From: a virus
Length of the DNA: 64,000 bases
Strand: one strand, 5' to 3'
IMG/VR virus record: IMGVR_UViG_3300034782_000062
Location: 62,001 to 126,000 of that record
A program made the position numbers and the translations under genes. Position 1 is the stretch's first letter. Every line of letters starts with the position of its first letter. The notes under the pieces are model-generated. The model searched no databases. It was not told the DNA's origin and saw only the letters and a program-made list of their open reading frames with translations. Below, in pieces: positions 1 to 64,000 of this stretch.

Positions 1-257
1 TAGTCGCCCGATTCCCAGTCGTAGCGGTTCATGACCTCCATCATGTCGCCCTGAGCCAGAGACGTTTTCACTTGTGATTCCACAAAGGCACGCCTTCGAG
101 GTGGCTGAGCCGTCCTGGGGACGTCGTCTTGACCACCACTTTTTTTCTTCCGGCGCTTCTTGGCCGGTTTTGGCTTTGAAGTCGGCGTCTGTTCGACATC
201 TTCTTCATCGAGGAGATCGGGGTCTGTGCCCATTTCCTCTTCCGGTACTTCAGCCAT
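1..257 (-). CDS. Hypothetical protein, N-terminal part (runs off the left edge)
   Basis: Only the first 85 codons are in the window. The start ATG is at 257-255 and overlaps the stop of the upstream gene by 8 bases, the usual sign of translational coupling. The protein opens with an acidic stretch (EVPEEEMGTDPDLLDEED), followed by a lysine/arginine block (KKRRKKK). No domain is recognisable. It is the last visible gene of a minus-strand group that starts at 2011. The function is unknown. Confidence 0.6.
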   Translation of the reverse strand, partial: MAEVPEEEMGTDPDLLDEEDVEQTPTSKPKPAKKRRKKKSGGQDDVPRTAQPPRRRAFVESQVKTSLAQGDMMEVMNRYDWESGD

Positions 258-1164
258 TTTTCTTCTCCTCCCCTTGCTCAGCTACCTCCGCTGCAGGCGG
301 CTCTGGAGTGGGCTCAGGAGTGGGCTCGGGAGCTGCTTGCTCAACCGCTGCCTCTTCAGTTGGCGGCGGTTCGGGAGCTGATTCCTGTTGTGGCTCGGTC
401 TCGGGCGCCACAGAGGCTGCCTCGGGTGCCGGGCTCTCGACCAGAGGCGCCTCCTGAGACGGCGAAGTCTCGGGCTCTGGAGCAGCGGGGGCAGTGGATT
501 CCTCCGCCTCCGGAGCCGCCACCTCCGCTTTAGCAGCGTCGGCAGCCGCCGCTTGTTCCTCGGTCATTTGAGAGCGAGGTTCGAGCACCTCGGGAGTTTC
601 GACATCTTCTTCGTCTTCCTCTTCGTCCTCCTCTTCCTCTTCCTCCGAAAGAGTGATCTCCTGAATCCTGGCGATGAGCCCAGGCGCCCTGGCGATCATC
701 ATTTGCACCGAGTGGGCAACCTCTGGATTTCCCTTGGTGAGGTTGACCAGAAGGCCGAAGAGCTGGAGCGACTGACCGATGAACTCGATGAGCTGCTCAG
801 CGAACTCGGGGCTGATGCCCTCTCCGCCCGTGCCCTCGACCTCGTCCTCGATATTGCTGACTCGCTCGTGGAGGTCACCGGTATACCAGTTGGCCATCTG
901 AGCGAAGTCGACCAGGATGGGGTAGAGGTCGTTGATCAAGAACATCTTGAGCCGCGCCGGATTGGCCTGCGGCATCTGCTTGAGCGTCTGCATCCCCATC
1001 TGCAGCGCTTCGGAGATGCCGAGGAACTCTGTGTTGGGAATGCTCCCCGGATCTTGGACGTCGGCCACCTGTTCCTCGGCCTGGGGCTGCTCGGGAGCTG
1101 CCTGGGGCTGAGCTGATGCCTCGGTCGTTGAGTCTGCGGTCGGCTGTGCCTGGGCTTCACCCAT
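250..1164 (-). CDS. Hypothetical protein with acidic Pro/Glu/Ala-rich C-terminal half
   Basis: 304 residues. The middle part (about residues 45-170) looks folded and helical. Residues 175-300 are low complexity: an unbroken acidic run (EEEEEEDEEEDEED) followed by repeated Ala/Pro/Glu segments. The gene overlaps both neighbours by 8 bases (the downstream one at 250-257, the upstream one at 1157-1164), so the three are probably one transcription unit. Acidic tails like this can be DNA mimics or scaffolding linkers, but nothing here decides that. No family is recognised. Confidence 0.65.
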   Translation of the reverse strand: MGEAQAQPTADSTTEASAQPQAAPEQPQAEEQVADVQDPGSIPNTEFLGISEALQMGMQTLKQMPQANPARLKMFLINDLYPILVDFAQMANWYTGDLHERVSNIEDEVEGTGGEGISPEFAEQLIEFIGQSLQLFGLLVNLTKGNPEVAHSVQMMIARAPGLIARIQEITLSEEEEEEDEEEDEEDVETPEVLEPRSQMTEEQAAAADAAKAEVAAPEAEESTAPAAPEPETSPSQEAPLVESPAPEAASVAPETEPQQESAPEPPPTEEAAVEQAAPEPTPEPTPEPPAAEVAEQGEEKKNG

Positions 1165-2011
1165 TGTGATCCTCCTTCATGGATTCCATTGCTGCTTCGG
1201 TCTCTGCGAGCATTTCGCCCGCCGTCTTTCCTGTTTTTTCGACGCCTTCGTCGATTTCTCGCTCGGCCATAAGTTTTCTATAGCGAGCGATCGTTTGAAT
1301 GTTTTTCGCGGCGATCGCGGCGATCTGGGGGTTGTTTCCAAGAGGTCGCCAGCCGGTACAAGCCATTACCGGTCGTTCTCGCAGACTGTAAAGGCGACCA
1401 AGTCCTCCGAGGCGCAAACACCACCGGTGCGACTCCATATCTTCTTCGGTCGGCTTTCGAATGATCATTTCGATGAACGACTCGCAGGGACCAAAAGCGC
1501 AGATGCCGAGATTTACCTTCTGGTCAATCTCCAACTGACGTATCTCGGCAAGAACAAGAGAGTTTTGTACGCACGCTCTTCGGATTCTGTCCGGGTCTCC
1601 GTGACCGACCGGCTCGAACGCAGTGCAGCCCTTGATCTCGGCCTCGGTGAGGTCTGTCTGCTCGGCCCAGGTCCGTACTTTCCCACACCACCGTCCAATC
1701 TCGACATTCTGATCGGAGTCGGGCGCTGGCCCCTCAAATACGAGGCTGACGTTTTCTGTGTAGTGTCGACACTCTCCTAGACAGATGAAGTTCTCGATGT
1801 CTACGGCTGGTGGCGGATCGAGAATGCTCTGCTCGCCTTCCAGCTCTGGGAACATAACGAAGCCATCTGCATCGACGGCCATCGTAATTCCAGGAACAAA
1901 GGACTCAGCCTCCATATCGGCTCTTGCATCTGGGTCTCCAGCAGCTCTTTTGGGGTCGTCGCCAAAGATTCCTTCATCATCGTTTTCGTCGAACAGATAT
2001 CCGCCTGGCAT
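1157..2011 (-). CDS. Hypothetical cysteine-rich protein with a duplicated Cys motif
   Basis: 284 residues. The same cysteine pattern occurs twice: CLGECRHY ... WCGKV ... GCTAFEP near residues 77-135 and CAFGPCESF ... WCLRL ... ACTGWRP near residues 170-225. This suggests two copies of a small metal-binding domain. The ends are charged and probably unstructured. It is the first gene of the minus-strand group leaving the 2012-3324 control region, and one copy of the dispersed palindrome (2076-2090) lies upstream. No named family is recognised; a zinc or iron-sulfur site is inferred from the cysteines. Confidence 0.65.
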   Translation of the reverse strand: MPGGYLFDENDDEGIFGDDPKRAAGDPDARADMEAESFVPGITMAVDADGFVMFPELEGEQSILDPPPAVDIENFICLGECRHYTENVSLVFEGPAPDSDQNVEIGRWCGKVRTWAEQTDLTEAEIKGCTAFEPVGHGDPDRIRRACVQNSLVLAEIRQLEIDQKVNLGICAFGPCESFIEMIIRKPTEEDMESHRWCLRLGGLGRLYSLRERPVMACTGWRPLGNNPQIAAIAAKNIQTIARYRKLMAEREIDEGVEKTGKTAGEMLAETEAAMESMKEDHNG

Positions 2012-2075
2012 GACTCTGTTTTCTCCTCTGAAACATTGTTTTGTGGTATACGACTTTCGGCTTTGTGTGATTACT

Positions 2076-2090
2076 TCGTCTTCAGGACGA
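2076..2090 (-). repeat. Dispersed palindrome copy, variant loop
   Basis: Arms TCGTC/GACGA are separated by five bases (TTCAG on plus). It lies 65 bases upstream of the minus-strand gene starting at 2011, so the element also serves minus-strand genes. Confidence 0.5.
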
Positions 2091-2347
2091 TTAGCCCGAA
2101 AGTACGTCTTGGGGATGGATATGTCAAGCTGATCTCTAAAAACTTAATACTTCCCTATGGGTGTGGTCATGTACGTGACTACCACCATCCGTGTACCACC
2201 CCTGCAGCGGGTCGGGACCGGTGATCATCTCGGGCGATCTCAGGCCATTTTTTGGCCAGTGAGACGACCGAAACGGCCAGTGAAAGTGCCCGCTCGGGCC
2301 GCGCCGAGCCCCCCATGAGCCGTTTCGAGACCCGTTCACTGCGCGTT

Positions 2348-2427
2348 GGTCAGTGATTTTGGTCAGTGATCACTGAGCAAATTGGTTACTGAACCGCGAC
2401 TGAGCAAAGGTCAGTGAGGGTCAGTGA
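2348..2427. repeat. GGTCAGTGA iteron-like cluster
   Basis: Four exact GGTCAGTGA units (2348-2356, 2361-2369, 2409-2417, 2419-2427) plus a near copy GGTTACTGA (2384-2392). The second unit runs into its own inverted copy, giving the palindrome TCAGTGATCACTGA. Related GGCCAGTGA words occur slightly upstream. Spacing is irregular, so operator sites for a repressor are as likely as replication iterons. Confidence 0.6.
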
Positions 2428-2445
2428 CCGCTTCGCCAGGTTCGA

Positions 2446-2465
2446 GCCCGGTCCTGGGGACGGGC
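2446..2465 (-). repeat. Dispersed palindrome copy on the minus strand
   Basis: Read on the minus strand: GCCC-GTCC-CCA-GGAC-(C)-GGGC. The CCA core matches the family on that strand and the stem is extended by four G-C pairs. It is about 430 bases from the nearest start codon, unlike most copies. Confidence 0.45.
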
Positions 2466-3070
2466 GCCGTGGGCTCCCGTGCGCTGACCGTGCGTTCTCC
2501 CCCGGCTTCCCCAGGGTTCCCCCAGGGCTCCCCTACGGGGAGCCCTGGTGTGCCGTGGGCCAACCCGCGTGATTTCGAGCACTTAGGCGTCTGCGCCCTG
2601 GGAGCTGACCGGGATAGGATGGCACGGGGCTTGCATTGGGCGCGGGCATCGGTGGGCGATTCCCGGCGATCGTGGTACACTCCCCGTGGCCGGGTGTGAT
2701 ATGCCCCGTAGGTGCCCGTAATCATTGGCGAAAAAAAATATCAAAAAAAGGGGTTGCAAACCGTTCAAACGGGCGTAGAATCATCATACCCCCTCTCGTA
2801 TGCGGGGGGGCGGGGGCCACGCCCCCAGGGTCATTGACAACCAAGCGGGCCACGGCGGAGCAAGCTAGGGCTCCCCTCGCCCGTCCCTCGCCCCTGGCAC
2901 CGAGAGGTGCTAGCCCCCGTCTGCGCGGGGGTTTCCCACGGCTCCCGTCGTGGCCTGGTGGTTCCGCCACCAGAGGGGCGCGGAGACGTCCCCCTCGCGG
3001 GCGCGACGTTGCACACTACCTCAACCATCCCAACTAGCGCGCAGTCTGTCACAGTGGCGCTAGCGCTCCC

Positions 3071-3093
3071 TCAGTCATCCCCAGGATGATTGA
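3071..3093 (+). repeat. Dispersed palindrome copy with extended stem
   Basis: Inner arms TCATCC/GGATGA surround CCA. The outer TCAG/TTGA adds four more pairs including one G-T. The C-to-T change in the left arm is matched by the G-A partner in the right arm, so pairing is kept. Confidence 0.6.
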
Positions 3094-3219
3094 AAGCGCT
3101 GGTCCGTATGGTCGGCGTAGCTTGCGCGTTGCGTCGTGTACTCTGGATTAGGGTGCACCGTTGCGCGATCTGGCTTAGTCCCTGACAGAACAACGTTAGC
3201 ATTGTCCCCTTCCCCCTGG

Positions 3220-3293
3220 GCACGCTCGAAAGGGCGTGCTCAGGTTTGGAGCCTCGAAGCGAAACAGCGTTTCGAGGTTGCAAACCTGAGCAC
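3220..3293 (+). promoter_or_regulatory. Nested 5' leader hairpins before the DUF2997 gene
   Basis: A perfect 13-bp stem (3236-3248 with 3281-3293) encloses a 7-bp inner stem (CCTCGAA/TTCGAGG). A second hairpin (GCACGC 3220-3225 with GCGTGC 3234-3239) shares bases 3236-3239 with the large stem, so the two cannot form together. Mutually exclusive stems directly upstream of a ribosome binding site (AGGAGGGAC, 3311-3319) are what an attenuator or translational switch looks like. No known riboswitch class is recognised. Confidence 0.5.
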
Positions 3294-3324
3294 ACCGCTC
3301 AGTGCAGGACAGGAGGGACAAAGC

Positions 3325-3543
3325 ATGGCACATACCGTCAAACTGACTGTGAAGCCAATGGGTAAGATCGAAAGCAAGGTCGAGGGCATCAAAGGCCCAT
3401 CTTGCGGCGAGAAAACCCGCTGGCTTGATTCTCTTGGGCGCATCGTGGTGCATGAGGACACCGACGAGTATCACGAGCATTGCGAGACCGAAACCGAGAC
3501 CGAAACCGTCGCGGCGGGGTGGGGTGATTCAAGTGACTGGTGA
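3325..3543 (+). CDS. DUF2997-like small protein
   Basis: 72 residues, with the ATG chosen behind the strong ribosome site AGGAGGGACAAAGC. The core (VKLTVKPMGKIE ... VEGIKGPSCGEKTRWLD ... DTDEYHEH) fits the DUF2997 pattern of a short beta strand, a G-K-G-P-S-C turn and a C-terminal acidic E-Y motif. The end is a TETETET repeat. The family has no established biochemical role, but it is often found beside DUF1257 and a Ycf46-like AAA ATPase, exactly as here, so the three probably work together. Confidence 0.7.
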   Translation: MAHTVKLTVKPMGKIESKVEGIKGPSCGEKTRWLDSLGRIVVHEDTDEYHEHCETETETETVAAGWGDSSDW

Positions 3544-3739
3544 AAAAGATCGTCCCCAGGACGAAGGACAAGGTCTCGCCTTTGGCGCACCAGTCGAGTC
3601 GAACGGCACGACACAAGCCAGCATGACCGCTCATATCGTGATCATGCCTGGTGGCGTCATGCTGATTGACGAAGCGCTCAACCTCGACATTGGAAAGCCC
3701 GTTAGCGGGCCGATCCACTGCAACAACGGAAGGGATTAG
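3521..3739 (+). CDS. Small hypothetical protein in the DUF2997-DUF1257 gap
   Basis: 72 residues if read from the GTG at 3521; GTG 3530 and ATG 3623 are alternatives. It overlaps the end of the DUF2997 gene and stops three bases before the DUF1257 start. The last 38 residues (MTAHIVIMPGGVMLIDEALN ...) look like a genuine folded peptide. The earlier part spans a copy of the dispersed palindrome (3550-3564). If that palindrome is a leader element, the true start would be the ATG at 3623, giving a 38-residue protein. Confidence 0.45.
   Translation, partial: GVIQVTGEKDRPQDEGQGLAFGAPVESNGTTQASMTAHIVIMPGGVMLIDEALNLDIGKPVSGPIHCNNGRD
3550..3564 (+). repeat. Dispersed palindrome copy, perfect
   Basis: TCGTCC-CCA-GGACGA, an exact 6-bp inverted repeat just after the DUF2997 stop and 59 bases before the ATG at 3623. 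Confidence 0.65.
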
Positions 3740-3742
3740 GTC

Positions 3743-4255
3743 ATGAGCAAGTTTCGCGTTCACAAGTCTGTCGTGCAGTCAACCGACGCTATCATCGAGG
3801 CGTTGATTGACCGCATTGTTCAATTCAACTGTCGCCACGTCCCCGCTGACAAGCTCGAAGAGGAGATCGCCAAGTGGACCGAAAAGGCAACCAAGCTCGT
3901 TGCCGAAAAGGTCCAGGTCTGCCTCGATGAGCCGGTCAACCTCTACGGATACCAGGGCGACCGTCGCGACGAGGTTGCTCACGTTCGCATCCCCGCAGAC
4001 GTGGTCAACAAACATCTCGGCGGGGGGCTGTCGAATGACGCCGGTTTTCGCAAGAGTGCCGACGGTTTCGAGGCGATCATCAGCGATTACGACAAGGGCA
4101 AGTGGTGGAACAACCAAGAGGGTCGTTTCTGGCAGGTCGCCGCTGCGAAAGAGGCCGAAGATCTCGCATGGCTCCAACCCAACGTGATCGGCGTCGAGCG
4201 CGTAGAGAATGAAGAGACGGGCTTTATTGAGATTCTCTGCACCGTTCAAGACTAG
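3743..4255 (+). CDS. DUF1257 / Ycf35-like protein
   Basis: 170 residues. The start MSKFRVHKSVVQSTDAIIEA, the central LYGYQGDRR and the late W-N-N-Q-E-G-R-F-W segment fit DUF1257, the family that includes the chloroplast and cyanobacterial Ycf35. Its biochemical role is not established. It sits three bases after the preceding small gene and about 115 bases before a Ycf46-like ATPase, the same trio seen elsewhere for these families. The assignment to DUF1257 rests on pattern recall, not on a search. Confidence 0.65.
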   Translation: MSKFRVHKSVVQSTDAIIEALIDRIVQFNCRHVPADKLEEEIAKWTEKATKLVAEKVQVCLDEPVNLYGYQGDRRDEVAHVRIPADVVNKHLGGGLSNDAGFRKSADGFEAIISDYDKGKWWNNQEGRFWQVAAAKEAEDLAWLQPNVIGVERVENEETGFIEILCTVQD

Positions 4256-4371
4256 CCTATTGCTTCACAATCAAATCGTCATGAGTCGCCGCAAGGCGGC
4301 TCAACAGTGCGTCAAAGTCTGCACGATTTTGGCGTACTGTTGAGTCACTTTCTGGCTCAAATGGAGGGACA

Positions 4372-6078
4372 ATGGCAGCTAACAAAAAGAATGGTAAGAA
4401 CATGCTTGCGCGTGTGCAGACCATCATCTCGGCGCGGGTTCCCGTGATCTGGTTTCTCACCGGTGAGGAGCAACGAGCCGAAAGTGGACTGGCAAATCTC
4501 GCGAAAAACATGGACTTCAAGGGGCACAAGGGAATCTGCGCTATCTGGTCTCTGACCAGTGGCCTGGACGGCAAGCCTGGTTGGACGCACGCTGATGGTT
4601 GGCTCGAAGAGCGAATCAACGGCAAGGCAGTCAACACGCCGATCCCCGACAATTTCGCTCCAAACGCTCAAATGGCTTCGAGCCCTCACGGGGCGATTCT
4701 CCAGGCTAAGAAATTTGCCCTGGAGAACAAAACGCAACCCATGATCCTCGTGGTCAGGGACGCTCACATGTTCATGGGTTCCGACCCGTGGCGGCGAGCG
4801 TTGAAGGACTGCGCCCGTGAGTTGCGCAACACGCTCACCACGGTTGTCCTGGTCTCGGTCTCCGACCAGATCAAGGATGACTTGCGGCGACACATTGCGC
4901 TGGTCAAGCCGGGATTGCCGAGTGTCGAGGTGTTGACTTCAAACGCCAAAAACGCTCTTGCAAAGCTCGGTGCAAAAGGCGTTCACCCCCGCGACTGTGC
5001 TCTCGCTTTACGAGGGTTAGGCGTGGGTCAAGCGACCGACTTGATCAAGCTCGACTTTGTCGAGCATGGCGACGTCGATCCAGAGCGTCTTAGTCGACTG
5101 AAGGCCGAAGAGCTTGCATCGGTCCACGGTGTGAGCTTCGAGGGTGAGGCCCATCAAATGGGCCAGGTCGGCGGGCTCGACCACTACAAGCGATGGCTCA
5201 ACAAGCGAACCCACGCCTTCACTCAAGCGGCGAGGGAGCGCGGTATCGATGAGCCCAAGGGTTGCGTTTTCGTCGGTGTGCCAGGGGGTGGAAAGACCCT
5301 CACGGCACGCGCCACGGCGGCAACGCTCAAACAGCCCTTGATCGTTCTCAACCTCAGCGAGTGTGAGGGCGGAATCGTTGGCGAGACTGCGACCAGAATG
5401 GCCGAAGCCTTGCGGACGGTCGATGCACTCGCCCCCTGCACCGTGCTGATCGATGAAATCGAGAAAGCGCTTGGCAGTGGCGGCGAGAATGACGGCGGGA
5501 GCAAGCGAACGCTGGTCCGCTTGCTCTTGATATGGCTCCAGGAGCGTCAATCTCAGGTGTTCACCTGCATCACCTCGAACGATATCAGCGGGCTCCCGCC
5601 CGAGCTGACTCGCAAGGGGCGCGTGGACGAAATCTGGTTTGTCGATCTGCCCAACCAGGCCGACCGCGAAACCATCCTCAACATTCACCTCAACAAGCGG
5701 AGTGAGCGCAAGCTCCCCGCGAAGTCGGTCAAGTCGATCGCTGGCAAGCTCGCCGGTTTCACGGGCAGTGAAATCGAGGAGTCGGTCAAAGAGGCAATCT
5801 TGACTGCGTGGGCTCGATACTGTGAGGGCGAGTCGAAAGACGACACTGTCACAACCGACGACGTCGTCGAGGCGGCGAAAGACATCGTTCCCATGAGCGT
5901 CACCTATGAGGCCAAGCTCGCCGCTCTTCGGGACTGGGCCAAGGGGCGCGCACGCCGCGCCAGCGACCCGGACCCCGATCAGGTCGAGAGCACGCCTGTT
6001 CGTCCCCAGGACGAAGGCGAAGCCCCCGCGCCCGGTACACCGATTTTCAATCGTGAAGCCCTGACCGACCCCTGGTGA
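4372..6078 (+). CDS. Ycf46-like AAA+ ATPase
   Basis: 568 residues. Start ATG behind GGAGGGACA. The N-terminal 240 residues resemble the Ycf46 regulatory part (VPVIWFLTGEEQRAES ... ICAIWSLTSGL). The AAA+ core follows: Walker A GVPGGGKT near residue 302, Walker B VLIDEIEKA near 357, sensor 1 in TSND near 403, and an arginine-finger segment RKGRVDEIWF near 417. A small helical lid domain ends near residue 500 and a charged tail follows. AAA+ proteins of this kind remodel protein complexes using ATP. The substrate is unknown; the neighbouring DUF1257 and DUF2997 proteins are the likely partners. One palindrome copy (6001-6016) lies inside the 3' coding part. Confidence 0.8.
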   Translation: MAANKKNGKNMLARVQTIISARVPVIWFLTGEEQRAESGLANLAKNMDFKGHKGICAIWSLTSGLDGKPGWTHADGWLEERINGKAVNTPIPDNFAPNAQMASSPHGAILQAKKFALENKTQPMILVVRDAHMFMGSDPWRRALKDCARELRNTLTTVVLVSVSDQIKDDLRRHIALVKPGLPSVEVLTSNAKNALAKLGAKGVHPRDCALALRGLGVGQATDLIKLDFVEHGDVDPERLSRLKAEELASVHGVSFEGEAHQMGQVGGLDHYKRWLNKRTHAFTQAARERGIDEPKGCVFVGVPGGGKTLTARATAATLKQPLIVLNLSECEGGIVGETATRMAEALRTVDALAPCTVLIDEIEKALGSGGENDGGSKRTLVRLLLIWLQERQSQVFTCITSNDISGLPPELTRKGRVDEIWFVDLPNQADRETILNIHLNKRSERKLPAKSVKSIAGKLAGFTGSEIEESVKEAILTAWARYCEGESKDDTVTTDDVVEAAKDIVPMSVTYEAKLAALRDWAKGRARRASDPDPDQVESTPVRPQDEGEAPAPGTPIFNREALTDPW

Positions 6079-6108
6079 GACCGCGCAAGCGTCTTCATTC
6101 TACAACGC

Positions 6109-6133
6109 ATCGATCGTCCCCAGGACGGTCGAT
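6109..6133 (+). repeat. Dispersed palindrome copy with long stem
   Basis: ATCGA-T-CGTCC around CCA pairs with GGACG-G-TCGAT: two perfect 5-bp blocks separated by one mismatch. It lies just after the AAA gene and immediately before tRNA-like element A. Confidence 0.6.
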
Positions 6134-6135
6134 CC

Positions 6136-6203
6136 TCTCCGGCAAATGTGGTTCAATCGTCCCCAGGATGATTGAGCGGGTTCGACCCCCGCGTCGGAGA
6201 CCG
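6136..6203 (+). ncRNA. tRNA-like element A (no D arm)
   Basis: An 8-bp closing stem (TCTCCGGC 6136-6143 with GTCGGAGA 6193-6200, one G-T pair) directly abuts a canonical T arm (GCGGG-TTCGACC-CCCGC, 6176-6192). Where D and anticodon arms would be there is a 9-base linker and one long hairpin (6153-6175) made of a palindrome copy with a CCA loop. The bases after the closing stem are CC. The T-loop and acceptor geometry are tRNA-like, but no 7-base anticodon loop exists, so this is not a decoding tRNA. It lies 45 bases before the next start codon. Confidence 0.55.
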
Positions 6204-6247
6204 GGAAACAACAGCCGGCAATGTATCAAGCCGGCAGGAGGGACAAC

Positions 6248-7261
6248 ATGGCTAACGAGACAAACGGAACCGAGACCACCGAGGAGACCACCGAGGAGAC
6301 CACCGAGAGCACCCCCGAGATCGTTCATGTGATCGATCCCGAGTCTCTCGTCATCAAGTCGATTCTCCCCGGCATTCTCGTCAACCTGACCTGTCATATG
6401 CGGGGTGGGCGCGAGACGAAACGGGAGGACATCAAGGTCCGCAAGGGCAAGGGTGGTAAGAAAACCGAGACCTGGAAAGCAGTCCGCGTCATTTACGACG
6501 AGGACGAGCTAAAGCGGGCAGACAAAGAGCGGGCCAAGGTGCATCGTGACGTCAAAAAGCTCGGCTGCGAAACCGCCGTGGGGCTGATCGTCGCGGCACA
6601 CCGCAAGCAAGAGCTTGCGCAGACCCTCTCCGCTTGCCACAACCGGGTCAAGGCGTTCAACAAGACCGCTCAAACCATGGACCTCGTCTTTCGCTATGGT
6701 CTGTACAGTGTCGAGGGCAACAACAGCGGCACTATCGCGGCTGTCACCGAGCAGCTCGGCGACATCTTGGAGCGCGTCAATGGCGCAGTCCAGGCCGACG
6801 AGCAAGCGATCTTGGAGAACGCCCGCGCCAACCAGCTCGGCGACTTCAAGACCGCGAAAGAGGTCATGAAGGCCCCCCGCGAGCAGCGGATCGCCATCAT
6901 CGCCAAGATTCGGGCGGACCTCGCCCGCAAGGCGATCGCCGAAGCCAAGTCATTCTCCACTCTGCTCCCCGAAGAGGCCGGGCTCGCCGTGACCGACATG
7001 GTCGCTTCGATCCGCAAGTCGGCGACGGCTTGGGTCAAGGCGAGCAAGGAATCCGACGAAGAGTATGAGGCCGCGCTCAACACCGTGGACTCCGACATGA
7101 TCAGCGATATGCAGGCCGCGCTCGTCCAGGCGGCGGCACTCGCGGACCAGTCCGCCGAAGCCGAAACCGAAGCGATCGCCGACCAGGGCGACCTCTTCGG
7201 CGACGGCGAGGTGGAGGAGGAGATCGCGGGCGACGGCGACGACATGGTCGGCGCGATCTAG
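6248..7261 (+). CDS. Hypothetical protein downstream of the AAA module
   Basis: 337 residues. The ATG at 6248 is chosen because it follows GGAGGGACAAC; an in-frame ATG at 6221 has no ribosome site. The N-terminus has a Thr/Glu repeat (ETTEETTEETTES). Residues 35-290 are charged and mostly helical, with no cysteine pair or Walker motif. The C-terminus is acidic. It closes the AAA/DUF1257 unit and is followed by a terminator at 7426-7465. No family is recognised, although the position suggests it serves the same process. Confidence 0.65.
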   Translation: MANETNGTETTEETTEETTESTPEIVHVIDPESLVIKSILPGILVNLTCHMRGGRETKREDIKVRKGKGGKKTETWKAVRVIYDEDELKRADKERAKVHRDVKKLGCETAVGLIVAAHRKQELAQTLSACHNRVKAFNKTAQTMDLVFRYGLYSVEGNNSGTIAAVTEQLGDILERVNGAVQADEQAILENARANQLGDFKTAKEVMKAPREQRIAIIAKIRADLARKAIAEAKSFSTLLPEEAGLAVTDMVASIRKSATAWVKASKESDEEYEAALNTVDSDMISDMQAALVQAAALADQSAEAETEAIADQGDLFGDGEVEEEIAGDGDDMVGAI

Positions 7262-7295
7262 CTCGGTTCCGAAACATCGTTACCAACCCGAAACC

Positions 7296-7324
7296 GGCTC
7301 AATCGTCCCCAGGACGGTCGAGCC
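7296..7324 (+). repeat. Dispersed palindrome copy with 13-bp stem
   Basis: GGCTCAATCGTCC pairs with GGACGGTCGAGCC around CCA, with one A-C mismatch and one T-G pair. It sits immediately before tRNA-like element B, as the copy at 6109 sits before element A. Confidence 0.6.
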
Positions 7325-7326
7325 GC

Positions 7327-7393
7327 GCACGGCAAAGCAAGGATCGAACGTCCCCAGGACGGTCGAGCGGGTTCGACTCCCGCGCCGTGCCCC
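7327..7393 (+). ncRNA. tRNA-like element B (no D arm)
   Basis: A perfect 7-bp closing stem (GCACGGC 7327-7333 with GCCGTGC 7384-7390) abuts a perfect T arm (GCGGG-TTCGACT-CCCGC, 7367-7383). The rest is a linker and one palindrome-type hairpin (7344-7366), as in element A. The stem sequence differs completely from element A while the T arm is nearly identical, so structure and T loop are what is conserved. The 3' flank is CCC. No anticodon arm is present. Confidence 0.55.
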
Positions 7394-7425
7394 AAATCAT
7401 CCCCAGGACGAAGCGAACGGGACGC

Positions 7426-7465
7426 AAAAAGCGCGAGGCTGGCTCGACCGGCCCGCGCTTTTTTT
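7426..7465 (+). terminator. Rho-independent terminator
   Basis: An A-run, then GCGCG, an inner stem GGCTGG/CCGGCC, CGCGC and a run of seven T. It ends the transcript that carries the AAA/DUF1257 module. Confidence 0.85.
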
Positions 7466-7638
7466 GCCGCTTCACTGAGCATTTCGAGGCGCGGTCTGCG
7501 CCTCACTAGCCTTTTTTTGCGATTCACTAACCATTTCGTTTCTCGGTGGCCCGATTGGGCTCCTCGGCTTGGGACCGTCCCTCCCTCACGGTTGGGGGGT
7601 CCAATCGAGTCACTGAGCAGCGAGAGAGGAGGGACAAC

Positions 7639-8322
7639 ATGATCGAGGTAAAGTGCCCGAAGTGCCGCGAGCGGCTAGCAGGTTATTTGGTGCCATTTGA
7701 AAAGGCATTAGCTTGCCGCTACTGGAACAAGGAAGAGAACGAGGGGGCTGTCATCCTCGCCAAAGGGACGACGATCAAGCTCGTCAAGCCCTGGCGACAG
7801 CAGAAGCGCGATGTGTTCGGCAAGAAGCAAAAGCGGGCTGCCCGCTGGCTCGCCAAGCACGACATCAGAATCGCCACTACGCACCACTACCGCAACGACT
7901 ACTGTGTCGCCGTCAACAACCACGACAACAACTCAGCCGATTCGGCGTGCCTCTGCGACATCCCCGAAGACGTTTACGAGCTTGGCGGACCCGGAGCCCA
8001 GGCTCACATCGACGAGGACCGCGTGCCGCTCCTCGAAATCCATCTGGAGGAGGAGAAAAAGGCCCGCGAGAAGGCTGAGGCTGAAGCCGAGGATCTGGCG
8101 ATCGCTCGTCGCATCGACAAGCAGCTCGCCCGCTTCGAGAAGCTCGGCATCAAGGCTCGCCGCTCGACTGGATTCCCCGGTATGCGTACCCGTTCGATCA
8201 GCATGGACCCCGACGAGATCGAGCGGGTCCTACTAACGCTGGAGCGCTACGTCGAGATGATGAACGAGAAGAAGGCGGCAGAGGCCGAGGGCGAGGCCGA
8301 AGCAGACACGACGACTCACTGA
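7639..8322 (+). CDS. Hypothetical zinc-finger / coiled-coil protein
   Basis: 227 residues. ATG 7639 follows GAGGAGGGACAAC. An N-terminal CPKCRERL knuckle with a later cysteine (C27) suggests a small metal site. Residues 130-165 are a charged helix likely to be a coiled coil (EEEKKAREKAEAEAEDLA). The C-terminus is acidic and alanine-rich. It opens the accessory region of small genes that share leader hairpins. The function is unknown. Confidence 0.65.
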   Translation: MIEVKCPKCRERLAGYLVPFEKALACRYWNKEENEGAVILAKGTTIKLVKPWRQQKRDVFGKKQKRAARWLAKHDIRIATTHHYRNDYCVAVNNHDNNSADSACLCDIPEDVYELGGPGAQAHIDEDRVPLLEIHLEEEKKAREKAEAEAEDLAIARRIDKQLARFEKLGIKARRSTGFPGMRTRSISMDPDEIERVLLTLERYVEMMNEKKAAEAEGEAEADTTTH

Positions 8323-8358
8323 GTATTCCAGTTCGTTCCAGTGCCGTTCCAAAACTTT

Positions 8359-8391
8359 CCCGTCGGGGTGTGAAAGTCCCGACGGGAACCA
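8359..8391 (+). ncRNA. Leader hairpin, loop class II
   Basis: A perfect 9-bp stem CCCGTCGGG/CCCGACGGG with loop GTGTGAAAGT, followed by AACCA. The stretch before it (TTCCAGT..GTTCCA) is repeated before the 8850 hairpin, so the two leaders are copies of one module. Confidence 0.6.
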
Positions 8392-8396
8392 ACAGA

Positions 8397-8415
8397 GCGT
8401 CCCCAGGATGGACGT
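8397..8415 (+). repeat. Dispersed palindrome copy, shifted pairing
   Basis: GCGTCCCCAGGA is conserved. The strongest pairing here is CGTCC with GGACG shifted three bases downstream, giving a 7-base loop. It is 18 bases before the ATG at 8433. Confidence 0.5.
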
Positions 8416-8432
8416 AAAACAGGAGGGACAAC

Positions 8433-8798
8433 ATGTCTGAGCAAACCGAAGCACAGGGCAAGCCCATCGCCGCCACCTACGAGGGAATGCTCCAACTCGC
8501 CCTCGCTGGACGACGTGGGAGCTTAATGAAGGCTGCGCCGCTCCCCAAGCCCGAGGAGTGCACCGAAGAGGACATCCCTGTTCTTTGCAAGAACATCGAG
8601 TCACTGAACACTTTTATCGGCGAGCTGATCGACCTCGTCGGCGAGAAGGAGCGCAAGCTCAACCTCGCCTTGGAGGCCCACGCCATTCGCACCGAGGGGC
8701 TCGACGACATGCTCGAAACGCTCGACTCGATGCGCGCCCAGATCATCAGCGTGCGCGACGAGAGCGGCGAGCTACTCGAAGAGATGGACGCAGACTGA
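8433..8798 (+). CDS. Hypothetical small helical protein
   Basis: 121 residues, starting behind AGGAGGGACAAC. The C-terminal half (residues 45-118) is a long charged heptad-like helix (IDLVGEKERKLNLALEAHA), likely a coiled coil. There are no catalytic motifs. It carries the full leader module (class II hairpin, palindrome, ribosome site). Confidence 0.6.
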   Translation: MSEQTEAQGKPIAATYEGMLQLALAGRRGSLMKAAPLPKPEECTEEDIPVLCKNIESLNTFIGELIDLVGEKERKLNLALEAHAIRTEGLDDMLETLDSMRAQIISVRDESGELLEEMDAD

Positions 8799-8815
8799 CC
8801 ATCCCCAGGACGAAT
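8799..8815 (+). repeat. Dispersed palindrome copy
   Basis: CATCC-CCA-GGACG with one A-C mismatch. It sits right after the stop of the 8433 gene, ahead of the next leader module. Confidence 0.5.
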
Positions 8816-8849
8816 ATTCCAATCTGTTCCGGCGACATTCCAAACCATT

Positions 8850-8882
8850 CCCGGCAGGGTGTGAGAAGCCCTGGCGGGGACC
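8850..8882 (+). ncRNA. Leader hairpin, loop class II
   Basis: CCCGGCAGGG pairs with CCCTGGCGGG (one G-G mismatch) around TGTGAGAAG, followed by GACC. The loop matches the 8359 hairpin although the stem sequence differs. Confidence 0.6.
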
Positions 8883-8893
8883 ACTAAACAACA

Positions 8894-8910
8894 TGCGTCC
8901 CCAGGACGCA
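8894..8910 (+). repeat. Dispersed palindrome copy, perfect with changed arm
   Basis: TGCGTCC-CCA-GGACGCA, 7 perfect pairs. Compared with the TCGTCC form, T-A has become G-C on both sides, a compensatory change. Confidence 0.65.
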
Positions 8911-8925
8911 GAGAGGAGGGACACC

Positions 8926-9171
8926 ATGAGATGTATGTGCGGAGGCTGCCACGACTGCCTGGCAGCACAAGGCGGATACGACATTCCCGAGGAGTGCCCA
9001 GTATGCGGAAAGCCCAACGCTGACGAGGATGGCGAGCCTGTGTATCCCCAGGACTCGGCATTCTGCTCGGAGCACTGCGCCAACGAGTACGCCGCTGACC
9101 AGCGCTTCCACGACCACAACCTCTACCTCGATTATGTCGAGACTGAGCGGCTCATCGAGGAGACGTCATGA
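8926..9171 (+). CDS. Small cysteine-rich (zinc-binding) protein
   Basis: 81 residues; ATG 8926 lies behind GAGGAGGGACACC. Cysteines come in three pairs: CMCGGCHDC, ECPVCGK and FCSEHC, so two metal sites are plausible. The C-terminal helix is acidic. It overlaps the next gene by four bases (ATGA), so the two are translationally coupled. No family is recognised. Confidence 0.6.
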   Translation: MRCMCGGCHDCLAAQGGYDIPEECPVCGKPNADEDGEPVYPQDSAFCSEHCANEYAADQRFHDHNLYLDYVETERLIEETS

Positions 9172-9581
9172 CTATCAAAGGACTAATCGACGACATCAAA
9201 GAGGCGAAGGAGTGCGTGCATGATGTCGGAGCGACTCCAGTTGCCGACATCATCACGACTTGCGATCAGGCCGACATGTGTCTTCAGGACGCTCTGATCA
9301 GACTCGAATCCCTGGACGGTGTGCCAACACGGCGGTTTGATGACTGGCTTCTCATCATCAACGAATCATACTCAGACTACGACGTCGAGGATCACGCAGC
9401 GTTCACACTGGCACAGTTCCTCGACGTTCTCATTAACCACTTCTCCATCCCACCGCCCTCGGAACAACCCGACTCTCCTCCCTACTACGAATGCCCATCG
9501 TGCGAGTTTCGCGATCGCGCACAGCCCGCTCGGTGTCCGTGCTGCGGTACTCCAGGTGATTCATTCGAGTTCGAGGAGTGA
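9168..9581 (+). CDS. Hypothetical protein with C-terminal rubredoxin-like zinc ribbon
   Basis: 137 residues. The first 100 residues are helical and acidic. Residues 105-132 hold YECPSCEFRDRAQPARCPCCG, a CX2C-X11-CX2C zinc ribbon. The start overlaps the previous stop (ATGA). A role as a small adaptor or regulator is possible but not shown. Confidence 0.6.
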   Translation: MTIKGLIDDIKEAKECVHDVGATPVADIITTCDQADMCLQDALIRLESLDGVPTRRFDDWLLIINESYSDYDVEDHAAFTLAQFLDVLINHFSIPPPSEQPDSPPYYECPSCEFRDRAQPARCPCCGTPGDSFEFEE

Positions 9582-9630
9582 GTGACTTTCTCTCGCCGCT
9601 GGCCTTGGAGCTGGCAGCGAGGGACCAGCG

Positions 9631-9645
9631 GCGTCCCCAGGACGC
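9631..9645 (+). repeat. Dispersed palindrome copy, perfect
   Basis: GCGTCC-CCA-GGACGC, 14 bases before the ATG at 9659. Upstream (9591-9624) an imperfect hairpin ending in GCGAGGGACCAG belongs to the leader-hairpin family. Confidence 0.6.
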
Positions 9646-9658
9646 GAGGAGGGATAAA

Positions 9659-10036
9659 ATGCTTTTTCCAAGAAGACGACGAGTCGTGACGGACATCAAG
9701 TCCGTCTCTCTGGAGGCTGGCGCCAAGCAACTCGCTCGCAAGCTCACCGAGATGACGTGGTGCGGCTGTAATGGGTTTCGTCTTGGGGATTATCTCTTCC
9801 TCAATGACTCGACGAGCCCGGACGGAGCCCAGGAGTACGCTGTCGTTCACGAGCCGAGCATGCTTCAGTGCGAGAGCATCACGTTTAGTTGGTGCAGCCG
9901 CGCCAAAGCACTCGAATACATCCTCAAGACGATTCGCGGCGAGTTCAAGCCGTGGCGCGAGCCCACCCTGCCCAAGCCTGGCCAGCTCATCATCCAGACC
10001 CAGGACGAACACGGGACCTGCGTTCACTGCGCATAG
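9659..10036 (+). CDS. Hypothetical protein
   Basis: 125 residues. ATG 9659 is chosen because it follows GAGGAGGGATAAA; the open frame extends upstream to 9578 through the leader hairpin, which is not expected to be coding. It has a basic N-terminus (PRRRR) and cysteines CGC and CVHC without a clear finger. No family is recognised. Confidence 0.6.
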   Translation: MLFPRRRRVVTDIKSVSLEAGAKQLARKLTEMTWCGCNGFRLGDYLFLNDSTSPDGAQEYAVVHEPSMLQCESITFSWCSRAKALEYILKTIRGEFKPWREPTLPKPGQLIIQTQDEHGTCVHCA

Positions 10037-10045
10037 GAGGCTCAA

Positions 10046-10363
10046 GTGAGACAAGCAAAACGAAACCTCATGGGCAGGCAAGAATGCGCGACCTGTGAGC
10101 AGGTCATCGAACCCCGTCAAGGCGAGGAATACCACGGCGCCTGCAAATGCTCCACTTGGCACTACTACGAAGAGGGCGGCTGGTATCATCTGGAATTTAT
10201 GGCGCACGTTTCGCGCCTTCGCGAGCGAGCCGAAAGCCATATCAGCCGCAGGACCACCACCGTTTTCGATGTTTGCTCAGAGCACGGGCAGATGCTCGAC
10301 AACGTCCAACACATGGAATGGCTCGTCCTCGCCGTCATGGACGAGCTGGAAGAGTGGAGATAA
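10046..10363 (+). CDS. Hypothetical protein with N-terminal cysteine cluster
   Basis: 105 residues from a GTG start behind AGGAGG (10036-10041). CATCEQV and, 20 residues later, CKCSTWHYYEEGGWYH form a likely zinc site; the rest is helical. An ATG at 10070 is a weaker alternative start. Confidence 0.55.
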   Translation: MRQAKRNLMGRQECATCEQVIEPRQGEEYHGACKCSTWHYYEEGGWYHLEFMAHVSRLRERAESHISRRTTTVFDVCSEHGQMLDNVQHMEWLVLAVMDELEEWR

Positions 10364-10378
10364 TCGTCCCCAGGACGA
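10364..10378 (+). repeat. Dispersed palindrome copy, perfect
   Basis: TCGTCC-CCA-GGACGA, followed by AGAAAGGAG and the ATG at 10393. This is the canonical arrangement of palindrome, A-rich link and ribosome site. Confidence 0.65.
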
Positions 10379-10392
10379 AGAAAGGAGATGAT

Positions 10393-10647
10393 ATGCCCCA
10401 AACCGAGCCGGTCGAAGCCGATTCTGTATGGACACAGTTCGGCGAAGCGATCGGAGCTTTCGTCAATCACCCGGACTACTACAAGGGTCGCTGGTTCGTT
10501 CAGTGGCGCGGCGGTCGTCGGGTCTGCTCGAATCACACCACCGCTTCCGCATGGTGCAAGTACCTGCGCCGCAACTTCAACGACGGCTGGACCGCAACCA
10601 TCGGTCGGGCCGACCCTCTGCCGGGATTCCCTCGGCGGCTCCATTAA
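10393..10647 (+). CDS. Small hypothetical protein
   Basis: 84 residues; ATG 10393 follows AAAGGAG. A compact, aromatic-rich sequence (DYYKGRWFVQWRGGRRVCSN) with a mixed alpha/beta look. No family is recognised. The upstream part of the open frame (from 10147) overlaps another gene and is rejected. Confidence 0.55.
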   Translation: MPQTEPVEADSVWTQFGEAIGAFVNHPDYYKGRWFVQWRGGRRVCSNHTTASAWCKYLRRNFNDGWTATIGRADPLPGFPRRLH

Positions 10648-10662
10648 CCTTTAACACCTTCT

Positions 10663-10694
10663 CTGTTGCAGCAGCTTTCGCGTGCAACAGGGAC
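10663..10694 (+). ncRNA. Leader hairpin, loop class I
   Basis: An 8-bp stem CTGTTGCA/TGCAACAG with loop GCAGCTTTCGCG, followed by GGACCA. The loop core AGCTTTCGCG is shared with the hairpins at 11257, 11971 and 13619, whose stems are unrelated in sequence. Confidence 0.65.
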
Positions 10695-10724
10695 CAGTTT
10701 TTTTGTCAGAAGTCAGCAACTATG

Positions 10725-10746
10725 TTCGTCCTGTACAATGGACGAA
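10725..10746 (+). repeat. Dispersed palindrome copy with replaced loop
   Basis: TTCGTCC and GGACGAA, a perfect 7-bp inverted repeat, but the CCA core is replaced by the eight bases TGTACAAT. It shows that the arms are conserved independently of the core. It is 14 bases before ATG 10760. Confidence 0.6.
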
Positions 10747-10759
10747 GAAAGGAGCAGCC

Positions 10760-11233
10760 ATGCTTGCAGCATTGGTCGCAGAAGAAATCAAGCGTATGGA
10801 GCACGAGGACCAGTGCCCATGCCTCCCTTGCTCGATCAACTCGCTCCTACGTGACGTCGGTCGCTGGAAGCACATGCACGGGGAGTGCGACTGCCCGGTC
10901 TGTGAGCGCGGAATCGAGGCGATCACCAAGCACGGTAACGAGCTTGAGCGCATGAAGGCCGAGTACGAAAAGCGTCTTGAAGACGCAGACACAGACGACA
11001 TCGTCATCATCACACCTGAGCGGCACGCGCAGGCCGAAGAAGCTCGAAAGCTCATCCCCGTCATGGAAGCACAGATGGCGATGCTCGTCGCCACAATCGC
11101 TGAGCTTCTCGAAGACTTCCACCTCACTCTGAGAGCAGCCCACGCGGCTTTCGACGCCATCGCTGGCGAGCGGCAAGAGCCCGAGGCTGTTGTCGTTCGA
11201 CTTCAGCCTCGCCACGACTTCAGCATCAACTAG
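10760..11233 (+). CDS. Hypothetical protein with two Cys pairs and a coiled coil
   Basis: 157 residues; ATG 10760 behind AAAGGAGCAGCC. CPCLPCSI near residue 20 and CDCPVCERG near residue 45 suggest one bound metal. Residues 55-130 are helical (HGNELERMKAEYEKRLEDAD). It is preceded by a class I hairpin and the variant palindrome. The function is unknown. Confidence 0.6.
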   Translation: MLAALVAEEIKRMEHEDQCPCLPCSINSLLRDVGRWKHMHGECDCPVCERGIEAITKHGNELERMKAEYEKRLEDADTDDIVIITPERHAQAEEARKLIPVMEAQMAMLVATIAELLEDFHLTLRAAHAAFDAIAGERQEPEAVVVRLQPRHDFSIN

Positions 11234-11256
11234 CTACCAATAGACAAACAAAAAAT

Positions 11257-11294
11257 CCTCAAGACGGTTAGCTTTCGCGCCGCTTGAGGACCAT
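11257..11294 (+). ncRNA. Leader hairpin, loop class I
   Basis: CCTCAAGACGG pairs with CCGCTTGAGG (one bulged A) around TTAGCTTTCGCG, followed by ACCA. It is directly followed by the closing stem of the 11292-11472 structured region. Confidence 0.65.
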
Positions 11295-11472
11295 GGTTCT
11301 CGACGCTGGAGGCGTCGGTATGCCGAGTTATCACGAATGAAGGCCAGGGTGGTAACGCCCCCATGTCACAGACGGGAGAAAGGCATGAAAAGGCCGACCG
11401 AGAAGGGAAGGCGTGGATGAAAGCCATCGAACCGGTGTAGATGGTGAGTAAGGTACGGCTTCGAGAATCATG
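11292..11472 (+). ncRNA. Candidate structured non-coding RNA, about 180 nt
   Basis: This stretch has no gene in any frame. Its ends pair as a 12-bp helix: 11292-11303 with 11461-11472 (CATGGTTCTCGA with TCGAGAATCATG, one G-T pair). Inside are a hairpin CGACGC-TGGAG-GCGTCG (11301-11317, sharing CGA with the closing helix), CGG-TATG-CCG (11316-11325) and GATG-AAAGC-CATC. It is purine-rich with GNRA-like and GAAA segments, as in functional RNAs. A free-standing HEARO/omega-RNA-like element is one idea, untested. It could also be a long leader for the 11510 gene, which follows after a palindrome copy. Confidence 0.5.
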
Positions 11473-11478
11473 TTTTTA

Positions 11479-11493
11479 GCGTCTACAGGACGC
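11479..11493 (+). repeat. Dispersed palindrome copy, variant core
   Basis: GCGTC-TACAG-GACGC: perfect arms with the core TACAG. It is 17 bases before ATG 11510. Confidence 0.5.
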
Positions 11494-11509
11494 AGAGAGG
11501 AGGGATACC

Positions 11510-11938
11510 ATGAAGAAACGACAGTATGAAATGTATGTTGGGTTTGGAGTGCCCGGCGGACACTGGAACACCAAGTTCATCGAAGCCTCAACGCCCGAGG
11601 AGGCAGAAGAGAAGCTGCTCGAAAGACTGGACCGCGAAGGTGTTGAGCACGTCTCGTTTGTCGGCGTCTACCATGAGGGCGACATCATCGAGGACGGCGA
11701 AGACGATGAAGACGAGGACTGGAGCGCCTACTGCGACTACGAACTGAGCGACAACCAAAAGCAGTTCGTTCGGGACGCCGAGGAGCAGGGGCTCGAAATC
11801 AATTGGGACTATTCCGGTCGAGGCATGTTCGGAAAGTGCTGCCCCGCCGTCATGGTCGATGGGCTCGGCGAGTTTCACACGACAGCAAACTACGAGTCCG
11901 ATAGCATGGGGCTCGGGTTCGTCATCTACGCCCGGTAA
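11510..11938 (+). CDS. Hypothetical protein
   Basis: 142 residues; ATG behind GAGGAGGGATACC. Residues 1-55 look like a small alpha/beta domain. An acidic linker follows (GEDDEDEDW), and residues 85-140 contain GRGMFGKCCPAVMVDG. No family is recognised. Confidence 0.6.
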   Translation: MKKRQYEMYVGFGVPGGHWNTKFIEASTPEEAEEKLLERLDREGVEHVSFVGVYHEGDIIEDGEDDEDEDWSAYCDYELSDNQKQFVRDAEEQGLEINWDYSGRGMFGKCCPAVMVDGLGEFHTTANYESDSMGLGFVIYAR

Positions 11939-11970
11939 TAATTCATCCCCAGGACTGAGTAATACGTTTT

Positions 11971-12005
11971 CTCTCGTTGGTCAGCTTTCGCGCAGCGAGG
12001 GACCA
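11971..12005 (+). ncRNA. Leader hairpin, loop class I
   Basis: CTCTCGTTG pairs with CAGCGAGGG (two T-G pairs) around GTCAGCTTTCGCG, followed by ACCA. A weak palindrome copy (11943-11957, CATCC-CCA-GGACT) lies just upstream, the reverse of the usual order. Confidence 0.65.
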
Positions 12006-12047
12006 TCGCGTCGCAGAATCTTTCGCGTCGCAGAGAGGAGGGATACC

Positions 12048-12743
12048 ATGTCTGATATGAAGTGCCCCAAGTGCGGGTACGACGGCGGTTGGTTCAGCAT
12101 TGAAGCGACATCCGTATTCCAAGTCGCCCCTGACGGCACTGACGATTATGGCGACGTCGAGTGGAACGATAACTCATCGTGCCAGTGCTCCGAGTGCTAT
12201 CACGAGGGAACGGTTATCGAGTTCACGCCAGTTCTTCCGCGAGTCAAAGAGAAGCTAATCGAACTGGCTGGCTACGTTGACTCGGCTGACATCCAGCTCA
12301 TCGACGCGATCCGGGGCATCGCCGACCACTGCGAATACAAAACCGAGAATCAGGTTTTCGATGAGCTGCTAAAACTCGGTCACGAGATCGTGGACGCCGA
12401 GTCGTTCGACGAACTGACGGTACTCGATCTGTTCATGTGCGCCCACTGGCTCACCCGATGCCAGTATCACGAGATCATTCTCTGCTACGACGATCGGAGC
12501 TGGGACAACGTCTATGTCCGCGCACCGTCCGCCGAGCAAGCGCGCCTCGTCGCCTACGACGAGAATTCTGCTCCCTACGCTTTCCATGTTCAAGAAATCC
12601 CCGAGACTGAGCTTTCCGACTACGCGATCGACATCGGAGAGCAGCCCTTCGACTGGAAAGAGGACCAAACTCAGCGTGCATTCGAGGAGGCCGGGAAGCT
12701 CGCTGACAGCGCCGTGGCAGATGCGCATCAGGAGGACGACTGA
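12048..12743 (+). CDS. Hypothetical protein with N-terminal zinc ribbon
   Basis: 231 residues; ATG 12048 behind GAGGAGGGATACC. Two cysteine pairs, CPKCGYDGG and CQCSECYHEG, are spaced like a zinc ribbon in the first 60 residues. Residues 75-125 are helical. The C-terminal part has a YDDRSWDNVYVRAPSAEQA segment reminiscent of small beta-alpha repeats. It overlaps the next start by one base. Confidence 0.6.
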   Translation: MSDMKCPKCGYDGGWFSIEATSVFQVAPDGTDDYGDVEWNDNSSCQCSECYHEGTVIEFTPVLPRVKEKLIELAGYVDSADIQLIDAIRGIADHCEYKTENQVFDELLKLGHEIVDAESFDELTVLDLFMCAHWLTRCQYHEIILCYDDRSWDNVYVRAPSAEQARLVAYDENSAPYAFHVQEIPETELSDYAIDIGEQPFDWKEDQTQRAFEEAGKLADSAVADAHQEDD

Positions 12744-12934
12744 TGGCAACACAGGACAGATGGAACAAGTGGGGCCAGCATTGGCTTGCCACGCTGGAGG
12801 AGATGGAAGAGAACGCCGAGTCACCCGACGAGGAGCTGACCACCTTCGAGCGCAACCTCAAAGAGCAGTTGCAAACTATGGTCGTCCGTCCCCAGGACGA
12901 GGAAGGAAAGGACCATGACACCGACCGAGATTGA
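12743..12934 (+). CDS. Small hypothetical protein
   Basis: 63 residues. The start overlaps the preceding stop (TGATGG) and the end overlaps the next gene by 20 bases. Acidic and helical (LATLEEMEENAESPDEELTT). Its 3' end contains a palindrome copy (12887-12899), which here encodes RPQDEE, so the element is tolerated in coding sequence. Confidence 0.5.
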   Translation: MATQDRWNKWGQHWLATLEEMEENAESPDEELTTFERNLKEQLQTMVVRPQDEEGKDHDTDRD

Positions 12935-13229
12935 AATGCTCAAGCTCCACGACAAGTTCCTCGCATTTATTAAGCGAGGCAGAATCAAGTGGGAAATGCT
13001 GCCCATTAAGGACCACCCAGAGGCGATGGGCTACACCGGCACCTACGGACGATCTCCTCTCTGGCGTTTCGTTGTCGCTTCATTCGACATCGAGAACCAG
13101 GGCTTCCCCCCCGGATCCAAGGGCTATGATGGCACCGCGACCGATCTTAGCAGCGGGCGCGTCATCCATTTGCCCCGCGAGACCGCTACCGCTCTCGGCC
13201 AGGACGCTGAAAAGGCGTTTATTCAGTAA
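12915..13229 (+). CDS. Small hypothetical protein
   Basis: 104 residues; ATG behind GAAAGGACC. Basic N-terminal helix and a mixed C-terminal part. No recognisable motif. It overlaps the previous gene by 20 bases. Confidence 0.55.
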   Translation: MTPTEIEMLKLHDKFLAFIKRGRIKWEMLPIKDHPEAMGYTGTYGRSPLWRFVVASFDIENQGFPPGSKGYDGTATDLSSGRVIHLPRETATALGQDAEKAFIQ

Positions 13230-13231
13230 AA

Positions 13232-13245
13232 ATCCCCAGGACGAA
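13232..13245 (+). repeat. Dispersed palindrome copy
   Basis: ATCC-CCA-GGACGA, with the left arm eroded, followed by AGAAAGGAG and the TTG start at 13260. Confidence 0.5.
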
Positions 13246-13259
13246 GAAAGGAGCTGACA

Positions 13260-13598
13260 TTGCGCGTCTGGTATCCAATCCCCCCGCTCTGCCTCGACGG
13301 CCCGAGGCTCACGGGCGTTCACAACGAGATTCACGCCATTAACAACATCATCCTCGACCCCGAGAAGGGCTATCAACATCACCCCGAGGTCAACCGCTGG
13401 CGCGGCTTCCTACCCGCGCTCGCTGCCTATCACGACCTCGTCGTCCAAGAATCCTGGCGACGAGGCTGGAAGATGGGCACCAACCACAAGACACCACTCT
13501 TTCACGACGGCCCGGTCGTGTGGCCCGAATTCATCGAGCCGATCGAGGTCATGCGTGCCAAGCTCGCAGCAAAGTGGGCCGCAAAACTCGCCGCGTAA
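13260..13598 (+). CDS. Pyrimidine-dimer DNA glycosylase-like (T4 endonuclease V type)
   Basis: 112 residues from a TTG start with a strong ribosome site AAAGGAG. The sequence MRVWYPIPPLCLDGPRLTGV, the conserved helix residues around VHNEIHAINNI, the KGYQHHPEVNRWRGFL block and the late HKTPL fit the Pyr_excise/DenV family of pyrimidine-dimer glycosylases. These flip out and excise UV-damaged bases using the alpha-amino group of residue 2 and a glutamate on the first helix. Arg2 and a conserved helix Glu (E23) are present. The family assignment is from memory. A UV-repair enzyme is typical phage cargo. Confidence 0.6.
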   Translation: MRVWYPIPPLCLDGPRLTGVHNEIHAINNIILDPEKGYQHHPEVNRWRGFLPALAAYHDLVVQESWRRGWKMGTNHKTPLFHDGPVVWPEFIEPIEVMRAKLAAKWAAKLAA

Positions 13599-13618
13599 TC
13601 CCCAAGACGAACATACAT

Positions 13619-13655
13619 CCTCGGCGTGGTCAGCTTCCGCGCACGCCGAGGACCG
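13619..13655 (+). ncRNA. Leader hairpin, loop class I
   Basis: A perfect 10-bp stem CCTCGGCGTG/CACGCCGAGG with loop GTCAGCTTCCGCG, followed by ACCG. It is the best-formed class I copy. A degenerate palindrome (13597-13612, ATCCCCAAGACGA) precedes it. There is no clear ribosome site between it and ATG 13665 apart from GAGG in the stem. Confidence 0.65.
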
Positions 13656-13664
13656 AGGTACGAA

Positions 13665-13958
13665 ATGAAAGAACGTTTTTTAATCGTGACGGACGGTGGC
13701 GGCGAGGACTTTTACTATCACCTCGTCAAGCCGAGCATCTGGGAAGAGTACGGACGGGAGTGCAAAAGGACGAAGCACTACTCTCGTGGCTCGGTCATGT
13801 CTGCGGTTAATGACCGGCTCTTTCCTAACGGTGATGTCTACGAGGCGATCATAGAGAATGAAAGCCCCGACGAAGACTTCGCCTTTTTCACAAACGCCTT
13901 CGAGGTTTTTCGGTTCTGCGAGGAGCATGGGCTGAAGATTGTCGGTGGCATCGGATAA
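13665..13958 (+). CDS. Small hypothetical protein
   Basis: 97 residues. Mixed alpha/beta (MKERFLIVTDGGGEDFYYHL ... FEVFRFCEEHGLKIVGGIG). The leader hairpin ends 14 bases before the ATG, and the GAGG of its 3' arm may serve as ribosome site, which would make the hairpin inhibitory. No family is recognised. Confidence 0.55.
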   Translation: MKERFLIVTDGGGEDFYYHLVKPSIWEEYGRECKRTKHYSRGSVMSAVNDRLFPNGDVYEAIIENESPDEDFAFFTNAFEVFRFCEEHGLKIVGGIG

Positions 13959-13961
13959 AAT

Positions 13962-13976
13962 CCGTCCCAAGGACGG
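13962..13976 (+). repeat. Dispersed palindrome copy, perfect with CAA core
   Basis: CCGTCC-CAA-GGACGG, a compensatory T-A to C-G change in the outer pair. Followed by GGAAAGGAG and ATG 13991. Confidence 0.65.
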
Positions 13977-13990
13977 GGAAAGGAGCAGCC

Positions 13991-14803
13991 ATGACTGTTT
14001 TTTACTGGACCGTCATCTACTCGCACCGGCACGGGACCGACGCCTGGCCGGTGTTCGCTCATCAGTGCAAAGACCCTGAACGCGGCCCGACCGAGGAAGA
14101 GGTCATCGCCATCATTGGCGAGGATCTTTACGAGCCAGACAGCGAGGACGAATGGATCGAAATCGGCGGTCGCCAGACGATCGAGCTTCCCGATCACAAC
14201 GAGCTTCACTTCTGGCGCAAGACAGCCGCCGAGCTTTACGGGCTCGCCAGCGAGAGCACCATCGAGGAGCACCTGAGCGAGTTGCAGCAGCGACGATGCA
14301 CTGCAGCCCTCAACGATGAAGTCGCCGAGGGTATTGAGGACGAACCGACACCCGTGCCGACTCACTCCTTGCCACCCACCGAGACTTGGTACACCTGGCG
14401 CATCCTGGCGACGGTTGAGGGAGAAACAACCCGAAGACTCCTTGTTCCATGGTCTGACCCTCACAAGCACGAGTTCGCCTTCGATTTTATCTACAAGACG
14501 CCCGAAGAAGCCCGCGAGGGCCTGAAGACAATGGGCGCAGAAGACGACGCCGAAGAAGAGGGCTGGATTCTCTGCAAGAAGACCCTGATCCCCATCGAGC
14601 GCCTTCAGGGTGAGCCAACCCCTCGACCTCTCCCACAGACGATGCCTTCGTCCGAAGACATTTACCGAGAGCGAGCCCGAGAGTTTTTCCGACACGAGCT
14701 GGATGAGAACGACTGGGACATCGACGACGAACCCCAGGTCTCAGAGAGCAACGACGGAGCTTACGTCTCCATCTGGCGTTGGTTCCCAGCCGAAGACGAG
14801 TAA
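13991..14803 (+). CDS. Hypothetical protein
   Basis: 270 residues; ATG behind GAAAGGAGCAGCC. Two similar-looking halves, each starting with a W-rich strand segment (FYWTVIYSHRHGTDAWPVFA and TWYTWRILATVEGETTRRLL) and followed by an acidic helix, so an internal duplication is possible. The C-terminus is acidic. The function is unknown. Confidence 0.6.
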   Translation: MTVFYWTVIYSHRHGTDAWPVFAHQCKDPERGPTEEEVIAIIGEDLYEPDSEDEWIEIGGRQTIELPDHNELHFWRKTAAELYGLASESTIEEHLSELQQRRCTAALNDEVAEGIEDEPTPVPTHSLPPTETWYTWRILATVEGETTRRLLVPWSDPHKHEFAFDFIYKTPEEAREGLKTMGAEDDAEEEGWILCKKTLIPIERLQGEPTPRPLPQTMPSSEDIYRERAREFFRHELDENDWDIDDEPQVSESNDGAYVSIWRWFPAEDE

Positions 14804-14824
14804 CCTGTCATCCCACCATCATCT

Positions 14825-14856
14825 CTGTCCCCGGCTGATACCCGAGGACAGGGACC
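14825..14856 (+). ncRNA. Leader hairpin, divergent loop
   Basis: CTGTCCCCGG pairs with CCGAGGACAG (one C-A mismatch) around CTGATAC, followed by GGACCA. It has the family's GGGACCA flank but a different loop. Confidence 0.5.
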
Positions 14857-14862
14857 AAAATT

Positions 14863-14877
14863 TCGTCCCCAGGACGA
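14863..14877 (+). repeat. Dispersed palindrome copy, perfect
   Basis: TCGTCC-CCA-GGACGA, followed by GTAAGGAGGGACC and ATG 14891. Confidence 0.65.
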
Positions 14878-14890
14878 GTAAGGAGGGACC

Positions 14891-15091
14891 ATGAAAGCGC
14901 GTTGCCCGAACGACACGAACCACAGAAGGTTCATCACCGTGACGCATGTCACCGAGGACTGGGTTGTCGATGAGAACGGCGAGTACGTGGAATCTGCCGA
15001 CTCTGGTGTCGGCGAAGTTGTCCACGGCCCCGACCCCGACAACACCTGGACCTGTAACGAGTGCGGTGCCGAGGCAGTCGTCACTGACTAG
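14891..15091 (+). CDS. Small zinc-ribbon protein
   Basis: 66 residues; ATG behind AAGGAGGGACC. CPND near the N-terminus and CNECG near the C-terminus are likely to share one zinc ion, with a beta-rich middle (FITVTHVTEDWVVDENGEYV). No family is recognised. Confidence 0.6.
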   Translation: MKARCPNDTNHRRFITVTHVTEDWVVDENGEYVESADSGVGEVVHGPDPDNTWTCNECGAEAVVTD

Positions 15092-15103
15092 AAAGGAGCA
15101 GCT

Positions 15104-15580
15104 ATGCCCAAGTTCACTGTACGAGTCCATGAGACACACCTGGCCGACTACGTGGTCGAGGCCGAAAATCCACAGGACGCCATCGAATCCGTCAGGAACG
15201 GTAACGGCGAGCTTGCCGACGACTCGGTGGAGTTTCTGCATCTTGCTGACGAGGCGAACTGGGCAGTTTTCGAGGGAGACCAGTACGACCTCGAAGGCCC
15301 GGAACTATCGAACGATGCTGTCTGGTCAGCAGCGCACGCTTGCGAACAGCTTGAGGAAGAAATCCTGAAGATGCTCGGTGCAAAGCGCGGAACTTCCGAG
15401 GTGGAGCAAGAGCTGGTCGAGCACATGGACGAGCTTGTTCACGACGTCGCCTCCAAGGAGGGAAGCGACGTCAACAACGGTGGCCTCTCCGAGCAGCTCG
15501 AATGGCTCTGGAACGAGCTTGGTGCCGAGCACGCTCGAACGACCATCATTGAGCACGTCAAGCAGTTGAGGGCGCCATGA
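15104..15580 (+). CDS. Hypothetical protein
   Basis: 158 residues; ATG behind GAAAGGAGCAGCT. The first 50 residues (MPKFTVRVHETHLADYVVEA ... NPQDAIESVRNGNGELA) look like a small beta-alpha domain of the kind found in many phage accessory proteins; the remainder is helical and acidic. It overlaps the next gene by four bases. Confidence 0.6.
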   Translation: MPKFTVRVHETHLADYVVEAENPQDAIESVRNGNGELADDSVEFLHLADEANWAVFEGDQYDLEGPELSNDAVWSAAHACEQLEEEILKMLGAKRGTSEVEQELVEHMDELVHDVASKEGSDVNNGGLSEQLEWLWNELGAEHARTTIIEHVKQLRAP

Positions 15581-16164
15581 GCTACTGCGAATGGTGCGGA
15601 AACAAACCCACCGCCGAGAAGGGCTCGTGCCCCGACTGCTTCCATCTACTCGATGGACCACTCCTCCCGGCCAAGGATGCCTTTGATCTCATCAACGACC
15701 GATGGGGAACCTGCTGCAAGGGAATCATCCTGACGATGATAACTCACATCCGGTCCCCGAACACGGCTGGCATCCCCGAGGGCGCGGACATCGACCTTTC
15801 CGACGCCGAGGTCGAAGAGCGAATCGACCGATCGCATCTGTTCATCCATCCCAAGCATGACGCTGGTGTTTCCAACAATGGCACCATGGGAGTCGAGTGC
15901 GGCATCAACCTCTACTGCGGCTTCGCTCGCTGCTACTGGATATTCGACGGCGGCGACAACACCGAGTCATTCGAGTACGGACCCGAAATCCCCTACTCGA
16001 TCGGCGAGAAACGTTTTTTCGAGGCCGTGGAAACCATCCTCGATGCAGCAGCGGACGAAGCCGAGGGCCTCGGCTACGCGCAGTGCTCCATGTGCGGCGA
16101 TCACTACCTCGCCGATGCTGGTCTCTACTGCGAGTGCCAGGTCCAACGCTCGATCGAGCCGTAA
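15577..16164 (+). CDS. Hypothetical protein with zinc knuckles at both ends
   Basis: 195 residues. N-terminal CEWCGN ... CPDC and C-terminal CSMCGDHYLADAGLYCEC. The middle (residues 40-150) is mixed. The start overlaps the preceding stop (ATGA). Paired terminal knuckles with a central domain are also seen in the genes at 18428 and 9168, suggesting a common style of small metal-binding accessory protein. Confidence 0.6.
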   Translation: MSYCEWCGNKPTAEKGSCPDCFHLLDGPLLPAKDAFDLINDRWGTCCKGIILTMITHIRSPNTAGIPEGADIDLSDAEVEERIDRSHLFIHPKHDAGVSNNGTMGVECGINLYCGFARCYWIFDGGDNTESFEYGPEIPYSIGEKRFFEAVETILDAAADEAEGLGYAQCSMCGDHYLADAGLYCECQVQRSIEP

Positions 16165-16177
16165 GGAGGAGGGAGCC

Positions 16178-16423
16178 ATGAAACTCAAACACTGCGTCCT
16201 GGCGATGGACACATCTGGCGACGAAATCGGCTGCATCCCGATGCCTCACGACACCGTTTTTCTCGCCGTCACCGCATGGACGACCAAGTACGAGCTGGCG
16301 CTTCTCACCAGCGGCTCTCACACCGCTCTTCTCCAGCGCTACCACGACAGCGGCGAGAAGTTCATCTGGGAGGGCCGCGAAGTCGGCGGCTTCGAGGTCG
16401 TCAGCGAGCCCATCATCGAATGA
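16178..16423 (+). CDS. Small hypothetical protein
   Basis: 81 residues; ATG behind AAGGAGGAGGGAGCC, the strongest ribosome site of the group. Beta-rich (KHCVLAMDTSGDEIG ... FIWEGREVGGFEVVSEPIIE). No motif is recognised. Confidence 0.55.
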   Translation: MKLKHCVLAMDTSGDEIGCIPMPHDTVFLAVTAWTTKYELALLTSGSHTALLQRYHDSGEKFIWEGREVGGFEVVSEPIIE

Positions 16424-16431
16424 ATAAATCC

Positions 16432-16468
16432 TGCCCTGCGATGTGTGAAAAGCATCTCAGGGCACCAT
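16432..16468 (+). ncRNA. Leader hairpin, loop class II
   Basis: TGCCCTG-C-GATG pairs with CATC-T-CAGGGCA (one C-T mismatch) around TGTGAAAAG, followed by CCATAA. The loop matches the 8359 and 8850 hairpins. Confidence 0.6.
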
Positions 16469-16485
16469 AAGGGAAAGGAGGTGAG

Positions 16486-16782
16486 ATGGCGGAACGCCGA
16501 TCAAGGCGAAGAAAAAAGAAGACTGCCGCAGACTTAAGAAGGCACGCGATTGTCTCGGCTTCAGTCCGCTACGGCATCGACCTCGACGACGAAGGGAGGG
16601 AAGAAATCCTGGAGATGATCAGGGCAGGAACAAGAAACAAAGACTGCGCCTGCATCGAACGCCAGAGCAGAAAGCGAACCCTCTGGCGTATTCGCTTTCG
16701 CAACCAAGTCTGCGGAGTGGTCTACGACTCGGACTTTCACGAGCTGGTCACGTTCATTCCGAAAGACGACCCACGGCTGTAA
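16486..16782 (+). CDS. Small basic hypothetical protein
   Basis: 98 residues; ATG behind GAAAGGAGGTGAG. The N-terminus is very basic (ERRSRRRKKKTAADLRRH), then helix, then a beta-rich end (LWRIRFRNQVCGVVYDSDFH). The C-terminal part resembles toxin-like or phage small beta folds, but this is not firm. The stop codon lies in the loop of a short hairpin (GGCTGT/ACAGCC). Confidence 0.55.
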   Translation: MAERRSRRRKKKTAADLRRHAIVSASVRYGIDLDDEGREEILEMIRAGTRNKDCACIERQSRKRTLWRIRFRNQVCGVVYDSDFHELVTFIPKDDPRL

Positions 16783-16897
16783 CAACAGCCACAACATCAA
16801 CCGACTTCACAGAATCACGAAGTCAAAGTCGACGTTGGTTACACCTAACGTCTACGTGCTGCCGCGAAGCGCGAGCAGTACGAAAGGAGGCAGATCC

Positions 16898-17953
16898 ATG
16901 GGAGGTCAAGCGTTCAAGGGTCCAAGGCTCAACGGCTTCTTCCTCGACCCCGACGAGATCGTTCTGGTCGGAGGCAACGGCCCAAACGACGTCCCCAAGA
17001 CGGCTGAACTTGCACACCTGTACGACAAGCGCGTCCACGACAAGCCTGACGAGGGCATGGTCCGCAACATGATGGTCTACGGCGTCATCGAGGCCGTGAA
17101 GGTCCAGAAGATCGTCAGCGACGACGGAGAGAACCGCGCCTACGTCATCGACGGCCGTGGTCGAGTCATCGCAGCTCGCGAGGCGAACGTGCGTCTCCGC
17201 AGGGAGGGCAAGGAGCCGATCCTGGTTCCGATCGTCCTCAAGACCGGTGACCCGTCCAAGCTCTTCGGCATCCTCATCTCGGCGAACGAGAACCGTCGAG
17301 ACGACACCCCCATCGCCAAGGCTGAGAAGATCGCTCAGTTCATGGATATGGGGCGCGACGAGGAGGCGGCGGCGAACGCCTACGGTATCACCGTCGCCAA
17401 CGTGCGGCAGCTCCTCAAGCTGCTGGACCTCGCCCCGAAGGTGCAGACCATGATCAAGAAGGGCACCCTCTCGGCGTCGGCTGCCACTCAGCTCGTCAAG
17501 CTCCCACATGCGGAGCAGGTCACGAAGGCCGAGGAGGTCATCGCGAGCGGCGTCAAGCCGACGGCTCGGAATATCAGCCGCTCTACCGGAAACCGCCCGG
17601 TCACTCCATCGAAGCGCGTCGTGCAGAAGCTCGTCGCCCTCGACAAGAAGCCCGAAATCGCGGAGAAGTACGACTCCTTCTGGGGCGCCCTCCAGTTCAT
17701 GCTGGGCCAGGTAACCCTGGAGGACGTCGGCCTCGCCGAGGTCGTCGCGGAGCTGAAGGCCAAGAAGAAGAAGGCCAAGAAGGGCAACGCGAAGGGCTCG
17801 AAGAAGGGCAACTCCAAGCAGCAAACGTTGCCGCTCGACGAGAAGGGCAAGAAGTCCCCGGCCAAGACCACCTCCAAGACCAAGACCCCGCCGAAGAAGG
17901 GTCCGACCATCGCGAAGAAGAAGGGATCCGCGAAGAAGGACGCCGCCGCCTAG
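16898..17953 (+). CDS. ParB-like DNA-binding protein with lysine-rich tail
   Basis: 351 residues; ATG 16898 behind AAAGGAGGCAGATCC. A ParB N-terminal domain is visible (AYVIDGRGRVIAAREAN near residue 80; SANENRRDDTPIAKAEKIAQ near residue 130), then a helix-turn-helix (AAANAYGITVANVRQLLKLL). The last 70 residues are a histone H1-like Lys/Ala/Pro/Ser tail. ParB-like proteins bind specific DNA and may hydrolyse CTP. The GENRR segment is kept as NENRRDD. Roles in partition or in phage transcription control are possible; no ParA is in the window. Confidence 0.75.
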   Translation: MGGQAFKGPRLNGFFLDPDEIVLVGGNGPNDVPKTAELAHLYDKRVHDKPDEGMVRNMMVYGVIEAVKVQKIVSDDGENRAYVIDGRGRVIAAREANVRLRREGKEPILVPIVLKTGDPSKLFGILISANENRRDDTPIAKAEKIAQFMDMGRDEEAAANAYGITVANVRQLLKLLDLAPKVQTMIKKGTLSASAATQLVKLPHAEQVTKAEEVIASGVKPTARNISRSTGNRPVTPSKRVVQKLVALDKKPEIAEKYDSFWGALQFMLGQVTLEDVGLAEVVAELKAKKKKAKKGNAKGSKKGNSKQQTLPLDEKGKKSPAKTTSKTKTPPKKGPTIAKKKGSAKKDAAA

Positions 17954-17993
17954 TCCGTTCTGGACGACATCACCATCTTCAAGACGAAAGACA

Positions 17994-18057
17994 GACCAGG
18001 GTTTTCCAGATCATCTGGAGGACGGTGACCGGGGTTCGACTCCCCGGCCTGGTCCCA
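17994..18057 (+). ncRNA. tRNA-like element C (no D arm)
   Basis: A perfect 7-bp closing stem (GACCAGG 17994-18000 with CCTGGTC 18048-18054) abuts a 6-bp T arm (CCGGGG-TTCGACT-CCCCGG, 18029-18047). The stem is followed by CCA. Between them is one hairpin TCCAGA-TCA-TCTGGA and a 9-base linker. The D arm is absent and the anticodon-like loop is too small. It lies 11 bases before ATG 18069, the same relation to a gene start as the other leader elements. Confidence 0.6.
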
Positions 18058-18068
18058 AGGAGGTCTCA

Positions 18069-18389
18069 ATGTCATCAGATGACAAAGTTCCAATACCGAA
18101 ACTTTCTGTACATCAGTGGGCAGCTCTCCTCCGCATGAAGGACTGGAACTGGGCATTCCCAAAGAATGGACACAGAGCCAACGGCCTACTACGGACGATT
18201 CGGAGTTTGCAACGCCTCGGTCTCGCAGCGTGGCTTGAACCGGGTGATACCAACCACTACGGATCGACGGTAGACGGCTATGGCTGGGACCTGACACCAG
18301 AAGGATACGCTCTTGCTCGTCAAGAGCACAGGCGCGAGCACGAGAACCCCAAGGTGCGCCGGGTGCTCTACCGGCTACGCCTCCCATAG
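18069..18389 (+). CDS. Hypothetical protein, possible winged helix
   Basis: 106 residues; ATG behind CCAAGGAGGTCTCA. The pattern of two helices (ANGLLRTIRSLQRLGLAAWL) followed by a beta-wing-like stretch (STVDGYGWDLTPEGYALARQ) resembles a winged helix-turn-helix, which would make it DNA-binding. This is a shape-based guess. Confidence 0.5.
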   Translation: MSSDDKVPIPKLSVHQWAALLRMKDWNWAFPKNGHRANGLLRTIRSLQRLGLAAWLEPGDTNHYGSTVDGYGWDLTPEGYALARQEHRREHENPKVRRVLYRLRLP

Positions 18390-18399
18390 GCATATAACT

Positions 18400-18414
18400 T
18401 CGTCCCCAGGACGA
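18400..18414 (+). repeat. Dispersed palindrome copy, perfect
   Basis: TCGTCC-CCA-GGACGA, followed by GAAAGGAGCAGCC and ATG 18428. Confidence 0.65.
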
Positions 18415-18427
18415 GAAAGGAGCAGCC

Positions 18428-18880
18428 ATGTTCGTCATGAAGTGTGACGTCTGCGGCAGAACAATCGAGATCGACCGGGACAACCCCGGCGACTCGATCA
18501 GAGAGCAAGTCAAGGGCGACTGGAGACAAGTCGAAGACTTCGACGGCAACACCTTCGACATCTGCCACGAGTGCAACAAGAAAGGCCACGTTCCCGCAAT
18601 CCTCAAGATGGAGGAGAACGGCTACTGGGAGCGGACCAGCACTCACTCACTCCTTTTCCACAGCCACGACAGTGTTCCCTCTCCCACTCTCTTCGGCGTC
18701 AACGTTCACGTCGTCGCGATCGAGGTGAAAAAGCGCGACCACCGCCGCGCCATAAACCAAGAGTCCCAGGACGAGTTGAACTGTGTCATTAGAGGCACCG
18801 GCTCCGAAGAGAGCGAGCTGCTGACAACAGAAATCGATGGGAAGCCGCACATCGTCTGGGTGGCGCCCCATGAAGTCTAA
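18428..18880 (+). CDS. Hypothetical protein with N-terminal zinc finger
   Basis: 150 residues; ATG behind AAAGGAGCAGCC. CDVCGRTIEID and ICHECNKKG form a CX2C...CX2C zinc finger in the first 60 residues. The rest is beta-rich. It overlaps the following start by 11 bases. Confidence 0.6.
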   Translation: MFVMKCDVCGRTIEIDRDNPGDSIREQVKGDWRQVEDFDGNTFDICHECNKKGHVPAILKMEENGYWERTSTHSLLFHSHDSVPSPTLFGVNVHVVAIEVKKRDHRRAINQESQDELNCVIRGTGSEESELLTTEIDGKPHIVWVAPHEV

Positions 18881-19484
18881 CATCCCAGCACCGCACGGAT
18901 ACGCCTTCGTGCTCAACAGCAACACCAGAAAGGGATCGCGCTTTCACCTGGCCGACGCGAGCGGTCGTCCCAAGTGCGGAACCAAGGTAGACGTCAGCGC
19001 CTTGGAGCGCGAATGGGAGATACCCGTCAGCTACGACCCCTGCAAAAGGTGTTTCCCGAAAGGAATCAATCCAATGAACGACGCCAATCATATGACTCCA
19101 GAAGAGTTCGACCGGGTCATGCTTCTCTCGTCCAACGGCGAGATTGAGTGTGATGGCATCGTCATCATCCCAACGGACAGGGTCGATCAGTCGGGCTACC
19201 GAATCATGGATTTTGTCGTCACCGTGACGCCGGATCGCAAGCCTGTGGGCCGCATCAGCGAACTCGGCATGAACGCGCACGACGTCTTCGAGCTGACCGA
19301 CATGCGCGGCACTCGGACTCGGTCCATCGGCGACGAGCCGGTACGGCTCCCCGAGTGGAAGTGCGACTGCCTTCAGCGCAGCGGCTTCCTCTATATCACT
19401 CCATCCTGGGGACGGATCAGGGTCAGCCACGACACGGCGACGGTCCACATCCGTCTCATCAGCAACGACGAGGCCCAGAAATGA
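18870..19484 (+). CDS. Hypothetical protein
   Basis: 204 residues; ATG 18870 overlaps the upstream gene by 11 bases. The N-terminus (residues 1-65) contains a small domain ending CKRCFPKG. Residues 70-200 are beta-rich. It overlaps the radical SAM gene start by four bases (ATGA), so these genes are coupled. The function is unknown. Confidence 0.55.
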   Translation: MKSNIPAPHGYAFVLNSNTRKGSRFHLADASGRPKCGTKVDVSALEREWEIPVSYDPCKRCFPKGINPMNDANHMTPEEFDRVMLLSSNGEIECDGIVIIPTDRVDQSGYRIMDFVVTVTPDRKPVGRISELGMNAHDVFELTDMRGTRTRSIGDEPVRLPEWKCDCLQRSGFLYITPSWGRIRVSHDTATVHIRLISNDEAQK

Positions 19485-20311
19485 ACGAGCGCTGCCAGTT
19501 CTGCATCGACCCGAAGTGCGAGGGGCGAAGAGATTGCGATTGCGAGAGCTGCGACAAGCGCGACTGCTGCTACCGCACTCTTCGCCCCACCATTCGGTTA
19601 ACTCTCAAATGCACCCAGAAATGTGGCCACTGCTGCTGGTCCTCATCACCCCAGCAGGATAAGCACATGCCCCCAGAGGTCGCAGAGCTGGTTCACCAGT
19701 TCCTCGACGCAAACCCCATCCACTCGGCGAACATCATGGGCGGCGAGTTCTGGCTCAACCCGGACTGGGAAGAAGTCCTGGGGATGATCGTTGAGGGGCT
19801 CGACTACGCTCGCCTAGTCACAAACGGCGACTGGGCCGCGGACGAACAGTCCTCAAGACAAGTCCTCGAATTCATGGAGTCCCACGAGCACTGCTTCCTC
19901 GCCATCACCACCGACAAGTGGCACACAAACAAACATGTGGTCACGGCAGAAGAGTTCTGCAAGGAGCACAACCTGCTTCACAAGGTCGGAGGCGACGAGA
20001 GCGACATGGGGATCGTTCCGGTCGGGCGCTCTGCGTTCGACATGAGCCTCTTCGGGATGATGGCTTGCTACTGCCACAACCCTGTTAACAAGTATACGTT
20101 CTTAATAGACGAGGACGGCGTCATCTATAAGTGCGCCTTCGGCACCTGGGACTACGATCGCGTCCACAACTTTGTCTCAGGTGGCTTCCCCGAGCGCTTC
20201 AAAGAGTTCAACGAAAAGTTCTACGGGATGTTCGTCGGGAGCTGCTCCCAGTGTCGCCGAGCCTACGCCTTCGGCACCAAAAGGAGCCGCGTTCAAGAGA
20301 TGGTCGGGTAG
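19481..20311 (+). CDS. Radical SAM protein with extra iron-sulfur cysteines
   Basis: 276 residues. The radical SAM motif CX3CX2C is at residues 44-51 (KCTQKCGHCCW). A GGE motif follows (NIMGGEFWLN) and later strands fit a partial TIM barrel. An N-terminal cysteine cluster (CQFCIDPKCEGRRDCDCESC) and a C-terminal set (ACYCHN, YKCAFG, GSCSQCRRAY) look like auxiliary SPASM/twitch-type cluster ligands. Such enzymes use S-adenosylmethionine to start radical reactions, often on peptides or nucleotides. The substrate is unknown. The gene overlaps its upstream neighbour and lies about 100 bases before the Cas12m gene. Confidence 0.75.
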   Translation: MNERCQFCIDPKCEGRRDCDCESCDKRDCCYRTLRPTIRLTLKCTQKCGHCCWSSSPQQDKHMPPEVAELVHQFLDANPIHSANIMGGEFWLNPDWEEVLGMIVEGLDYARLVTNGDWAADEQSSRQVLEFMESHEHCFLAITTDKWHTNKHVVTAEEFCKEHNLLHKVGGDESDMGIVPVGRSAFDMSLFGMMACYCHNPVNKYTFLIDEDGVIYKCAFGTWDYDRVHNFVSGGFPERFKEFNEKFYGMFVGSCSQCRRAYAFGTKRSRVQEMVG

Positions 20312-20315
20312 CACA

Positions 20316-20336
20316 GGCGTTCATCCCCAGGACGCC
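20316..20336 (+). repeat. Dispersed palindrome copy before the Cas12m leader
   Basis: GGCGT pairs with ACGCC around TCATCCCCAGG. The core CCCCAGGA is intact and the arms are a rearranged but still paired version. Confidence 0.5.
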
Positions 20337-20364
20337 CGTGGGATCGTGACCACCACTAATAAGT

Positions 20365-20395
20365 CCTGGTCACTCTGAGAAAGTGGCCAGGGCTC
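20365..20395 (+). ncRNA. Leader hairpin, loop class II-like, before cas12m
   Basis: A 10-bp stem CCTGGTCACT/AGTGGCCAGG (one T-G pair) around CTGAGAA, followed by GCTCC and the ribosome site AAGGAGG. It belongs to the same family as the hairpins before other accessory genes, so the effector gene shares the phage's leader architecture. Confidence 0.6.
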
Positions 20396-20409
20396 CAAGG
20401 AGGCAACAA

Positions 20410-22146
20410 ATGTCCAGAACCATCGTTTTCAATTTTGGAGGCCGTGCACCAACAAAAAACGCACAGCTCGTTCATGACAACATCTACCACGGGCACAACT
20501 ACTACAATAAGCTCATCGAGCTAGAACGTTGTTACCGCAAGGCAATTCGCGCAGCCCAAGCCGAGTTCCCGGAGATCGCAAAAGCTCAGGCACTCTTCGA
20601 TAACGCTGAAGAGGCTGTTGACGGATTGATCGCGCTAAAAAAACTAGCCAAGTCAAGCGACTCAAGTATTACTCCACCAACGCCCGATGAAATGAAAAAG
20701 GCTGTTGCCGAAAAGAAGGCGGCGGCTGCAGCTCTCAAAGACGCCAAGGCCCCTCATGCTGATTCATTGCAAACCAAATACAAGGCAGCCAAGGATGAGC
20801 TAACGGCATCTATAAAAAAGGCTCGATCCGAGACCGAAACTTTCTGGGGAACCTATCTGTGCATCGAGCGAGCGTTTCAGCAAGCCAAGAAAGCAAAGCC
20901 TATTTTTAAGCCTGGCAAAAAGCGCCCCCCATGGACCGAACGGCCAGCGTGGCGAAAATGGACAGGCCATGGTGTTGTTGGCATGCAAATTCAGAATGGG
21001 ATGCCAGCAGAGAACCTGTTCAAACCTAACACGAGATGTTACATAGATCCCCTTCCAGCCAATGCGTACAACACGAACATTCCCCGTGGCCAACGCCGCA
21101 AGATGCAATACACAACCATCCATTTGCGCGTAGGATCTGAAAACAGAAAACCCATATGGGCTGACATCCCCGTTTACCTGCACCGGGGCTTTCCTGCTGG
21201 CGCGATTGTCAAATGGGTATGTGTTATCCGAACCCCATGGCATCAACATCAAGCCTACAAATGGCAGGTACAAATCACTCTTGAGGTCCCCGACGCTTTT
21301 CCAAAAACCAACAAAAAAGCCGTTGCCATTAATTTAGGTTGGCGCAAACTAGCCGATGGATCCCTTCGAGCAGCCACCTGGGTGGATACTGACGGTCAAT
21401 CGGGCGAGATTATTCTAAGCGACAAGGAATTCAGAGATCGTATTGAAAAATACAACAACCTACGATCGATTCGAGACAAACTGATCGATGAAATCCGGCC
21501 TAAGCTCATCATGTCCGGCATCAACTGCGCCAAATGGAAAAGCCCCGACTCTTTTCAAAAACTTTCTCGTCGCGAAGACTTAACCGACGAACAGAGCGCA
21601 ATTTTGAAACCCTGGGCCTACAAAGATAGGCATCTCAATTGGTATGCCCGTGGTGTAAAAAATGGCGCCCTAAACCACCGGCGCGATGTCTATCGAAAGT
21701 TCGCTCTTTACATAGCGACAAACTACGACATCATCATCGCCGAAAAATACGACATGAAGAACATTGTCGAAGACGAAGATCGGAAAAGAGGTCCAGCGGG
21801 TCAGCGGGTTGAAGCTGCCCCATCCATTGCCAGGCAGATCATCGGCAGCACCGCGACACGGCTCGGGTGTCACATTATCGAGGGCCAAACCACATATGCA
21901 ACCCAAGAGTGCTTTTTTTGCGGTTGCACAGAGCCATGGGATGCCTCTGGTAACATCATGCACACCTGCCAGGAATGTGGTGAACATTGGGACCAGGACA
22001 TCAACAATGCCAAGAACATGCTCGCGAGAGCCGCTGATGCAATCAACTCCCTGGACCCGCTCGCACCTAAAAAGTCAAAGAATTACGGATGGAAATCGGT
22101 ACAAGAAAAGAAAAAACAAGGAGATAACGAAGACCACACTGATTAA
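20410..22146 (+). CDS. cas12m: Cas12m-like type V CRISPR effector, probably nuclease-dead
   Basis: 578 residues; ATG 20410 behind AAGGAGGCAACAA. The length and segments match Cas12m (type V-M, formerly V-U1/C2c4) as I recall the Mycolicibacterium protein: an N-terminal region with a long helical pair, then RuvC-I VAINLGWR, KWKSP..F, KDRHLNWYARG..., RRDVYR, RuvC-II IIAEKYDM, a CX2C-X15-CX2C zinc ribbon (C501, C504, C520, C523) and RuvC-III WDQDINNAKNML. RuvC-I has Asn308 where active nucleases have Asp; Glu445 and Asp528/Asp530 are kept. Cas12m is known to process its own crRNA, need no tracrRNA, and silence DNA by binding. The array starts 64 bases downstream. The gene is visibly more AT-rich than its neighbours, suggesting transfer. 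Confidence 0.85.
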   Translation: MSRTIVFNFGGRAPTKNAQLVHDNIYHGHNYYNKLIELERCYRKAIRAAQAEFPEIAKAQALFDNAEEAVDGLIALKKLAKSSDSSITPPTPDEMKKAVAEKKAAAAALKDAKAPHADSLQTKYKAAKDELTASIKKARSETETFWGTYLCIERAFQQAKKAKPIFKPGKKRPPWTERPAWRKWTGHGVVGMQIQNGMPAENLFKPNTRCYIDPLPANAYNTNIPRGQRRKMQYTTIHLRVGSENRKPIWADIPVYLHRGFPAGAIVKWVCVIRTPWHQHQAYKWQVQITLEVPDAFPKTNKKAVAINLGWRKLADGSLRAATWVDTDGQSGEIILSDKEFRDRIEKYNNLRSIRDKLIDEIRPKLIMSGINCAKWKSPDSFQKLSRREDLTDEQSAILKPWAYKDRHLNWYARGVKNGALNHRRDVYRKFALYIATNYDIIIAEKYDMKNIVEDEDRKRGPAGQRVEAAPSIARQIIGSTATRLGCHIIEGQTTYATQECFFCGCTEPWDASGNIMHTCQECGEHWDQDINNAKNMLARAADAINSLDPLAPKKSKNYGWKSVQEKKKQGDNEDHTD

Positions 22147-22209
22147 TCTCGGACCCGCTCGAAAAACGGCATATACTTCAACGAAAAGACAAGGCATTCT
22201 GACAGTGCC

Positions 22210-22922
22210 GTCACAAAGGCTATCTCTACAGCCTATGAGTAGAGACATGTAGACGCTTCGCAAACATTCTGTCCTCAAAGGGGTCACAAAGGCTATCTCT
22301 ACAGCCTATGAGTAGAGACAAGTTAGAATTCTTGATCAAAATGCTTCCATTGTTAAGGTCACAAAGGCTATCTCTACAGCCTATGAGTAGAGACGGATAA
22401 ACAGCATCGTAAACTCCACCCTCTGACAGGTCACAAAGGCTATCTCTACAGCCTATGAGTAGAGACAGGACGAGAGGCCGCTGAGGAGCGAGATGTGCGG
22501 GCACGAGTCACAAAGGCTATCTCTACAGCCTATGAGTAGAGACCGGAGCAAGCCCAGGATGTACTCGTGCTCGAAGGACGAAGTCACAAAGGCCATCTCT
22601 ACGGCCTATGAGTAGAGACATCGGTTGTCTTCCTCTGTAAACGATATTTCCCGTCCTGTCATAAAGGCCATCTCTACGGCCTATGAGTAGAGACACTGTA
22701 GAGTAGGGCAGTCCGGTTCCGTTAGCTACGTCCGTCACAAAGGCTATCTCTACAGCCTATGAGTAGAGACTTGCTCCATTCTGAACCGAACCAAACTTGC
22801 GCCTTGGTTGTCATAAAGGCCATCTCTACGGCCTATGAGTAGAGACAGCCCAACTTCAGCACTGGTTCGAGCCGCCGATAGGTGTGTCATAAAGGCCATC
22901 TCTACGGCCTATAAGTAGAGAC
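22210..22922 (+). CRISPR. CRISPR array, 10 repeats of 37 bp and 9 spacers
   Basis: Repeats start at 22210, 22283, 22358, 22430, 22507, 22583, 22658, 22734, 22810 and 22886. Spacers are 35-40 bp. Each repeat begins GTCA(C/T)AAAGGC and ends GAGTAGAGAC. Repeats 1-5 and 8 read AGGCT...AGCCT, and repeats 6, 7, 9 and 10 read AGGCC...GGCCT: a compensatory pair. The last repeat has an extra G-to-A change, marking the distal end and giving the same direction as cas12m. A possible pseudoknot pairs positions 8-12 with 21-25 and 15-20 with 30-35. No cas1, cas2 or tracrRNA is nearby. No spacer match inside the window was noticed by eye. Confidence 0.97.
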
Positions 22923-22973
22923 CGATAGAGATACGTCGACGCTGGGGTCACATAACAACACAGGAGGTACAAC

Positions 22974-23639
22974 ATGACCAATGAATTCGAGCGAATACTC
23001 CCCCCCGAGGTTGCCGCCGCCGTCCAAACCGGCAGGGCGTCCCTCATGGGCGGACTCATCCAGAGAATCAAGGATGGCAAGGAACAACTTTCGGCAGAGG
23101 ACCAATCAGAGATACTCGCATTGGTCCAAGACCTCATCAACGAGGGCCAGTCCGACAAGTCCCTCATTGAGGAGTCCGAGGCGCAACTCAAGAACCTCAC
23201 CGAAAACGTCAAGGGCACCCTCAAACTGGTAACGGAGCTGACCGAGCACATGCACCAGCTCAGGCTCTCACCTGACAAGCGCCATCTTCAGGACGACTCG
23301 ATCGAGAAATCCTGCAGGCGCGACCTCGAAGAGCACCACGACAAGATTCTTCGAGCCAAGCTCGTCATGGGCTACCGTGGCAACGACTCCGTCGAGGTCA
23401 CCTGCGACCCCCCGGCGCTCGTCCGGGTGACGCAGAAAGACGACGGCCAGTTCATCAACTGGACGACTCACGATTTCGCGGATCCGAACTGGGACGTCGA
23501 GCTTGTAAAGCCACATCCTGCTCTTGAAGGCGTCCGCTCTCTGTGGGTCGATGGCATCAGCCGATCGAGGACGGGAGAGGTTGAGCACCCCGACTGGGAG
23601 ATCGTTTCCAAGGGCTCGCTCAACGCAGATGTTCCTTGA
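22974..23639 (+). CDS. Hypothetical protein after the CRISPR array
   Basis: 221 residues; ATG behind ACAGGAGGTACAAC. Residues 1-95 are helical with heptad-like spacing (LKNLTENVKGTLKLVTELTE), and residues 130-215 are beta-rich with several tryptophans. No Cas family is recognised. GC content returns to that of the phage, so it is probably an ordinary phage gene and not part of the CRISPR system. Confidence 0.6.
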   Translation: MTNEFERILPPEVAAAVQTGRASLMGGLIQRIKDGKEQLSAEDQSEILALVQDLINEGQSDKSLIEESEAQLKNLTENVKGTLKLVTELTEHMHQLRLSPDKRHLQDDSIEKSCRRDLEEHHDKILRAKLVMGYRGNDSVEVTCDPPALVRVTQKDDGQFINWTTHDFADPNWDVELVKPHPALEGVRSLWVDGISRSRTGEVEHPDWEIVSKGSLNADVP

Positions 23640-23689
23640 CTTCTATCGTCCACTCCTCGGCATCAAGTAATTTTTTTCGGTTATCGGGG

Positions 23690-23717
23690 TTGACAGCCCC
23701 CTAGGGGGTGTTATTCT
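23690..23717 (+). promoter_or_regulatory. Sigma70-type promoter with palindromic operator in the spacer
   Basis: TTGACA (23690-23695), a 16-base spacer and TATTCT (23712-23717). The spacer contains CCCCCTAGGGGG (23697-23708), a perfect 12-base palindrome placed where a repressor or a MerR-type activator would bind. Transcription would start near 23724, inside a gene-free stretch. Confidence 0.7.
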
Positions 23718-23723
23718 TTCTGT

Positions 23724-24018
23724 GGGATTTGTAAAAGCCAGTGATGAGGCGATAGAGTCGGTCCCCCCCCATCGACTTTGTCGCCTCATCCATTTAAAAC
23801 GAAGGGAACAAGGTTCGAGGGCTGATACCGGCCCGCCACAACGAAGCGCTTCGTTCAAAAAAAGGACCCATAAGACTCGCGGGGGCGCGTATGCACGCAA
23901 CGCAAACCCTCCCCCCCGACGAAATGGCCAGCGCGCCGGTGTCAGCCTTCGGCCCTTGCCCCCGGAACCTGTCCCCCCAGTGCCCCTCGGTTTGCTGCAG
24001 CCGAGGGGCACACTTTTT
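23724..24018 (+). ncRNA. Candidate small RNA, about 295 nt, with C-rich loops
   Basis: It is bounded by the promoter at 23690 and an intrinsic terminator ending at 24018. No convincing gene lies between; an open frame from GTG 23722 has no ribosome site. A strong 5' hairpin (23743-23752 with 23781-23790, inner stem 23755-23760 with 23773-23778) presents a loop of eight C (23763-23770). Further C tracts are at 23907-23917 and 23973-23978. C-rich loops in bacterial regulatory RNAs commonly pair with Shine-Dalgarno sequences, and this phage uses GGAGGGAC sites. The targets are inferred, not shown. Confidence 0.55.
23980..24018 (+). terminator. Rho-independent terminator
   Basis: A perfect 11-bp stem GTGCCCCTCGG/CCGAGGGGCAC around TTTGCTGCAG, followed by ACTTTTT. 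Confidence 0.85.
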
Positions 24019-24027
24019 AAGGGGTGA

Positions 24028-24045
24028 CCACTTCTGTCATAGTGG
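24028..24045. promoter_or_regulatory. Inverted repeat upstream of the nuclease gene
   Basis: CCACT and AGTGG separated by eight bases, followed within 15 bases by a TATATC that could be a -10 box. It may be an operator for the 24099 gene; the -35 region is not convincing. Confidence 0.3.
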
Positions 24046-24098
24046 AAAGTTAGTATATCCTTACAACATCCACAAAACCGACAGGAGGGAAATTCATC

Positions 24099-25385
24099 AT
24101 GAGGACGAGCGACAGCGCTCTTGAACAGTACGAAGAATGTCCAAGGCAATACGACCTGGAGCGCAACCAGAAAAAGCGTGGGAAGCCAACCGCTCCCATC
24201 CGGCTCGGCAGAGTCGTTCACCGAACAATTCAGAAGCTCCTCAAGAAGTACAAGGAAGCGGGAGAGGCCAAGCCCTTCGACGCTTCACTCGCCTCCGACA
24301 TCTACACCGAGGAATGGGGGAAGGAGCTGGGTCTGAGCGGCAAAGAGCTTTTTACCGACGGACTGCAGATCGTCGCCGACTGGGTTGAGAAGTGGAGCAT
24401 CCCTCTCGACCCCCACTCCATCCTCGGCATCGAGGAGCCCTTCAAGTTCACCATTGAGTATCGTCCCCAGGATGATGAGTATGATGACGAGGAGGAAGAG
24501 GAAGAGACGGCGATCGAGCCCAGCAACCTCATGCCCGTGGAGGTTGTCGGCTACCTAGACCTTGTCCTCGGACACGATCTAGTAGACGAGGAGACGGGCG
24601 AAGTCGAGACTCTCATCGAAGTCATCGATTGGAAGACGACCAAGGCGTTTCTCACGAGCCGGGACGCACAAGAGTCGCTCCAACTCTCCATCTACGATCT
24701 CGCCGCTCGCGAGAAGTGGCCTGACGCCAGGGCCTACCGCGCCGCACTCAATCTGCTGCGTGACGGCACTCACCTTCAGGTTCGCCACAGCACCGCCGAG
24801 CGCCGCGACACCGAACGATACATCCTGGCGACGGCGGCTCAGATACGCGACGAGCGAGAGTGGGCTCCACGGCTCAACTCCAACTGCACCTACTGTCACC
24901 ACCGCCACGACTGCCCCGCCTACCAAAAAGCCCTCAAGGGCGACAGCCACACCGTCGCCGAGGACATGAATGACTTTGACAAGCTCATCGAGGAGCGTGC
25001 TGCGCTTGCAATCCGAAAGAAGATCGTCGGCAAGCGGCTCGACGAAATCGACGACGTCATCAAGGCACACCTCAAATCATCCAAACACCCGCTGGAGATC
25101 GGCGGCTGGTTCTTCAAGCTCTCATCTGTCGAGCGAAAGAACTATCCAGCCGACGTCGTCATCCCACTGCTCGCTCACAAGTTCGACATAAGCCCCGCCG
25201 AGCTGCTCGCCGACCTGACGACTGTCTCCACAAAGAAGCTCAAGGAGCTGATGAAGACCAAAGCCGAAGAGCTTGGGCGCGAGAAGGTCAGCCTCGTACA
25301 AGCCACCCTTGAAAGCAAAGCCGAACGCAACTACTCCTCTCGGCTGTACAACCGAAAGGAGAAGAAGCCCAAACCCAAGAAATAG
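24099..25385 (+). CDS. PD-(D/E)XK nuclease, RecB/Cas4-like with Fe-S cysteines
   Basis: 428 residues; ATG behind ACAGGAGGGAAATTCATC. The start SDSALEQYEECPRQYDLE is the PDDEXK_1 opening with the first cluster cysteine. The nuclease core follows: GRVVH, then VVGYLDLVLG (Asp), IEVIDWKTTK (Asp..Lys) and QLSIYDLAA. The remaining cysteines CTYCHHRHDCP complete a likely 4Fe-4S site. The C-terminal 140 residues are helical. Phage members act as recombination exonucleases, often with a helicase; an SF2 helicase lies 2 kb downstream. Although Cas4-related, it is a general phage enzyme and not evidence of adaptation. A palindrome copy lies in the coding sequence near 24463. Confidence 0.8.
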   Translation: MRTSDSALEQYEECPRQYDLERNQKKRGKPTAPIRLGRVVHRTIQKLLKKYKEAGEAKPFDASLASDIYTEEWGKELGLSGKELFTDGLQIVADWVEKWSIPLDPHSILGIEEPFKFTIEYRPQDDEYDDEEEEEETAIEPSNLMPVEVVGYLDLVLGHDLVDEETGEVETLIEVIDWKTTKAFLTSRDAQESLQLSIYDLAAREKWPDARAYRAALNLLRDGTHLQVRHSTAERRDTERYILATAAQIRDEREWAPRLNSNCTYCHHRHDCPAYQKALKGDSHTVAEDMNDFDKLIEERAALAIRKKIVGKRLDEIDDVIKAHLKSSKHPLEIGGWFFKLSSVERKNYPADVVIPLLAHKFDISPAELLADLTTVSTKKLKELMKTKAEELGREKVSLVQATLESKAERNYSSRLYNRKEKKPKPKK

Positions 25386-25394
25386 GAGGAACCA

Positions 25395-25640
25395 TTGTCC
25401 GTCCTGCACCTGAGAAAAACCAACAGTCCTGGCTCGGACCCACCCTCCGTCGATTGGATTGCCACCTTCGACGATAAGACCGGAATTTGTACCTATTGCA
25501 CCACGGCAGAGGGCGAGCCATCCGTTGCCTTTATCGGCAAGCATCGGAGCTTCATCGACCAATGGCTCGACCTCGGAGTCGTCGATGGAATCGCCTATCA
25601 CGAAATCATCGAAGAACTGCCGGAAGTTCCCGGCCAGTAA
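25395..25640 (+). CDS. Small hypothetical protein
   Basis: 81 residues from a TTG start five bases after AGGAGG (25384-25389). Beta-rich, with a conserved-looking end (YHEIIEELPEVPG). It sits between the nuclease and a large acidic protein. No family is recognised. Confidence 0.5.
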   Translation: MSVLHLRKTNSPGSDPPSVDWIATFDDKTGICTYCTTAEGEPSVAFIGKHRSFIDQWLDLGVVDGIAYHEIIEELPEVPGQ

Positions 25641-25709
25641 CACAATTTTCCGCAAAAACACTTAACCCCAAAAGGCGCAGATGCAATACTGCGGAGGAAG
25701 GAGCTTGCC

Positions 25710-27104
25710 ATGAGCGAGCAGTATTCTATCGAGCTGTATCACCACCCGATCGGTGAGGAGCTGGGCTACATCCACCTCGTCATCAACCACCCCGAGGACC
25801 CTGATCTCAAGAGGCTCATCCTCTCCTCGGAAAGAGGCCGAGACTTCGGAGTCATCTTCACAGTCGACATCTTTGTCGACCAATATCTTGAGATGTGCGA
25901 GGAGGAGCAAGTAACCACCCTCGAAGGTTGCGTCTTGGCGACGGCTGGAGACCAAATCGAGATCCGCGAAGTCCCCGAAGACGAGCCGGTTCAGATTCCC
26001 GAGCGCATCGAGTCTCAGGGCAATGTTCGATCGCTGATTACCGACCGCATGTGGACCCATGACTGGGGTCGCTGCTGCTGCGTCAAACGCGGCAACGAGA
26101 TCGAGCCCGTCACGCCTGAGCGCATCGCCGATGGCGAGGTTCCCTGGTGGAATCAGCGTTTCACTCCAATGCAGCTCGACCTCATCGCAGCGGCAACCGA
26201 CCCGGAGAACAAGGCCATGCACTTGATCGCCGGTGACGACACCATCTGCGGCGGCTGCGGTCACTACGTCTGGATTCAGCTTCCCGAGGACGTTCCGAAC
26301 GAGCTTCCCGAGCCTCCCGAAGAGGAGGAAGTCGATGAGCCGCTATGCCCGGAGCGTGACGCCTTGGATGCTGTGGGTTGGAAGAACAAGGCAGCCGCCT
26401 GGGAGGTCTTCTACGATGACCCTCATAACAAGAAGGTCATCGAGGAATCCGGTCTTCCAATCGCTCGTGCTAACGAGCGGCGCCGATTCAGCTCCGAGGA
26501 TGCCTTCGAGCCAGTCAATCTTCGCTCGGACGTGAAGAACAACCTGCACACCGTCAAACAGGTGTTCTACTTTGCGCTCGGCAACACTCGCAGTGGCACC
26601 TGGGCTGAGCTGGACCTCGACATCCTTCGCTCCATCAAGGGGTTGAAGGGCGTCGATATTCCAAATGAAGTCCTGGAGATGGTTGAATTGGACGACGAGG
26701 AGGCCAACGCTGCCATGCACGCACAGTCTGAGAACCGGGCGACCATGGCACACGTCGATGATGAAGCCGACATCCTGGAGTCGATGCTCGACGAGGACGC
26801 CGGTCTTGAAGTTCCTCCAGAGTTCATGGAGGAAGACGAATCGGAGCCGGAGCCCGAGCCCGAGCCCGAGCCCAATCCTGAACCCGAGGTCTTCGAGTCG
26901 AAAGCTCAGAAGCTTCAATCCTCGCCGAAGCCGACAAGCGAGCCAAAAGCTCCAAAGACTCGAAAGTTCACGCGCAAGCAGGCGAAGGCGAACCTTCTCG
27001 AAGCGACAAAGCAGCTTCAGAACGCCCTCGCCGTTTTCTACCAAGTTCTCCTGGATGACGAGGATGAGGATGAGGACGAAGAGTCACAAAAGGTCGGCGG
27101 CTGA
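25710..27104 (+). CDS. Large hypothetical protein with Glu-Pro repeat linker
   Basis: 464 residues; ATG behind GAGGAAGGAGCTTGCC. The N-terminal 130 residues are mixed alpha/beta. Cys/His residues near 175 (CGGCGHYVW) could bind a metal. An acidic middle leads into SEPEPEPEPEPNPEPE (near residue 378), encoded by a GAGCCC microsatellite. The C-terminal 60 residues are a basic then leucine-rich helix ending in an acidic tail. The layout suggests two domains joined by a stiff linker. The function is unknown. Confidence 0.6.
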   Translation: MSEQYSIELYHHPIGEELGYIHLVINHPEDPDLKRLILSSERGRDFGVIFTVDIFVDQYLEMCEEEQVTTLEGCVLATAGDQIEIREVPEDEPVQIPERIESQGNVRSLITDRMWTHDWGRCCCVKRGNEIEPVTPERIADGEVPWWNQRFTPMQLDLIAAATDPENKAMHLIAGDDTICGGCGHYVWIQLPEDVPNELPEPPEEEEVDEPLCPERDALDAVGWKNKAAAWEVFYDDPHNKKVIEESGLPIARANERRRFSSEDAFEPVNLRSDVKNNLHTVKQVFYFALGNTRSGTWAELDLDILRSIKGLKGVDIPNEVLEMVELDDEEANAAMHAQSENRATMAHVDDEADILESMLDEDAGLEVPPEFMEEDESEPEPEPEPEPNPEPEVFESKAQKLQSSPKPTSEPKAPKTRKFTRKQAKANLLEATKQLQNALAVFYQVLLDDEDEDEDEESQKVGG

Positions 27105-27131
27105 CCTTGGCCCGTGAAAGCAATCTCTGTC

Positions 27132-27165
27132 CGCAGGGGGGCGGCAACAGTGCCGCCCCCCTGCG
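27132..27165 (+). terminator. Strong GC hairpin (terminator-like, no T run)
   Basis: A perfect 14-bp stem CGCAGGGGGGCGGC/GCCGCCCCCCTGCG around AACAGT, 28 bases after a stop codon. Without a T run it may be an RNA-processing or stability element rather than a terminator. Confidence 0.45.
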
Positions 27166-27190
27166 AGACGGAAACGCTGTTTCAGCCAAA

Positions 27191-27379
27191 TTGGTCTGCC
27201 CAGCCCTCGACGCGCTCAACCGCGTTTTACTCAACCCAAAAACTTCAAATCCTGAGGATGTTTTATTTCTAATGCACGAAGAGTGCTGGGATGACATTCT
27301 CTTTGACATCGGCGTTATAAATGAGCATGAACTATTTGTTCGCCATGCTGCATTTGGACGCCTATTCTCACGGAGATAA
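27191..27379 (+). CDS. Small hypothetical protein, start uncertain
   Basis: 62 residues from TTG 27191; an ATG at 27272 would give 35 residues. The open frame also extends back to a TTG at 27107, but that would run through the GC hairpin. The sequence LVCPALDALNRVLLNPKTSN looks protein-like. It ends five bases before the helicase start. No ribosome site is clear. Confidence 0.35.
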   Translation: MVCPALDALNRVLLNPKTSNPEDVLFLMHEECWDDILFDIGVINEHELFVRHAAFGRLFSRR

Positions 27380-27384
27380 ACACC

Positions 27385-29292
27385 ATGCCCGTCATCAAAA
27401 TGCGCTACTATCAGGACGAGGCGCTCAAAGCCCTCGACCAAGGACGACGTGACGGAAAACGAAAGCAGCTCGTCGTCCTCCCAACGGGTTCGGGCAAAAC
27501 AATCGTTGCTGCAGAAGACATCAGGCGCGTTGTCACCAAGACTGGGAAAGGCGCCGTCTTCATGGCCCATCGAGACGAGCTAATTACCCAACCGGCCCAA
27601 AAAATACCACTCGTTTGGAACGACGCTGAGATCGGTAGAGTCAAAGCGAAAGACAACGAGCTTGGCCGCAAAGTCACCGTCGCATCAGTCCAAACGATTC
27701 AAAGAGAAAAACGCCTCGCTCAAGTCATTGGAGCACAGGAGTATTCTCTCCTCTACATCGACGAAGCTCACCACGCTACTGCAGACTCCTACCGCATGAT
27801 CATCGACGCCTTCGTAGAAGCCAACCCCAACATCATCATCGTGGGGCTCACGGCCACACCGGTTCGTGCCGACGGCACCCGGATGAGCGAAGTCTTCGCC
27901 GATGTCACCTACCAGAAATCAATGCTCGACCTCATCGAGGACGGCTTCCTCTCCGACCTGGAGCTGGAGCAAGTCCCCCTCGACGTATCGATCGATGGAA
28001 TCCCTCGCCGTGCAGGCGACCTCAAGCCCGCCGAGGTGCGCCGAGTCGTCACCAGGACAGACATTATGGTCGCCATGGTCGATGCCTGGAAAAACCGTGC
28101 GTCCTCACGACGAACCATCGCCTTCGCGGTAGACGTCGAGCACGCTCACCAGCTCGCTCAATGCTTCAAGTCTCGCGGAGTCAAGTCCGACGTCATTTTT
28201 GGCGACATGCCTCAGACTGACCGCAGGGCGAAGCTCGATGCCTTCCAACGTGGGAAGCTCGACGTCTTGGTCAACTGTATGATCTTGACCGAGGGCTTCG
28301 ATGACATCGCGCTGGATGAGGCACCTCCACTGTCCTGCATTATGCTCGCTCGACCCACCCTCTCTCAATCGCTCTATATTCAGCAAATCGGTCGAGGCAC
28401 CCGACCCGACCCCATGAAGGACAACTGCCTCATCCTCGATTTCTCGTATAACTCCAAGCGCCACCACATCATTCAGCTCCCCCACCTCTTCGGGCTCGAA
28501 AGGCTGAGAGGATTTGAGAAGAAAAAGAAGGAGGAGGAAGACGCCGAGGCACAGGAAAAGCACATCCCCTCGATTCTTGCGGCTGTCCGCGAAGCTCAGA
28601 AAGTCGATATCCGCAAGCCGCCACCCCGCGCCGGATTCAGGTGGGCTCGCAGCCAGTACGGCTTCGCCCTGTCCATCGGCAAGGAGCACGGTTTCATGGT
28701 CATCCGTCCTGTGGATGACGACAACCCAACGGAATTTGACGTCTATCACTTCGAGCCGCCTCGCGAAGACCTCGATGAGTCGCCATCGGGCAACCAGTTC
28801 GAGCTGGTCGCCCCCGGCGATACGCCGAAACCCAAGGCAAACAAAAAGCGGCGCATTCCTCGCAGCGAGGAGTATGCCGAACACAAGCTGACCTCGAAGC
28901 CGCTCAGCTTCGACTGGGCCTTCGGCCTAGCCGAGGACGCCTGTCGTGAGCTTCACGAGACCAGGTCAAAGGGTCGGAAGATGGCGAAGACAAAAATCAT
29001 CGATCGCGACGCCGACTGGCTCGCTCTCCCGCCGACCAACCAGCAGCTCAACGTCCTGGCCCGCACCGGGAAGAAGCCGAAGAGCCGTGGTGAAGCAACA
29101 AACATGATTACCACCATGATCATCGAACGCATCATTCGCGAGCGCGTCCCCGCGACGAAAAAGCAACTCGGCTTTCTTCGCTGGAAGAAGATCCCCTTCG
29201 ACAAAGGCATTACGAAGAGCATGGCTTCCAGGCTCATTGGCGAGTGGCACAAACAGCAAAAGGAGGGTCAACCACAGAAAGGCGGTACATGA
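27385..29292 (+). CDS. SF2 DEAH-type helicase
   Basis: 635 residues. Motif I LPTGSGKT near residue 36, motif Ia MAHRDEL, motif II DEAH (YIDEAHHA), motif III LTATP, and motif VI QQIGRGTRPDP near residue 335 define a type III restriction/RadD-like SF2 helicase. About 270 extra C-terminal residues are of unknown nature; they include KKRRIPRSEEYAEHK and a helix-rich end. It probably unwinds or translocates on DNA or RNA during replication or recombination. The last bases overlap the next start (ATGA). Confidence 0.8.
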   Translation: MPVIKMRYYQDEALKALDQGRRDGKRKQLVVLPTGSGKTIVAAEDIRRVVTKTGKGAVFMAHRDELITQPAQKIPLVWNDAEIGRVKAKDNELGRKVTVASVQTIQREKRLAQVIGAQEYSLLYIDEAHHATADSYRMIIDAFVEANPNIIIVGLTATPVRADGTRMSEVFADVTYQKSMLDLIEDGFLSDLELEQVPLDVSIDGIPRRAGDLKPAEVRRVVTRTDIMVAMVDAWKNRASSRRTIAFAVDVEHAHQLAQCFKSRGVKSDVIFGDMPQTDRRAKLDAFQRGKLDVLVNCMILTEGFDDIALDEAPPLSCIMLARPTLSQSLYIQQIGRGTRPDPMKDNCLILDFSYNSKRHHIIQLPHLFGLERLRGFEKKKKEEEDAEAQEKHIPSILAAVREAQKVDIRKPPPRAGFRWARSQYGFALSIGKEHGFMVIRPVDDDNPTEFDVYHFEPPREDLDESPSGNQFELVAPGDTPKPKANKKRRIPRSEEYAEHKLTSKPLSFDWAFGLAEDACRELHETRSKGRKMAKTKIIDRDADWLALPPTNQQLNVLARTGKKPKSRGEATNMITTMIIERIIRERVPATKKQLGFLRWKKIPFDKGITKSMASRLIGEWHKQQKEGQPQKGGT

Positions 29293-29699
29293 TGGAAGAA
29301 GGGCAGACTGTCCTGTTCCGGTTTCACGACAAGGAGCGTCCGTCTATCGTCCTCACAATCGACCGCCAGAACGGCTATGCCACAATCGTCATCGGATCTA
29401 CCGTTCTCAAACCCGACAAGCTCCCCGTTCAGGTTGAGTGCAATTCTCGCGCCGGTCGCCAGATGAGCCTGCATCACGATACGTACTTCTACGACGACAA
29501 AGTGATGATGGTCCCGCTCGATTCTCTTTTTCCACTCCCGAAGCCCACGAGCTGTCCTCACGAGGTCTTTCGGCATCTGAGGCACCTGCTCGCCACGCAA
29601 CGATTCGACCCTCACCTCAAGACCATGCATGAGAGAAAACCGCGCAAATCGAAGATCCTTTCGGTCTGCTTGGGAGATCTCATTAAGCATCGGTCCTAA
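29289..29699 (+). CDS. Hypothetical protein coupled to the helicase
   Basis: 136 residues; ATG 29289 overlaps the helicase stop by four bases. Beta-rich first half (VLFRFHDKERPSIVLTIDRQ), basic C-terminus (HERKPRKSK). No family is recognised. Confidence 0.55.
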   Translation: MMEEGQTVLFRFHDKERPSIVLTIDRQNGYATIVIGSTVLKPDKLPVQVECNSRAGRQMSLHHDTYFYDDKVMMVPLDSLFPLPKPTSCPHEVFRHLRHLLATQRFDPHLKTMHERKPRKSKILSVCLGDLIKHRS

Positions 29700-29776
29700 A
29701 TTCCACCAAAACCCTACGCTATGGGAGGCTTAGCTGCCTCTCATGGCGTCCATCACACATGCCCCTGTTGCATGTG

Positions 29777-29791
29777 TTACATTGCTATGAT
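29777..29791 (+). promoter_or_regulatory. Possible extended -10 promoter
   Basis: TGTTACATTGCTATGAT contains TGC-TATGAT, an extended -10 box, 20 bases before ATG 29811. A convincing -35 box is not present at 17 bases. The word TTGCATGTGTTACAT just upstream resembles TTGCACGTGTTACAT near 43959, where another promoter is proposed. Confidence 0.35.
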
Positions 29792-29810
29792 AGAAGGGAT
29801 GAGACCCATG

Positions 29811-30161
29811 AATAAGAAGGATTCATTGGCCAGGAGGGAAGGAGGTGGCGTCAGGAGGATGGAAGAGCCCATGGACATCGAGGTCGTGGGTCGCCGTCAG
29901 CCGACGAGCCTCCAAACAATCTTTCCCTGGTTCCGAATGAGCTACCACAGCGTGACGCGGGTTGGAGGTCAGACCCACGTCGTGCACAAGGAGATGACCT
30001 ACGAGGACGGCCACCTGGAGACTGCTGAGTTTGAGGGCGTCACCGACCCTGAAGCCTACAACGAATCCGTCGCCCAGATGCAAGAAACGTGGTTCGGCAT
30101 GATGCGCGCCTTCGGAGGCCCAGTCATGTCCCTATTCCTTCCACCACCCCGAAAAAAATAA
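29811..30161 (+). CDS. Small hypothetical protein
   Basis: 116 residues from ATG 29811 (behind AGAAGGGATGAGACCC). ATG 29859 and 29871, near GGAGG, are alternatives. Mixed sequence with tryptophans (TIFPWFRMSYHS) and a proline-rich end. It overlaps the next start by one base. Confidence 0.45.
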   Translation, partial: NKKDSLARREGGGVRRMEEPMDIEVVGRRQPTSLQTIFPWFRMSYHSVTRVGGQTHVVHKEMTYEDGHLETAEFEGVTDPEAYNESVAQMQETWFGMMRAFGGPVMSLFLPPPRKK

Positions 30162-30514
30162 TGAAAGAGCCACAGTACATATGGTGCGCGTGGCGCACCA
30201 AAAGTGGGTGGTCTGCCCGGCACGCGGTCCCGACTCGTGAAGATGATAATCCTGAGGACGTCAAGGGATTTTTCACCATGTGCATGAAGCGAGTCCCAGA
30301 TGACGCCCGCGAATACGACAGTTGCCCACATGGTCCCATCGCTTCTCGCGCTGCAGAGCGTTTTCTTTGCACCGTCTTCGGCATCGATCGATCCAGCGGT
30401 GACGATATCTGTCGTCACTGCAAACGCATTCTCGAAAGGCTTTCAAAAGAAGATGACGCACCCCCTTCAGAAACACATCAAGAGCGGACGACTTCGGGCG
30501 AGGCGACTCGGTAG
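30161..30514 (+). CDS. Small hypothetical protein with possible zinc site
   Basis: 117 residues, starting in TAATG with the previous stop. N-terminal WCAWRTKSGWSARHAVPTRE and C-terminal DICRHCKRIL (CX2C). It overlaps the next gene by 62 bases in another frame. No family is recognised. Confidence 0.45.
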   Translation: MKEPQYIWCAWRTKSGWSARHAVPTREDDNPEDVKGFFTMCMKRVPDDAREYDSCPHGPIASRAAERFLCTVFGIDRSSGDDICRHCKRILERLSKEDDAPPSETHQERTTSGEATR

Positions 30515-30827
30515 ACCCTATGCAGCCATCATGGTCGAGCGAAAAGGCAACACCCTCCGAATCATCCCAGATCAGCTCCACATTCTGAAGCACGACATCT
30601 ACGTCGTAGAGCTGCCAGAGGACATCACCGTGCTGCCGCCTCTTGGAAACGAGCCGGTTCAATCATCCTCAAGATTCTGGATAACCACAGAGACATTCGA
30701 CCCATACCACGCTGTCCTCGACTGGGATGGCGTTCACAAGGAAATTCCACATGAGCGCAAAATCAACAACGAAGGTCAAGGCGACCTTCAAGGGAGAGGT
30801 GTTCACCTTTCTGACGACCAGCTTTGA
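30453..30827 (+). CDS. Small hypothetical protein overlapping both neighbours
   Basis: 124 residues from ATG 30453, behind GAAAGGC. Residues 1-90 look genuine (MTHPLQKHIKSGRLRARRLG ... ILKHDIYVVELPEDITVLPP). The last 25 residues overlap the next gene by 77 bases, which is unusually long. An earlier frameshift of the true stop cannot be excluded. Confidence 0.4.
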   Translation: MTHPLQKHIKSGRLRARRLGRPYAAIMVERKGNTLRIIPDQLHILKHDIYVVELPEDITVLPPLGNEPVQSSSRFWITTETFDPYHAVLDWDGVHKEIPHERKINNEGQGDLQGRGVHLSDDQL

Positions 30828-31167
30828 CATCGACGCGGCGATCGAGCTTTGCAAGGACAAGGAGCCCGAGGAGGCCGGCATCGAGAGCGTCTTCTCGATG
30901 TTCGCCCTAATCGCCATCGACAAGAAGTACGCCGAGAGCGACGAGGTCGATCTTACAAAGCCCATCATCGTCGCGAAGATAACAACACTGAAAGACACCT
31001 CTGAAGAGAAGCCGATGATGATCCCTATTGACGGATGGCACCGGCTCTGGAAGGCACATAAGAAGGGTGTGACCACCCTGCCCGTTTTTGTCCTGGAGGG
31101 ATGGGAAACTGATCTCATCATGAAGTCGCCTAACCGTAAGCGACGGCGGAGGAAGAAGGCCGGATGA
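30751..31167 (+). CDS. ParB/sulfiredoxin-like domain protein
   Basis: 138 residues from ATG 30751. The segment PIDGWHRLWKAHKKGVTTLP (near residue 95) matches the ParB-fold signature of an I-D-G-x-H-R loop followed by a helix and the next strand. The tail is basic (RKRRRRKK). It is the second of four ParB-like proteins in the window. It overlaps the next gene by four bases. A DNA-binding or NTP-binding role is inferred from the fold only. Confidence 0.55.
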   Translation: MSAKSTTKVKATFKGEVFTFLTTSFDIDAAIELCKDKEPEEAGIESVFSMFALIAIDKKYAESDEVDLTKPIIVAKITTLKDTSEEKPMMIPIDGWHRLWKAHKKGVTTLPVFVLEGWETDLIMKSPNRKRRRRKKAG

Positions 31168-31778
31168 GCGATCAAGAAAAAGACCCACTCCATGATTTCA
31201 CCCACCGGAGCGGCCTGAGAGTTCGCGTTCCCAAGTGCTTCAGCCTCTTCAGGCATCCTCCGGACGAACAGGTCATTCAAATTGTAGATGGCGATCGGCG
31301 CGTCAGTTTCAACATCGCCCTGCTCGACGACATCGTCGCCTACATGAAGGCCCTGGCCTGGTATGAAGGCGACGCAATGACACCAGCAAGCCCCGACTGG
31401 CCAGCGTTCGAGTCACTACTCAGAAGCAAGAAAGGTATCGACCTCAAGCCCGAGTGGGAAAACAAGAAAGCAAGGGCACAAGGGGCTTATACATACAACT
31501 GCTCCTGCTCTGAGCGCCCCGAAGGTTGGACTTGGGACCGCAAAACGGATCGCTGGCCCAAGGCAATGAACATCCTGAGGACCCACTTTCCACGCTACGA
31601 CAGGCAAGACACCGCAGCTTACTGGGTCCAGGTCGGCGCCGACTGCGACTGCCTTGTTGCTTTCAACGTTGGCGGCGAGCTGGACAAGGGATATCGCAGA
31701 CTGATCTCGGACCAGATTCGATGGTCCGAACGAAGGGATGGAGGAAGGTCGGATGACAGACGAACAGAAGGCGGCTGA
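31164..31778 (+). CDS. Hypothetical protein
   Basis: 204 residues, ATGA-coupled to the previous gene. Residues 25-75 are beta-alpha; a Cys-rich turn CSCSERPEGWTWDRK and a late GADCDCLVAF could form a metal site. It overlaps the next gene by 26 bases. Confidence 0.5.
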   Translation: MSDQEKDPLHDFTHRSGLRVRVPKCFSLFRHPPDEQVIQIVDGDRRVSFNIALLDDIVAYMKALAWYEGDAMTPASPDWPAFESLLRSKKGIDLKPEWENKKARAQGAYTYNCSCSERPEGWTWDRKTDRWPKAMNILRTHFPRYDRQDTAAYWVQVGADCDCLVAFNVGGELDKGYRRLISDQIRWSERRDGGRSDDRRTEGG

Positions 31779-32241
31779 GGAGACCGTCGAGCAACAAGAG
31801 GCGCCCCCGGCTGTGGAGGTCGGAAACGGCGAAAAAATCACCTATGACCAGCTCGAAGAGTTCTTCATCGAAGAAGGTCAGTGGCTCGAAGGACAGATTG
31901 CCGAGGAGCAGCAGACACACCAATCCTGCCCTCTGTGCTCGGGTCTACCCAACGTCTTCAGGATGCTGATGCAGGCTGCACGCGCCGCACTGGAGAACGC
32001 CGACACCATGATGGAGAAGGGCTACAGCGAGCAGCGGGTCATCGGGCAGCTCCTCCGTGAGAAGGTCTGGTACGAGACGACCAAGGGAGTCATCAATGAG
32101 ATGTTCCAGATCGGTCACAAGCCCGGCGCCATAATGAGCGCCCACCCCGAGCTGGCTATCAGCAAGAGCAAGCGCCGTCAGATCAAGAGCGGCAAGCACA
32201 AGCGCAAGATGGCACGGGAGGCGCGAAGAAAGAACCGCTGA
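31753..32241 (+). CDS. Hypothetical protein
   Basis: 162 residues; ATG 31753 behind GGAGGAAGG. An acidic N-terminus, a SCPLCSGLP knuckle near residue 60, a helical middle, and a strongly basic tail (KSKRRQIKSGKHKRKM). It overlaps the next start by one base. Confidence 0.55.
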   Translation: MTDEQKAAEETVEQQEAPPAVEVGNGEKITYDQLEEFFIEEGQWLEGQIAEEQQTHQSCPLCSGLPNVFRMLMQAARAALENADTMMEKGYSEQRVIGQLLREKVWYETTKGVINEMFQIGHKPGAIMSAHPELAISKSKRRQIKSGKHKRKMAREARRKNR

Positions 32242-32636
32242 TGCAAGACGACGAAAAGGAAAAAACCGCTCTGGAGCTACTCGGAGAGTGGCACCAGCAC
32301 GTCGAAGCCATCGACAGTCTCGAAGACCGTCTACGGGAGATGCGAGAGATGGACGACCCGTGCCTCATCTGCATGGAGGCCATCGCCATGGTTATCTCTA
32401 CCAACCGCGTCCTGAAGGAGTCCATGGACTCCATCGCCAAGCAAATCTCCTCTGGGGGCGCAGACCTCGAAGGCATGACCTTCATGATGAACCTGTACAA
32501 CCAGTGGCACACCATTGCGAGCGCCTGCGTCATGAGGATGGCTCACGCGGGGCACAGAGAAATTGAAGCGGCCCAGGTCGTCCGTGCCGATGGCTGCATC
32601 AAAGAAACTTTCAACCGAACAATCACGGACTCATAA
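32241..32636 (+). CDS. Hypothetical helical protein
   Basis: 131 residues; starts in TGATG. Mostly helical (LEDRLREMREMDDPCLICME). CLIC is the only cysteine pair. Probably coupled to the previous gene. No family is recognised. Confidence 0.5.
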   Translation: MQDDEKEKTALELLGEWHQHVEAIDSLEDRLREMREMDDPCLICMEAIAMVISTNRVLKESMDSIAKQISSGGADLEGMTFMMNLYNQWHTIASACVMRMAHAGHREIEAAQVVRADGCIKETFNRTITDS

Positions 32637-32667
32637 ACACAATTCCGAGGAGAACAGGAGAACCACC

Positions 32668-34251
32668 ATGGGTATCAAAGGACTTCAGACCAGGATGGCA
32701 ATCCTGGGTCACATCAAAATCGGGGGTAAGAAGAAGGTCAACCGCCCAGCGGACAAGGGTGGTCCCTACCTGCGACCGGTGAAGTTCGACCACTTCGTCG
32801 TCACCACGACGGACCAGGACGAGCTGGGCTACATCAAGGACGATGTCCTGATGAACAAGCTTATGAGTGACCAGCTCAACATTCTCGTCGCCGAACATAC
32901 CGAGAAAATCTATAACGAGGGCGGCGAGCTGGTGAAGACAGTCCAGACCATCTCCACCGATGAGCTGCGCAAGCAGAACAGCGTGCTGCGCCGCATCCTC
33001 GTCGCGCTCCCCTTCGACGACCCCGACCAGAACCTCGTAACCTCGCTGGCCATCTACGATCGTGAGGGCTGCCGGTGCCGCGGTGATGCCGAGAGCGCCG
33101 ACTGGGTCGATCCTCGCACCGGCGAAGTCTCGAAGGTCAAATGCCCCTGCAACCTCTTCATGGCCAAGCTCCATCCTGATGACGAGCCTGACCAGCGCCC
33201 TGCTCACGAGAAGGGCCTCAAACCCAATCCGAAGAAGGGCGTCACCTGCAAGGCCAATGGCAACCTGCGCGTGATGATCGCCCGCGCCAAGACGCTCGGC
33301 GGAATCCACCAGTTCCGTACAACCTCGATGAACTCCATCACCCAGCTCATGGCTGCCATGAACCAGGTACGGGAAATCACTGGTGGGCTACTGGCCGGCG
33401 TTCCGATGGCGCTGGAGGTCTACCCCAAGAAGGTGAGCCCCGGCCCAAACCAGAAGCCGCAGACCGTCTACGTCGTTACACTGACTCACCGCGCCAGCAT
33501 CAACGACTTCCTCCGTGACGTCGCTGAGCAGACAGCTCTCAGAGAGAGCATGCGCAAGCAGATCGCCGCCAAAGAGATCCTGGAGCTTCCAGCGCCTGGC
33601 ATGGAAAGCCGCTTCGAGCAGGTCGCGATCGGTCAGGAATACTATGGTACCGAAGCCGCTGCCTTCGTCTCCGCGACGGGCGAAGAACTCGCAGCACTCC
33701 CAGAGGTCGTCGCAGATGTGTCCGGGGAGGAGCGGGAGAAGGCTGATGAGCCCAAGAAGAAGACCGGGTCCAAGAAGCAACAGGGCGACGAAAGCGCCGA
33801 GAAGGCCCCTGAGAAGACCGAAGAGCCTGAGCCGACCGAGGAGTCTGGACAGAGCGAAGCGCCTCAGGAGGAGGCTCAGCCGCCTCAGGAGAAGGCTCAG
33901 AGCCCTGATGAGGACCAAGGCAAAAATTCGTCGGGGGACGGCTCTGACAGCAAGGACGACGGAACTGCCGATAGTCCTCAGGATGATCCAGGAGACCAGG
34001 GAGAAAATCCTGAAGACGAAGAAAGAACTCAGCTCCCTGATGTCGACATCGAGCCACCTGAAGGGGCGGATATGTCGAACGCCAGCAAGGACTTGCGCAA
34101 GTCGTTCTTTAAGAAGGCACGCTCGGCTGGATTCACCGACAGTGCAATCCGTGACTGGATGAGTGAGCTGTGGAACATCCAGTCCTCGGCCAAACTCCTC
34201 ACCTGGCAGACGGAGGCGATGATCGCAGCCATCGACGGCCTGAAGAAATAG
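32668..34251 (+). CDS. Gp3-like recombination directionality factor-type protein
   Basis: 527 residues; ATG 32668 behind AACAGGAGAACCACC. The start MGIKGLQTRMAILGHIKIGG, the later cysteine block (CRCRGDAES ... CPCNLF ... GVTCKANGNLRVMI) and the GGIHQFRTTSMNSI segment fit the actinophage Gp3/RDF-like family (phiC31 gp3 is a recombination directionality factor that lets a serine integrase run in reverse). Residues 350-460 are an acidic, low-complexity linker, followed by a C-terminal 60-residue helical domain. No integrase is in this window, so a role other than excision control is possible. Family recognition is from memory. Confidence 0.55.
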   Translation: MGIKGLQTRMAILGHIKIGGKKKVNRPADKGGPYLRPVKFDHFVVTTTDQDELGYIKDDVLMNKLMSDQLNILVAEHTEKIYNEGGELVKTVQTISTDELRKQNSVLRRILVALPFDDPDQNLVTSLAIYDREGCRCRGDAESADWVDPRTGEVSKVKCPCNLFMAKLHPDDEPDQRPAHEKGLKPNPKKGVTCKANGNLRVMIARAKTLGGIHQFRTTSMNSITQLMAAMNQVREITGGLLAGVPMALEVYPKKVSPGPNQKPQTVYVVTLTHRASINDFLRDVAEQTALRESMRKQIAAKEILELPAPGMESRFEQVAIGQEYYGTEAAAFVSATGEELAALPEVVADVSGEEREKADEPKKKTGSKKQQGDESAEKAPEKTEEPEPTEESGQSEAPQEEAQPPQEKAQSPDEDQGKNSSGDGSDSKDDGTADSPQDDPGDQGENPEDEERTQLPDVDIEPPEGADMSNASKDLRKSFFKKARSAGFTDSAIRDWMSELWNIQSSAKLLTWQTEAMIAAIDGLKK

Positions 34252-34264
34252 AACGGAGGCCCCA

Positions 34265-34921
34265 ATGGCAAAAAAGTCCGGTCGTCACAAATCTGTCTAC
34301 CTCCCCGAAGAGCTTGCCAAGAAGCTCGAAGGTCGATCGGATATCAACTTCAGCCGCGTCTGTCGCGCTGCCCTGGAGCAAGCGTGCAGCTCGGACGAAG
34401 AACGTGAGACATCCGAAGCGGCTGCTCTCGCCAGCCTCTCCAAGGCTGAAGATGAGCTTCGCACCATCCGATCTGCAATGGAAGGCATCGCTCGGCGAGC
34501 CGCCAGGCAGGCAGGAATGGTCGTCCTCACCGGAGACGAGGCAGAAACCTACAACAGCATCCTCGAAACGGGGATCAATGCCTTCGTCCTCAAGACGAAA
34601 AAAGAGGGAGTGGAGGAATACAAGGAGGAAATCCAGAAAAAGAAACGAGCAACCATCAAGAAAACCCAGAGCAAAGCTGCGCGCCTCGCCAGACATAAAG
34701 ACGTTGATGACACTTCGGACCCAGACGCAGTCCAAAGGACGCATGAGCTGACGGAAGAGGTCATGGCGGACCCGTCATCGAACTGTGTCGACTGTGGTGA
34801 CGCCGCAGACGTTCACTGTAAAAACTGCGGCAAGCCGCTATGTTGGAGCTGCTGGACTGGCGACTCCCCAGACGAGGGGCTTACTGCTGTGCAGCTCTGC
34901 TCCAACTGCCTGGGTGCGTAA
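34265..34921 (+). CDS. Ribbon-helix-helix / zinc-finger fusion protein
   Basis: 218 residues; ATG behind ACGGAGGCCCCA. Residues 5-40 (HKSVYLPEELAKKLEGRSDI ... VCRAALEQA) look like a ribbon-helix-helix DNA-binding unit. A long charged helix follows (EEYKEEIQKKKRATIKKTQS). The C-terminus is a double zinc knuckle (CVDCGDAADVHCKNCGKPLC ... LCSNC), similar to B-box/zf-like modules. This looks like a DNA-binding adaptor or regulator. Confidence 0.6.
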   Translation: MAKKSGRHKSVYLPEELAKKLEGRSDINFSRVCRAALEQACSSDEERETSEAAALASLSKAEDELRTIRSAMEGIARRAARQAGMVVLTGDEAETYNSILETGINAFVLKTKKEGVEEYKEEIQKKKRATIKKTQSKAARLARHKDVDDTSDPDAVQRTHELTEEVMADPSSNCVDCGDAADVHCKNCGKPLCWSCWTGDSPDEGLTAVQLCSNCLGA

Positions 34922-34929
34922 CAACCTTG

Positions 34930-34974
34930 GGCGCGGTAGGCATCTCGCAACGCCTACCGCGCCCCCACCTTTTC
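34930..34974. terminator. Bidirectional intrinsic terminator between convergent genes
   Basis: A perfect 13-bp stem GGGCGCGGTAGGC/GCCTACCGCGCCC around ATCTCGCAAC, followed by CCACCTTTT. It separates the plus-strand group ending at 34921 from the minus-strand group ending at 35012. Confidence 0.75.
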
Positions 34975-35011
34975 CCATCCCGAATCATTTCACTCGGAGC
35001 GGCCGGTTGAT

Positions 35012-37726
35012 TCAGGAAGAATCCGGCGCCCCGGGATCTTCATCATCTGGAGGACTCGGCCCTCCATCACCTGAGGCAGCTTGGTGCGCCTCCTTGTAGT
35101 CTTTGTAGAACTTGTCGAAAAACTCTTTCTCAGGATATTGCGGCGTCGTACCGCCACCAGCGAACGGGTCTGGCATGTTATCGACCAGCGAGTCAGCATA
35201 CTCGTCTAGATCGAAGTCCATTTCATTCACTGGTTTTTCGTGCTCCTCCTGTGGAGGAGGTGTCTTCTCCTCATCGACATGGGCTGGCAGGAGAGACTCG
35301 ACTTCAGGCTGCGCCTGGGCCGTCTCCTCGGCATCGTCTTCGTAGTGCTCGTCATCGTCGATACCAGGCTCACGAGTAGCGGCCTTGAGCTGATCGAGAA
35401 CCTCGACTACTTTCTCAGAGTCTCCCCATATACGGATGTTTCGACGACCGTACTTGACCATCTGAGGGACGATTCCTCGCATCTCCTCCAGGTACTGCTG
35501 ACGGACTCCGGGATATACCCCCTGGGCACGAACCACGGCGACCATGTGAACCATGCTCTCGTAGCTGGTAAAGAACTCCTGGTCGGACTTGATACCTCCG
35601 ACCTCCCACCAATTCACGAACTGATGATGTCGGTTGATAAACGCCGAGAAGGCATCGGTCCACCCACCGACAGCCTTGAAGATCTTATGGATGGAGCTGT
35701 AGATGTCGTTCCGATTGACGTCAGGCTGATGCATCACCTTGTTGATGACGCCTGGCATCTCCAGGTAGATATTCAGTTTCATCGCCGAGAAGATGACAAT
35801 CCTTTGTGGCTTTTCTCTTGGCTTCGATGGTCTAATTCGGAACAGCGCCTGAAGTAGCTCCTTCTCCTGACGAGCCTCCTTGTGTACCCGAACCCTATCG
35901 TCGACCGGAGTAAATCCAGGCTTCTTCGTATCCCAATTGAGCGGCTCTTCACCAGCGAAGACAGCGTTACAGAAGTTGCGCTCGGCGATGACGTTTGAGA
36001 AAGGCGACCCCACGATGACGATTGCGTCATAGTCGCCGTAAGAGTCGTCACCACGGTCCATCCAAAACCACTTGATGACGTAGTTTGTCATCCCGTAGAC
36101 GTCTTTGTTCGCCTTGATCCTCTCTTCGAGCCATTCAGCATAGCGCTTCTGCGTGTAGAACAAGACCTTCATCCCCTTGAGCTGTCTCAGCTCGGGGTCG
36201 ACGTACTGATCGAAAATTTGATCCTTTTTCTTGTCCATCACAGCGCGCGACGTCTTGACATCAGGGTAGCGCTTGACCGTAACGTTCTTTCGCACCTTGC
36301 AATGAACTTCACGGACCTCGACCTCTCGGTTACACACACGGTCAGAAATTTCTTTCTCGCCGTAGGCATCGAGTAGGACAAGTGGGCCACCGTACTTGAT
36401 CCTCCGAACGCTGTCCCAGAAGTAGGTCCATCCCGTCGAGGCATCCCATCGGAGCGACACCTTATAGGCCGTCTCCTTGTCCTCGTTTGATTGGTTGACG
36501 ATGTTGAGAATCTCTGCGGCGACGTCGGGCTCCTTATGGTGCGGTAGGCGTTGAAAACGCCATTCCGGCATGTCGTTGAACTCGCCCTTTTTGACCCCTG
36601 TCTCACACGTCGCCGCCTCATTGAGTAACGGGATAAGATCTACCCCCAGCTCACCTGCGGCCTTCTTAAGGACAAGAGCAAGCGCCTTTCCCCACACGAT
36701 GCTGTTGTCGAATACCTTGCAATCAATCAGCGCCTTGAGCAGCTCAGCACCACCGGGCTCCTTCTTTTCCTTGTCTGCCATCCAGCTCATCGGAGCATTG
36801 GCTAGGTAGCGATACTTATCAGCAACGTTCTGCGCATGACGCAATAATGCCCTGAACTTCACCAGCGCATCGCCGTCAATATCTCGGTCAAGCTCCTCGG
36901 TGTTCCACCCGTATATCTCCCGGAACGCAGGAAGCGGATCCTCGTCGATAAGGACGAAGTCGATCGCCTCCTTCATGATCTCACCTTCACAGATCAGGTT
37001 GCCGAGCATGTGGTGCGTCGTCACGACGATGGGCTGCCATCCCCCATCACCCACCGGCACGAAGCCGGCAGCTCTGTAAATATTCTTGAAATATTCGCAG
37101 GCCCCACCGAATCCAGTCTTTTCTCCGTTATTGTCCTTGTAGTGCGGATAGAACGGGCACCGAGCGCAAACGAAGTGCTGTGCCGGGTAGCCCTTCTCTC
37201 TCGCTTTGCAGATTTTGTCGTAGTTGTGGCAGTTCGCGTGGACCTTGATCTCCTCGATATATCCTTCGTCGTCAAGACGACGACGAACATATCCATCGTG
37301 GCGACCTTCGAGCATGATGACAATGTGACCGTAGCCGTAGAATCCACCCTTCAGCCGCTCATATACCTGCCACGCCATGTTGCGAGTAGTTACGCCAATG
37401 AACGGACGGCGCTGCGTCTTGGCCAAATTTGATGCGAGATGAATACCTCCCTCGGTTTTACCAATCCCAGGGGTCGTAACGAAGAGAACGGGTTTGTCGA
37501 GCTGCTCGTCGGCGAGGCCGACAATCTGGTCATGCAGGTTACTGGAAGCACCTTCAAAGGTTTCATGAAGATTGACGTGCTTGAGCTTGGACGAGCCCTT
37601 TGGCTTCCACTTGTTGGAAGTCTTAGGTTTAACGCCGGATTTTTCGAGCTGTTTTTTAAACTCGCTCGCTATTGCCGCGTAGTTACCACCACCTTGCGGC
37701 ACCGACGATGCGGCGTCCTTGCTCAC
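35012..37726 (-). CDS. Large helicase-like ATPase with cysteine-rich insert
   Basis: 904 residues from a GTG start. Walker A TTPGIGKTEG near residue 87, a cysteine-rich insert (CHNYDKICKAREKGYPAQHF then CARCPFY and GGACEYF, near residues 165-215) and Walker B VLIDEDPL near residue 273 give an SF2-like helicase with a metal or Fe-S insert comparable in position to that of XPD/DinG. The C-terminal third is acidic and proline-rich. It lies 23 bases after an archaeo-eukaryotic primase gene, so the two probably act as helicase and primase in replication. Confidence 0.65.
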   Translation of the reverse strand: MSKDAASSVPQGGGNYAAIASEFKKQLEKSGVKPKTSNKWKPKGSSKLKHVNLHETFEGASSNLHDQIVGLADEQLDKPVLFVTTPGIGKTEGGIHLASNLAKTQRRPFIGVTTRNMAWQVYERLKGGFYGYGHIVIMLEGRHDGYVRRRLDDEGYIEEIKVHANCHNYDKICKAREKGYPAQHFVCARCPFYPHYKDNNGEKTGFGGACEYFKNIYRAAGFVPVGDGGWQPIVVTTHHMLGNLICEGEIMKEAIDFVLIDEDPLPAFREIYGWNTEELDRDIDGDALVKFRALLRHAQNVADKYRYLANAPMSWMADKEKKEPGGAELLKALIDCKVFDNSIVWGKALALVLKKAAGELGVDLIPLLNEAATCETGVKKGEFNDMPEWRFQRLPHHKEPDVAAEILNIVNQSNEDKETAYKVSLRWDASTGWTYFWDSVRRIKYGGPLVLLDAYGEKEISDRVCNREVEVREVHCKVRKNVTVKRYPDVKTSRAVMDKKKDQIFDQYVDPELRQLKGMKVLFYTQKRYAEWLEERIKANKDVYGMTNYVIKWFWMDRGDDSYGDYDAIVIVGSPFSNVIAERNFCNAVFAGEEPLNWDTKKPGFTPVDDRVRVHKEARQEKELLQALFRIRPSKPREKPQRIVIFSAMKLNIYLEMPGVINKVMHQPDVNRNDIYSSIHKIFKAVGGWTDAFSAFINRHHQFVNWWEVGGIKSDQEFFTSYESMVHMVAVVRAQGVYPGVRQQYLEEMRGIVPQMVKYGRRNIRIWGDSEKVVEVLDQLKAATREPGIDDDEHYEDDAEETAQAQPEVESLLPAHVDEEKTPPPQEEHEKPVNEMDFDLDEYADSLVDNMPDPFAGGGTTPQYPEKEFFDKFYKDYKEAHQAASGDGGPSPPDDEDPGAPDSS

Positions 37727-37749
37727 CGAAACCTACCATCCCCAAACAG

Positions 37750-38898
37750 CTACGCCGCGTGGTCAGCTACATCGTTCCCTACAAACCTCGGTATTGAGGC
37801 CGGGGCGCGCGGGCCTCGGCCAAAGTCGTTGCGGAATTTGTTGCAGACACCATCTTCCCCAAGCATAGGGCATCGCCATCCTTCTGAAGCGATGCGCTCA
37901 CACGTAATGGGTCCGCCCATAGTGCGAAGGATGTTTTCGTACTTTTTTTCTGTGGTTTCGTGATTGTAGCGGCCCTTGTCACAAGCAGATATCTTGTGAA
38001 AGAGCGCTCGGCCACCATGAGGGTCGTAGCACGCGAGATTCGCTGCCAACGCGATCCATTCGAAGTACGTGAGCCCACTCTCGCAGGCGTACTGAATGAA
38101 CTCGCAACCGCCAATGATCATGTCGAGGTCACTGGCGTTGCTGTCCTGAAAACTCTCTCTCCCATCGAAGGACCCACCTCGGCTTCTCTTCGCCGGGCTG
38201 TCCTCCAGCACATCCAACCTTCCGATTTCTCCAAGAGCATCAACCACGTCCAGCCGATTTACTGGATCGTAAAGCTCGATCATATCCCACGTCGGCTCGC
38301 CGAGAGGGACGGTATTGAACTGCTGATCGAGCAGCATAGAACCGTTTCGTGTATTCGCCGCTTCCATGTTGAGCGGCATGGCTATCTGGTTACCGATCGA
38401 TCGGCCACCAGGCAGCGTGTCTTGTGTTGGGAAAATTCTATCGAGTGCGCCACCCTCACCAAGGGTCGGCAACTCGCACATCTCTATAAACGCCTCCATG
38501 AAGCGCCTGGCCACCCAGACCTCCATGGGCTTCAAGTCGCCACGAGGGTCGTCAAAGATGATGCGAACGTGAACGCCACGCCCTGACTGGCTGGTGTTGC
38601 ACAGGGGGTCGATCCCGTACTCTCTAAAAGTGTCAGCGAGGGCCTTTGCGTGTTCGAAGGCGTTACCGTGATGACCATCGAAGTCAGCGGCAACCCACTC
38701 GCAGGTTCCGTCAGCCAAGAAGGGATAGGCACCAATCATGATATCGCCCTTCATATGTCGGACGATTACGTCGTTAGTTAGCTTGTACTCGGGAAGGCGC
38801 CGTGGTCTGTAGCTTCCATCAGCGATACGAAAAGCGTATACATCCGGTCGACCACAGAAAAATCTTTTAAAATAGAAGAGCTTCTCTTTCGGAACCAT
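37750..38898 (-). CDS. Archaeo-eukaryotic primase (TOTE type)
   Basis: 382 residues; ATG behind GGGGGAGGGG. FFCGRPDVYAFRIADGSYRP at the N-terminus, the catalytic VAADFDG (D-x-D) near residue 71, the SQSGRGVHVRIIF motif near residue 105 with its histidine, and FPTQDTLPGGRSIGNQIAMP near residue 160 match the AEP primase domain described in TOTE conflict systems. A PriCT-like helical C-terminus follows. AEP primases make RNA or DNA primers. Position with the helicase suggests phage replication rather than conflict. Confidence 0.75.
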   Translation of the reverse strand: MVPKEKLFYFKRFFCGRPDVYAFRIADGSYRPRRLPEYKLTNDVIVRHMKGDIMIGAYPFLADGTCEWVAADFDGHHGNAFEHAKALADTFREYGIDPLCNTSQSGRGVHVRIIFDDPRGDLKPMEVWVARRFMEAFIEMCELPTLGEGGALDRIFPTQDTLPGGRSIGNQIAMPLNMEAANTRNGSMLLDQQFNTVPLGEPTWDMIELYDPVNRLDVVDALGEIGRLDVLEDSPAKRSRGGSFDGRESFQDSNASDLDMIIGGCEFIQYACESGLTYFEWIALAANLACYDPHGGRALFHKISACDKGRYNHETTEKKYENILRTMGGPITCERIASEGWRCPMLGEDGVCNKFRNDFGRGPRAPASIPRFVGNDVADHAA

Positions 38899-38910
38899 CC
38901 CCTCCCCCGT

Positions 38911-40425
38911 TCACCGTTTTGACAGCCTCGCCTTTATGATTTCGACATTCTTCGGTTCCCTCTCGACAAGGATGAAGTTTCTCTTCAGCCGTTTACAGGC
39001 CAAGCCAGTAGTGCCAGTGCCGGCGAAGTTGTCGAGGACGAGGTCGCCAGGATTTGTAAGCCTCTCAACGAGCCACTTGAGCACAAACTCGGGACGCTCC
39101 CCTAGGTGCCGAAGAGCCTTGCGCCCCTTGACGGTCGCACCTTCAATGAAGTTGTGCATCTGCTTGGGACCCTTCCAATGGAAGGCGTTGCGCTTATCAG
39201 CGCCCATGCAGGCCGTCACGATAAACTGACACGTATCCAAAAACGTTGTTTTCTTCGAGCCAGTGTCGGGATTTGTTAGGTGCCAGGTTACAACCTGTAC
39301 CATGTCGAAGCCGTTGCTTATCAGAGCCTCACGAATAAAGCTCACGTAGCGCTCGTCACAAAAAACAGCGATATTCCCGCCCGTCTTGATGACGCGCGCC
39401 CACTCGTGCGCCCAGACTGAAACCTCATCCAGCTTCAGTTCGCTGTTCCAGTCCTCAAAGACGTCGAGCGCCTCGGTCTCTTCGAGCCGGTCACCGTAGC
39501 CAGTGTCCTCTTTGTAGTCGGGATCGACAATGATGTGATCTACCGATTCTCTTTCAATATCGTTGATATGATCTTGACATCGAATATCAGCATCGATGCT
39601 CTTGATACTTTTAGCTTCTTCGATCAGCTTGTCTTCGCGCTTCTGCTTATGCATCGCAAGAGCGGCGCTATTGATCGATGACTCACCCTTGAAAACTGCC
39701 TGCACCGCGGGATGTTCCATCCAGTTTTCGCCAAGTTCTTCCTTGGCCTGATTTATAATTGCAGCAGCACGCGCAACTTTCATCGGCGGCTGACCGATGG
39801 CCTTGCCGACTTCGTTGCGAGTCAAACGACGTTTCGGCTTGGGCTTCTTGGCGATCCTCAGTCCGCCCTCTTCCCGATCCTCGTCGTCCTCAGGATGTTC
39901 GATCTCAATCTCTGTGTCATCCGACTTTCGGTAGACGCTTGCTGGTCCGCGGCGCCCCTTGCGACCACCTTCTGCTTGCCGCTCCTTGTTCTTCTCGAAC
40001 TCTTTGTCCCAGATCGCCTCGACCTCCATCATGATCTGACGCTCCGACTTACGCCGGTAAGCGTTGTGCATGACGATGGCCTCAACGGTCTCGTCGTCGG
40101 TCTCGTAGTCACGCCAGACGACCGGAACTGTCGGCATCTTCAGGGTGATGGCGGCTTTATGGCGACGGCGACCGGAAATGATGAAGCACGTTGCACGATC
40201 GACAACGATGGGCTCGATCATGCCGCGCTTACTGATATCCGAGATCAGGTCTTTATCCGGCTCGTCACCGTAAATTTGCTGGTTGCGCGGGTGAGCCTTG
40301 ATCTCGTTCGGTGAGACCAGCTCGATTGTTTCTTTGCGGGGTGCTGGGGGTAGGTTCTTTTCGTGCGCGGATTTAATAATCCTACGACGGCCTGGATCGG
40401 CCTTGTTTTCCGCTCGCGCTGTCAT
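38911..40425 (-). CDS. ParB domain - DNA methyltransferase fusion
   Basis: 504 residues from ATG 40425 (behind AGGGGACTGTGGTTCT); the open frame continues to 40479. Residues 35-120 are a ParB domain (IELVSPNEIKAHPRNQQIYG, ISGRRRHKAA, YRRKSERQIMMEV). Residues 275-504 are a beta-class N6/N4 DNA methyltransferase: motif IV DPDY (the usual form is DPPY), WAHEWARVIKTGGNIAVF and the SAM-binding LDNFAGTGTTGLA at the end. ParB-methyltransferase fusions are known in phages and may protect phage DNA. The DPDY variant may alter activity. Confidence 0.8.
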   Translation of the reverse strand: MTARAENKADPGRRRIIKSAHEKNLPPAPRKETIELVSPNEIKAHPRNQQIYGDEPDKDLISDISKRGMIEPIVVDRATCFIISGRRRHKAAITLKMPTVPVVWRDYETDDETVEAIVMHNAYRRKSERQIMMEVEAIWDKEFEKNKERQAEGGRKGRRGPASVYRKSDDTEIEIEHPEDDEDREEGGLRIAKKPKPKRRLTRNEVGKAIGQPPMKVARAAAIINQAKEELGENWMEHPAVQAVFKGESSINSAALAMHKQKREDKLIEEAKSIKSIDADIRCQDHINDIERESVDHIIVDPDYKEDTGYGDRLEETEALDVFEDWNSELKLDEVSVWAHEWARVIKTGGNIAVFCDERYVSFIREALISNGFDMVQVVTWHLTNPDTGSKKTTFLDTCQFIVTACMGADKRNAFHWKGPKQMHNFIEGATVKGRKALRHLGERPEFVLKWLVERLTNPGDLVLDNFAGTGTTGLACKRLKRNFILVEREPKNVEIIKARLSKR

Positions 40426-40450
40426 AGAACCACAGTCCCCTATTAAAAAG

Positions 40451-40635
40451 GCAGCAAGGTCCCGCGTGCCCGCCGCCAAGATGGCGGGGGTTTATATGAA
40501 ATCTCATCTTTTCCAACCGAAAGGCAAAAGGAAAAGATGGGGTTCCACCTTAGCGGACGGCACCCGAGGCCTTGCTGCGTTCGATTATCTTACGTTTGCT
40601 TTTCACCTTTCGGTTGTTGAGATTTCATATAACCC
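40451..40635. ncRNA. Gene-free region with interlocking inverted repeats
   Basis: GCAGCAAGG (40451-40459) pairs with CCTTGCTGC (40570-40578). A second set (GGGTTTATATGAAATCTCA, 40488-40506, and CAACCGAAAGG, 40514-40524) pairs with 40606-40635 and crosses the first, which would be a pseudoknot in RNA. A local hairpin (CATCTTTTCC 40504-40513 with GGAAAAGATG 40530-40539) puts CAACCGAAAGG in its loop. A GCCCGCC-type hairpin lies at 40468-40489. It is either a structured RNA, the leader of the minus-strand methyltransferase gene, or a protein-binding site. The strand is unknown. Confidence 0.5.
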
Positions 40636-40680
40636 GTCCGAACAGACTGCCTGAGATCGCACCGCCGCGTCAACTTAATT

Positions 40681-40695
40681 AATCCTGAGGACGGC
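40681..40695 (+). repeat. Dispersed palindrome copy, TGA core
   Basis: AATCC-TGA-GGACG. Copies right of 40 kb mostly have TGA or TCA in place of CCA. A second copy (40764-40777, AATCC-TGA-GGACG) follows 80 bases later, before the lysin gene. Confidence 0.5.
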
Positions 40696-40796
40696 ATTAT
40701 TTCTCTAACAGCCCATTAATTTTGTTGGAAAAATTGCAGATCCCTCCTGGTGCGCTGGAAATGAATCCTGAGGACGAATATGGTAGGATGGCAGGG

Positions 40797-40820
40797 CTCC
40801 CTGTTGTGGGAAAACAAGGG
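40797..40820 (+). ncRNA. Leader hairpin before the lysin gene
   Basis: CCCT-G-TTGT pairs with ACAA-GGG around GGGAAA, then TCAATTTTAAAGGAGGGATAGC and the start codon. The loop is similar to class II. It links the lysin gene to the leader family. Confidence 0.4.
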
Positions 40821-40842
40821 TCAATTTTAAAGGAGGGATAGC

Positions 40843-41583
40843 ATGCCACCCCCAATCGCACAGGTTCTCGGCGTCGTTGGCGTCACAGGTTCTGCAGCCG
40901 CGATGCTGATGGTCCGCCTCATGGAAGGGCAGTACGCTGGCATCACCGATGGCTCGTTCGTCATGCAGTACACCGAAGGACACGGCCTTCGTGATCGCTG
41001 GGGGCCGCACATTGTAGACAACGGTCGCTTCTCACGCGGTTGGGGAATGCGAACCACCAGTGAAGGTGTGCAACGCCCTCATGGCGGCATCGACCTATGT
41101 GGGCCTCAAGGGACAGTCGTTCGGGCGATGCGCACAGGGCTCGTCGAGCACAGCGACCAAGGCAATGGCTATGGGGAATGCATCCTTCTTCGGCACGTCG
41201 ATGGAACGACGAGCTTCTACGCACATCTCAATGAACGAGCTGTGACCCAAGGGATGCTGGTCATGGGCGGCTCACCCATCGGAACGATGGGGCGCACCTC
41301 TGGAACTGGAAGCATCCCCAGCGAGCGCTTCCAGATGGGTGGCCCTATGGACCGTCGCTGCCGTCACTTCGCCAACATGGGTATCCACCTTCACTTCAGT
41401 ACCCATGGTTACGGTCAGGAGCGCCTGCCTCACCAGCGGCGAATGCGCCAAACCGTCAGTACCGACAAAGAGTGGCAGTACGGATCCGACCCCGTGCAGA
41501 TTCTCGGCGCCCACGGCACCAGACAAGTGGCCCAGCAAGCTATTGCCTGTTCACCGTGGAGCCGCGACTGGGCTACCGCTTGA
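40843..41583 (+). CDS. M23-type peptidase (probable endolysin)
   Basis: 246 residues; ATG behind AAAGGAGGGATAGC. The metal-binding motif HGGIDL (H-x3-D, near residue 81), YGECILLRHVDGTTSFYAHL and the HLHFSTH motif (HxH, near residue 184) define an M23/LytM peptidase, which cuts peptidoglycan cross-links. An N-terminal hydrophobic stretch (QVLGVVGVTGSAAAMLMVRL) may be a signal anchor. Nearby small membrane proteins could be the export and holin part. It could also be a virion-associated lysin. Confidence 0.75.
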   Translation: MPPPIAQVLGVVGVTGSAAAMLMVRLMEGQYAGITDGSFVMQYTEGHGLRDRWGPHIVDNGRFSRGWGMRTTSEGVQRPHGGIDLCGPQGTVVRAMRTGLVEHSDQGNGYGECILLRHVDGTTSFYAHLNERAVTQGMLVMGGSPIGTMGRTSGTGSIPSERFQMGGPMDRRCRHFANMGIHLHFSTHGYGQERLPHQRRMRQTVSTDKEWQYGSDPVQILGAHGTRQVAQQAIACSPWSRDWATA

Positions 41584-41708
41584 GCTTCCGCAGGCACCCA
41601 ACAATCGCCTGAAACACGTCACGACAGAATTTTAAAACCCCCCGGTCAAAAAGAATGCAGATCCCCCCTCGTTTGGTGTTGGGTCGTCGGCTGCTCTGAG
41701 TGTGTCGT

Positions 41709-42060
41709 TAAGATTTAAGTAAGTCGTACATGCCTAGTAGTATGATGCCCCTAACTAAGAGCAAAAGCCTAGGTACTGTTACTTAAAGATCTTAGGGGCA
41801 TGAAATACTTGAACAGTGTTCTTGGTATTTTAATCAGCAAGTAGTAGGCCAGACCTTGCTAAGAAAAGGACATGCTGGAGCTGTCAGCAGGGCTGAGGTC
41901 CCCACTGAGGTTTGAGCTAAGCAGAAGCCCCTTGTGCTGAACTTGGGGTCGACCACTAACCTTTCGGGGAGCTGAAGACCGAGAGGGTTGCTGTCCCAGA
42001 CCCCCAGATTGCTAAAGGGAGAGGCAGAAACATTTCGGAGAGCTAGAGACCCGAGGGTTG
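41709..42060 (+). ncRNA. Candidate large structured non-coding RNA
   Basis: This is part of a 577-base stretch (41584-42160) without a gene. A strong helix (41739-41743/41805-41809 extended by ATGCCCCTAA 41745-41754 with TTAGGGGCAT 41792-41801) competes with TAAGATTTAAGT (41709-41720) pairing with 41781-41794. ACTGTT/AACAGT (41775-41780 with 41812-41817) could form a pseudoknot. Two similar 30-base units (41961-41990 and 42031-42060), both with TTTCGG-GAGCT and ending GAGGGTTG or GGGTTG, lie 70 bases apart. A large ornate phage RNA (ROOL/GOLLD style) is possible but untested. Confidence 0.5.
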
Positions 42061-42086
42061 TCAGTCATCCTGACGATGCAAAAACC

Positions 42087-42142
42087 TTGACGTTGCAGAT
42101 GCCATATTGCAGAATGGCGCCATCCCAAAACCGCAACGTCAA
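42087..42142 (+). promoter_or_regulatory. Hairpin and possible promoter before the 42161 gene
   Basis: TTGACGTTGC (42087-42096) and GCAACGTCAA (42133-42142) form a perfect 10-bp stem. TTGACG with a 17-base gap to CAGAAT (42110-42115) also reads as a weak sigma70 promoter. If both work, the -35 box lies in an operator-like arm. No clear ribosome site precedes ATG 42161 apart from GAGGTAGG. Confidence 0.35.
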
Positions 42143-42160
42143 AACGCGAGGTAGGTCAAA

Positions 42161-42715
42161 ATGGCAGAGGAAGAGACCAAGGCGACGGAAAAAAAGGAAG
42201 AAGCTCAGACCCCACCGAAGGCGCAGGTGACGCCGCCGCCGACAGGCCCAGGTGGAGCACTCGAAGAAATCCAGAAGCGAGCGGTAGGCGGGAAGGTCGC
42301 TGTCTTGGAGAAGGGCGACAAAGAGCCGAAGATCGTTGGCGGCAACGGCGAAGGCGAAACGCCGCCCGAGGCTGAAGCCGATGGCAAGACCGATGGTGAG
42401 GCCAAAGAGCCCGAGCCCCCCGCTGCTTCTCCAGGCATTCCAATCTCTCCCGACGCTGCAGAAGACCTGAAGATGGTCATGGATGAGATCGGCCAACTCG
42501 AACGGCAGGCCGGTCAAAACGCGATTCAGTTTCATAGTGCGATGAAGCAGATCGAAGAGAAGGCTTCCGAGCTGCGGACGGATTTCAATTCCATCGTGCG
42601 GCGACTCGGGAAGCGTTTCAACGTCCCTCAAGGCTGGGTGCTCAACCTCGACACCATGAGTTTCGTCCCTCAACAGCAGGGAGCGGGACAGACGGGGATG
42701 CCTCCGCTACAATAA
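42161..42715 (+). CDS. Hypothetical protein with disordered N-terminus
   Basis: 184 residues. The first 95 are Glu/Lys/Pro/Gly-rich and unstructured. Residues 100-160 are helical (KMVMDEIGQLERQAGQNAIQ), probably a coiled coil, with a short conserved-looking end (NVPQGWVLNLDTMSFVPQ). That ending is common in phage proteins of unknown role. It lies 15 bases before the next gene. Confidence 0.55.
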   Translation: MAEEETKATEKKEEAQTPPKAQVTPPPTGPGGALEEIQKRAVGGKVAVLEKGDKEPKIVGGNGEGETPPEAEADGKTDGEAKEPEPPAASPGIPISPDAAEDLKMVMDEIGQLERQAGQNAIQFHSAMKQIEEKASELRTDFNSIVRRLGKRFNVPQGWVLNLDTMSFVPQQQGAGQTGMPPLQ

Positions 42716-42730
42716 AGCTGGAGGTGGCCC

Positions 42731-43402
42731 ATGGCCGCATTTACCAGCGACGTTCTCCAGGAATACGTCAGGCTCTGCGAAACGGAGTTCAAGGTTAAGC
42801 TTGTCGAAAAAAAGACGAGCATTTTTATGAAGATGATCGCGGTGATCCTCTTCTTTAACAAGAACTTCATGACGAGCTATGTCACGACAATCGGGCGCAC
42901 TGTCTACTGGCCCGACCTGGAGGAGAGGTTCAGCAAATACCCGGAAAACTCTTTCAGAACGATGTTTCATGAGACGCAGCACGCTCATGATGGCAGCGTC
43001 TTCAAGATTGTTTACGAGTTGAGCTACCTCTCGCCTCAAATCGGGGGCCTGCTCTCGCTGCTCGCATTCATGGCGATTACGTTTAGCAATGCTTGGCTCC
43101 TCGCACTCCTCGCACTGGTCCTCATCGCGCCCTTCCCTGCATACTTTCGAGCGCATTGGGAGTTCCGCGGCTCGTCTTGCAACATGGCTTACAGAATTTG
43201 GACGGACGACAGGGTCAGCGACAGGTACAAGGACTTTCTTGTCCAGCGGTTCAAGGGTCCGGACTACTACTTCATGTGGCCCTTTCCAAAGAGCGTTCGC
43301 AAAAAGCTGGCGAAGATCGAACAGCGCATTCGCGCTGGCAAGCTGACAGAGGTGCAGAGAAAGACTCATGTCTTTCTTCAAAACCATGGTATCATCAGCT
43401 AG
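42731..43402 (+). CDS. Membrane protein with a HETQH zincin motif
   Basis: 223 residues; ATG behind GGAGGTGGCCC. HETQHAHD near residue 79 is an HExxH metalloprotease motif with a further histidine and aspartate. It is followed by two hydrophobic segments (near residues 100-135: GGLLSLLAFMAITF..., LLALLALVLIAPF). Soluble phage proteins with this combination are not familiar to me. A membrane-bound peptidase, possibly in lysis or entry, is inferred. The C-terminus is basic. Confidence 0.6.
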   Translation: MAAFTSDVLQEYVRLCETEFKVKLVEKKTSIFMKMIAVILFFNKNFMTSYVTTIGRTVYWPDLEERFSKYPENSFRTMFHETQHAHDGSVFKIVYELSYLSPQIGGLLSLLAFMAITFSNAWLLALLALVLIAPFPAYFRAHWEFRGSSCNMAYRIWTDDRVSDRYKDFLVQRFKGPDYYFMWPFPKSVRKKLAKIEQRIRAGKLTEVQRKTHVFLQNHGIIS

Positions 43403-43404
43403 TT

Positions 43405-43941
43405 ATGACCAACGGTGCTGGTCGATACGGTTCTGGCTCATCTTCAAAGCCTCAATCTTCTTCGACTGATGCAGTACTCGCAGCTATCGAAAATGAGCTA
43501 AAGAACCAAGGGCGCCAGCTCAAGACGATGAACCTAAAAGTTGACAGCGTGAGCGAGACCGTCACCAGGATGAATACTCAGATGGAGCACCTGGTGACAA
43601 AGGAAGCCTGCGCAGAGGGTCGCCAGCAGCTCGGCGATGATTTAAAAAGACGAATGGACGGGGACCGTGAAATCACGGGCACCAACATAAAGATACCGGC
43701 TCTGTGGCAGCAATTCCAAGAAGCGACCAAGCAAAAAAAAACGACTGTTCCCCCGCCTCCTGCTCCACAACAGAAACCTCAACGTGGGTTTTTATTTTGG
43801 CTCGGTGTCATCGCAGCCTGTGTCACCATCAGTGGTGGAATTGTCGGGGTGACCTTCGCGGCATACAAGGTGCTCGACGTTATTCAGGCCACCGAACAGA
43901 TGATGCAGGACATGCAGAGGCACCAGTCGTCCAATCAATGA
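43405..43941 (+). CDS. Coiled-coil / C-terminal membrane-anchor protein
   Basis: 178 residues; ATG 43405 follows the previous stop by three bases. Residues 25-70 form a coiled coil (LKTMNLKVDSVSETVTRMNT). Residues 125-150 are a transmembrane helix (FLFWLGVIAACVTISGGIVG). This layout is common among phage lysis accessory proteins and membrane anchors, but no family is certain. Confidence 0.55.
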   Translation: MTNGAGRYGSGSSSKPQSSSTDAVLAAIENELKNQGRQLKTMNLKVDSVSETVTRMNTQMEHLVTKEACAEGRQQLGDDLKRRMDGDREITGTNIKIPALWQQFQEATKQKKTTVPPPPAPQQKPQRGFLFWLGVIAACVTISGGIVGVTFAAYKVLDVIQATEQMMQDMQRHQSSNQ

Positions 43942-43945
43942 CTCA

Positions 43946-43974
43946 TTGACTTGGCAGGTTGCACGTGTTACATA
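43946..43974 (+). promoter_or_regulatory. Possible sigma70 promoter
   Basis: TTGACT (43946-43951), a 17-base spacer and TACATA (43969-43974), placed 47 bases before ATG 44021. A palindrome copy (CATCC-TGA-GGACT, 43980-43993) lies between promoter and gene. Confidence 0.45.
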
Positions 43975-44020
43975 TTTTCCATCCTGAGGACTGAGCAATC
44001 ACAGACGCAAAGGACCAAAA

Positions 44021-44431
44021 ATGAGCGGAAAAATCTTTGGTGACGCGGACCTATCCATCAGCGTCATGCGCAACCCGAGGCGTGAGCGAGAAGACGGCAG
44101 CATCTTTGAGTTTGATGGGGTCGTTTACCAATTGGCTTGCCAAACCTGTGAGACTCCGATTCAGGTGGGGCTCTCCTGGAAGGAGGTGCGAGTCCTACTT
44201 GATGGAGGGGCTCTTCCCGGTGTCCAGCGTATCAGCGATGGTTGGCAGATCTCGGCGCAGTGCTCGAACAACAACGAGGGCTGCACTATGGTCAACAGTT
44301 TCAAGGTGTTGGATGAGGAGCTGGAAAAGGAAGCTGACCTGGAGGTTAAGCGGCGCCAGCGAGTGATGCGAGCGCAGCAGGCTCAGCGCAGTGGGAACGT
44401 TCTTCAGCGTGTTCCTCAGCGAAGACGCTAG
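44021..44431 (+). CDS. Hypothetical protein
   Basis: 136 residues; ribosome site AAAGGACC is weak. Cysteines CQTCETP and CSNNNEGC may bind a metal. Beta-rich middle, basic Gln/Arg-rich tail (RQRVMRAQQAQRSGN). The function is unknown. Confidence 0.5.
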   Translation: MSGKIFGDADLSISVMRNPRREREDGSIFEFDGVVYQLACQTCETPIQVGLSWKEVRVLLDGGALPGVQRISDGWQISAQCSNNNEGCTMVNSFKVLDEELEKEADLEVKRRQRVMRAQQAQRSGNVLQRVPQRRR

Positions 44432-44465
44432 AGATTCTGGACAAGCAGGACACCTCAGAATAGAA

Positions 44466-44480
44466 TCGTCCCCAGGATGG
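44466..44480 (+). repeat. Dispersed palindrome copy containing a start codon
   Basis: TCGTCC-CCA-GGATGG. The ATG of the 44477 gene lies in the right arm, so folding of the RNA would hide that start codon. Confidence 0.5.
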
Positions 44481-44668
44481 CTATCTTCGGACGACGACGC
44501 CGGCAGCCCAGCCTCCGGCAGATGATTGCTCAGGAAAGACTTAGCATCTGCGTGCGGTGCCCATACATCCGGCGCGTTCGTGGATACCTCAACTGCAGCC
44601 AGTGCGGCTGCTTCATGGATTTAAAGACAAAAATAATGTCCATGAACTGTCCAATGGGCTACTGGTAG
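44477..44668 (+). CDS. Small zinc-binding protein
   Basis: 63 residues. CVRCPYIRRVRGYLNCSQCG with a later CPMGYW fits a small phage zinc-ribbon type (DUF6171-like; name from memory). There is no separate ribosome site, and the start is inside the palindrome arm. Confidence 0.55.
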   Translation: MAIFGRRRRQPSLRQMIAQERLSICVRCPYIRRVRGYLNCSQCGCFMDLKTKIMSMNCPMGYW

Positions 44669-44672
44669 AACA

Positions 44673-45425
44673 GTGGGACCTTGGGACACAAATCCTCGAC
44701 AGAAACACTGGTGGAACAAGGATAAAGCTACGGATGATTTTGTCCGTGGTTTTGTGTTAGACGTTTCGGATCAAAAATATTCAGAAAGACGTTATCGAAA
44801 CCTGTTCAGAACGAAGTTCGGAAAATGGCTTCGTGAACAAGTTCGTCCCATTGTTGATGACGTTCAAGGGCGCCCTGAGATTCTCAAGGAAGTGCTGTTG
44901 TACGACGTGAACCCATACATGGCTGGGATGGCGTTATCATTGGCTTTTCTGAAGGAAGACTTTGCTTTTGTGCAAGACTTTGGACCAGACAAGGTTGAGG
45001 TCTGGCCCGCTGAAATGCAGGTTATTGGCAAAGGCGATTACGAGGGGTGTCTTCAGTTTTATCTGGATCGATTCAATAATGAGCCGACTCGTCAGTTTCT
45101 GTCTCATATGGATAAGGATGAGAAGAGTGATGTTTATTCCGACATCTGGTCGCTGTGCACGTCTAATTTGGGAAATTTTTCGGAGGGAGATGTCATTGTT
45201 GATCCTCAGTATGACATGAAGTTTAAACAGGCGCGAGACGGCACCGTTGAGTCAGTCGTTCGCAGGCAAAAAATATTTCGTAAACGCGTTGCGGCAAGCA
45301 AGGCAAAGGGGCGTAAGGTTTACAGTCGACGGGCAGTCTTGCGATGGCGAGAGGTGATCAGGCAGGCCCACTGGAAAGACCTCGGACTTCTTTTCCACGC
45401 TGACGACCTTCCTCCTCCTCCTTGA
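44673..45425 (+). CDS. Hypothetical protein, AT-rich
   Basis: 250 residues from GTG 44673. Tryptophan-rich N-terminus (GPWDTNPRQKHWWNKDKATD), helical middle and a basic C-terminus (KIFRKRVAASKAKGRKVYSR). Base composition is clearly more AT-rich than its neighbours, suggesting recent acquisition. No family is recognised. Confidence 0.5.
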   Translation: MGPWDTNPRQKHWWNKDKATDDFVRGFVLDVSDQKYSERRYRNLFRTKFGKWLREQVRPIVDDVQGRPEILKEVLLYDVNPYMAGMALSLAFLKEDFAFVQDFGPDKVEVWPAEMQVIGKGDYEGCLQFYLDRFNNEPTRQFLSHMDKDEKSDVYSDIWSLCTSNLGNFSEGDVIVDPQYDMKFKQARDGTVESVVRRQKIFRKRVAASKAKGRKVYSRRAVLRWREVIRQAHWKDLGLLFHADDLPPPP

Positions 45426-45434
45426 AATTACAAA

Positions 45435-45476
45435 TCATCCTCAGGACTGGTAACTTAATCGTCTTTGACCTATAAT
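45435..45476 (+). promoter_or_regulatory. Palindrome copy followed by a TATAAT box
   Basis: TCATCC-TCA-GGACTG (45435-45449) is followed by a perfect TATAAT (45471-45476). The -35 region (TGGTAA) is weak and overlaps the end of the palindrome, so the palindrome could act as an operator or activator site here. Confidence 0.4.
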
Positions 45477-45560
45477 GACCTTCGCGGCCCCGTAGACCCA
45501 AGTCTATCCTCCCTAAGCATCCCGGTGCTCTAGGCACCAATGAGAGTCAGGGGACTGCGA

Positions 45561-45938
45561 ATGCCATCTTGTGTTCATCCTCCCGTCATCGAGACGACAG
45601 ACCCAGGTCTGATGACGTTGGATCAAATCGATAGCAGGAATGCGGAGCTGTTTGAGTGGGTGACGACGTGTGCCCGTCATGCAGACCCTTCCGTTGTCGA
45701 TGCTGTAAATCAACGGCGATATGCGCTGCTTGGTGCTCGCCGGGAGAAGATGGCAGACCAACGTAAAATGAAGTGGTTCGCCGCTGCTACTGTTCCCGGG
45801 GCTCTGATCGGGGCCTATGCCGGTCACAAGGCTCAGCGTGGAGCGCTCCCTGGTGCAGCCGTCGGAGCTTGGGCCAACTTCGTGATATTCGCAGCAGGGA
45901 CCAGTCTCCTTATGCGTATCCTGCCGGCGAGGTATTAG
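45561..45938 (+). CDS. Small membrane protein
   Basis: 125 residues; ATG 45561 behind CAGGGGACTGC (ATG 45540 is an alternative). After an N-terminal helix with MTLDQIDSRNAELFEWVTTC, two hydrophobic, glycine-rich segments (near residues 80-120) look transmembrane and holin-like. It is paralogous to the next gene. Confidence 0.5.
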   Translation: MPSCVHPPVIETTDPGLMTLDQIDSRNAELFEWVTTCARHADPSVVDAVNQRRYALLGARREKMADQRKMKWFAAATVPGALIGAYAGHKAQRGALPGAAVGAWANFVIFAAGTSLLMRILPARY

Positions 45939-45940
45939 CG

Positions 45941-46402
45941 ATGACGAGCCCTTCGGTGACAATGGTAGCGGTAGAAATTGACCCGGAAGAGGCACGAGAG
46001 CGCTGGCTTCGAGACAACCCTCCTCTCGATCCGATGACCATCCCCGACATGAGGACGACGTCGCCCTCGATGATGACCCATGAGCAGATCGACGCGGAGA
46101 GGCAGATTTTGCATCAGCTTAATATGCACTTCCGCGAGAGGGTCGACCGAAACCACCCTCGTTTTCAAGCGATCGGTAATAGGGACGACGCGCTTCGAGA
46201 CGAGATGGTTCGCCGTCGAGATGTGAAAGGTTATGGAGAGCTTGCGGCGCTAGCAGCAGCTCCCGGAATAGCGCTCGGATCTGCATGGGCCTTTTTTAAA
46301 GGCCGCTCAGTGTATCGATATGGTCTTACAGGAGGAGTGCTGACTGTAGTCCTACCCGTAGCGCTTCTCTGGTTCTTCAGGGCGAGACAACAAAGAGGAT
46401 AG
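45941..46402 (+). CDS. Small membrane protein, paralogue of the 45561 protein
   Basis: 153 residues, starting three bases after the previous stop. The segment SMMTHEQIDAERQILHQLNM aligns with MTLDQIDSRNAELFEWVTTC of its neighbour, and both end in two hydrophobic helices. A tandem duplication is likely. The function is unknown; a virion or lysis membrane role is possible. Confidence 0.5.
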   Translation: MTSPSVTMVAVEIDPEEARERWLRDNPPLDPMTIPDMRTTSPSMMTHEQIDAERQILHQLNMHFRERVDRNHPRFQAIGNRDDALRDEMVRRRDVKGYGELAALAAAPGIALGSAWAFFKGRSVYRYGLTGGVLTVVLPVALLWFFRARQQRG

Positions 46403-46406
46403 AGGA

Positions 46407-47222
46407 ATGCCTGATATTACACTGACACGTCGAACGTCACTTCGAGGCCGCGAGCTTCAAAACGCTGTTACGGCAGCGATTCAGGAAGTCTCTGGGCAAT
46501 CTCCCTATAGCACTGTCGGCCTGACGTCTCGCTGGGAAAGCGGAAGTCGGATGGTGTTGAGTGCTCCGGGGCACATGTCAGGATCCGTCGATATTCAAGA
46601 CGGAAATCCATCGACAGTCACAGTTCAGGTGGACCTTCTTTCTGGGATGGCGAGGATGGTGCGGAACAGCGCTATCCGAGATATCACGGCCGCTGCCAAC
46701 AGACACATCCCAGAGACGGGGGCTGCCCCGGCTCAACCGTCTGCTCCAGCGCAGCCGTCAGCGCCGGCTCAGCCGACTACGACAACGGCCGCGCCAGCTA
46801 CTACGAGGCCTCGTCGCCAATTCGATTGGGGTCTTTTCACGGACATCTTCTCCGGAATCGCAGGCGGAGCTGCTTCAAGCCTCACGGCCTATAACGAGGC
46901 CGTCGGATACACGGCTGGCGAGCAGGCAGTTATCATTGCTGCCGATGAGGCTACAGCCGCTGGCAAAGGCCCTGCGCAGCAGGCAGGTGTGCAGGTCGGG
47001 CCTGGTTTCGAGCTTGGCCCGGGCAAGGCTGTCGGACCCGACGAGCCGCCTCCAGGAGCAACAGTGGCAGCCCCTGGTGCACCTTCTCCGACGCTCGTTC
47101 GACCAAGCACTGGATTCCCGACCTGGGGCTGGTGGGCGATCGGTATCGCTGGCGTCGGTCTTCTTGGAGTCATCGTTCTTGCGACGCGAAAGCCCGAGTA
47201 CGAAGACGAAGAGGAGTACTGA
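46407..47222 (+). CDS. Hypothetical protein with Pro/Ala linker and C-terminal TM
   Basis: 271 residues; starts four bases after the previous stop (ATAGAGGAATG). Residues 1-100 form a small alpha/beta domain (DITLTRRTSLRGRELQNAVT) resembling the polyhydroxyalkanoate-system family fold, a weak guess. A (SAPAQP)n repeat and a second domain with an Ala/Gly-rich part follow, then a transmembrane helix (WWAIGIAGVGLLGVIVLATR). Confidence 0.5.
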   Translation: MPDITLTRRTSLRGRELQNAVTAAIQEVSGQSPYSTVGLTSRWESGSRMVLSAPGHMSGSVDIQDGNPSTVTVQVDLLSGMARMVRNSAIRDITAAANRHIPETGAAPAQPSAPAQPSAPAQPTTTTAAPATTRPRRQFDWGLFTDIFSGIAGGAASSLTAYNEAVGYTAGEQAVIIAADEATAAGKGPAQQAGVQVGPGFELGPGKAVGPDEPPPGATVAAPGAPSPTLVRPSTGFPTWGWWAIGIAGVGLLGVIVLATRKPEYEDEEEY

Positions 47223-47596
47223 TGTACTACTACGAATACGCGCCACAAAGTCGGTGGCCAGCCGCGATGGGAGCTGCGGTCGCGCCTGATGATGTTCGTC
47301 CTGAGGATGAAGATGACGCTATTGTTCCCGTCGAGAACGGGGCCGAAGAGATCGACTTTGAGGAAGAACCCGAACAGGAAGAAATTACGGCTGAGCGCTG
47401 GATGTTTTCCTCGACGGTTGCTCAGCAGATTTTCTCTATCGTTCCGGGCGTCGCGGGTGGCCTGGCCGGATTCTTTCTCGCGCTGAAGCTCGCAAACACC
47501 AAGCGCGTGAACGCCTCCGAGGTTCTGTTGGCTTCTGGGATAGTCGCGGCTGTAACGTTCTCCGTCATCTTCCTTGTGCGCACAGTCGAGGAATAA
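47222..47596 (+). CDS. Small two-TM membrane protein
   Basis: 124 residues; starts one base into the previous stop (TGATG). Acidic middle (EEEPEQEEITAE), then two predicted transmembrane helices (IFSIVPGVAGGLAGFFLALK and VLLASGIVAAVTFSVIFLV). A holin-like shape; not proven. Confidence 0.5.
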   Translation: MYYYEYAPQSRWPAAMGAAVAPDDVRPEDEDDAIVPVENGAEEIDFEEEPEQEEITAERWMFSSTVAQQIFSIVPGVAGGLAGFFLALKLANTKRVNASEVLLASGIVAAVTFSVIFLVRTVEE

Positions 47597-47599
47597 GCG

Positions 47600-48262
47600 A
47601 TGGCAAAGAAGAAGTCGCGAGGTCTCAAAGCTCTGGAAAAGACGCCAAGCGGGCGCAGTGCAGGTCCACGGGGCAAGCGTAGCGACTATCCTGGTGTCAG
47701 CTTCACTCCACCAAAAAGCGTTCAGGCTGCAGCTCGAAAGGGGATGAGGCTGCGTGAGAAGATGGCGAAGCGCCGATCTCGCCCTGGAGGCACTGAGATT
47801 GGTGTCGCTCGGGCAAGGCAGCTCGCAAGCGGAAAAGCCGTTTGGCCTCGAAGCGTCAGGCGGATGAAGGGATATTTTGCCCGGCATCGCGGCGATAAAA
47901 AAGCCAAGGGCTGGGGTGATAATAATAATCCGTCCCCAGGATACATTGCGTGGCTCCTTTGGGGGGGTGACGCTGGTGATCGCTGGGCCAAGAAGACCTG
48001 GGCGAAGATGCAGCGGGTCAAGAAAAACCCGGAGGGTGATATGGCAGTAGAAGCTCTGACAATCGTAGAAGGTCCGATGGCGAACTTCGAGGAGAACCCA
48101 GGACCATTGGACTGGATGCGAAACCGGGGCATCAACCCGGCATACGTCGGTGTCGGCGCTCTCGTCGGTGCCCTGTTCGATCGGAGTCTGGTTTGGGGTG
48201 GGCTCAAAGGAGCGCTTGTCGTTGCCGGCCTCAGCTACATCTGCGCTCAGTCTCGCCGTTAA
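47600..48262 (+). CDS. Phage protein with WGGDAG-type domain
   Basis: 220 residues. The segments VRRMKGYFARH, GYIAWLLWGGDAGDRWA and a basic N-terminal helix are a domain seen in many tailed-phage proteins of unclear function. A single C-terminal hydrophobic segment follows (VGVGALVGALFDRSLVWGGL). It is the last gene of the group and is followed by a hairpin terminator. Confidence 0.5.
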   Translation: MAKKKSRGLKALEKTPSGRSAGPRGKRSDYPGVSFTPPKSVQAAARKGMRLREKMAKRRSRPGGTEIGVARARQLASGKAVWPRSVRRMKGYFARHRGDKKAKGWGDNNNPSPGYIAWLLWGGDAGDRWAKKTWAKMQRVKKNPEGDMAVEALTIVEGPMANFEENPGPLDWMRNRGINPAYVGVGALVGALFDRSLVWGGLKGALVVAGLSYICAQSRR

Positions 48263-48267
48263 AGACG

Positions 48268-48291
48268 AAAGCGGCCTTTCCGGCCGCTTTC
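48268..48291 (+). terminator. Intrinsic terminator-like hairpin
   Basis: GAAAGCGGCC/GGCCGCTTTC around TTTC, a perfect 10-bp stem right after the stop. The T run is weak (TTTC, within the stem). Confidence 0.55.
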
Positions 48292-48486
48292 TCCAGATCG
48301 TGATCCCTGATCAGCAGGGGATGCAAAATTTGGGGCGCTTGGGAGCCCTCCGGTACCCCTCAGCCGTGGCTTACGAGGAACCGCCCGGACGTACTCGCCC
48401 GTGGGCCTGGTCACTACCTAGGCGTCCTCGCGCCCCAACGAAAGAATGGCACGCGCTCATCTATAATGTCAAGAGGTCAGAATTGG

Positions 48487-49233
48487 TTAGACTTGGCCAT
48501 AGCCGCTTGGCGCGGCCTCGATGTAGAGGTATCCGTTGTTTGTGTCTCGCTCCCAACGATTCGCGGTGACGATGCCGTAGGGGGCGACAGGACCGAAGAT
48601 TCCCGGAGCAGGAGCAGGTGTTCCTGGGGGGCATGGCCATACGTACCGGGCTCTGAAAACGTTTCGCTTTCGGGTGTTGAGTATCCACGGATCCAATGAG
48701 ACGATCTGTCCATCGACGGGAAGGCGAAGGAAGCGTCGGTAGCGGTTACCAATGTGCGGAGGGTAGGGGAGGTCAGGTCTTCTTCGGTAAGTGGAGTACT
48801 TTCCAAGCTCGATCTGTGCGCCGGCCGGGATTGGAGCTTTGAACTGGACGACCTTTCCTCTGGAGTCCAGCCAGTCGATTTCAGGCCACTGGTGGTAAAA
48901 CTCATCCCCAGGACGAGCATCCTCGATGTTGATATCGCCGATACTGCTGATGCTGGGGTCGCCGAGAAGCTCGGCATTGAGCGCCGACCGAAGCTCCAAC
49001 ACCGATGGTATAATAGATCCATTGTAGAAGAATGTGCTCACGACGAAGGCAAGCTCGGGCGTTGTCGAGTTCTGAACGTCGACCACCAGCACCCGAGCAT
49101 CATCGAATTCGAGCCATAGGATGTTGTCGAGAAGTGCTGTGAGAGCAGCGGTCGCTGCTTCTGCCTCGGTTTCCGTCGTGGGGATGGAGAATTCGTTTTG
49201 CCCAACAACGTTTCGTATCGTAATCGAAGACAT
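48487..49233 (-). CDS. Virion-like protein, family with conserved N-terminal module
   Basis: 248 residues; ATG behind AGGAGGATCGA. The N-terminus (ITIRNVVGQNEFSIPTTETE) matches the other family members at 49243, 49986, 52129, 58589 and 60578. C-terminal half: beta-rich with a conserved PIPAGAQIELGKYSTYRRR segment. It is probably a virion component that shares an attachment module with the fibre proteins. Confidence 0.6.
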   Translation of the reverse strand: MSSITIRNVVGQNEFSIPTTETEAEAATAALTALLDNILWLEFDDARVLVVDVQNSTTPELAFVVSTFFYNGSIIPSVLELRSALNAELLGDPSISSIGDINIEDARPGDEFYHQWPEIDWLDSRGKVVQFKAPIPAGAQIELGKYSTYRRRPDLPYPPHIGNRYRRFLRLPVDGQIVSLDPWILNTRKRNVFRARYVWPCPPGTPAPAPGIFGPVAPYGIVTANRWERDTNNGYLYIEAAPSGYGQV

Positions 49234-49242
49234 TCGATCCTC

Positions 49243-49971
49243 CTAGTGCTTCCCGAAGCCACAGGGTGATGGAACGACGATGAGTAGATTGCCTTGTAGT
49301 TGTTCCCTCGCCGAGGCAGTGGAAACGGTCACAGGGCTCAGTGGTCCCCGAACCCCGGCGCCTCCTGTGTTGTTTGCCAATGGCCATCTGAAAGCAAAAC
49401 GATAGTGAGCACGCCGCTTGGTCAGTATCTCCGTGCTGAGATCGCAGGTGGTTATGCCACGGGCCAACAGACGATCCGGCCTGTATCGCTTTCCTCGATG
49501 TGATGTGTAACCGGAGTGATCGCCCGTTGCATGACGAGTGTATTTGTGGACCTCGATCTGAGCCCCTGGCGGGATGTTGTCCTGAAGCTTGATGACACCA
49601 TTGACGGTATCGACGTATTCAAGGATCGGATAGCGGTTGTAGAAGCCACCCTCCGGTACCTTTTTGATGTCTATGCTTCCGATGCCTGTGACATCTGGGT
49701 AGCTGAGGAAAGCGTTTCGGATAGCCGACCGCAGGGACGCCGAGTTTGGGCAGATTGATCCCAGGTAGGTGATGCTTTCGACCACCGCAGCGATTTCTGA
49801 GGCAGCTCCTTCTGTGTTCACGACCTGGCAGGAGCAGCCGAGGTTGGTGAGATTGGCGATCCCGTTGATGATTCCGCTCACTGTGGTGTTGAGCGCGTCT
49901 ATTTCTTCATCGGTCGTAGGCATCTGGAAGACGCCTGTTCCGGTTATTTCTCGTATGAACAGGTTTGACAT
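49243..49971 (-). CDS. Virion-like protein, family member 2
   Basis: 242 residues; ATG 49971 behind AGGAGACCA. N-terminus MSNLFIREITGTGVFQMPTT; middle NIPPGAQIEVHKYTRHATGD. Closely paralogous to both neighbours. The open frame upstream (to 50136) overlaps the previous gene and is rejected. Confidence 0.6.
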   Translation of the reverse strand: MSNLFIREITGTGVFQMPTTDEEIDALNTTVSGIINGIANLTNLGCSCQVVNTEGAASEIAAVVESITYLGSICPNSASLRSAIRNAFLSYPDVTGIGSIDIKKVPEGGFYNRYPILEYVDTVNGVIKLQDNIPPGAQIEVHKYTRHATGDHSGYTSHRGKRYRPDRLLARGITTCDLSTEILTKRRAHYRFAFRWPLANNTGGAGVRGPLSPVTVSTASAREQLQGNLLIVVPSPCGFGKH

Positions 49972-49985
49972 TGGTCTCCTCCAGC

Positions 49986-50732
49986 CTATGACGTCTCGTT
50001 GTTGTAGCTCGATGGCGAAGCGACAATAACGAGCAAGCATCCTTGCGATCGCTCGCGATTGTTCGCCGTCGAGATGGTGAAGGCCGAAAGCGGTCCCCGT
50101 TGCCCTGGCCCATTTGACGGTGGCGGGTCGGGCCATCTGTAGGCGAATCTGAAGTGTGTTCGTCCTCCAGACGATGGACTTCTTAGGTCGTCGCTTGCGT
50201 CGTACTGAAGTCCGCCGACGGGGAGAAGTTGGTCGGGTCTCCAGCGCTTTCCTACCCGTGTGTACGGTCCATGTGAGCTGTTGTGAAGCTTCCGAGCGTA
50301 TCGATACACCTCAATCTGGGCACCGGGCGGAATCTCGTCTTTGAAGTAGATGATTCCGTTTCGGTTATCGACTCGGTCCACCTGTGGAACGTAGGTGTAG
50401 AGACGTTTGGGCTCAACGAGGTTCATGTTGAAGTCGCCGAGCCCGTCGATATTGGGGTGTGCGATGAGGGCTGTCATGATGGCGGTCCTAAACGCCGACA
50501 GGTTGGCTGGTATCCATGAGCCGTTGTAGGTAAAGGCGTCAGCGACGAATGTCATTTCTTCTGGATTGGGCTCGATGTCAACGATTTGGACGAGCGCTGT
50601 TTCGTAGCGGAGGCCAGCGACGCCGTTGAGAATTGCCTGAAGAGCTGCTGCTGCGTCGTACAGCTCAGTGTCGCTGGTCGGTATGGCAAATACCCCCGTG
50701 CCCACGACGTTGCGGACGATAAAGTTCGACAT
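49986..50732 (-). CDS. Virion-like protein, family member 3
   Basis: 248 residues; ATG behind AGGAGACGAAA. N-terminus MSNFIVRNVVGTGVFAIPTS; middle EIPPGAQIEVYRYARKLHNS. Three tandem copies with identical layout point to recent duplication and divergence, as seen for decoration or fibre-attachment proteins. Confidence 0.6.
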   Translation of the reverse strand: MSNFIVRNVVGTGVFAIPTSDTELYDAAAALQAILNGVAGLRYETALVQIVDIEPNPEEMTFVADAFTYNGSWIPANLSAFRTAIMTALIAHPNIDGLGDFNMNLVEPKRLYTYVPQVDRVDNRNGIIYFKDEIPPGAQIEVYRYARKLHNSSHGPYTRVGKRWRPDQLLPVGGLQYDASDDLRSPSSGGRTHFRFAYRWPDPPPSNGPGQRGPLSAFTISTANNRERSQGCLLVIVASPSSYNNETS

Positions 50733-50741
50733 TTTCGTCTC

Positions 50742-51218
50742 CTAGTGGCGACGTCGCTCTTCGAGATACTTCAGTGCTTCTCGAAACGACCGGTTCCCAA
50801 GTGTGCAGCGATGCCGCTGCTTGATCTTTCTCAGGGCCTTCTTGTACGTCCACCCGAGCTGCATCAGGACCATGGCGACCATCAGGCCGCTCCGGTTCAT
50901 GCCCATGTTGCAGAAAACGACGACGCGGTGTCCTTGTTTTACGAGCGCCGCTATGGTGCTCGACGTTTCGATGAGCACTTCCATCGTTTCGGGATCGTTT
51001 CGGAAGTCCCAGTCCACGTCATCCATTTTGACCCACATGGACTCGAAGACTCCGAGGACGCTTTTCGGTGGTGGAATCTCTCGCGCCATGCTCACATAGA
51101 TGGTGAACAGTGGTTGGCTTGGGTCGATCGCCCGCTTGGACCCCATGTAGAGCCCATCGGTGATCTTAGAAAAGGCGGGGGCCGTGGCCATGTCCTCGAT
51201 GTAGCAGCTTTGTCCCAT
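50742..51218 (-). CDS. Dual-specificity phosphatase-like protein
   Basis: 158 residues; ATG 51218 behind GGAGCGGAAGGACCAGAAA. The P-loop VVVFCNMGMNRSGL keeps the catalytic Cys and Arg (C-x5-R) but has Phe where most dual-specificity phosphatases have His. Residues after it (TYKKALRKIKQRHRCTLGNR) match the family helix. A general-acid Asp is plausible in VDWDFRNDPE. It could act on host or phage phosphoproteins. Its place among virion genes suggests a virion-linked or late role. Confidence 0.65.
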   Translation of the reverse strand: MGQSCYIEDMATAPAFSKITDGLYMGSKRAIDPSQPLFTIYVSMAREIPPPKSVLGVFESMWVKMDDVDWDFRNDPETMEVLIETSSTIAALVKQGHRVVVFCNMGMNRSGLMVAMVLMQLGWTYKKALRKIKQRHRCTLGNRSFREALKYLEERRRH

Positions 51219-51305
51219 TTTCTGGTCCTTCCGCTCCTCGATCCAGGGGCCACGGACTGAGGATATGGTGCTGAGTTTACAATTATTTTGCCCGAACCTC
51301 AATTG

Positions 51306-51797
51306 TTACAGGATTGCGGCGTCCATCTTGGGGACATCTTCGAGTGGAATGTAGGCGAGACAAGTTTGTCTTCCCGCTGCGATGAAAGAGTGTATTCGGT
51401 GGCGTCCGTCAAGGAGAACGATGCCCTGCTCACCGGTCTTTTCGTCCTGGTCGGTGGCTCCAGCGATGATGATAGGTGTTGGGTCAAAGCCTCTTTGGAG
51501 AAGCGCGACGTACTTCGCGGTCAACGCCTTGTCCTTGTTGGACATCATCGGCTTCGCCTTCCCCTCGTGGTTGATGTAGACGTTGATGTACTGCTGCAAC
51601 TCCTTGGGGCGGACCTCGATGGTGACCCATTGTCCTGGTACGGGGGCGAAGTCATACATTACGTCGATGACTCCAGCCAGCTCGTCGGTGTCGATGTCCT
51701 GGGGCTTGCGAGTCTGTATCCATATGTCCAGGAATTCTGTTACAAGATCCATGGTTTGGTAGGCTTTGTCATCGATTCTACGGTACCAGAGTCCCAT
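51306..51797 (-). CDS. ParB/sulfiredoxin-like domain protein
   Basis: 163 residues; ATG behind CGGAGCAAACAC. The signature VLLDGRHRIHSFIAAGRQTC near residue 130 is the ParB-fold loop. It is the first gene after the minus-strand promoter and the fourth ParB-like protein in the window. The role is not known. Confidence 0.6.
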   Translation of the reverse strand: MGLWYRRIDDKAYQTMDLVTEFLDIWIQTRKPQDIDTDELAGVIDVMYDFAPVPGQWVTIEVRPKELQQYINVYINHEGKAKPMMSNKDKALTAKYVALLQRGFDPTPIIIAGATDQDEKTGEQGIVLLDGRHRIHSFIAAGRQTCLAYIPLEDVPKMDAAIL

Positions 51798-51819
51798 GTG
51801 TTTGCTCCGTGATGTTCAG

Positions 51820-51848
51820 ATCGTAGGGTGTTGCATGTGCAATGTCAA
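51820..51848 (-). promoter_or_regulatory. Sigma70-type promoter for the minus-strand group
   Basis: Read on the minus strand: TTGACA, a 17-base spacer and TACGAT, 23 bases upstream of the 51797 start. The spacer contains the near-palindrome TTGCACATGCAA, an operator candidate. This is the best-matching sigma70 promoter in the window. Confidence 0.75.
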
Positions 51849-52128
51849 CAGGTGTCCGTCTTCAGGATGGCTTGCTTTAAGTATGTTAATGTGAAAGGAT
51901 ACCGATGGAACGGCCTGGCTGCAGCCCCATGGCCAGCTCGTTAGTGAATCCCTCCTAAGTGTTTGAAAACAAAAATTTTGCTGCGTCAAACAGTGTTTGT
52001 TGTAGCAGATGATATACCGGGGAAAGCCTTGGATTCACAATTCGCGCACGCTCACTGCTTGGACGGCTCCGTGCCATGGTTTATCATCCTGAGGATTACT
52101 TATTGAGCTGAGCCAGGGGTGATCGTTC
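51849..52128. other. Intergenic region between divergent virion groups
   Basis: AT-rich for this genome. It contains GTTTGAAAACAAAAATTTTG (51960-51979), an imperfect inverted repeat with CAAACAGTGTTTG (51987-51999), and a palindrome copy ATCATCC-TGA-GGATTA (52084-52097) 32 bases before the 52129 start. A plus-strand promoter was not identified with confidence. Confidence 0.4.
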
Positions 52129-53733
52129 ATGTCGAACATCTTCATCACGGATATCGTTGGCTCGATCGGTATCCCGTCCAATGACACACAGCTCGCAAGC
52201 GCGACCTCGACCTTTGATGGCATTCTGAGCGGAGTCGCGAATCTCACCTACGATCGGGTCCTTGGCTGGGTTGAAGACCAGGCTGGTCCTGATGGGGCAG
52301 AGGGCGTCCGAACTCTCAACTGCATGGTCGAGAAGTTCACTTACCTCACCCAGGAGTGCCCCAGCGAAACCCAGGTCGATACGCTTGGTGCTGCTATTGA
52401 AGCCGCGCTCGAAGCAGACGCGAGCATCACGACCATCGGAGAGCAGCAGTACCACTTGTTTCAGACCGGCGCTTACTTTCTCTGGCAAAGAGACGCGGCG
52501 GGCGGGTTCCTCTATCCGGCGACGACGACTGATGATGTTGCGGTAGGTGGTCACGTCTCGCCGGCCGGTAAGTGGTTCGACGACGGAGACCTCGTCCTGG
52601 GGACGGACGCCATGGTCGGCGCCGAGCGGTTAAGAGTCGTGGGCGGTGGACGAATCGAGAAGTCCAGCTCGGATGCGATACCCGCTCTTTTTGTCCAAGC
52701 ATTCGGGAGTCACCCTGCGGCTCAGCAGGCTGCTTTGCTCGATGTTGATGTGAACTCGATTGCTTTGGACATTGATACCGAGGCGACGAGTAAGCCACTG
52801 ATCAATCTCCAGCCGCTTAATGCCAACACTCGCGGAGATATCGCCTTTGGTGTCACTAGGACGGCGGATCCGGCGAGCCCGATCGAAGGCGACCTCTGGT
52901 ACAACTCTACTGACAACTATTATCGATATTACGACGGTGCAGCAAATCGAACCATCGCCACGACGAGCGAGATCTACTGGAACCGTGATGGTGCGGGATT
53001 TATCTATGCAAAGACAGCAACTGACGACCTTTACATAGGTGGCTCCACCCCAAACGGTGTTTGGTTTGACGACGGAGATTTGGTAGTCGGTGGTTCGTCG
53101 ATGACGGGAACCGAGCGGCTCAAGGTCGTCGGCTCCGTTCTCGTCGACCAGGACAGCGACGCTTACGGCATCGATATCGACAGCGAGGCGACTGATAACC
53201 CGCTCATCAACCTTCAGCCCATCGTCACGAATGACCGCGGTGACATTGCCTTTGGCACGGCTCGAACATCCGACCCAGCGAACCCGGATGAAGGAGACGT
53301 CTGGTACAACTCGACGAACAAGTGTCTTTCCTACTGGGACGGCACTTACCGGCGTTGCCTTAACTCGCCTGGCCTGCTTGCTGGCGCCAACCAGGGCTAC
53401 TACGACGGCAACAACGACTACGCTCGTATCAGCGGGACGGGGTGGAAAGTCTACGGAAGCTGCTACTTCCCGGGGACGAATATTTCAACTCCTCAGCTAT
53501 TCCGCATCATCATGAGCCGAGCAGGCACAACGGGGAGCATCGACGTCAGGCTTTATGATTTTACGAACGCCCTGGAGATCGCGAGGGTGACCGTTAGCGC
53601 TAGCGGCAAGGCAACGTATACCGATACCACTCTCGCGAATCTTCCTGCAGCAGGAGCCATCTTTGAGGTGCAAGCTCAGAAGAGCGCAGGCGGCGCATCA
53701 AACGGTTACCTGCATTACTGGGAGTTCTACTGA
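52129..53733 (+). CDS. Tail-fibre-like protein with repeated modules
   Basis: 534 residues; GTGATCGTTC precedes the ATG, so the ribosome site is weak. The N-terminal 105 residues are the shared module (MSNIFITDIVGSIGIPSNDT ... YLTQECPSETQVDTL). Two copies of a repeat follow: F-I/L-Y-segment, KWFDDGDLVLG, ER-L-(K/R)VVG, LINLQP and RGDIAFG ... WYNSTD. The C-terminal 130 residues differ and are probably the receptor-binding head. It overlaps the next start by one base. Confidence 0.7.
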   Translation: MSNIFITDIVGSIGIPSNDTQLASATSTFDGILSGVANLTYDRVLGWVEDQAGPDGAEGVRTLNCMVEKFTYLTQECPSETQVDTLGAAIEAALEADASITTIGEQQYHLFQTGAYFLWQRDAAGGFLYPATTTDDVAVGGHVSPAGKWFDDGDLVLGTDAMVGAERLRVVGGGRIEKSSSDAIPALFVQAFGSHPAAQQAALLDVDVNSIALDIDTEATSKPLINLQPLNANTRGDIAFGVTRTADPASPIEGDLWYNSTDNYYRYYDGAANRTIATTSEIYWNRDGAGFIYAKTATDDLYIGGSTPNGVWFDDGDLVVGGSSMTGTERLKVVGSVLVDQDSDAYGIDIDSEATDNPLINLQPIVTNDRGDIAFGTARTSDPANPDEGDVWYNSTNKCLSYWDGTYRRCLNSPGLLAGANQGYYDGNNDYARISGTGWKVYGSCYFPGTNISTPQLFRIIMSRAGTTGSIDVRLYDFTNALEIARVTVSASGKATYTDTTLANLPAAGAIFEVQAQKSAGGASNGYLHYWEFY

Positions 53734-55163
53734 TGGCCGATTTTAAGCATTATCGCATCTACTGCGAAACCGAGGCTCAGTGGGTCCCTGAATGGGCTGA
53801 TACGCCGCCGACTGTGTGTCCGAACAATCCGGCTCATACGGTGAGGGCAGAGAGCGCTGCCGAGTTTGAGACAAAGCTGATTGTTCTTGTGGCTGAGCCA
53901 GATGGTCAGGGAGTCTTGGGTGGCCTGACAGGCTCTGGTGATGAAATGGAGCGCGTCATAGGTGCGGCGCGCGTCGAAAAGAGTACAGCCGAGACAGTTC
54001 CAGCTTTGACTCTCCAGTGTTCGACGGGCCATCCGACTGGCTATGGCTGCATGAAGCTGGACATGGATGTCGATGGTCCAACGCTTGAGCTGGACAGCGC
54101 TGCAACGGGTTATCCCGTTTTGGGGATCACATCACTGAACGGGAACACCCGCGGAGATATTGCTTTTGGAACGGGTCGTTCATCAGACCCATCTTCTCCA
54201 ACCGAGGGTGATCTCTGGTACAACGCGACGGACGATTACTACCGTTACCATGACGGCACCGAGGTCCAGACTCTCGGCCGGTTGAATGATATTCATTGGT
54301 CGCGTAACGCCGCTGGTTACGTCTATCCCAAGGTTGCGACGGACGACCTCTACATCGGTGGTTCCACACCAAACGGTGTTTGGTTTGATGACGGCGATCT
54401 GGTTCTTGGTGGCTCAGCAATGACCGGCACCGAGCGCCTGAAAGTTGTCGGTAGCCAGCTTATCGACCAGGATTCAAACGCTGTTTCTCTCGATATTGAT
54501 AGCGAGGCAACTGGAAGCCCGCTGATTAATCTTCAGCCCATCAACGCAAATACGCGTGGTGACATAGCCTTCGGTGTTACCAGGACGGCAGATCCAACGA
54601 CGCCGTCCGAAGGAGACTTCTGGTACGAGTCGACCTCGAAGGAGCTGAAGTTCAGAAAAGATTCTTCGACCGTCGAGGTTCGTGACGCGATCAAGCTGCA
54701 GGGCTACGCCGTCGCCACGACGGCGCCAACTGACGAGTATGTCCTTGCTTGGAATGCGACAGCTTCAGAATGGCAGCCGACCGCGATGGACGCTCTTCCT
54801 GGGCCTGACTATACCCAGGTTACATCAACGACAAACACCACGACGACATCTACAACGGATGTGCTGATGGCTGGCATGACGATGACGCCGGTAGCCGGTC
54901 AGTACACAGTGTTTTTCTCGACGACTTTGCAGCACTCAAATAACAACCAAACGGTTTATTTGTCGATCTATGCTGGAGGCGTTCAGGAAGCCTACTCAGA
55001 AAAAATGGTCCAAAGCCCTCGGTGGGTTAACGCGGGGTATGCTGGTTTTACTCAAGCCATCGTTACAGTGAACGGTTCGCAATCAATTGAGCTTCGATGG
55101 AGAACCACCAGCGGAACGGCGACGGCTCTTAGGCGATCGATGATGATCGTGAGGGTGTCCTAA
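53733..55163 (+). CDS. Tail-fibre-like protein with alternative N-terminal anchor
   Basis: 476 residues. The N-terminus (FKHYRIYCETEAQWVPEWAD then CPNNPAHTV) is a different anchor type, with three cysteines that may bind a metal. The same VVG/LINLQP/GDIAFG repeats as in the previous gene follow, then a C-terminal domain with a Thr-rich strand (TSTTNTTTTSTTDVLMAG) resembling fibre tips. Parts are almost identical in DNA to the upstream gene (GGTTCCACACCAAACGGTGT near 54362 against GGCTCCACCCCAAACGGTGT near 53042). Confidence 0.7.
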   Translation: MADFKHYRIYCETEAQWVPEWADTPPTVCPNNPAHTVRAESAAEFETKLIVLVAEPDGQGVLGGLTGSGDEMERVIGAARVEKSTAETVPALTLQCSTGHPTGYGCMKLDMDVDGPTLELDSAATGYPVLGITSLNGNTRGDIAFGTGRSSDPSSPTEGDLWYNATDDYYRYHDGTEVQTLGRLNDIHWSRNAAGYVYPKVATDDLYIGGSTPNGVWFDDGDLVLGGSAMTGTERLKVVGSQLIDQDSNAVSLDIDSEATGSPLINLQPINANTRGDIAFGVTRTADPTTPSEGDFWYESTSKELKFRKDSSTVEVRDAIKLQGYAVATTAPTDEYVLAWNATASEWQPTAMDALPGPDYTQVTSTTNTTTTSTTDVLMAGMTMTPVAGQYTVFFSTTLQHSNNNQTVYLSIYAGGVQEAYSEKMVQSPRWVNAGYAGFTQAIVTVNGSQSIELRWRTTSGTATALRRSMMIVRVS

Positions 55164-55164
55164 A

Positions 55165-56604
55165 ATGGCTGATACCAAGTACACCTACAGCATCTCATCG
55201 GACTTTCCGAACAGGCAGGTGGACTCTGATAGCCTGACTGCGCAGATTGAAGAAAGCTCGATAAGCTCTGCCGCTCTCCTCTATATCGAAACAAACGGGG
55301 ATGACTGCGATATCTGGTTTGACGACCCTCTTTCTGGTGCAGACCAAACAACGCTCGCTGGAATTGTTTCGACTCATACCGGTTACCCTGGGGCATCACC
55401 AGAAAAAGGTGGCATTGTTTTCGTTCCGTTGGATAGCCCATCAGCTCCAACTGTGACACCTCAGGGCACACCGGGAACGACAACGTGGGGTTATAAAATC
55501 ACGGCGTTTAGTTCGTCTGGGGAGACGCTTGCTTCAACGGAGGGACAAACGACAACTGGGAACGCTACGCTCGACGCGACAAACTTTAACAGGGTGACAT
55601 GGGACGAGATCTCTGGTGCTGTAAAGTATGGAGTATACAGGGTTACAGCCGGTGGAACACCGTCGAGCACTGGAAAATTGGCCGAGACTACCGCGGCTGA
55701 TGGAGAGACTTTTGATGACACAGGTCAATCAGCTTATGATGCCGAACCGAGTGAAGATCGTTCGAGCGCAGTAACAATCGGTTCTGGTGATGCAACCCCC
55801 GGCAAGCTTCTGACGTTGCGCGAAGAGACGACCGACGATTCGACAGTGACAAGCCTGATTACTCTCGCACGTAGGTCACTCAACACTGTTCTCGCCGGTT
55901 TTGGAACAGGACTCTACACGAAGCTCGAAGACGAGGATGGGGATGATCGAGCTGCAGGCTCGCTGCACTTTCTCTGGGAGGACCCAGCGTCGACTGCGCT
56001 CGAAGCGGCATTTCGCGTCATGTTGCGTGATGGAGGATCTCAGACCGTCGAGCGCTTTCGCGTAACGCCTCAGGGTGGCATTCAGCTTTCCGGCACAGAT
56101 GTCATTGACGCCGGAACGTGCCGTCAGGTGCTTCCTGTCGATGGTGGTATTCGAGGCGGTACGACGTCGGGTTCGACAAACAACGACATCGCGGCGATTC
56201 GGTTCGATAACGGGGGCGATGGTTGGAACCGCGTCAATATCGAGCCGCCGACTCGGTATATCAGTGGAGACTTGACCTTCAGACTTTTTTGTTCGGTGCC
56301 ATCGTCGGTGCCGGCTAGTCGTGGGACGAGGTGGAGGCTCAACTGGAGTCTCAAGGATATTGGAGACGCGCTCGGCTCGTGGAGCTATACAAACGAGTTT
56401 ACCTACGACATCTCGGGTCAGACTCTCGATCAGATATTTGCGATCGATTTTACGATCCAGGCGTCTCAGTTCGACAAAACAAAAGACCTGCTGTGCATGA
56501 AGATGACACGGCTTGGAACGGACGCAGCCGATGACTGTGGAGTGCACATCTACGTGCACGGATTGGAGCTGCGTTTTAGTGGGTTTCGGTTTGCCGGCCA
56601 GTAG
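55165..56604 (+). CDS. Tail-fibre-like protein with third N-terminal type
   Basis: 479 residues; starts one base after the previous stop. The N-terminus (TYSISSDFPNRQVDSDSLTA ... LAGIVSTH) is a further virion-attachment type. Residues 90-190 form a fibronectin III-like domain (PSAPTVTPQGTPGTTTWGYK ... YGVYRVTAGG). The C-terminal 150 residues are a beta-rich head. The three fibre-like proteins with three different anchors may sit at different virion positions. Confidence 0.65.
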   Translation: MADTKYTYSISSDFPNRQVDSDSLTAQIEESSISSAALLYIETNGDDCDIWFDDPLSGADQTTLAGIVSTHTGYPGASPEKGGIVFVPLDSPSAPTVTPQGTPGTTTWGYKITAFSSSGETLASTEGQTTTGNATLDATNFNRVTWDEISGAVKYGVYRVTAGGTPSSTGKLAETTAADGETFDDTGQSAYDAEPSEDRSSAVTIGSGDATPGKLLTLREETTDDSTVTSLITLARRSLNTVLAGFGTGLYTKLEDEDGDDRAAGSLHFLWEDPASTALEAAFRVMLRDGGSQTVERFRVTPQGGIQLSGTDVIDAGTCRQVLPVDGGIRGGTTSGSTNNDIAAIRFDNGGDGWNRVNIEPPTRYISGDLTFRLFCSVPSSVPASRGTRWRLNWSLKDIGDALGSWSYTNEFTYDISGQTLDQIFAIDFTIQASQFDKTKDLLCMKMTRLGTDAADDCGVHIYVHGLELRFSGFRFAGQ

Positions 56605-56620
56605 GCCGGAAGGTGGAGAG

Positions 56621-57514
56621 ATGGCGGTCAGAATTGATGTTTTAAAAGCGCTTAGCTCGCAGACCTATCTTCTCGGATACGAGGAGAGGATCAGTATGGA
56701 TCCTGAGCTTGCTCAGAACAACGGCGTCGTCGTTGGTCAGCAAGTCCGGATCAAGAGCAAGAAGAAGCCTGAAAGATATGCAGCGTACACGGTGCACCAG
56801 TTCATGCAAGACGGCACCGATGATAACGACGTTCGGATGGCCCTCGCTGGTCGTCAGCGTATGGACTACTCTGACAGCTTCAGCGGCTACCTGGAGGGCT
56901 GTGACGAGGTTGCCCTTCAGGGTAAGACCGAGCAGTGGCTCGACGACAACAACGAGTTCGGAGAGTTTCTCGACGAGACGTCGACAAATCATACAAAGAT
57001 CGTCGTGTGCGCGCCTCATGGCGGCATCATTGAAAACTACACCGACGAAGAGGCCGAGCGCGTCTACTCGGAGCTTGATGGTCAGGGTAAGGATGTTTCG
57101 TCCTGGCGATGCAAAGGATGGCAGGACGCCATTGGCGCCTACGATGCCTGGCACATCACCTCGACAGAAATCAGCCCTGAGAGCTTCCCGCTTCTTGGGT
57201 CGATCCAGAATCGCGGCTTCGATTACGCCGTGTCTTTTCATGGTTACGGCGAGGCGGACATTGCGGTCGGAGGAGGCGCCCCTGTGGCGCTTAAGCAGGA
57301 AATCGCCGACGCCATCGCGGCAATTTCGGGGCTCCCCTACGACGTGTCGGTGCTCACCGGTGGCGAGTATAGCGGAACGAGTCCTGACAACTTCGTCAAC
57401 TGGCTGACATCCGCTGGAAACGGAATTCAGATCGAGCAGCCCTATGGCGCCCGACGGGACTACTGGCAGCAGATAGCTGACGCTGTCGCTAGCGTCTTCG
57501 CGTCGAAGATCTGA
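56621..57514 (+). CDS. Poly-gamma-glutamate hydrolase family protein
   Basis: 297 residues; ATG 56621 behind AGGTGGAGAG. The zinc-site motif VVCAPHGGIIENYTDEEAER near residue 125, AWHITSTE near residue 185, and DYAVSFHGYGEADIAVGGG near residue 205 match the phage gamma-PGA hydrolase family, which degrades polyglutamate capsules. It lies among fibre genes and is probably virion-bound, opening a path through a capsule. A host with a polyglutamate or related peptide capsule is implied but not proven. Confidence 0.75.
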   Translation: MAVRIDVLKALSSQTYLLGYEERISMDPELAQNNGVVVGQQVRIKSKKKPERYAAYTVHQFMQDGTDDNDVRMALAGRQRMDYSDSFSGYLEGCDEVALQGKTEQWLDDNNEFGEFLDETSTNHTKIVVCAPHGGIIENYTDEEAERVYSELDGQGKDVSSWRCKGWQDAIGAYDAWHITSTEISPESFPLLGSIQNRGFDYAVSFHGYGEADIAVGGGAPVALKQEIADAIAAISGLPYDVSVLTGGEYSGTSPDNFVNWLTSAGNGIQIEQPYGARRDYWQQIADAVASVFASKI

Positions 57515-57526
57515 TTCGGAGGGTCC

Positions 57527-57811
57527 ATGGCCGAGGAACGACATGCTCATCAGGAGAATTACCCCTACCACGAGGAGCATTACGACGGTGGGAAGCTGGC
57601 GCACGAGATTTTTGCCGCTGGCTATGAGTCAAGCGCTATCGTTCATCCGTCGTCGCGCGTGGACTACAACTACCAAGGGAATGTCCTGATCGGTGAGACT
57701 GTGACTACGAGGGATGAGGATGGAAACGTCGTTTCGACGGTCGAGTACGAGTGGTACACCGAAAAGGTCGGCAATAAAGAGACACGACGCAAAGTGAGGG
57801 TGCAGCCATGA
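57527..57811 (+). CDS. Small hypothetical virion-region protein
   Basis: 94 residues; ATG behind GGAGGGTCC. N-terminal His/Glu-rich (HAHQENYPYHEEHYDGG), then beta-rich. It overlaps the following start by four bases (ATGA). Confidence 0.5.
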   Translation: MAEERHAHQENYPYHEEHYDGGKLAHEIFAAGYESSAIVHPSSRVDYNYQGNVLIGETVTTRDEDGNVVSTVEYEWYTEKVGNKETRRKVRVQP

Positions 57812-58575
57812 CGGCAGGAATACCAGGAACGAGAGGCATCGTCCTCCCGACGATGACTGATGACGGTCGTCTGACTGTCGCGGCTCGACCTCACTACAAT
57901 AACATGGACTGGCCCGATTTCTGGGCAGACCGTGGAGACGATCTCGATGCTGTTGCTCCGGCTCGAAGTGTTTCGATGGGCCAGGATATGTTCGTCAGCG
58001 GGAGTTCCGAAGGTGATCACGATATTGCTTTCAGGTTCAACGAGGCGGTCCAGGTCCGTGGAGGAGAGGCTTGGCTATTAACTCCGTTTAACAGGCTCGA
58101 CTTTGCAAGCGTTGAGCTTTTTGCATCGGCGACACCTGTGGTTGAAAACGCTGGATCAGGTAACTGCAACCTAATTCCGACTGGAGCTGGGTTCAACGTT
58201 ATCGTACCGGATGCTGAGGGCGATGGGTCGCACGACGTTGACTTGGAAGCCAAGATTGGGACCTCCGCGGTGCATCAAGCGTCTATCGTTCCAGCATCTG
58301 CTGGCAACGGATTTTTTGACTACGACCTGGACACGAACGTGATCACCCCGAATGAATCGCAGGAAGGTGGCTACAATCTCTACGATGCTGAGATCCGTCT
58401 CCAGCGTTTTTTGAACCACGTTCGGATTCGAGAGGAGCTTACGAGCTTTATGGGGCAAGAAGCGAAGTTGGTGCTGCCCCATTGGAGCTGGCGCGTCATT
58501 CTTCATCATGGTGCAGGAAGTCACAACGTTGAGCTGTGCTTCCGCCTCATGATGTACAGGCAGACTTCGTACTAG
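57808..58575 (+). CDS. Hypothetical virion-region protein
   Basis: 255 residues, translationally coupled to the 57527 gene. Beta-rich throughout with repeated GxGNCNL / GNGFFDY segments; no enzyme motif. It is probably a small structural or adaptor protein of the tail. Confidence 0.5.
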   Translation: MTAGIPGTRGIVLPTMTDDGRLTVAARPHYNNMDWPDFWADRGDDLDAVAPARSVSMGQDMFVSGSSEGDHDIAFRFNEAVQVRGGEAWLLTPFNRLDFASVELFASATPVVENAGSGNCNLIPTGAGFNVIVPDAEGDGSHDVDLEAKIGTSAVHQASIVPASAGNGFFDYDLDTNVITPNESQEGGYNLYDAEIRLQRFLNHVRIREELTSFMGQEAKLVLPHWSWRVILHHGAGSHNVELCFRLMMYRQTSY

Positions 58576-58588
58576 ACAGGTAATATCG

Positions 58589-60556
58589 ATGAGCAACATC
58601 TTCATAACAGGAATAAGTGGCAGTGGCATCTACGCGGTTCCGGAAGACGCTGCGGCGCTTCAGTCCGCTGAGGCCGGGCTCCAGACCCTTCTCTCGGGTG
58701 TAATGGGGCTCTCCTTCGATAAGGCGTATTCCTGGGTGAAGACGTCGGATGGGGCTGGTGCATCGAGGACGCTCAACTGTCTCCTCGTCAACGCTCAATA
58801 CATGGGCGTTATGTGCCCAAGCTCTGCTCAGATAGCGGCCATGACCGCAGCCATTCAGACGCAGCTCCTTGGTGACCCAAACATCGTTTCTGTATCCGTG
58901 CAGGACGTCAACCTTGTCATCGATTCAGGGGGCGCCGGTATCTGGCTTCGTAACTCGGCCACCGGCAGGGTCGAGCTGGTAGACCCTGGTGACTTTGTGT
59001 CGCTTGGCGGAATCGGTGATCCATCAAGTCTCTTTGTCGGAGAGGGTTCAAGTGAGGAGCCGTCCGCTCCGACGTCGTATCTGTACGAGTATGATAGCTC
59101 TGCTCCTTCTGGTTCGAGGTTTACACAGATCGATCCTTCAAGCGGATTCCCATGGACACAGCTCGGCGGAATCAATGACGCTCTCTACATTGGCGTAGAT
59201 AGCAAGCACTACGCGTGGATATTCGAGGTGGCGACGGCAAAGGATTCTACGCCTGTAGTAGTGGAGATTTGGAATGGGGCGAGCTGGGATCCGTTTGACA
59301 AAGCAACCTATCCCCAAGGCGTTGATACAAACAGGGGTCCAAATTTCTGGGAGAACATTGAGATCCAAGTCGTGCAGGTTGACAAATATGTCGAGCAGTC
59401 CACCTGGGCGCAGGCAGATAATGTTTTGGATGAGGTTCCCAATACGGGCACCTCACTGTATTGGGTGAGGTTCCGCAATACAGCAGTTGTCGGTACCTCG
59501 GCCGTAATCGCAAGCATCAATCTCCGGGGGAGCGGATTTGAGTACAACGGTGTCGCCGAGGCAATGAGGCTTTGGGGCACCGCCCGGAAGCGAGTCCGAG
59601 AAAGATTCTTTCTTGCAAACATGGTTCTCGGCGAGCCCCCATGGGTGAATTTTTCTGATATCACCGCGGTGACGTCGTCGATGCCAAACCCGGGAAGCAC
59701 ATCGCGACGAATCCATGTCTTCGGAACCTCGCAGCCGAGCAATCTCAACGCTCAGTGGAAGGGGTATGCGGTTCACCAATCAGGAAGCTGGACATGGATA
59801 GATGGAAATGCTGGACACCGTCGGTGGATGGTACTCTGTTTTATTGCGGGGTCGGGGCCTGGGGCGTGGCATATCAATGCTGGTGACAACATAACACTCA
59901 CGGTTGATGGTAATCCGTTTACCGTTTACCTGCCTGAGCTAGAGATCGTAGAGGGGCAAGAGGTATATCTCTATGTGGACCAGAACGGTAGCACATACAA
60001 TGCCGCTGGAATCTACGCTCCCGACTTCTTCTCGCTCGCCTATCAGGCGCCGACTGGCTATTCGCCAGCAAGGAGGGGGCTCGGTCCAGCCGCTGGTGCC
60101 CCTGACGGAGAACTCCAGTCCGGAGGAATGAGCTACGAGAACGATCACAGGATGGGTGTTTCGTTCACCTATGTGCTTCCACCGGCACTTGATAACGGCT
60201 CGAAGCTGAGAATCTTTCTTGGCCTGGCCCCGGGCGGAACGGGCAACTACGACTGGCACGTCGATGCCAAGGCACTGAGTTTGGGAGATCAGGTCGGGGC
60301 TATTTTTCCGCCTGATATATCGTTTGACACGATTATCACCTACACGCCTGCCGAGTCTGGACGAGTCCAATCGACGCTTCTGTCGACCGACTACTCAAGA
60401 ATGATTTCGGTTGAAGGAATCGATGATCGAGGCGGTGTAGTAATCAGGCTTGCCAGGGACGCAACGATTGCGAACCCCAATGATACTGGTGGAGATATCG
60501 TGATCGTCGAGTTTGGGGTCGAGTACGTTGTACAAGACCTTGGCCGTGCATCATAA
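58589..60556 (+). CDS. Large virion protein with shared N-terminal module
   Basis: 655 residues. The N-terminal 110 residues belong to the shared family (MSNIFITGISGSGIYAVPED ... AQYMGVMCPSSAQIAAM). The middle is beta-rich (SYLYEYDSSAPSGSRFTQID, VVVEIWNGASWDPFD), the kind of sequence seen in carbohydrate-binding tail proteins. The ribosome site is weak (ACAGGTAATATCG). Confidence 0.6.
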   Translation: MSNIFITGISGSGIYAVPEDAAALQSAEAGLQTLLSGVMGLSFDKAYSWVKTSDGAGASRTLNCLLVNAQYMGVMCPSSAQIAAMTAAIQTQLLGDPNIVSVSVQDVNLVIDSGGAGIWLRNSATGRVELVDPGDFVSLGGIGDPSSLFVGEGSSEEPSAPTSYLYEYDSSAPSGSRFTQIDPSSGFPWTQLGGINDALYIGVDSKHYAWIFEVATAKDSTPVVVEIWNGASWDPFDKATYPQGVDTNRGPNFWENIEIQVVQVDKYVEQSTWAQADNVLDEVPNTGTSLYWVRFRNTAVVGTSAVIASINLRGSGFEYNGVAEAMRLWGTARKRVRERFFLANMVLGEPPWVNFSDITAVTSSMPNPGSTSRRIHVFGTSQPSNLNAQWKGYAVHQSGSWTWIDGNAGHRRWMVLCFIAGSGPGAWHINAGDNITLTVDGNPFTVYLPELEIVEGQEVYLYVDQNGSTYNAAGIYAPDFFSLAYQAPTGYSPARRGLGPAAGAPDGELQSGGMSYENDHRMGVSFTYVLPPALDNGSKLRIFLGLAPGGTGNYDWHVDAKALSLGDQVGAIFPPDISFDTIITYTPAESGRVQSTLLSTDYSRMISVEGIDDRGGVVIRLARDATIANPNDTGGDIVIVEFGVEYVVQDLGRAS

Positions 60557-60577
60557 CGAGGCGTTTGGAGAGATACG

Positions 60578-63500
60578 ATGAGTAACATTTTCGTCACAGA
60601 CATCATCGGTACCGGAACCTATGCCGTTCCTACGGACGATACGGAGCTTGCCTCTGCGTCCTCAGGACTTAACACGTTGCTTGGTGGCGTCGCGAACTTG
60701 ACCTACGATCGCGTTTTGGCGTGGGTCGAGGACTCCGGTGGTCCAGGTGGCGCTGAAGGCAATCGAACCCTGAACTGCCTCATCGAAAAATTCACCTATC
60801 TAACAGACGAATGTCCGTCTGAGGCCAACGTCGACACGATGATCGCCGCGATTGAGTCGACGCTTGAAGCCGATGCCAACATCACGTCCGTCGACAGGCA
60901 GGATGTACACATCTTCCAGGCGGGCGCCTACTTCTTGTGGAATCGAGACTCCGCCGGTGGGTTCCTCTATCCGAACACGGCGACCGACGATGTCGCGGTT
61001 GGGCCGTTCGCAAGTCCAAACGGTAAGTGGTTCGACGATGGTGACCTCGTCCTGGGGACGGACGCCATGGTCGGCGCCGAGCAGCTCTATATCCTCGATG
61101 ACGATGAGACGGCGAACAACGTTGGTGCGAGGGCTCGTACCGAGAAGGATTCGACCGGAACAAAAGCCGGATGGACAGGCTTCGTTTCAGAGGTGCAGCA
61201 CACAGGAGCAGGCCCCGGAACCCTCTATCTTGGCTTCGCTTCCTCGAACACCTACAACAACGCTGCTGCTGATATCGATGATGACATCGGATTTGTCTGT
61301 AACCCAACCGTCACGGCTGTCAATTCCTTCGATAGGCTGACTGGGTTCTTCTCACAGCCTACGATTGCGGCCGGGCAGACGGTCACTCGATATAAGGGTG
61401 TGTCGATCGATGGCATCAATGGCGCAGGCACGGTAACGACGTCGACAGGGATCGAGGTCAACGACGTCGGTCTCAACTCGACGACGACCTACGGAATCGA
61501 GATTGACGCTCAGACCGGAACGACAGCACGCGGCATCTACTGCGATGACTCCATCGAGCTGACGGGCACCATCGTTATCGGAGAGAACGCCGACCATACG
61601 GTGGCTCCAGCGGCCGGAACAGGGCTGCTGTGGGTGCGGAGCGATACACCGAACCGGGTTATTTTCACAGATGACGCCGGCACTGATCAGGTGCTCCAGT
61701 TTGGCTGGACCGAGTCCGAGGTCATCTACGTCGCAAAGTTCGGAAGTGACGCGAACGATGGCCAGTCGCTCACCGAGCCAAAGTTGACGGTTGGTGCGGC
61801 TATTACAGCCGCTGCGGCTCTGACTCCAAGCGCAACGAACCCGATCGTTATCTACGTATACCCAGGTGTCTACTCCGAGCAGATTGTTCTGTCGAGCGAT
61901 TATGTATCGCTGTTCGGTGTTGGTGGTCCTGACAGCGTGATCATTGAAGACGATACGGATGCGAGCCAAGTCCTCAGGATGGGGGCTTGTGACAATATCG
62001 AGGTGCGAAACATTCACTTCCGTGGCATCACGAACAACGTTGACGCTATTACCTGTGCTCAATTCACACTGAACAACATTTTCAGGAATTGCAAGTTTAC
62101 GTCAAAGGGGACCGGGCGATCGGAGCTTGATGGTGGGTTCGCAAGCAACCGCCTGGTCATGGATTTTTATAACTGTGTATTCACACACGCGGACAATGAT
62201 GGTGTGAACGATCCTGTCGCCATCTTTATGGATGACGCGACCCTCAACTTCAACGACTGCACCTTCGAGGGTCGAGGCACCGTGAATAACGGTGTCATCA
62301 GCGTTTACAAGAGCTGCAAGTTCAGAGCCGCGACAAGTGCAGCGGCGACGCCTATATGGACGTTTACTAGCGCGGTTACGATGCTGGGGTGTGACGCCGA
62401 AAACACCAACGTTGGTAACGTCTTCGAGCTTGATGTAGCTGGATGCCAATTCCTTGGTGGACGACTATGGGCGGGCAGTGATGCCTCGGCGCGCGAGCTT
62501 TCTTCGACATTCACAACAAAATGGAGGGTCGCCTGCTCCGGTGTCGTGATGAACAACGGCATGGCAGGCACCATCTACCGGGACGAGCTGATTCACTACG
62601 TCGGTGACTCCGGGGACTGCGACTTCCACGTCTCGCTCGAAGCTGCTTGCGACGGCCTGCTCAACACAGGTGGGACCGTCTACCTCATGCGCGATGTGAC
62701 GGTTGGCTCGAACATCGACAACCAGCATCAGTCTCTGACCATCGACGGGATGAACAACTACAGCATTGACCGTGGAAGCGATGCGCTGTTGTTCGAGCAG
62801 AACGGCTTCGACCCCCAGGTCTTCACGCTGAAGAACGTCGAGATTATCCAGGGCCGGATCGAGTGGGACAGGGTACAGGCCGGAGTGCTTAACCTAGTAC
62901 AGGTTACTGGTGGAACGCGCATCATTATCGACAACTACGTCGCCGGCAAAGAGGTCAATATCCAGAACTGCGATATCACCGTCGCGGCGACGGACCAGCC
63001 ATTTATCGACTTCATCGGGGGCGCTGCCTGCCCGCTGATTATCCGGCAGTCGAGACTGGAGGGTAATGGTACGCAGCCGGCGATCGATCTTGATGTCTCC
63101 GCGACAGCTCTGGATGTGTCCTACTCGGTGCTGACCGAGGGCTCAACGGCGGGGACACCGATCTCGAATCCTCCTGGCGCTGTATCGATGATCAGTCATC
63201 ACAATCTTTACAGCACAAGCCCGTTCGGAGGTAACCTCTCAAACAGTGTTACGAACCCCTACGATTCTCCGATCGGATCGGCTGGAGCAAGCCCGTGGAC
63301 GAGTGCCGCTGGCGTCATCTATCCGGCGACGGGTACCGATGATGTCGCAATTGGCTCGACGACGATGGCGGGAGCTGAGCGTCTCTACATCCTTGATGAG
63401 GATGAGACAGGGAATATCGTCGGGGCCAGGGCGCGAGTAGAGAAGGACTCGACGGGAACGAAGGCCCAGTGGACTGGGTATGTAGCCGAAGTGCAGCACA

Positions 63501-64000
63501 CAGGCACAGGCGCTGGGACTCTGTACATTGGTTTCGCCTCGTCGAACACTTTCAATAATGCCTCGGCCGACATCGACGACGACATCGGGTTCGTTTACAA
63601 CCCGACGATTACGGCGGTCAACTCCTTCGACCGTGCGGCTGGTCTGCTTGTTCAGCCGACGGTCGCGGCTGGTCAGACCCTCACGACATACAAGGCTGTT
63701 TCTATTGACGGAGTCAATGGTACAGGAACGATCACGACATCGACGGGTGTCGATATCAACGACATCGGGCTCAATTCGACGACGACCTACGGGATTTATA
63801 TTGCCGCTCAGACTGGAACGACGACTTGGGGCATTTACCAAGCCGGCACGGGAGAGCAAAACTACTTCGCGGGTCAGGCGACCTTTGGAACGACGTCTCC
63901 TCTGACTACCCGCAGGGTCTATGTCGAGGTGGATGACGGTGAGTCGTACACTCGGGGTGTCGAGGCGAGGTTTGTCAAGAATGGGGCCTCGGGCGCGCAA
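60578..64000 (+). CDS. Giant tail-fibre/spike-like protein (runs off the right edge)
   Basis: 1141 codons are visible, open to the window end. ATG 60578 lies behind TTGGAGAGATACG. The N-terminal module (MSNIFVTDIIGTGTYAVPTD) is the sixth copy. A VVG-type region follows (KWFDDGDLVLGTDAMVGAEQ). A domain of about 150 residues (LYILDDDETANNVGARART ...) occurs twice, at codons 170-325 and 930-1085. Between them lies a right-handed parallel beta-helix with pectate-lyase-like turns (VYPGVYSEQIVLSSDYVSLF, IEVRNIHFRGI), typical of polysaccharide-degrading spikes. Confidence 0.7.
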   Translation, partial: MSNIFVTDIIGTGTYAVPTDDTELASASSGLNTLLGGVANLTYDRVLAWVEDSGGPGGAEGNRTLNCLIEKFTYLTDECPSEANVDTMIAAIESTLEADANITSVDRQDVHIFQAGAYFLWNRDSAGGFLYPNTATDDVAVGPFASPNGKWFDDGDLVLGTDAMVGAEQLYILDDDETANNVGARARTEKDSTGTKAGWTGFVSEVQHTGAGPGTLYLGFASSNTYNNAAADIDDDIGFVCNPTVTAVNSFDRLTGFFSQPTIAAGQTVTRYKGVSIDGINGAGTVTTSTGIEVNDVGLNSTTTYGIEIDAQTGTTARGIYCDDSIELTGTIVIGENADHTVAPAAGTGLLWVRSDTPNRVIFTDDAGTDQVLQFGWTESEVIYVAKFGSDANDGQSLTEPKLTVGAAITAAAALTPSATNPIVIYVYPGVYSEQIVLSSDYVSLFGVGGPDSVIIEDDTDASQVLRMGACDNIEVRNIHFRGITNNVDAITCAQFTLNNIFRNCKFTSKGTGRSELDGGFASNRLVMDFYNCVFTHADNDGVNDPVAIFMDDATLNFNDCTFEGRGTVNNGVISVYKSCKFRAATSAAATPIWTFTSAVTMLGCDAENTNVGNVFELDVAGCQFLGGRLWAGSDASARELSSTFTTKWRVACSGVVMNNGMAGTIYRDELIHYVGDSGDCDFHVSLEAACDGLLNTGGTVYLMRDVTVGSNIDNQHQSLTIDGMNNYSIDRGSDALLFEQNGFDPQVFTLKNVEIIQGRIEWDRVQAGVLNLVQVTGGTRIIIDNYVAGKEVNIQNCDITVAATDQPFIDFIGGAACPLIIRQSRLEGNGTQPAIDLDVSATALDVSYSVLTEGSTAGTPISNPPGAVSMISHHNLYSTSPFGGNLSNSVTNPYDSPIGSAGASPWTSAAGVIYPATGTDDVAIGSTTMAGAERLYILDEDETGNIVGARARVEKDSTGTKAQWTGYVAEVQHTGTGAGTLYIGFASSNTFNNASADIDDDIGFVYNPTITAVNSFDRAAGLLVQPTVAAGQTLTTYKAVSIDGVNGTGTITTSTGVDINDIGLNSTTTYGIYIAAQTGTTTWGIYQAGTGEQNYFAGQATFGTTSPLTTRRVYVEVDDGESYTRGVEARFVKNGASGAQ

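What the first reader, a model, noticed from the sequence alone, without database searches (positions are those of the whole stretch)
41584..42160. A 577-base gene-free stretch with repeated and competing helices
The region after the lysin gene contains a 15-bp interrupted stem, a competing 12-bp pairing, a possible pseudoknot and two similar 30-base units 70 bases apart. Phages are known to carry very large ornate RNAs of unknown function (ROOL, GOLLD), often in gene-free stretches of this length.
Basis: partly seen in the sequence, partly recalled or inferred. Interest (0 to 1): 0.7.

Follow-up and report, generated by a model that had tools for sequence, protein, structure and literature searches.

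The report
Orphan folded gap beside phage lysin
A gene-free stretch in a large, so far unmatched phage genome does contain more matching arms than chance gives, possibly a small RNA switch, but it matches no known giant RNA and no relative was found to prove it.

Summary
The gap 41584-42160 lies exactly between an M23 peptidase gene and the next operon and is non-coding by codon use. Its helices are real in the sequence. There are four perfect inverted repeats of 8 bp or more, against a shuffle mean of 0.53 (0 of 300 shuffles reach four). Two of them (9 and 10 bp) cross, as a pseudoknot or a two-state element does (4 of 2000 shuffles); the two rival folds are computed at -20.9 and -22.8 kcal/mol. 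The two 33-base units are a true duplication (0 of 500 shuffles). Global folding is unremarkable (z -1.85 and +0.38). No Rfam family matches, nor do the ROOL or GOLLD models, whose controls were silent. No relative was found, so covariation cannot be tested. Best reading: a structured intercistronic leader on the + strand with a bistable 5' element, acting in cis on the genes from 42161. It is not shown to be a ROOL/GOLLD-like RNA. More striking things lie nearby: a Cas12m-like CRISPR locus with ten repeats, a long hairpin at 40485-40640 (z about -5), and repeated GTCC-CCA-GGAC hairpins in front of start codons.

The parts
41584..42160 (+). Gene-free intercistronic stretch between the M23 peptidase gene (40843-41583) and the gene 42161-42715
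   Evidence: ORF lists and codon scoring; Pfam M23 hit for the upstream gene; GC 0.50 against 0.57 for the record
41596..41684 (+). 8-bp perfect inverted repeat ACCCAACA / TGTTGGGT (41596-41603 / 41677-41684)
41656..41669 (+). 14-base box TGCAGATCCCCCCT, also present (13 of 14) in the M23 leader at 40735-40748 and nowhere else in the record within 2 mismatches
   Evidence: sharing between the two gaps reached in 8 of 300 shuffles, so suggestive only
41709..41794 (+). Stem S1: 41714-41722/41779-41787 (9 bp) with outer extension 41709-41713/41790-41794 (5 bp) and possible inner pairs 41726-41729/41773-41776 and 41734-41737/41769-41772
41745..41801 (+). Stem S2: ATGCCCCTAA / TTAGGGGCAT (41745-41754 / 41792-41801), 10 bp; its 5' arm lies in the apical loop of S1, its 3' arm overlaps the S1 extension
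41873..41889 (+). Short hairpin with AGCU in its loop (UGCUG-GAGCUGU-CAGCA); not favoured in the global fold
41909..41929 (+). Short hairpin with AGCU in its loop (GGUUU-GAGCUAAGCAG-AAGCC); not favoured in the global fold
41958..41990 (+). Repeat unit U1; hairpin 41960-41986 with an 11-base loop GGAGCUGAAGA, formed in the global fold
42029..42060 (+). Repeat unit U2, the partner of U1; hairpin 42033-42056 is weak (-6.0 kcal/mol for 42028-42061) and is replaced in the global fold by pairing with 41679-41703
42087..42142 (+). 10-bp perfect inverted repeat TTGACGTTGC / GCAACGTCAA (42087-42096 / 42133-42142), ending 18 bases before the start codon at 42161
42087..42115 (+). Promoter-like match TTGACG-17-CAGAAT (9 of 12), overlapping the inverted repeat
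   Evidence: 2 matches in the 2.4-kb region against 0.9 expected, so weak

Best explanation
The gap is the structured intercistronic leader of the operon that starts at 42161, read on the + strand. Its 5' part (41709-41801) is a bistable element. S1 forms while the chain is being made; when the last bases of 41792-41801 emerge, S2 can take over or add to it as a pseudoknot. The middle holds a duplicated hairpin, and the 3' part ends in a 10-bp stem shortly before the ribosome site of 42161. I infer that the leader tunes expression of the downstream genes in cis (transcript end, stability or access of the ribosome). Shown: the helices and the duplication exceed shuffles, and the stretch is non-coding. 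Computed only: the two near-equal folds. Inferred: transcription, the + strand, the switch and its effect.
For: Four perfect inverted repeats, 0 of 300 shuffles; crossing 9/10-bp helices, 4 of 2000 shuffles; S1-forced fold -20.9 and S2-forced fold -22.8 kcal/mol for 41705-41806, with the growing chain in an S1-type fold up to 41799 and S2 at 41803, five lengths tried; duplicated unit, 0 of 500 shuffles; co-directional genes on both sides; a shared 14-base box with the M23 leader, where it can pair perfectly (9 bp) with that gene's ribosome site AGGAGGGAT (17 of 2000 shuffled leaders reach 9 bp).
Against: Overall folding energy is ordinary (z -1.85 for 41700-42160; +0.38 for 41840-42078). Two near-equal folds are common in any RNA and no shuffle test of bistability was made. 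Perfect pairing of the ribosome site of 42161 with the rest of the gap is no better than chance (1887 of 2000 shuffles reach it). U2's hairpin energy is no better than that of randomly mutated copies of U1 (68% of 3000 do as well). No relatives, no transcript data. The statistics were chosen after the feature was seen.
Confidence: 0.4

Rival explanations
1. The inverted repeats are DNA-level sites: a promoter and operators for phage or host regulators between two transcription units, with no special RNA.
For: The 10-bp repeat 42087-42142 overlaps a promoter-like match TTGACG-17-CAGAAT. The 8-, 9- and 10-bp repeats contain only Watson-Crick pairs and so are equally dyads in DNA. The GC dip of the gap fits a regulatory region. 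The divergent gap 40480-40842 also holds long inverted repeats.
Against: The arms do not share a common sequence, as repeated operators would; loops of 36-73 bases are long for a single dimer site; the crossing arrangement of S1 and S2 has no obvious use in DNA.
Confidence: 0.25
2. A free-standing ornate RNA of a new family, of about 450-550 bases, acting in trans.
For: Length similar to the 574 positions of the ROOL model; non-coding; several helices beyond chance; duplicated hairpin; four AGCU loops, the densest such cluster in the record's 182,770 bases.
Against: No Rfam match, ordinary folding energy, no relatives, no promoter-like match at the 5' end of the gap and no + strand terminator-like match inside it.
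Confidence: 0.13
3. Residual, mostly neutral spacer with some chance helices and a decayed duplication.
For: Ordinary z-scores; U2 hairpin no better than mutated U1 copies; other stretches of this record match single features of the gap.
Against: Several features exceed shuffles at once; phages seldom keep half a kilobase of unused DNA (general knowledge).
Confidence: 0.17
4. A CRISPR mini-array or an RNA antitoxin (type III toxin-antitoxin), suggested by two similar 30-base units about 70 bases apart upstream of a gene of 184 aa.
For: Unit length and spacing; the same window does carry a Cas12m-like gene with a ten-repeat array at 22210-22923.
Against: The units differ in sequence from the array's repeat and are degenerate, with two copies only. 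The downstream 184-aa and 223-aa proteins match no Pfam, PHROG or NCBIfam family, toxins included.
Confidence: 0.03

Closest known systems
ROOL RNA (Rfam RF03087)
   Same: Phage-borne, about 570-580 bases of gene-free DNA, predicted pseudoknots
   Different: No match to the model; no tRNA in the window; ordinary folding energy; no conserved relatives
GOLLD RNA (Rfam RF02032)
   Same: Phage-borne non-coding stretch
   Different: No match to the model; many GOLLD members exceed 800 bases (PMC12286853, passages), the gap is 577
OLE RNA symmetric kissing loop
   Same: Palindromic tetranucleotide loops, AGCU among them, are reported to pair between two OLE molecules (PMC12286853, passages); all four AGCU of the gap can be drawn in hairpin loops
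   Different: Only one of the four AGCU is unpaired in the computed ensemble; no sequence or structure match to any Rfam family, OLE included
Bistable leader switches of bacteria and phages in general (recalled, no call)
   Same: Two mutually exclusive or crossing helices with near-equal computed energy in a leader
   Different: No ligand, no partner, no conservation and no clear expression platform found

Membership tests
ROOL (RF03087) | Match to the covariance model | tested here: not met
   No match at E up to 10 over 41400-42300, none in the record. Caveat: no control genome rang
ROOL (RF03087) | Frequent neighbourhood of tRNA islands (typical, not strictly defining) | tested here: not met
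   ARAGORN finds 0 tRNA genes in the 64-kb window; statement on tRNA islands from PMC12286853 (passages)
ROOL (RF03087) | Homo-octameric RNA cage | not testable with these tools
   Needs cryo-EM or native mass measurement
GOLLD (RF02032) | Match to the covariance model | tested here: not met
   No match at E up to 10; 2 candidates in the record scored, none passing. Caveat: no control genome rang
Any of 4227 Rfam families | Match at gathering score, or at E up to 10 in the gap | tested here: not met
   0 matches in the window, 0 in 41400-42300 at E up to 10; in 40400-42200 five chance-level matches far below their gathering scores, none inside the gap
Conserved structured RNA (any) | Compensatory changes in relatives | tested here: inconclusive
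   No relative of the gap or of its close syntenic context found
CRISPR array | Near-identical repeats with even spacers | tested here: not met
   Two units only, with mismatches and a gap; unlike the real array at 22210-22923
Type III toxin-antitoxin | Downstream toxin gene of a known family | tested here: not met
   42161-42715 and 42731-43402 match no Pfam or PHROG family and no NCBIfam family
Integrase attachment site | Next to an integrase gene | tested here: not met
   The only tyrosine integrase found lies at record position 134430-134957, about 30 kb away; no serine recombinase was found

The most novel reading that the evidence does not exclude
A self-associating phage RNA of a new kind: a bistable pseudoknot element followed by hairpins that display the palindrome AGCU, so that RNA copies join by symmetric loop-loop pairing as OLE does, and the state of the pseudoknot decides whether the loops are free. 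All four AGCU of the gap can be drawn in hairpin loops (0 of 1000 shuffles for AGCU; 2 of 1000 when any of the 16 palindromes may reach four), and no other 190-base stretch of the record holds four. Against it, three of the four are paired in the computed ensemble, and 13 of 312 real tiles reach four or more with some palindrome.
Probability: 0.05. Interest if true: 0.75.

Novelty: new member of a known kind. Interest (0 to 1): 0.3.

Why it matters
Large phages carry many gene-free stretches whose role is unknown. If the two-state element works, it is one more phage RNA switch, placed just after a cell-wall peptidase gene. The check also shows that resemblance in length and ornament to ROOL and GOLLD is not evidence of kinship: a stretch can hold several significant helices and still fold hardly better overall than shuffled sequence.

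Tried and rejected
Rfam over the window, the gap and its surroundings: nothing. ROOL and GOLLD models on the whole record: nothing, controls silent. RF01998 was queried by mistake for GOLLD; it is a group II intron model, and it gave no match.

Relatives: proteins next to or near the gap in viral contigs (helicase-like 904-aa gene, M23, PrimPol: none; 223-aa neighbour: three remote relatives L002-L004 without a matching gap; blastn of the gap against them gave only chance-level pieces; ORF lists of two of the three, L003 and L004, show no large gap before the gene). Same neighbour in genome contigs: one remote hit in Nitrosomonas mobilis, 35%, its surroundings not examined. The same protein has no match in phage records. 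DNA patterns of the units: two exact hits, both inside ORFs, judged chance. S2 pattern: none. blastn of the gap against phages and plasmids: only short pieces with E of 0.5 or worse.

GAGCT clustering as such is not unusual in this record. G-U use in the unit stems was considered as evidence for the + strand; not kept, because four AGCT loops can be drawn on the minus strand too. Sequestration of the ribosome site of 42161 by the gap: no better than chance. Selection on the U2 hairpin: not supported. Attachment site: no integrase nearby. Three literature searches bore on the finding (ROOL/GOLLD; hairpins before ribosome sites; structured phage RNAs) and one on Cas12m; passages were read in three papers, of the rest only listings were seen.

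Full report
What was examined. The window is positions 62001-126000 of a 182,770-base IMG/VR virus record. The gap 41584-42160 lies between a + strand gene with an M23 peptidase domain (40843-41583, Pfam E 3.9e-18) and a + strand gene of 184 aa (42161-42715), followed by a 223-aa gene (42731-43402) that contains an HETQH motif (read by eye) and has three remote relatives in other viruses. A codon-use score trained on 61 long ORFs finds no coding-like ORF of 30 aa or more in the gap.

Noticed in passing
window 20383-22146 (+) and 22210-22923: A 587-aa Cas12m-like effector (PDB chain 23vw_A, E 4.1e-54; PADLOC Cas12f/Cas12u1, E about 1e-84) directly followed by a CRISPR array of ten repeats with nine spacers of 35-40 bases. 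No spacer matches the record beyond itself in full length; the longest other match is 16 bases. The array has no match among phage records. A review describes subtype V-M as enriched in plasmids and present in some prophages (PMC11656645, passages), so a copy on a large phage-like record may be of interest.
   Followed up: partly
window 40485-40640: A very stable long hairpin (15-bp outer and 11-bp inner perfect arms, z -4.9 on + and -5.2 on -) in the divergent gap between the ParB/methylase gene and the M23 gene; no match in Rfam above chance, none in phage records beyond chance pieces, none of its outer arms in viral contigs.
   Followed up: partly
window 8897, 9633, 10366, 12888, 13964, 14865, 18402; L009 12372: A small hairpin GTCC-NNN-GGAC (often GTCC-CCA-GGAC) occurs 32 times in the record against about 3 expected; 8 of the 32 sit just before a Shine-Dalgarno-like sequence and start codon, against 6% of random positions. 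It may be a recurring 5' end or processing signal of this phage.
   Followed up: partly
window 40735-40748 and 40831-40839: In the M23 leader the box TGCAGATCCCTCCT contains ATCCCTCCT, perfectly complementary to the gene's ribosome site AGGAGGGAT: a possible translational off-switch.
   Followed up: partly
window 32563-34251: A protein with a Gp3-like recombination directionality factor domain (Pfam E 5.3e-31), although no serine recombinase was found in the record; the only integrase found is of the tyrosine type at record position 134430-134957.
   Followed up: partly
window 37750-38898 and 24099-25385: An archaeo-eukaryotic primase (AEP-TOTE, Pfam E 1.9e-31; PADLOC PrimPol) and a Cas4-like exonuclease on the same record as the Cas12m-like locus.
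   Followed up: no
window 42731-43402: Protein with an HETQH (HExxH-type, read by eye) motif and long hydrophobic stretches; remote relatives in three virus contigs (L002-L004) and one Nitrosomonas mobilis contig (L018); no Pfam, PHROG or NCBIfam family.
   Followed up: partly
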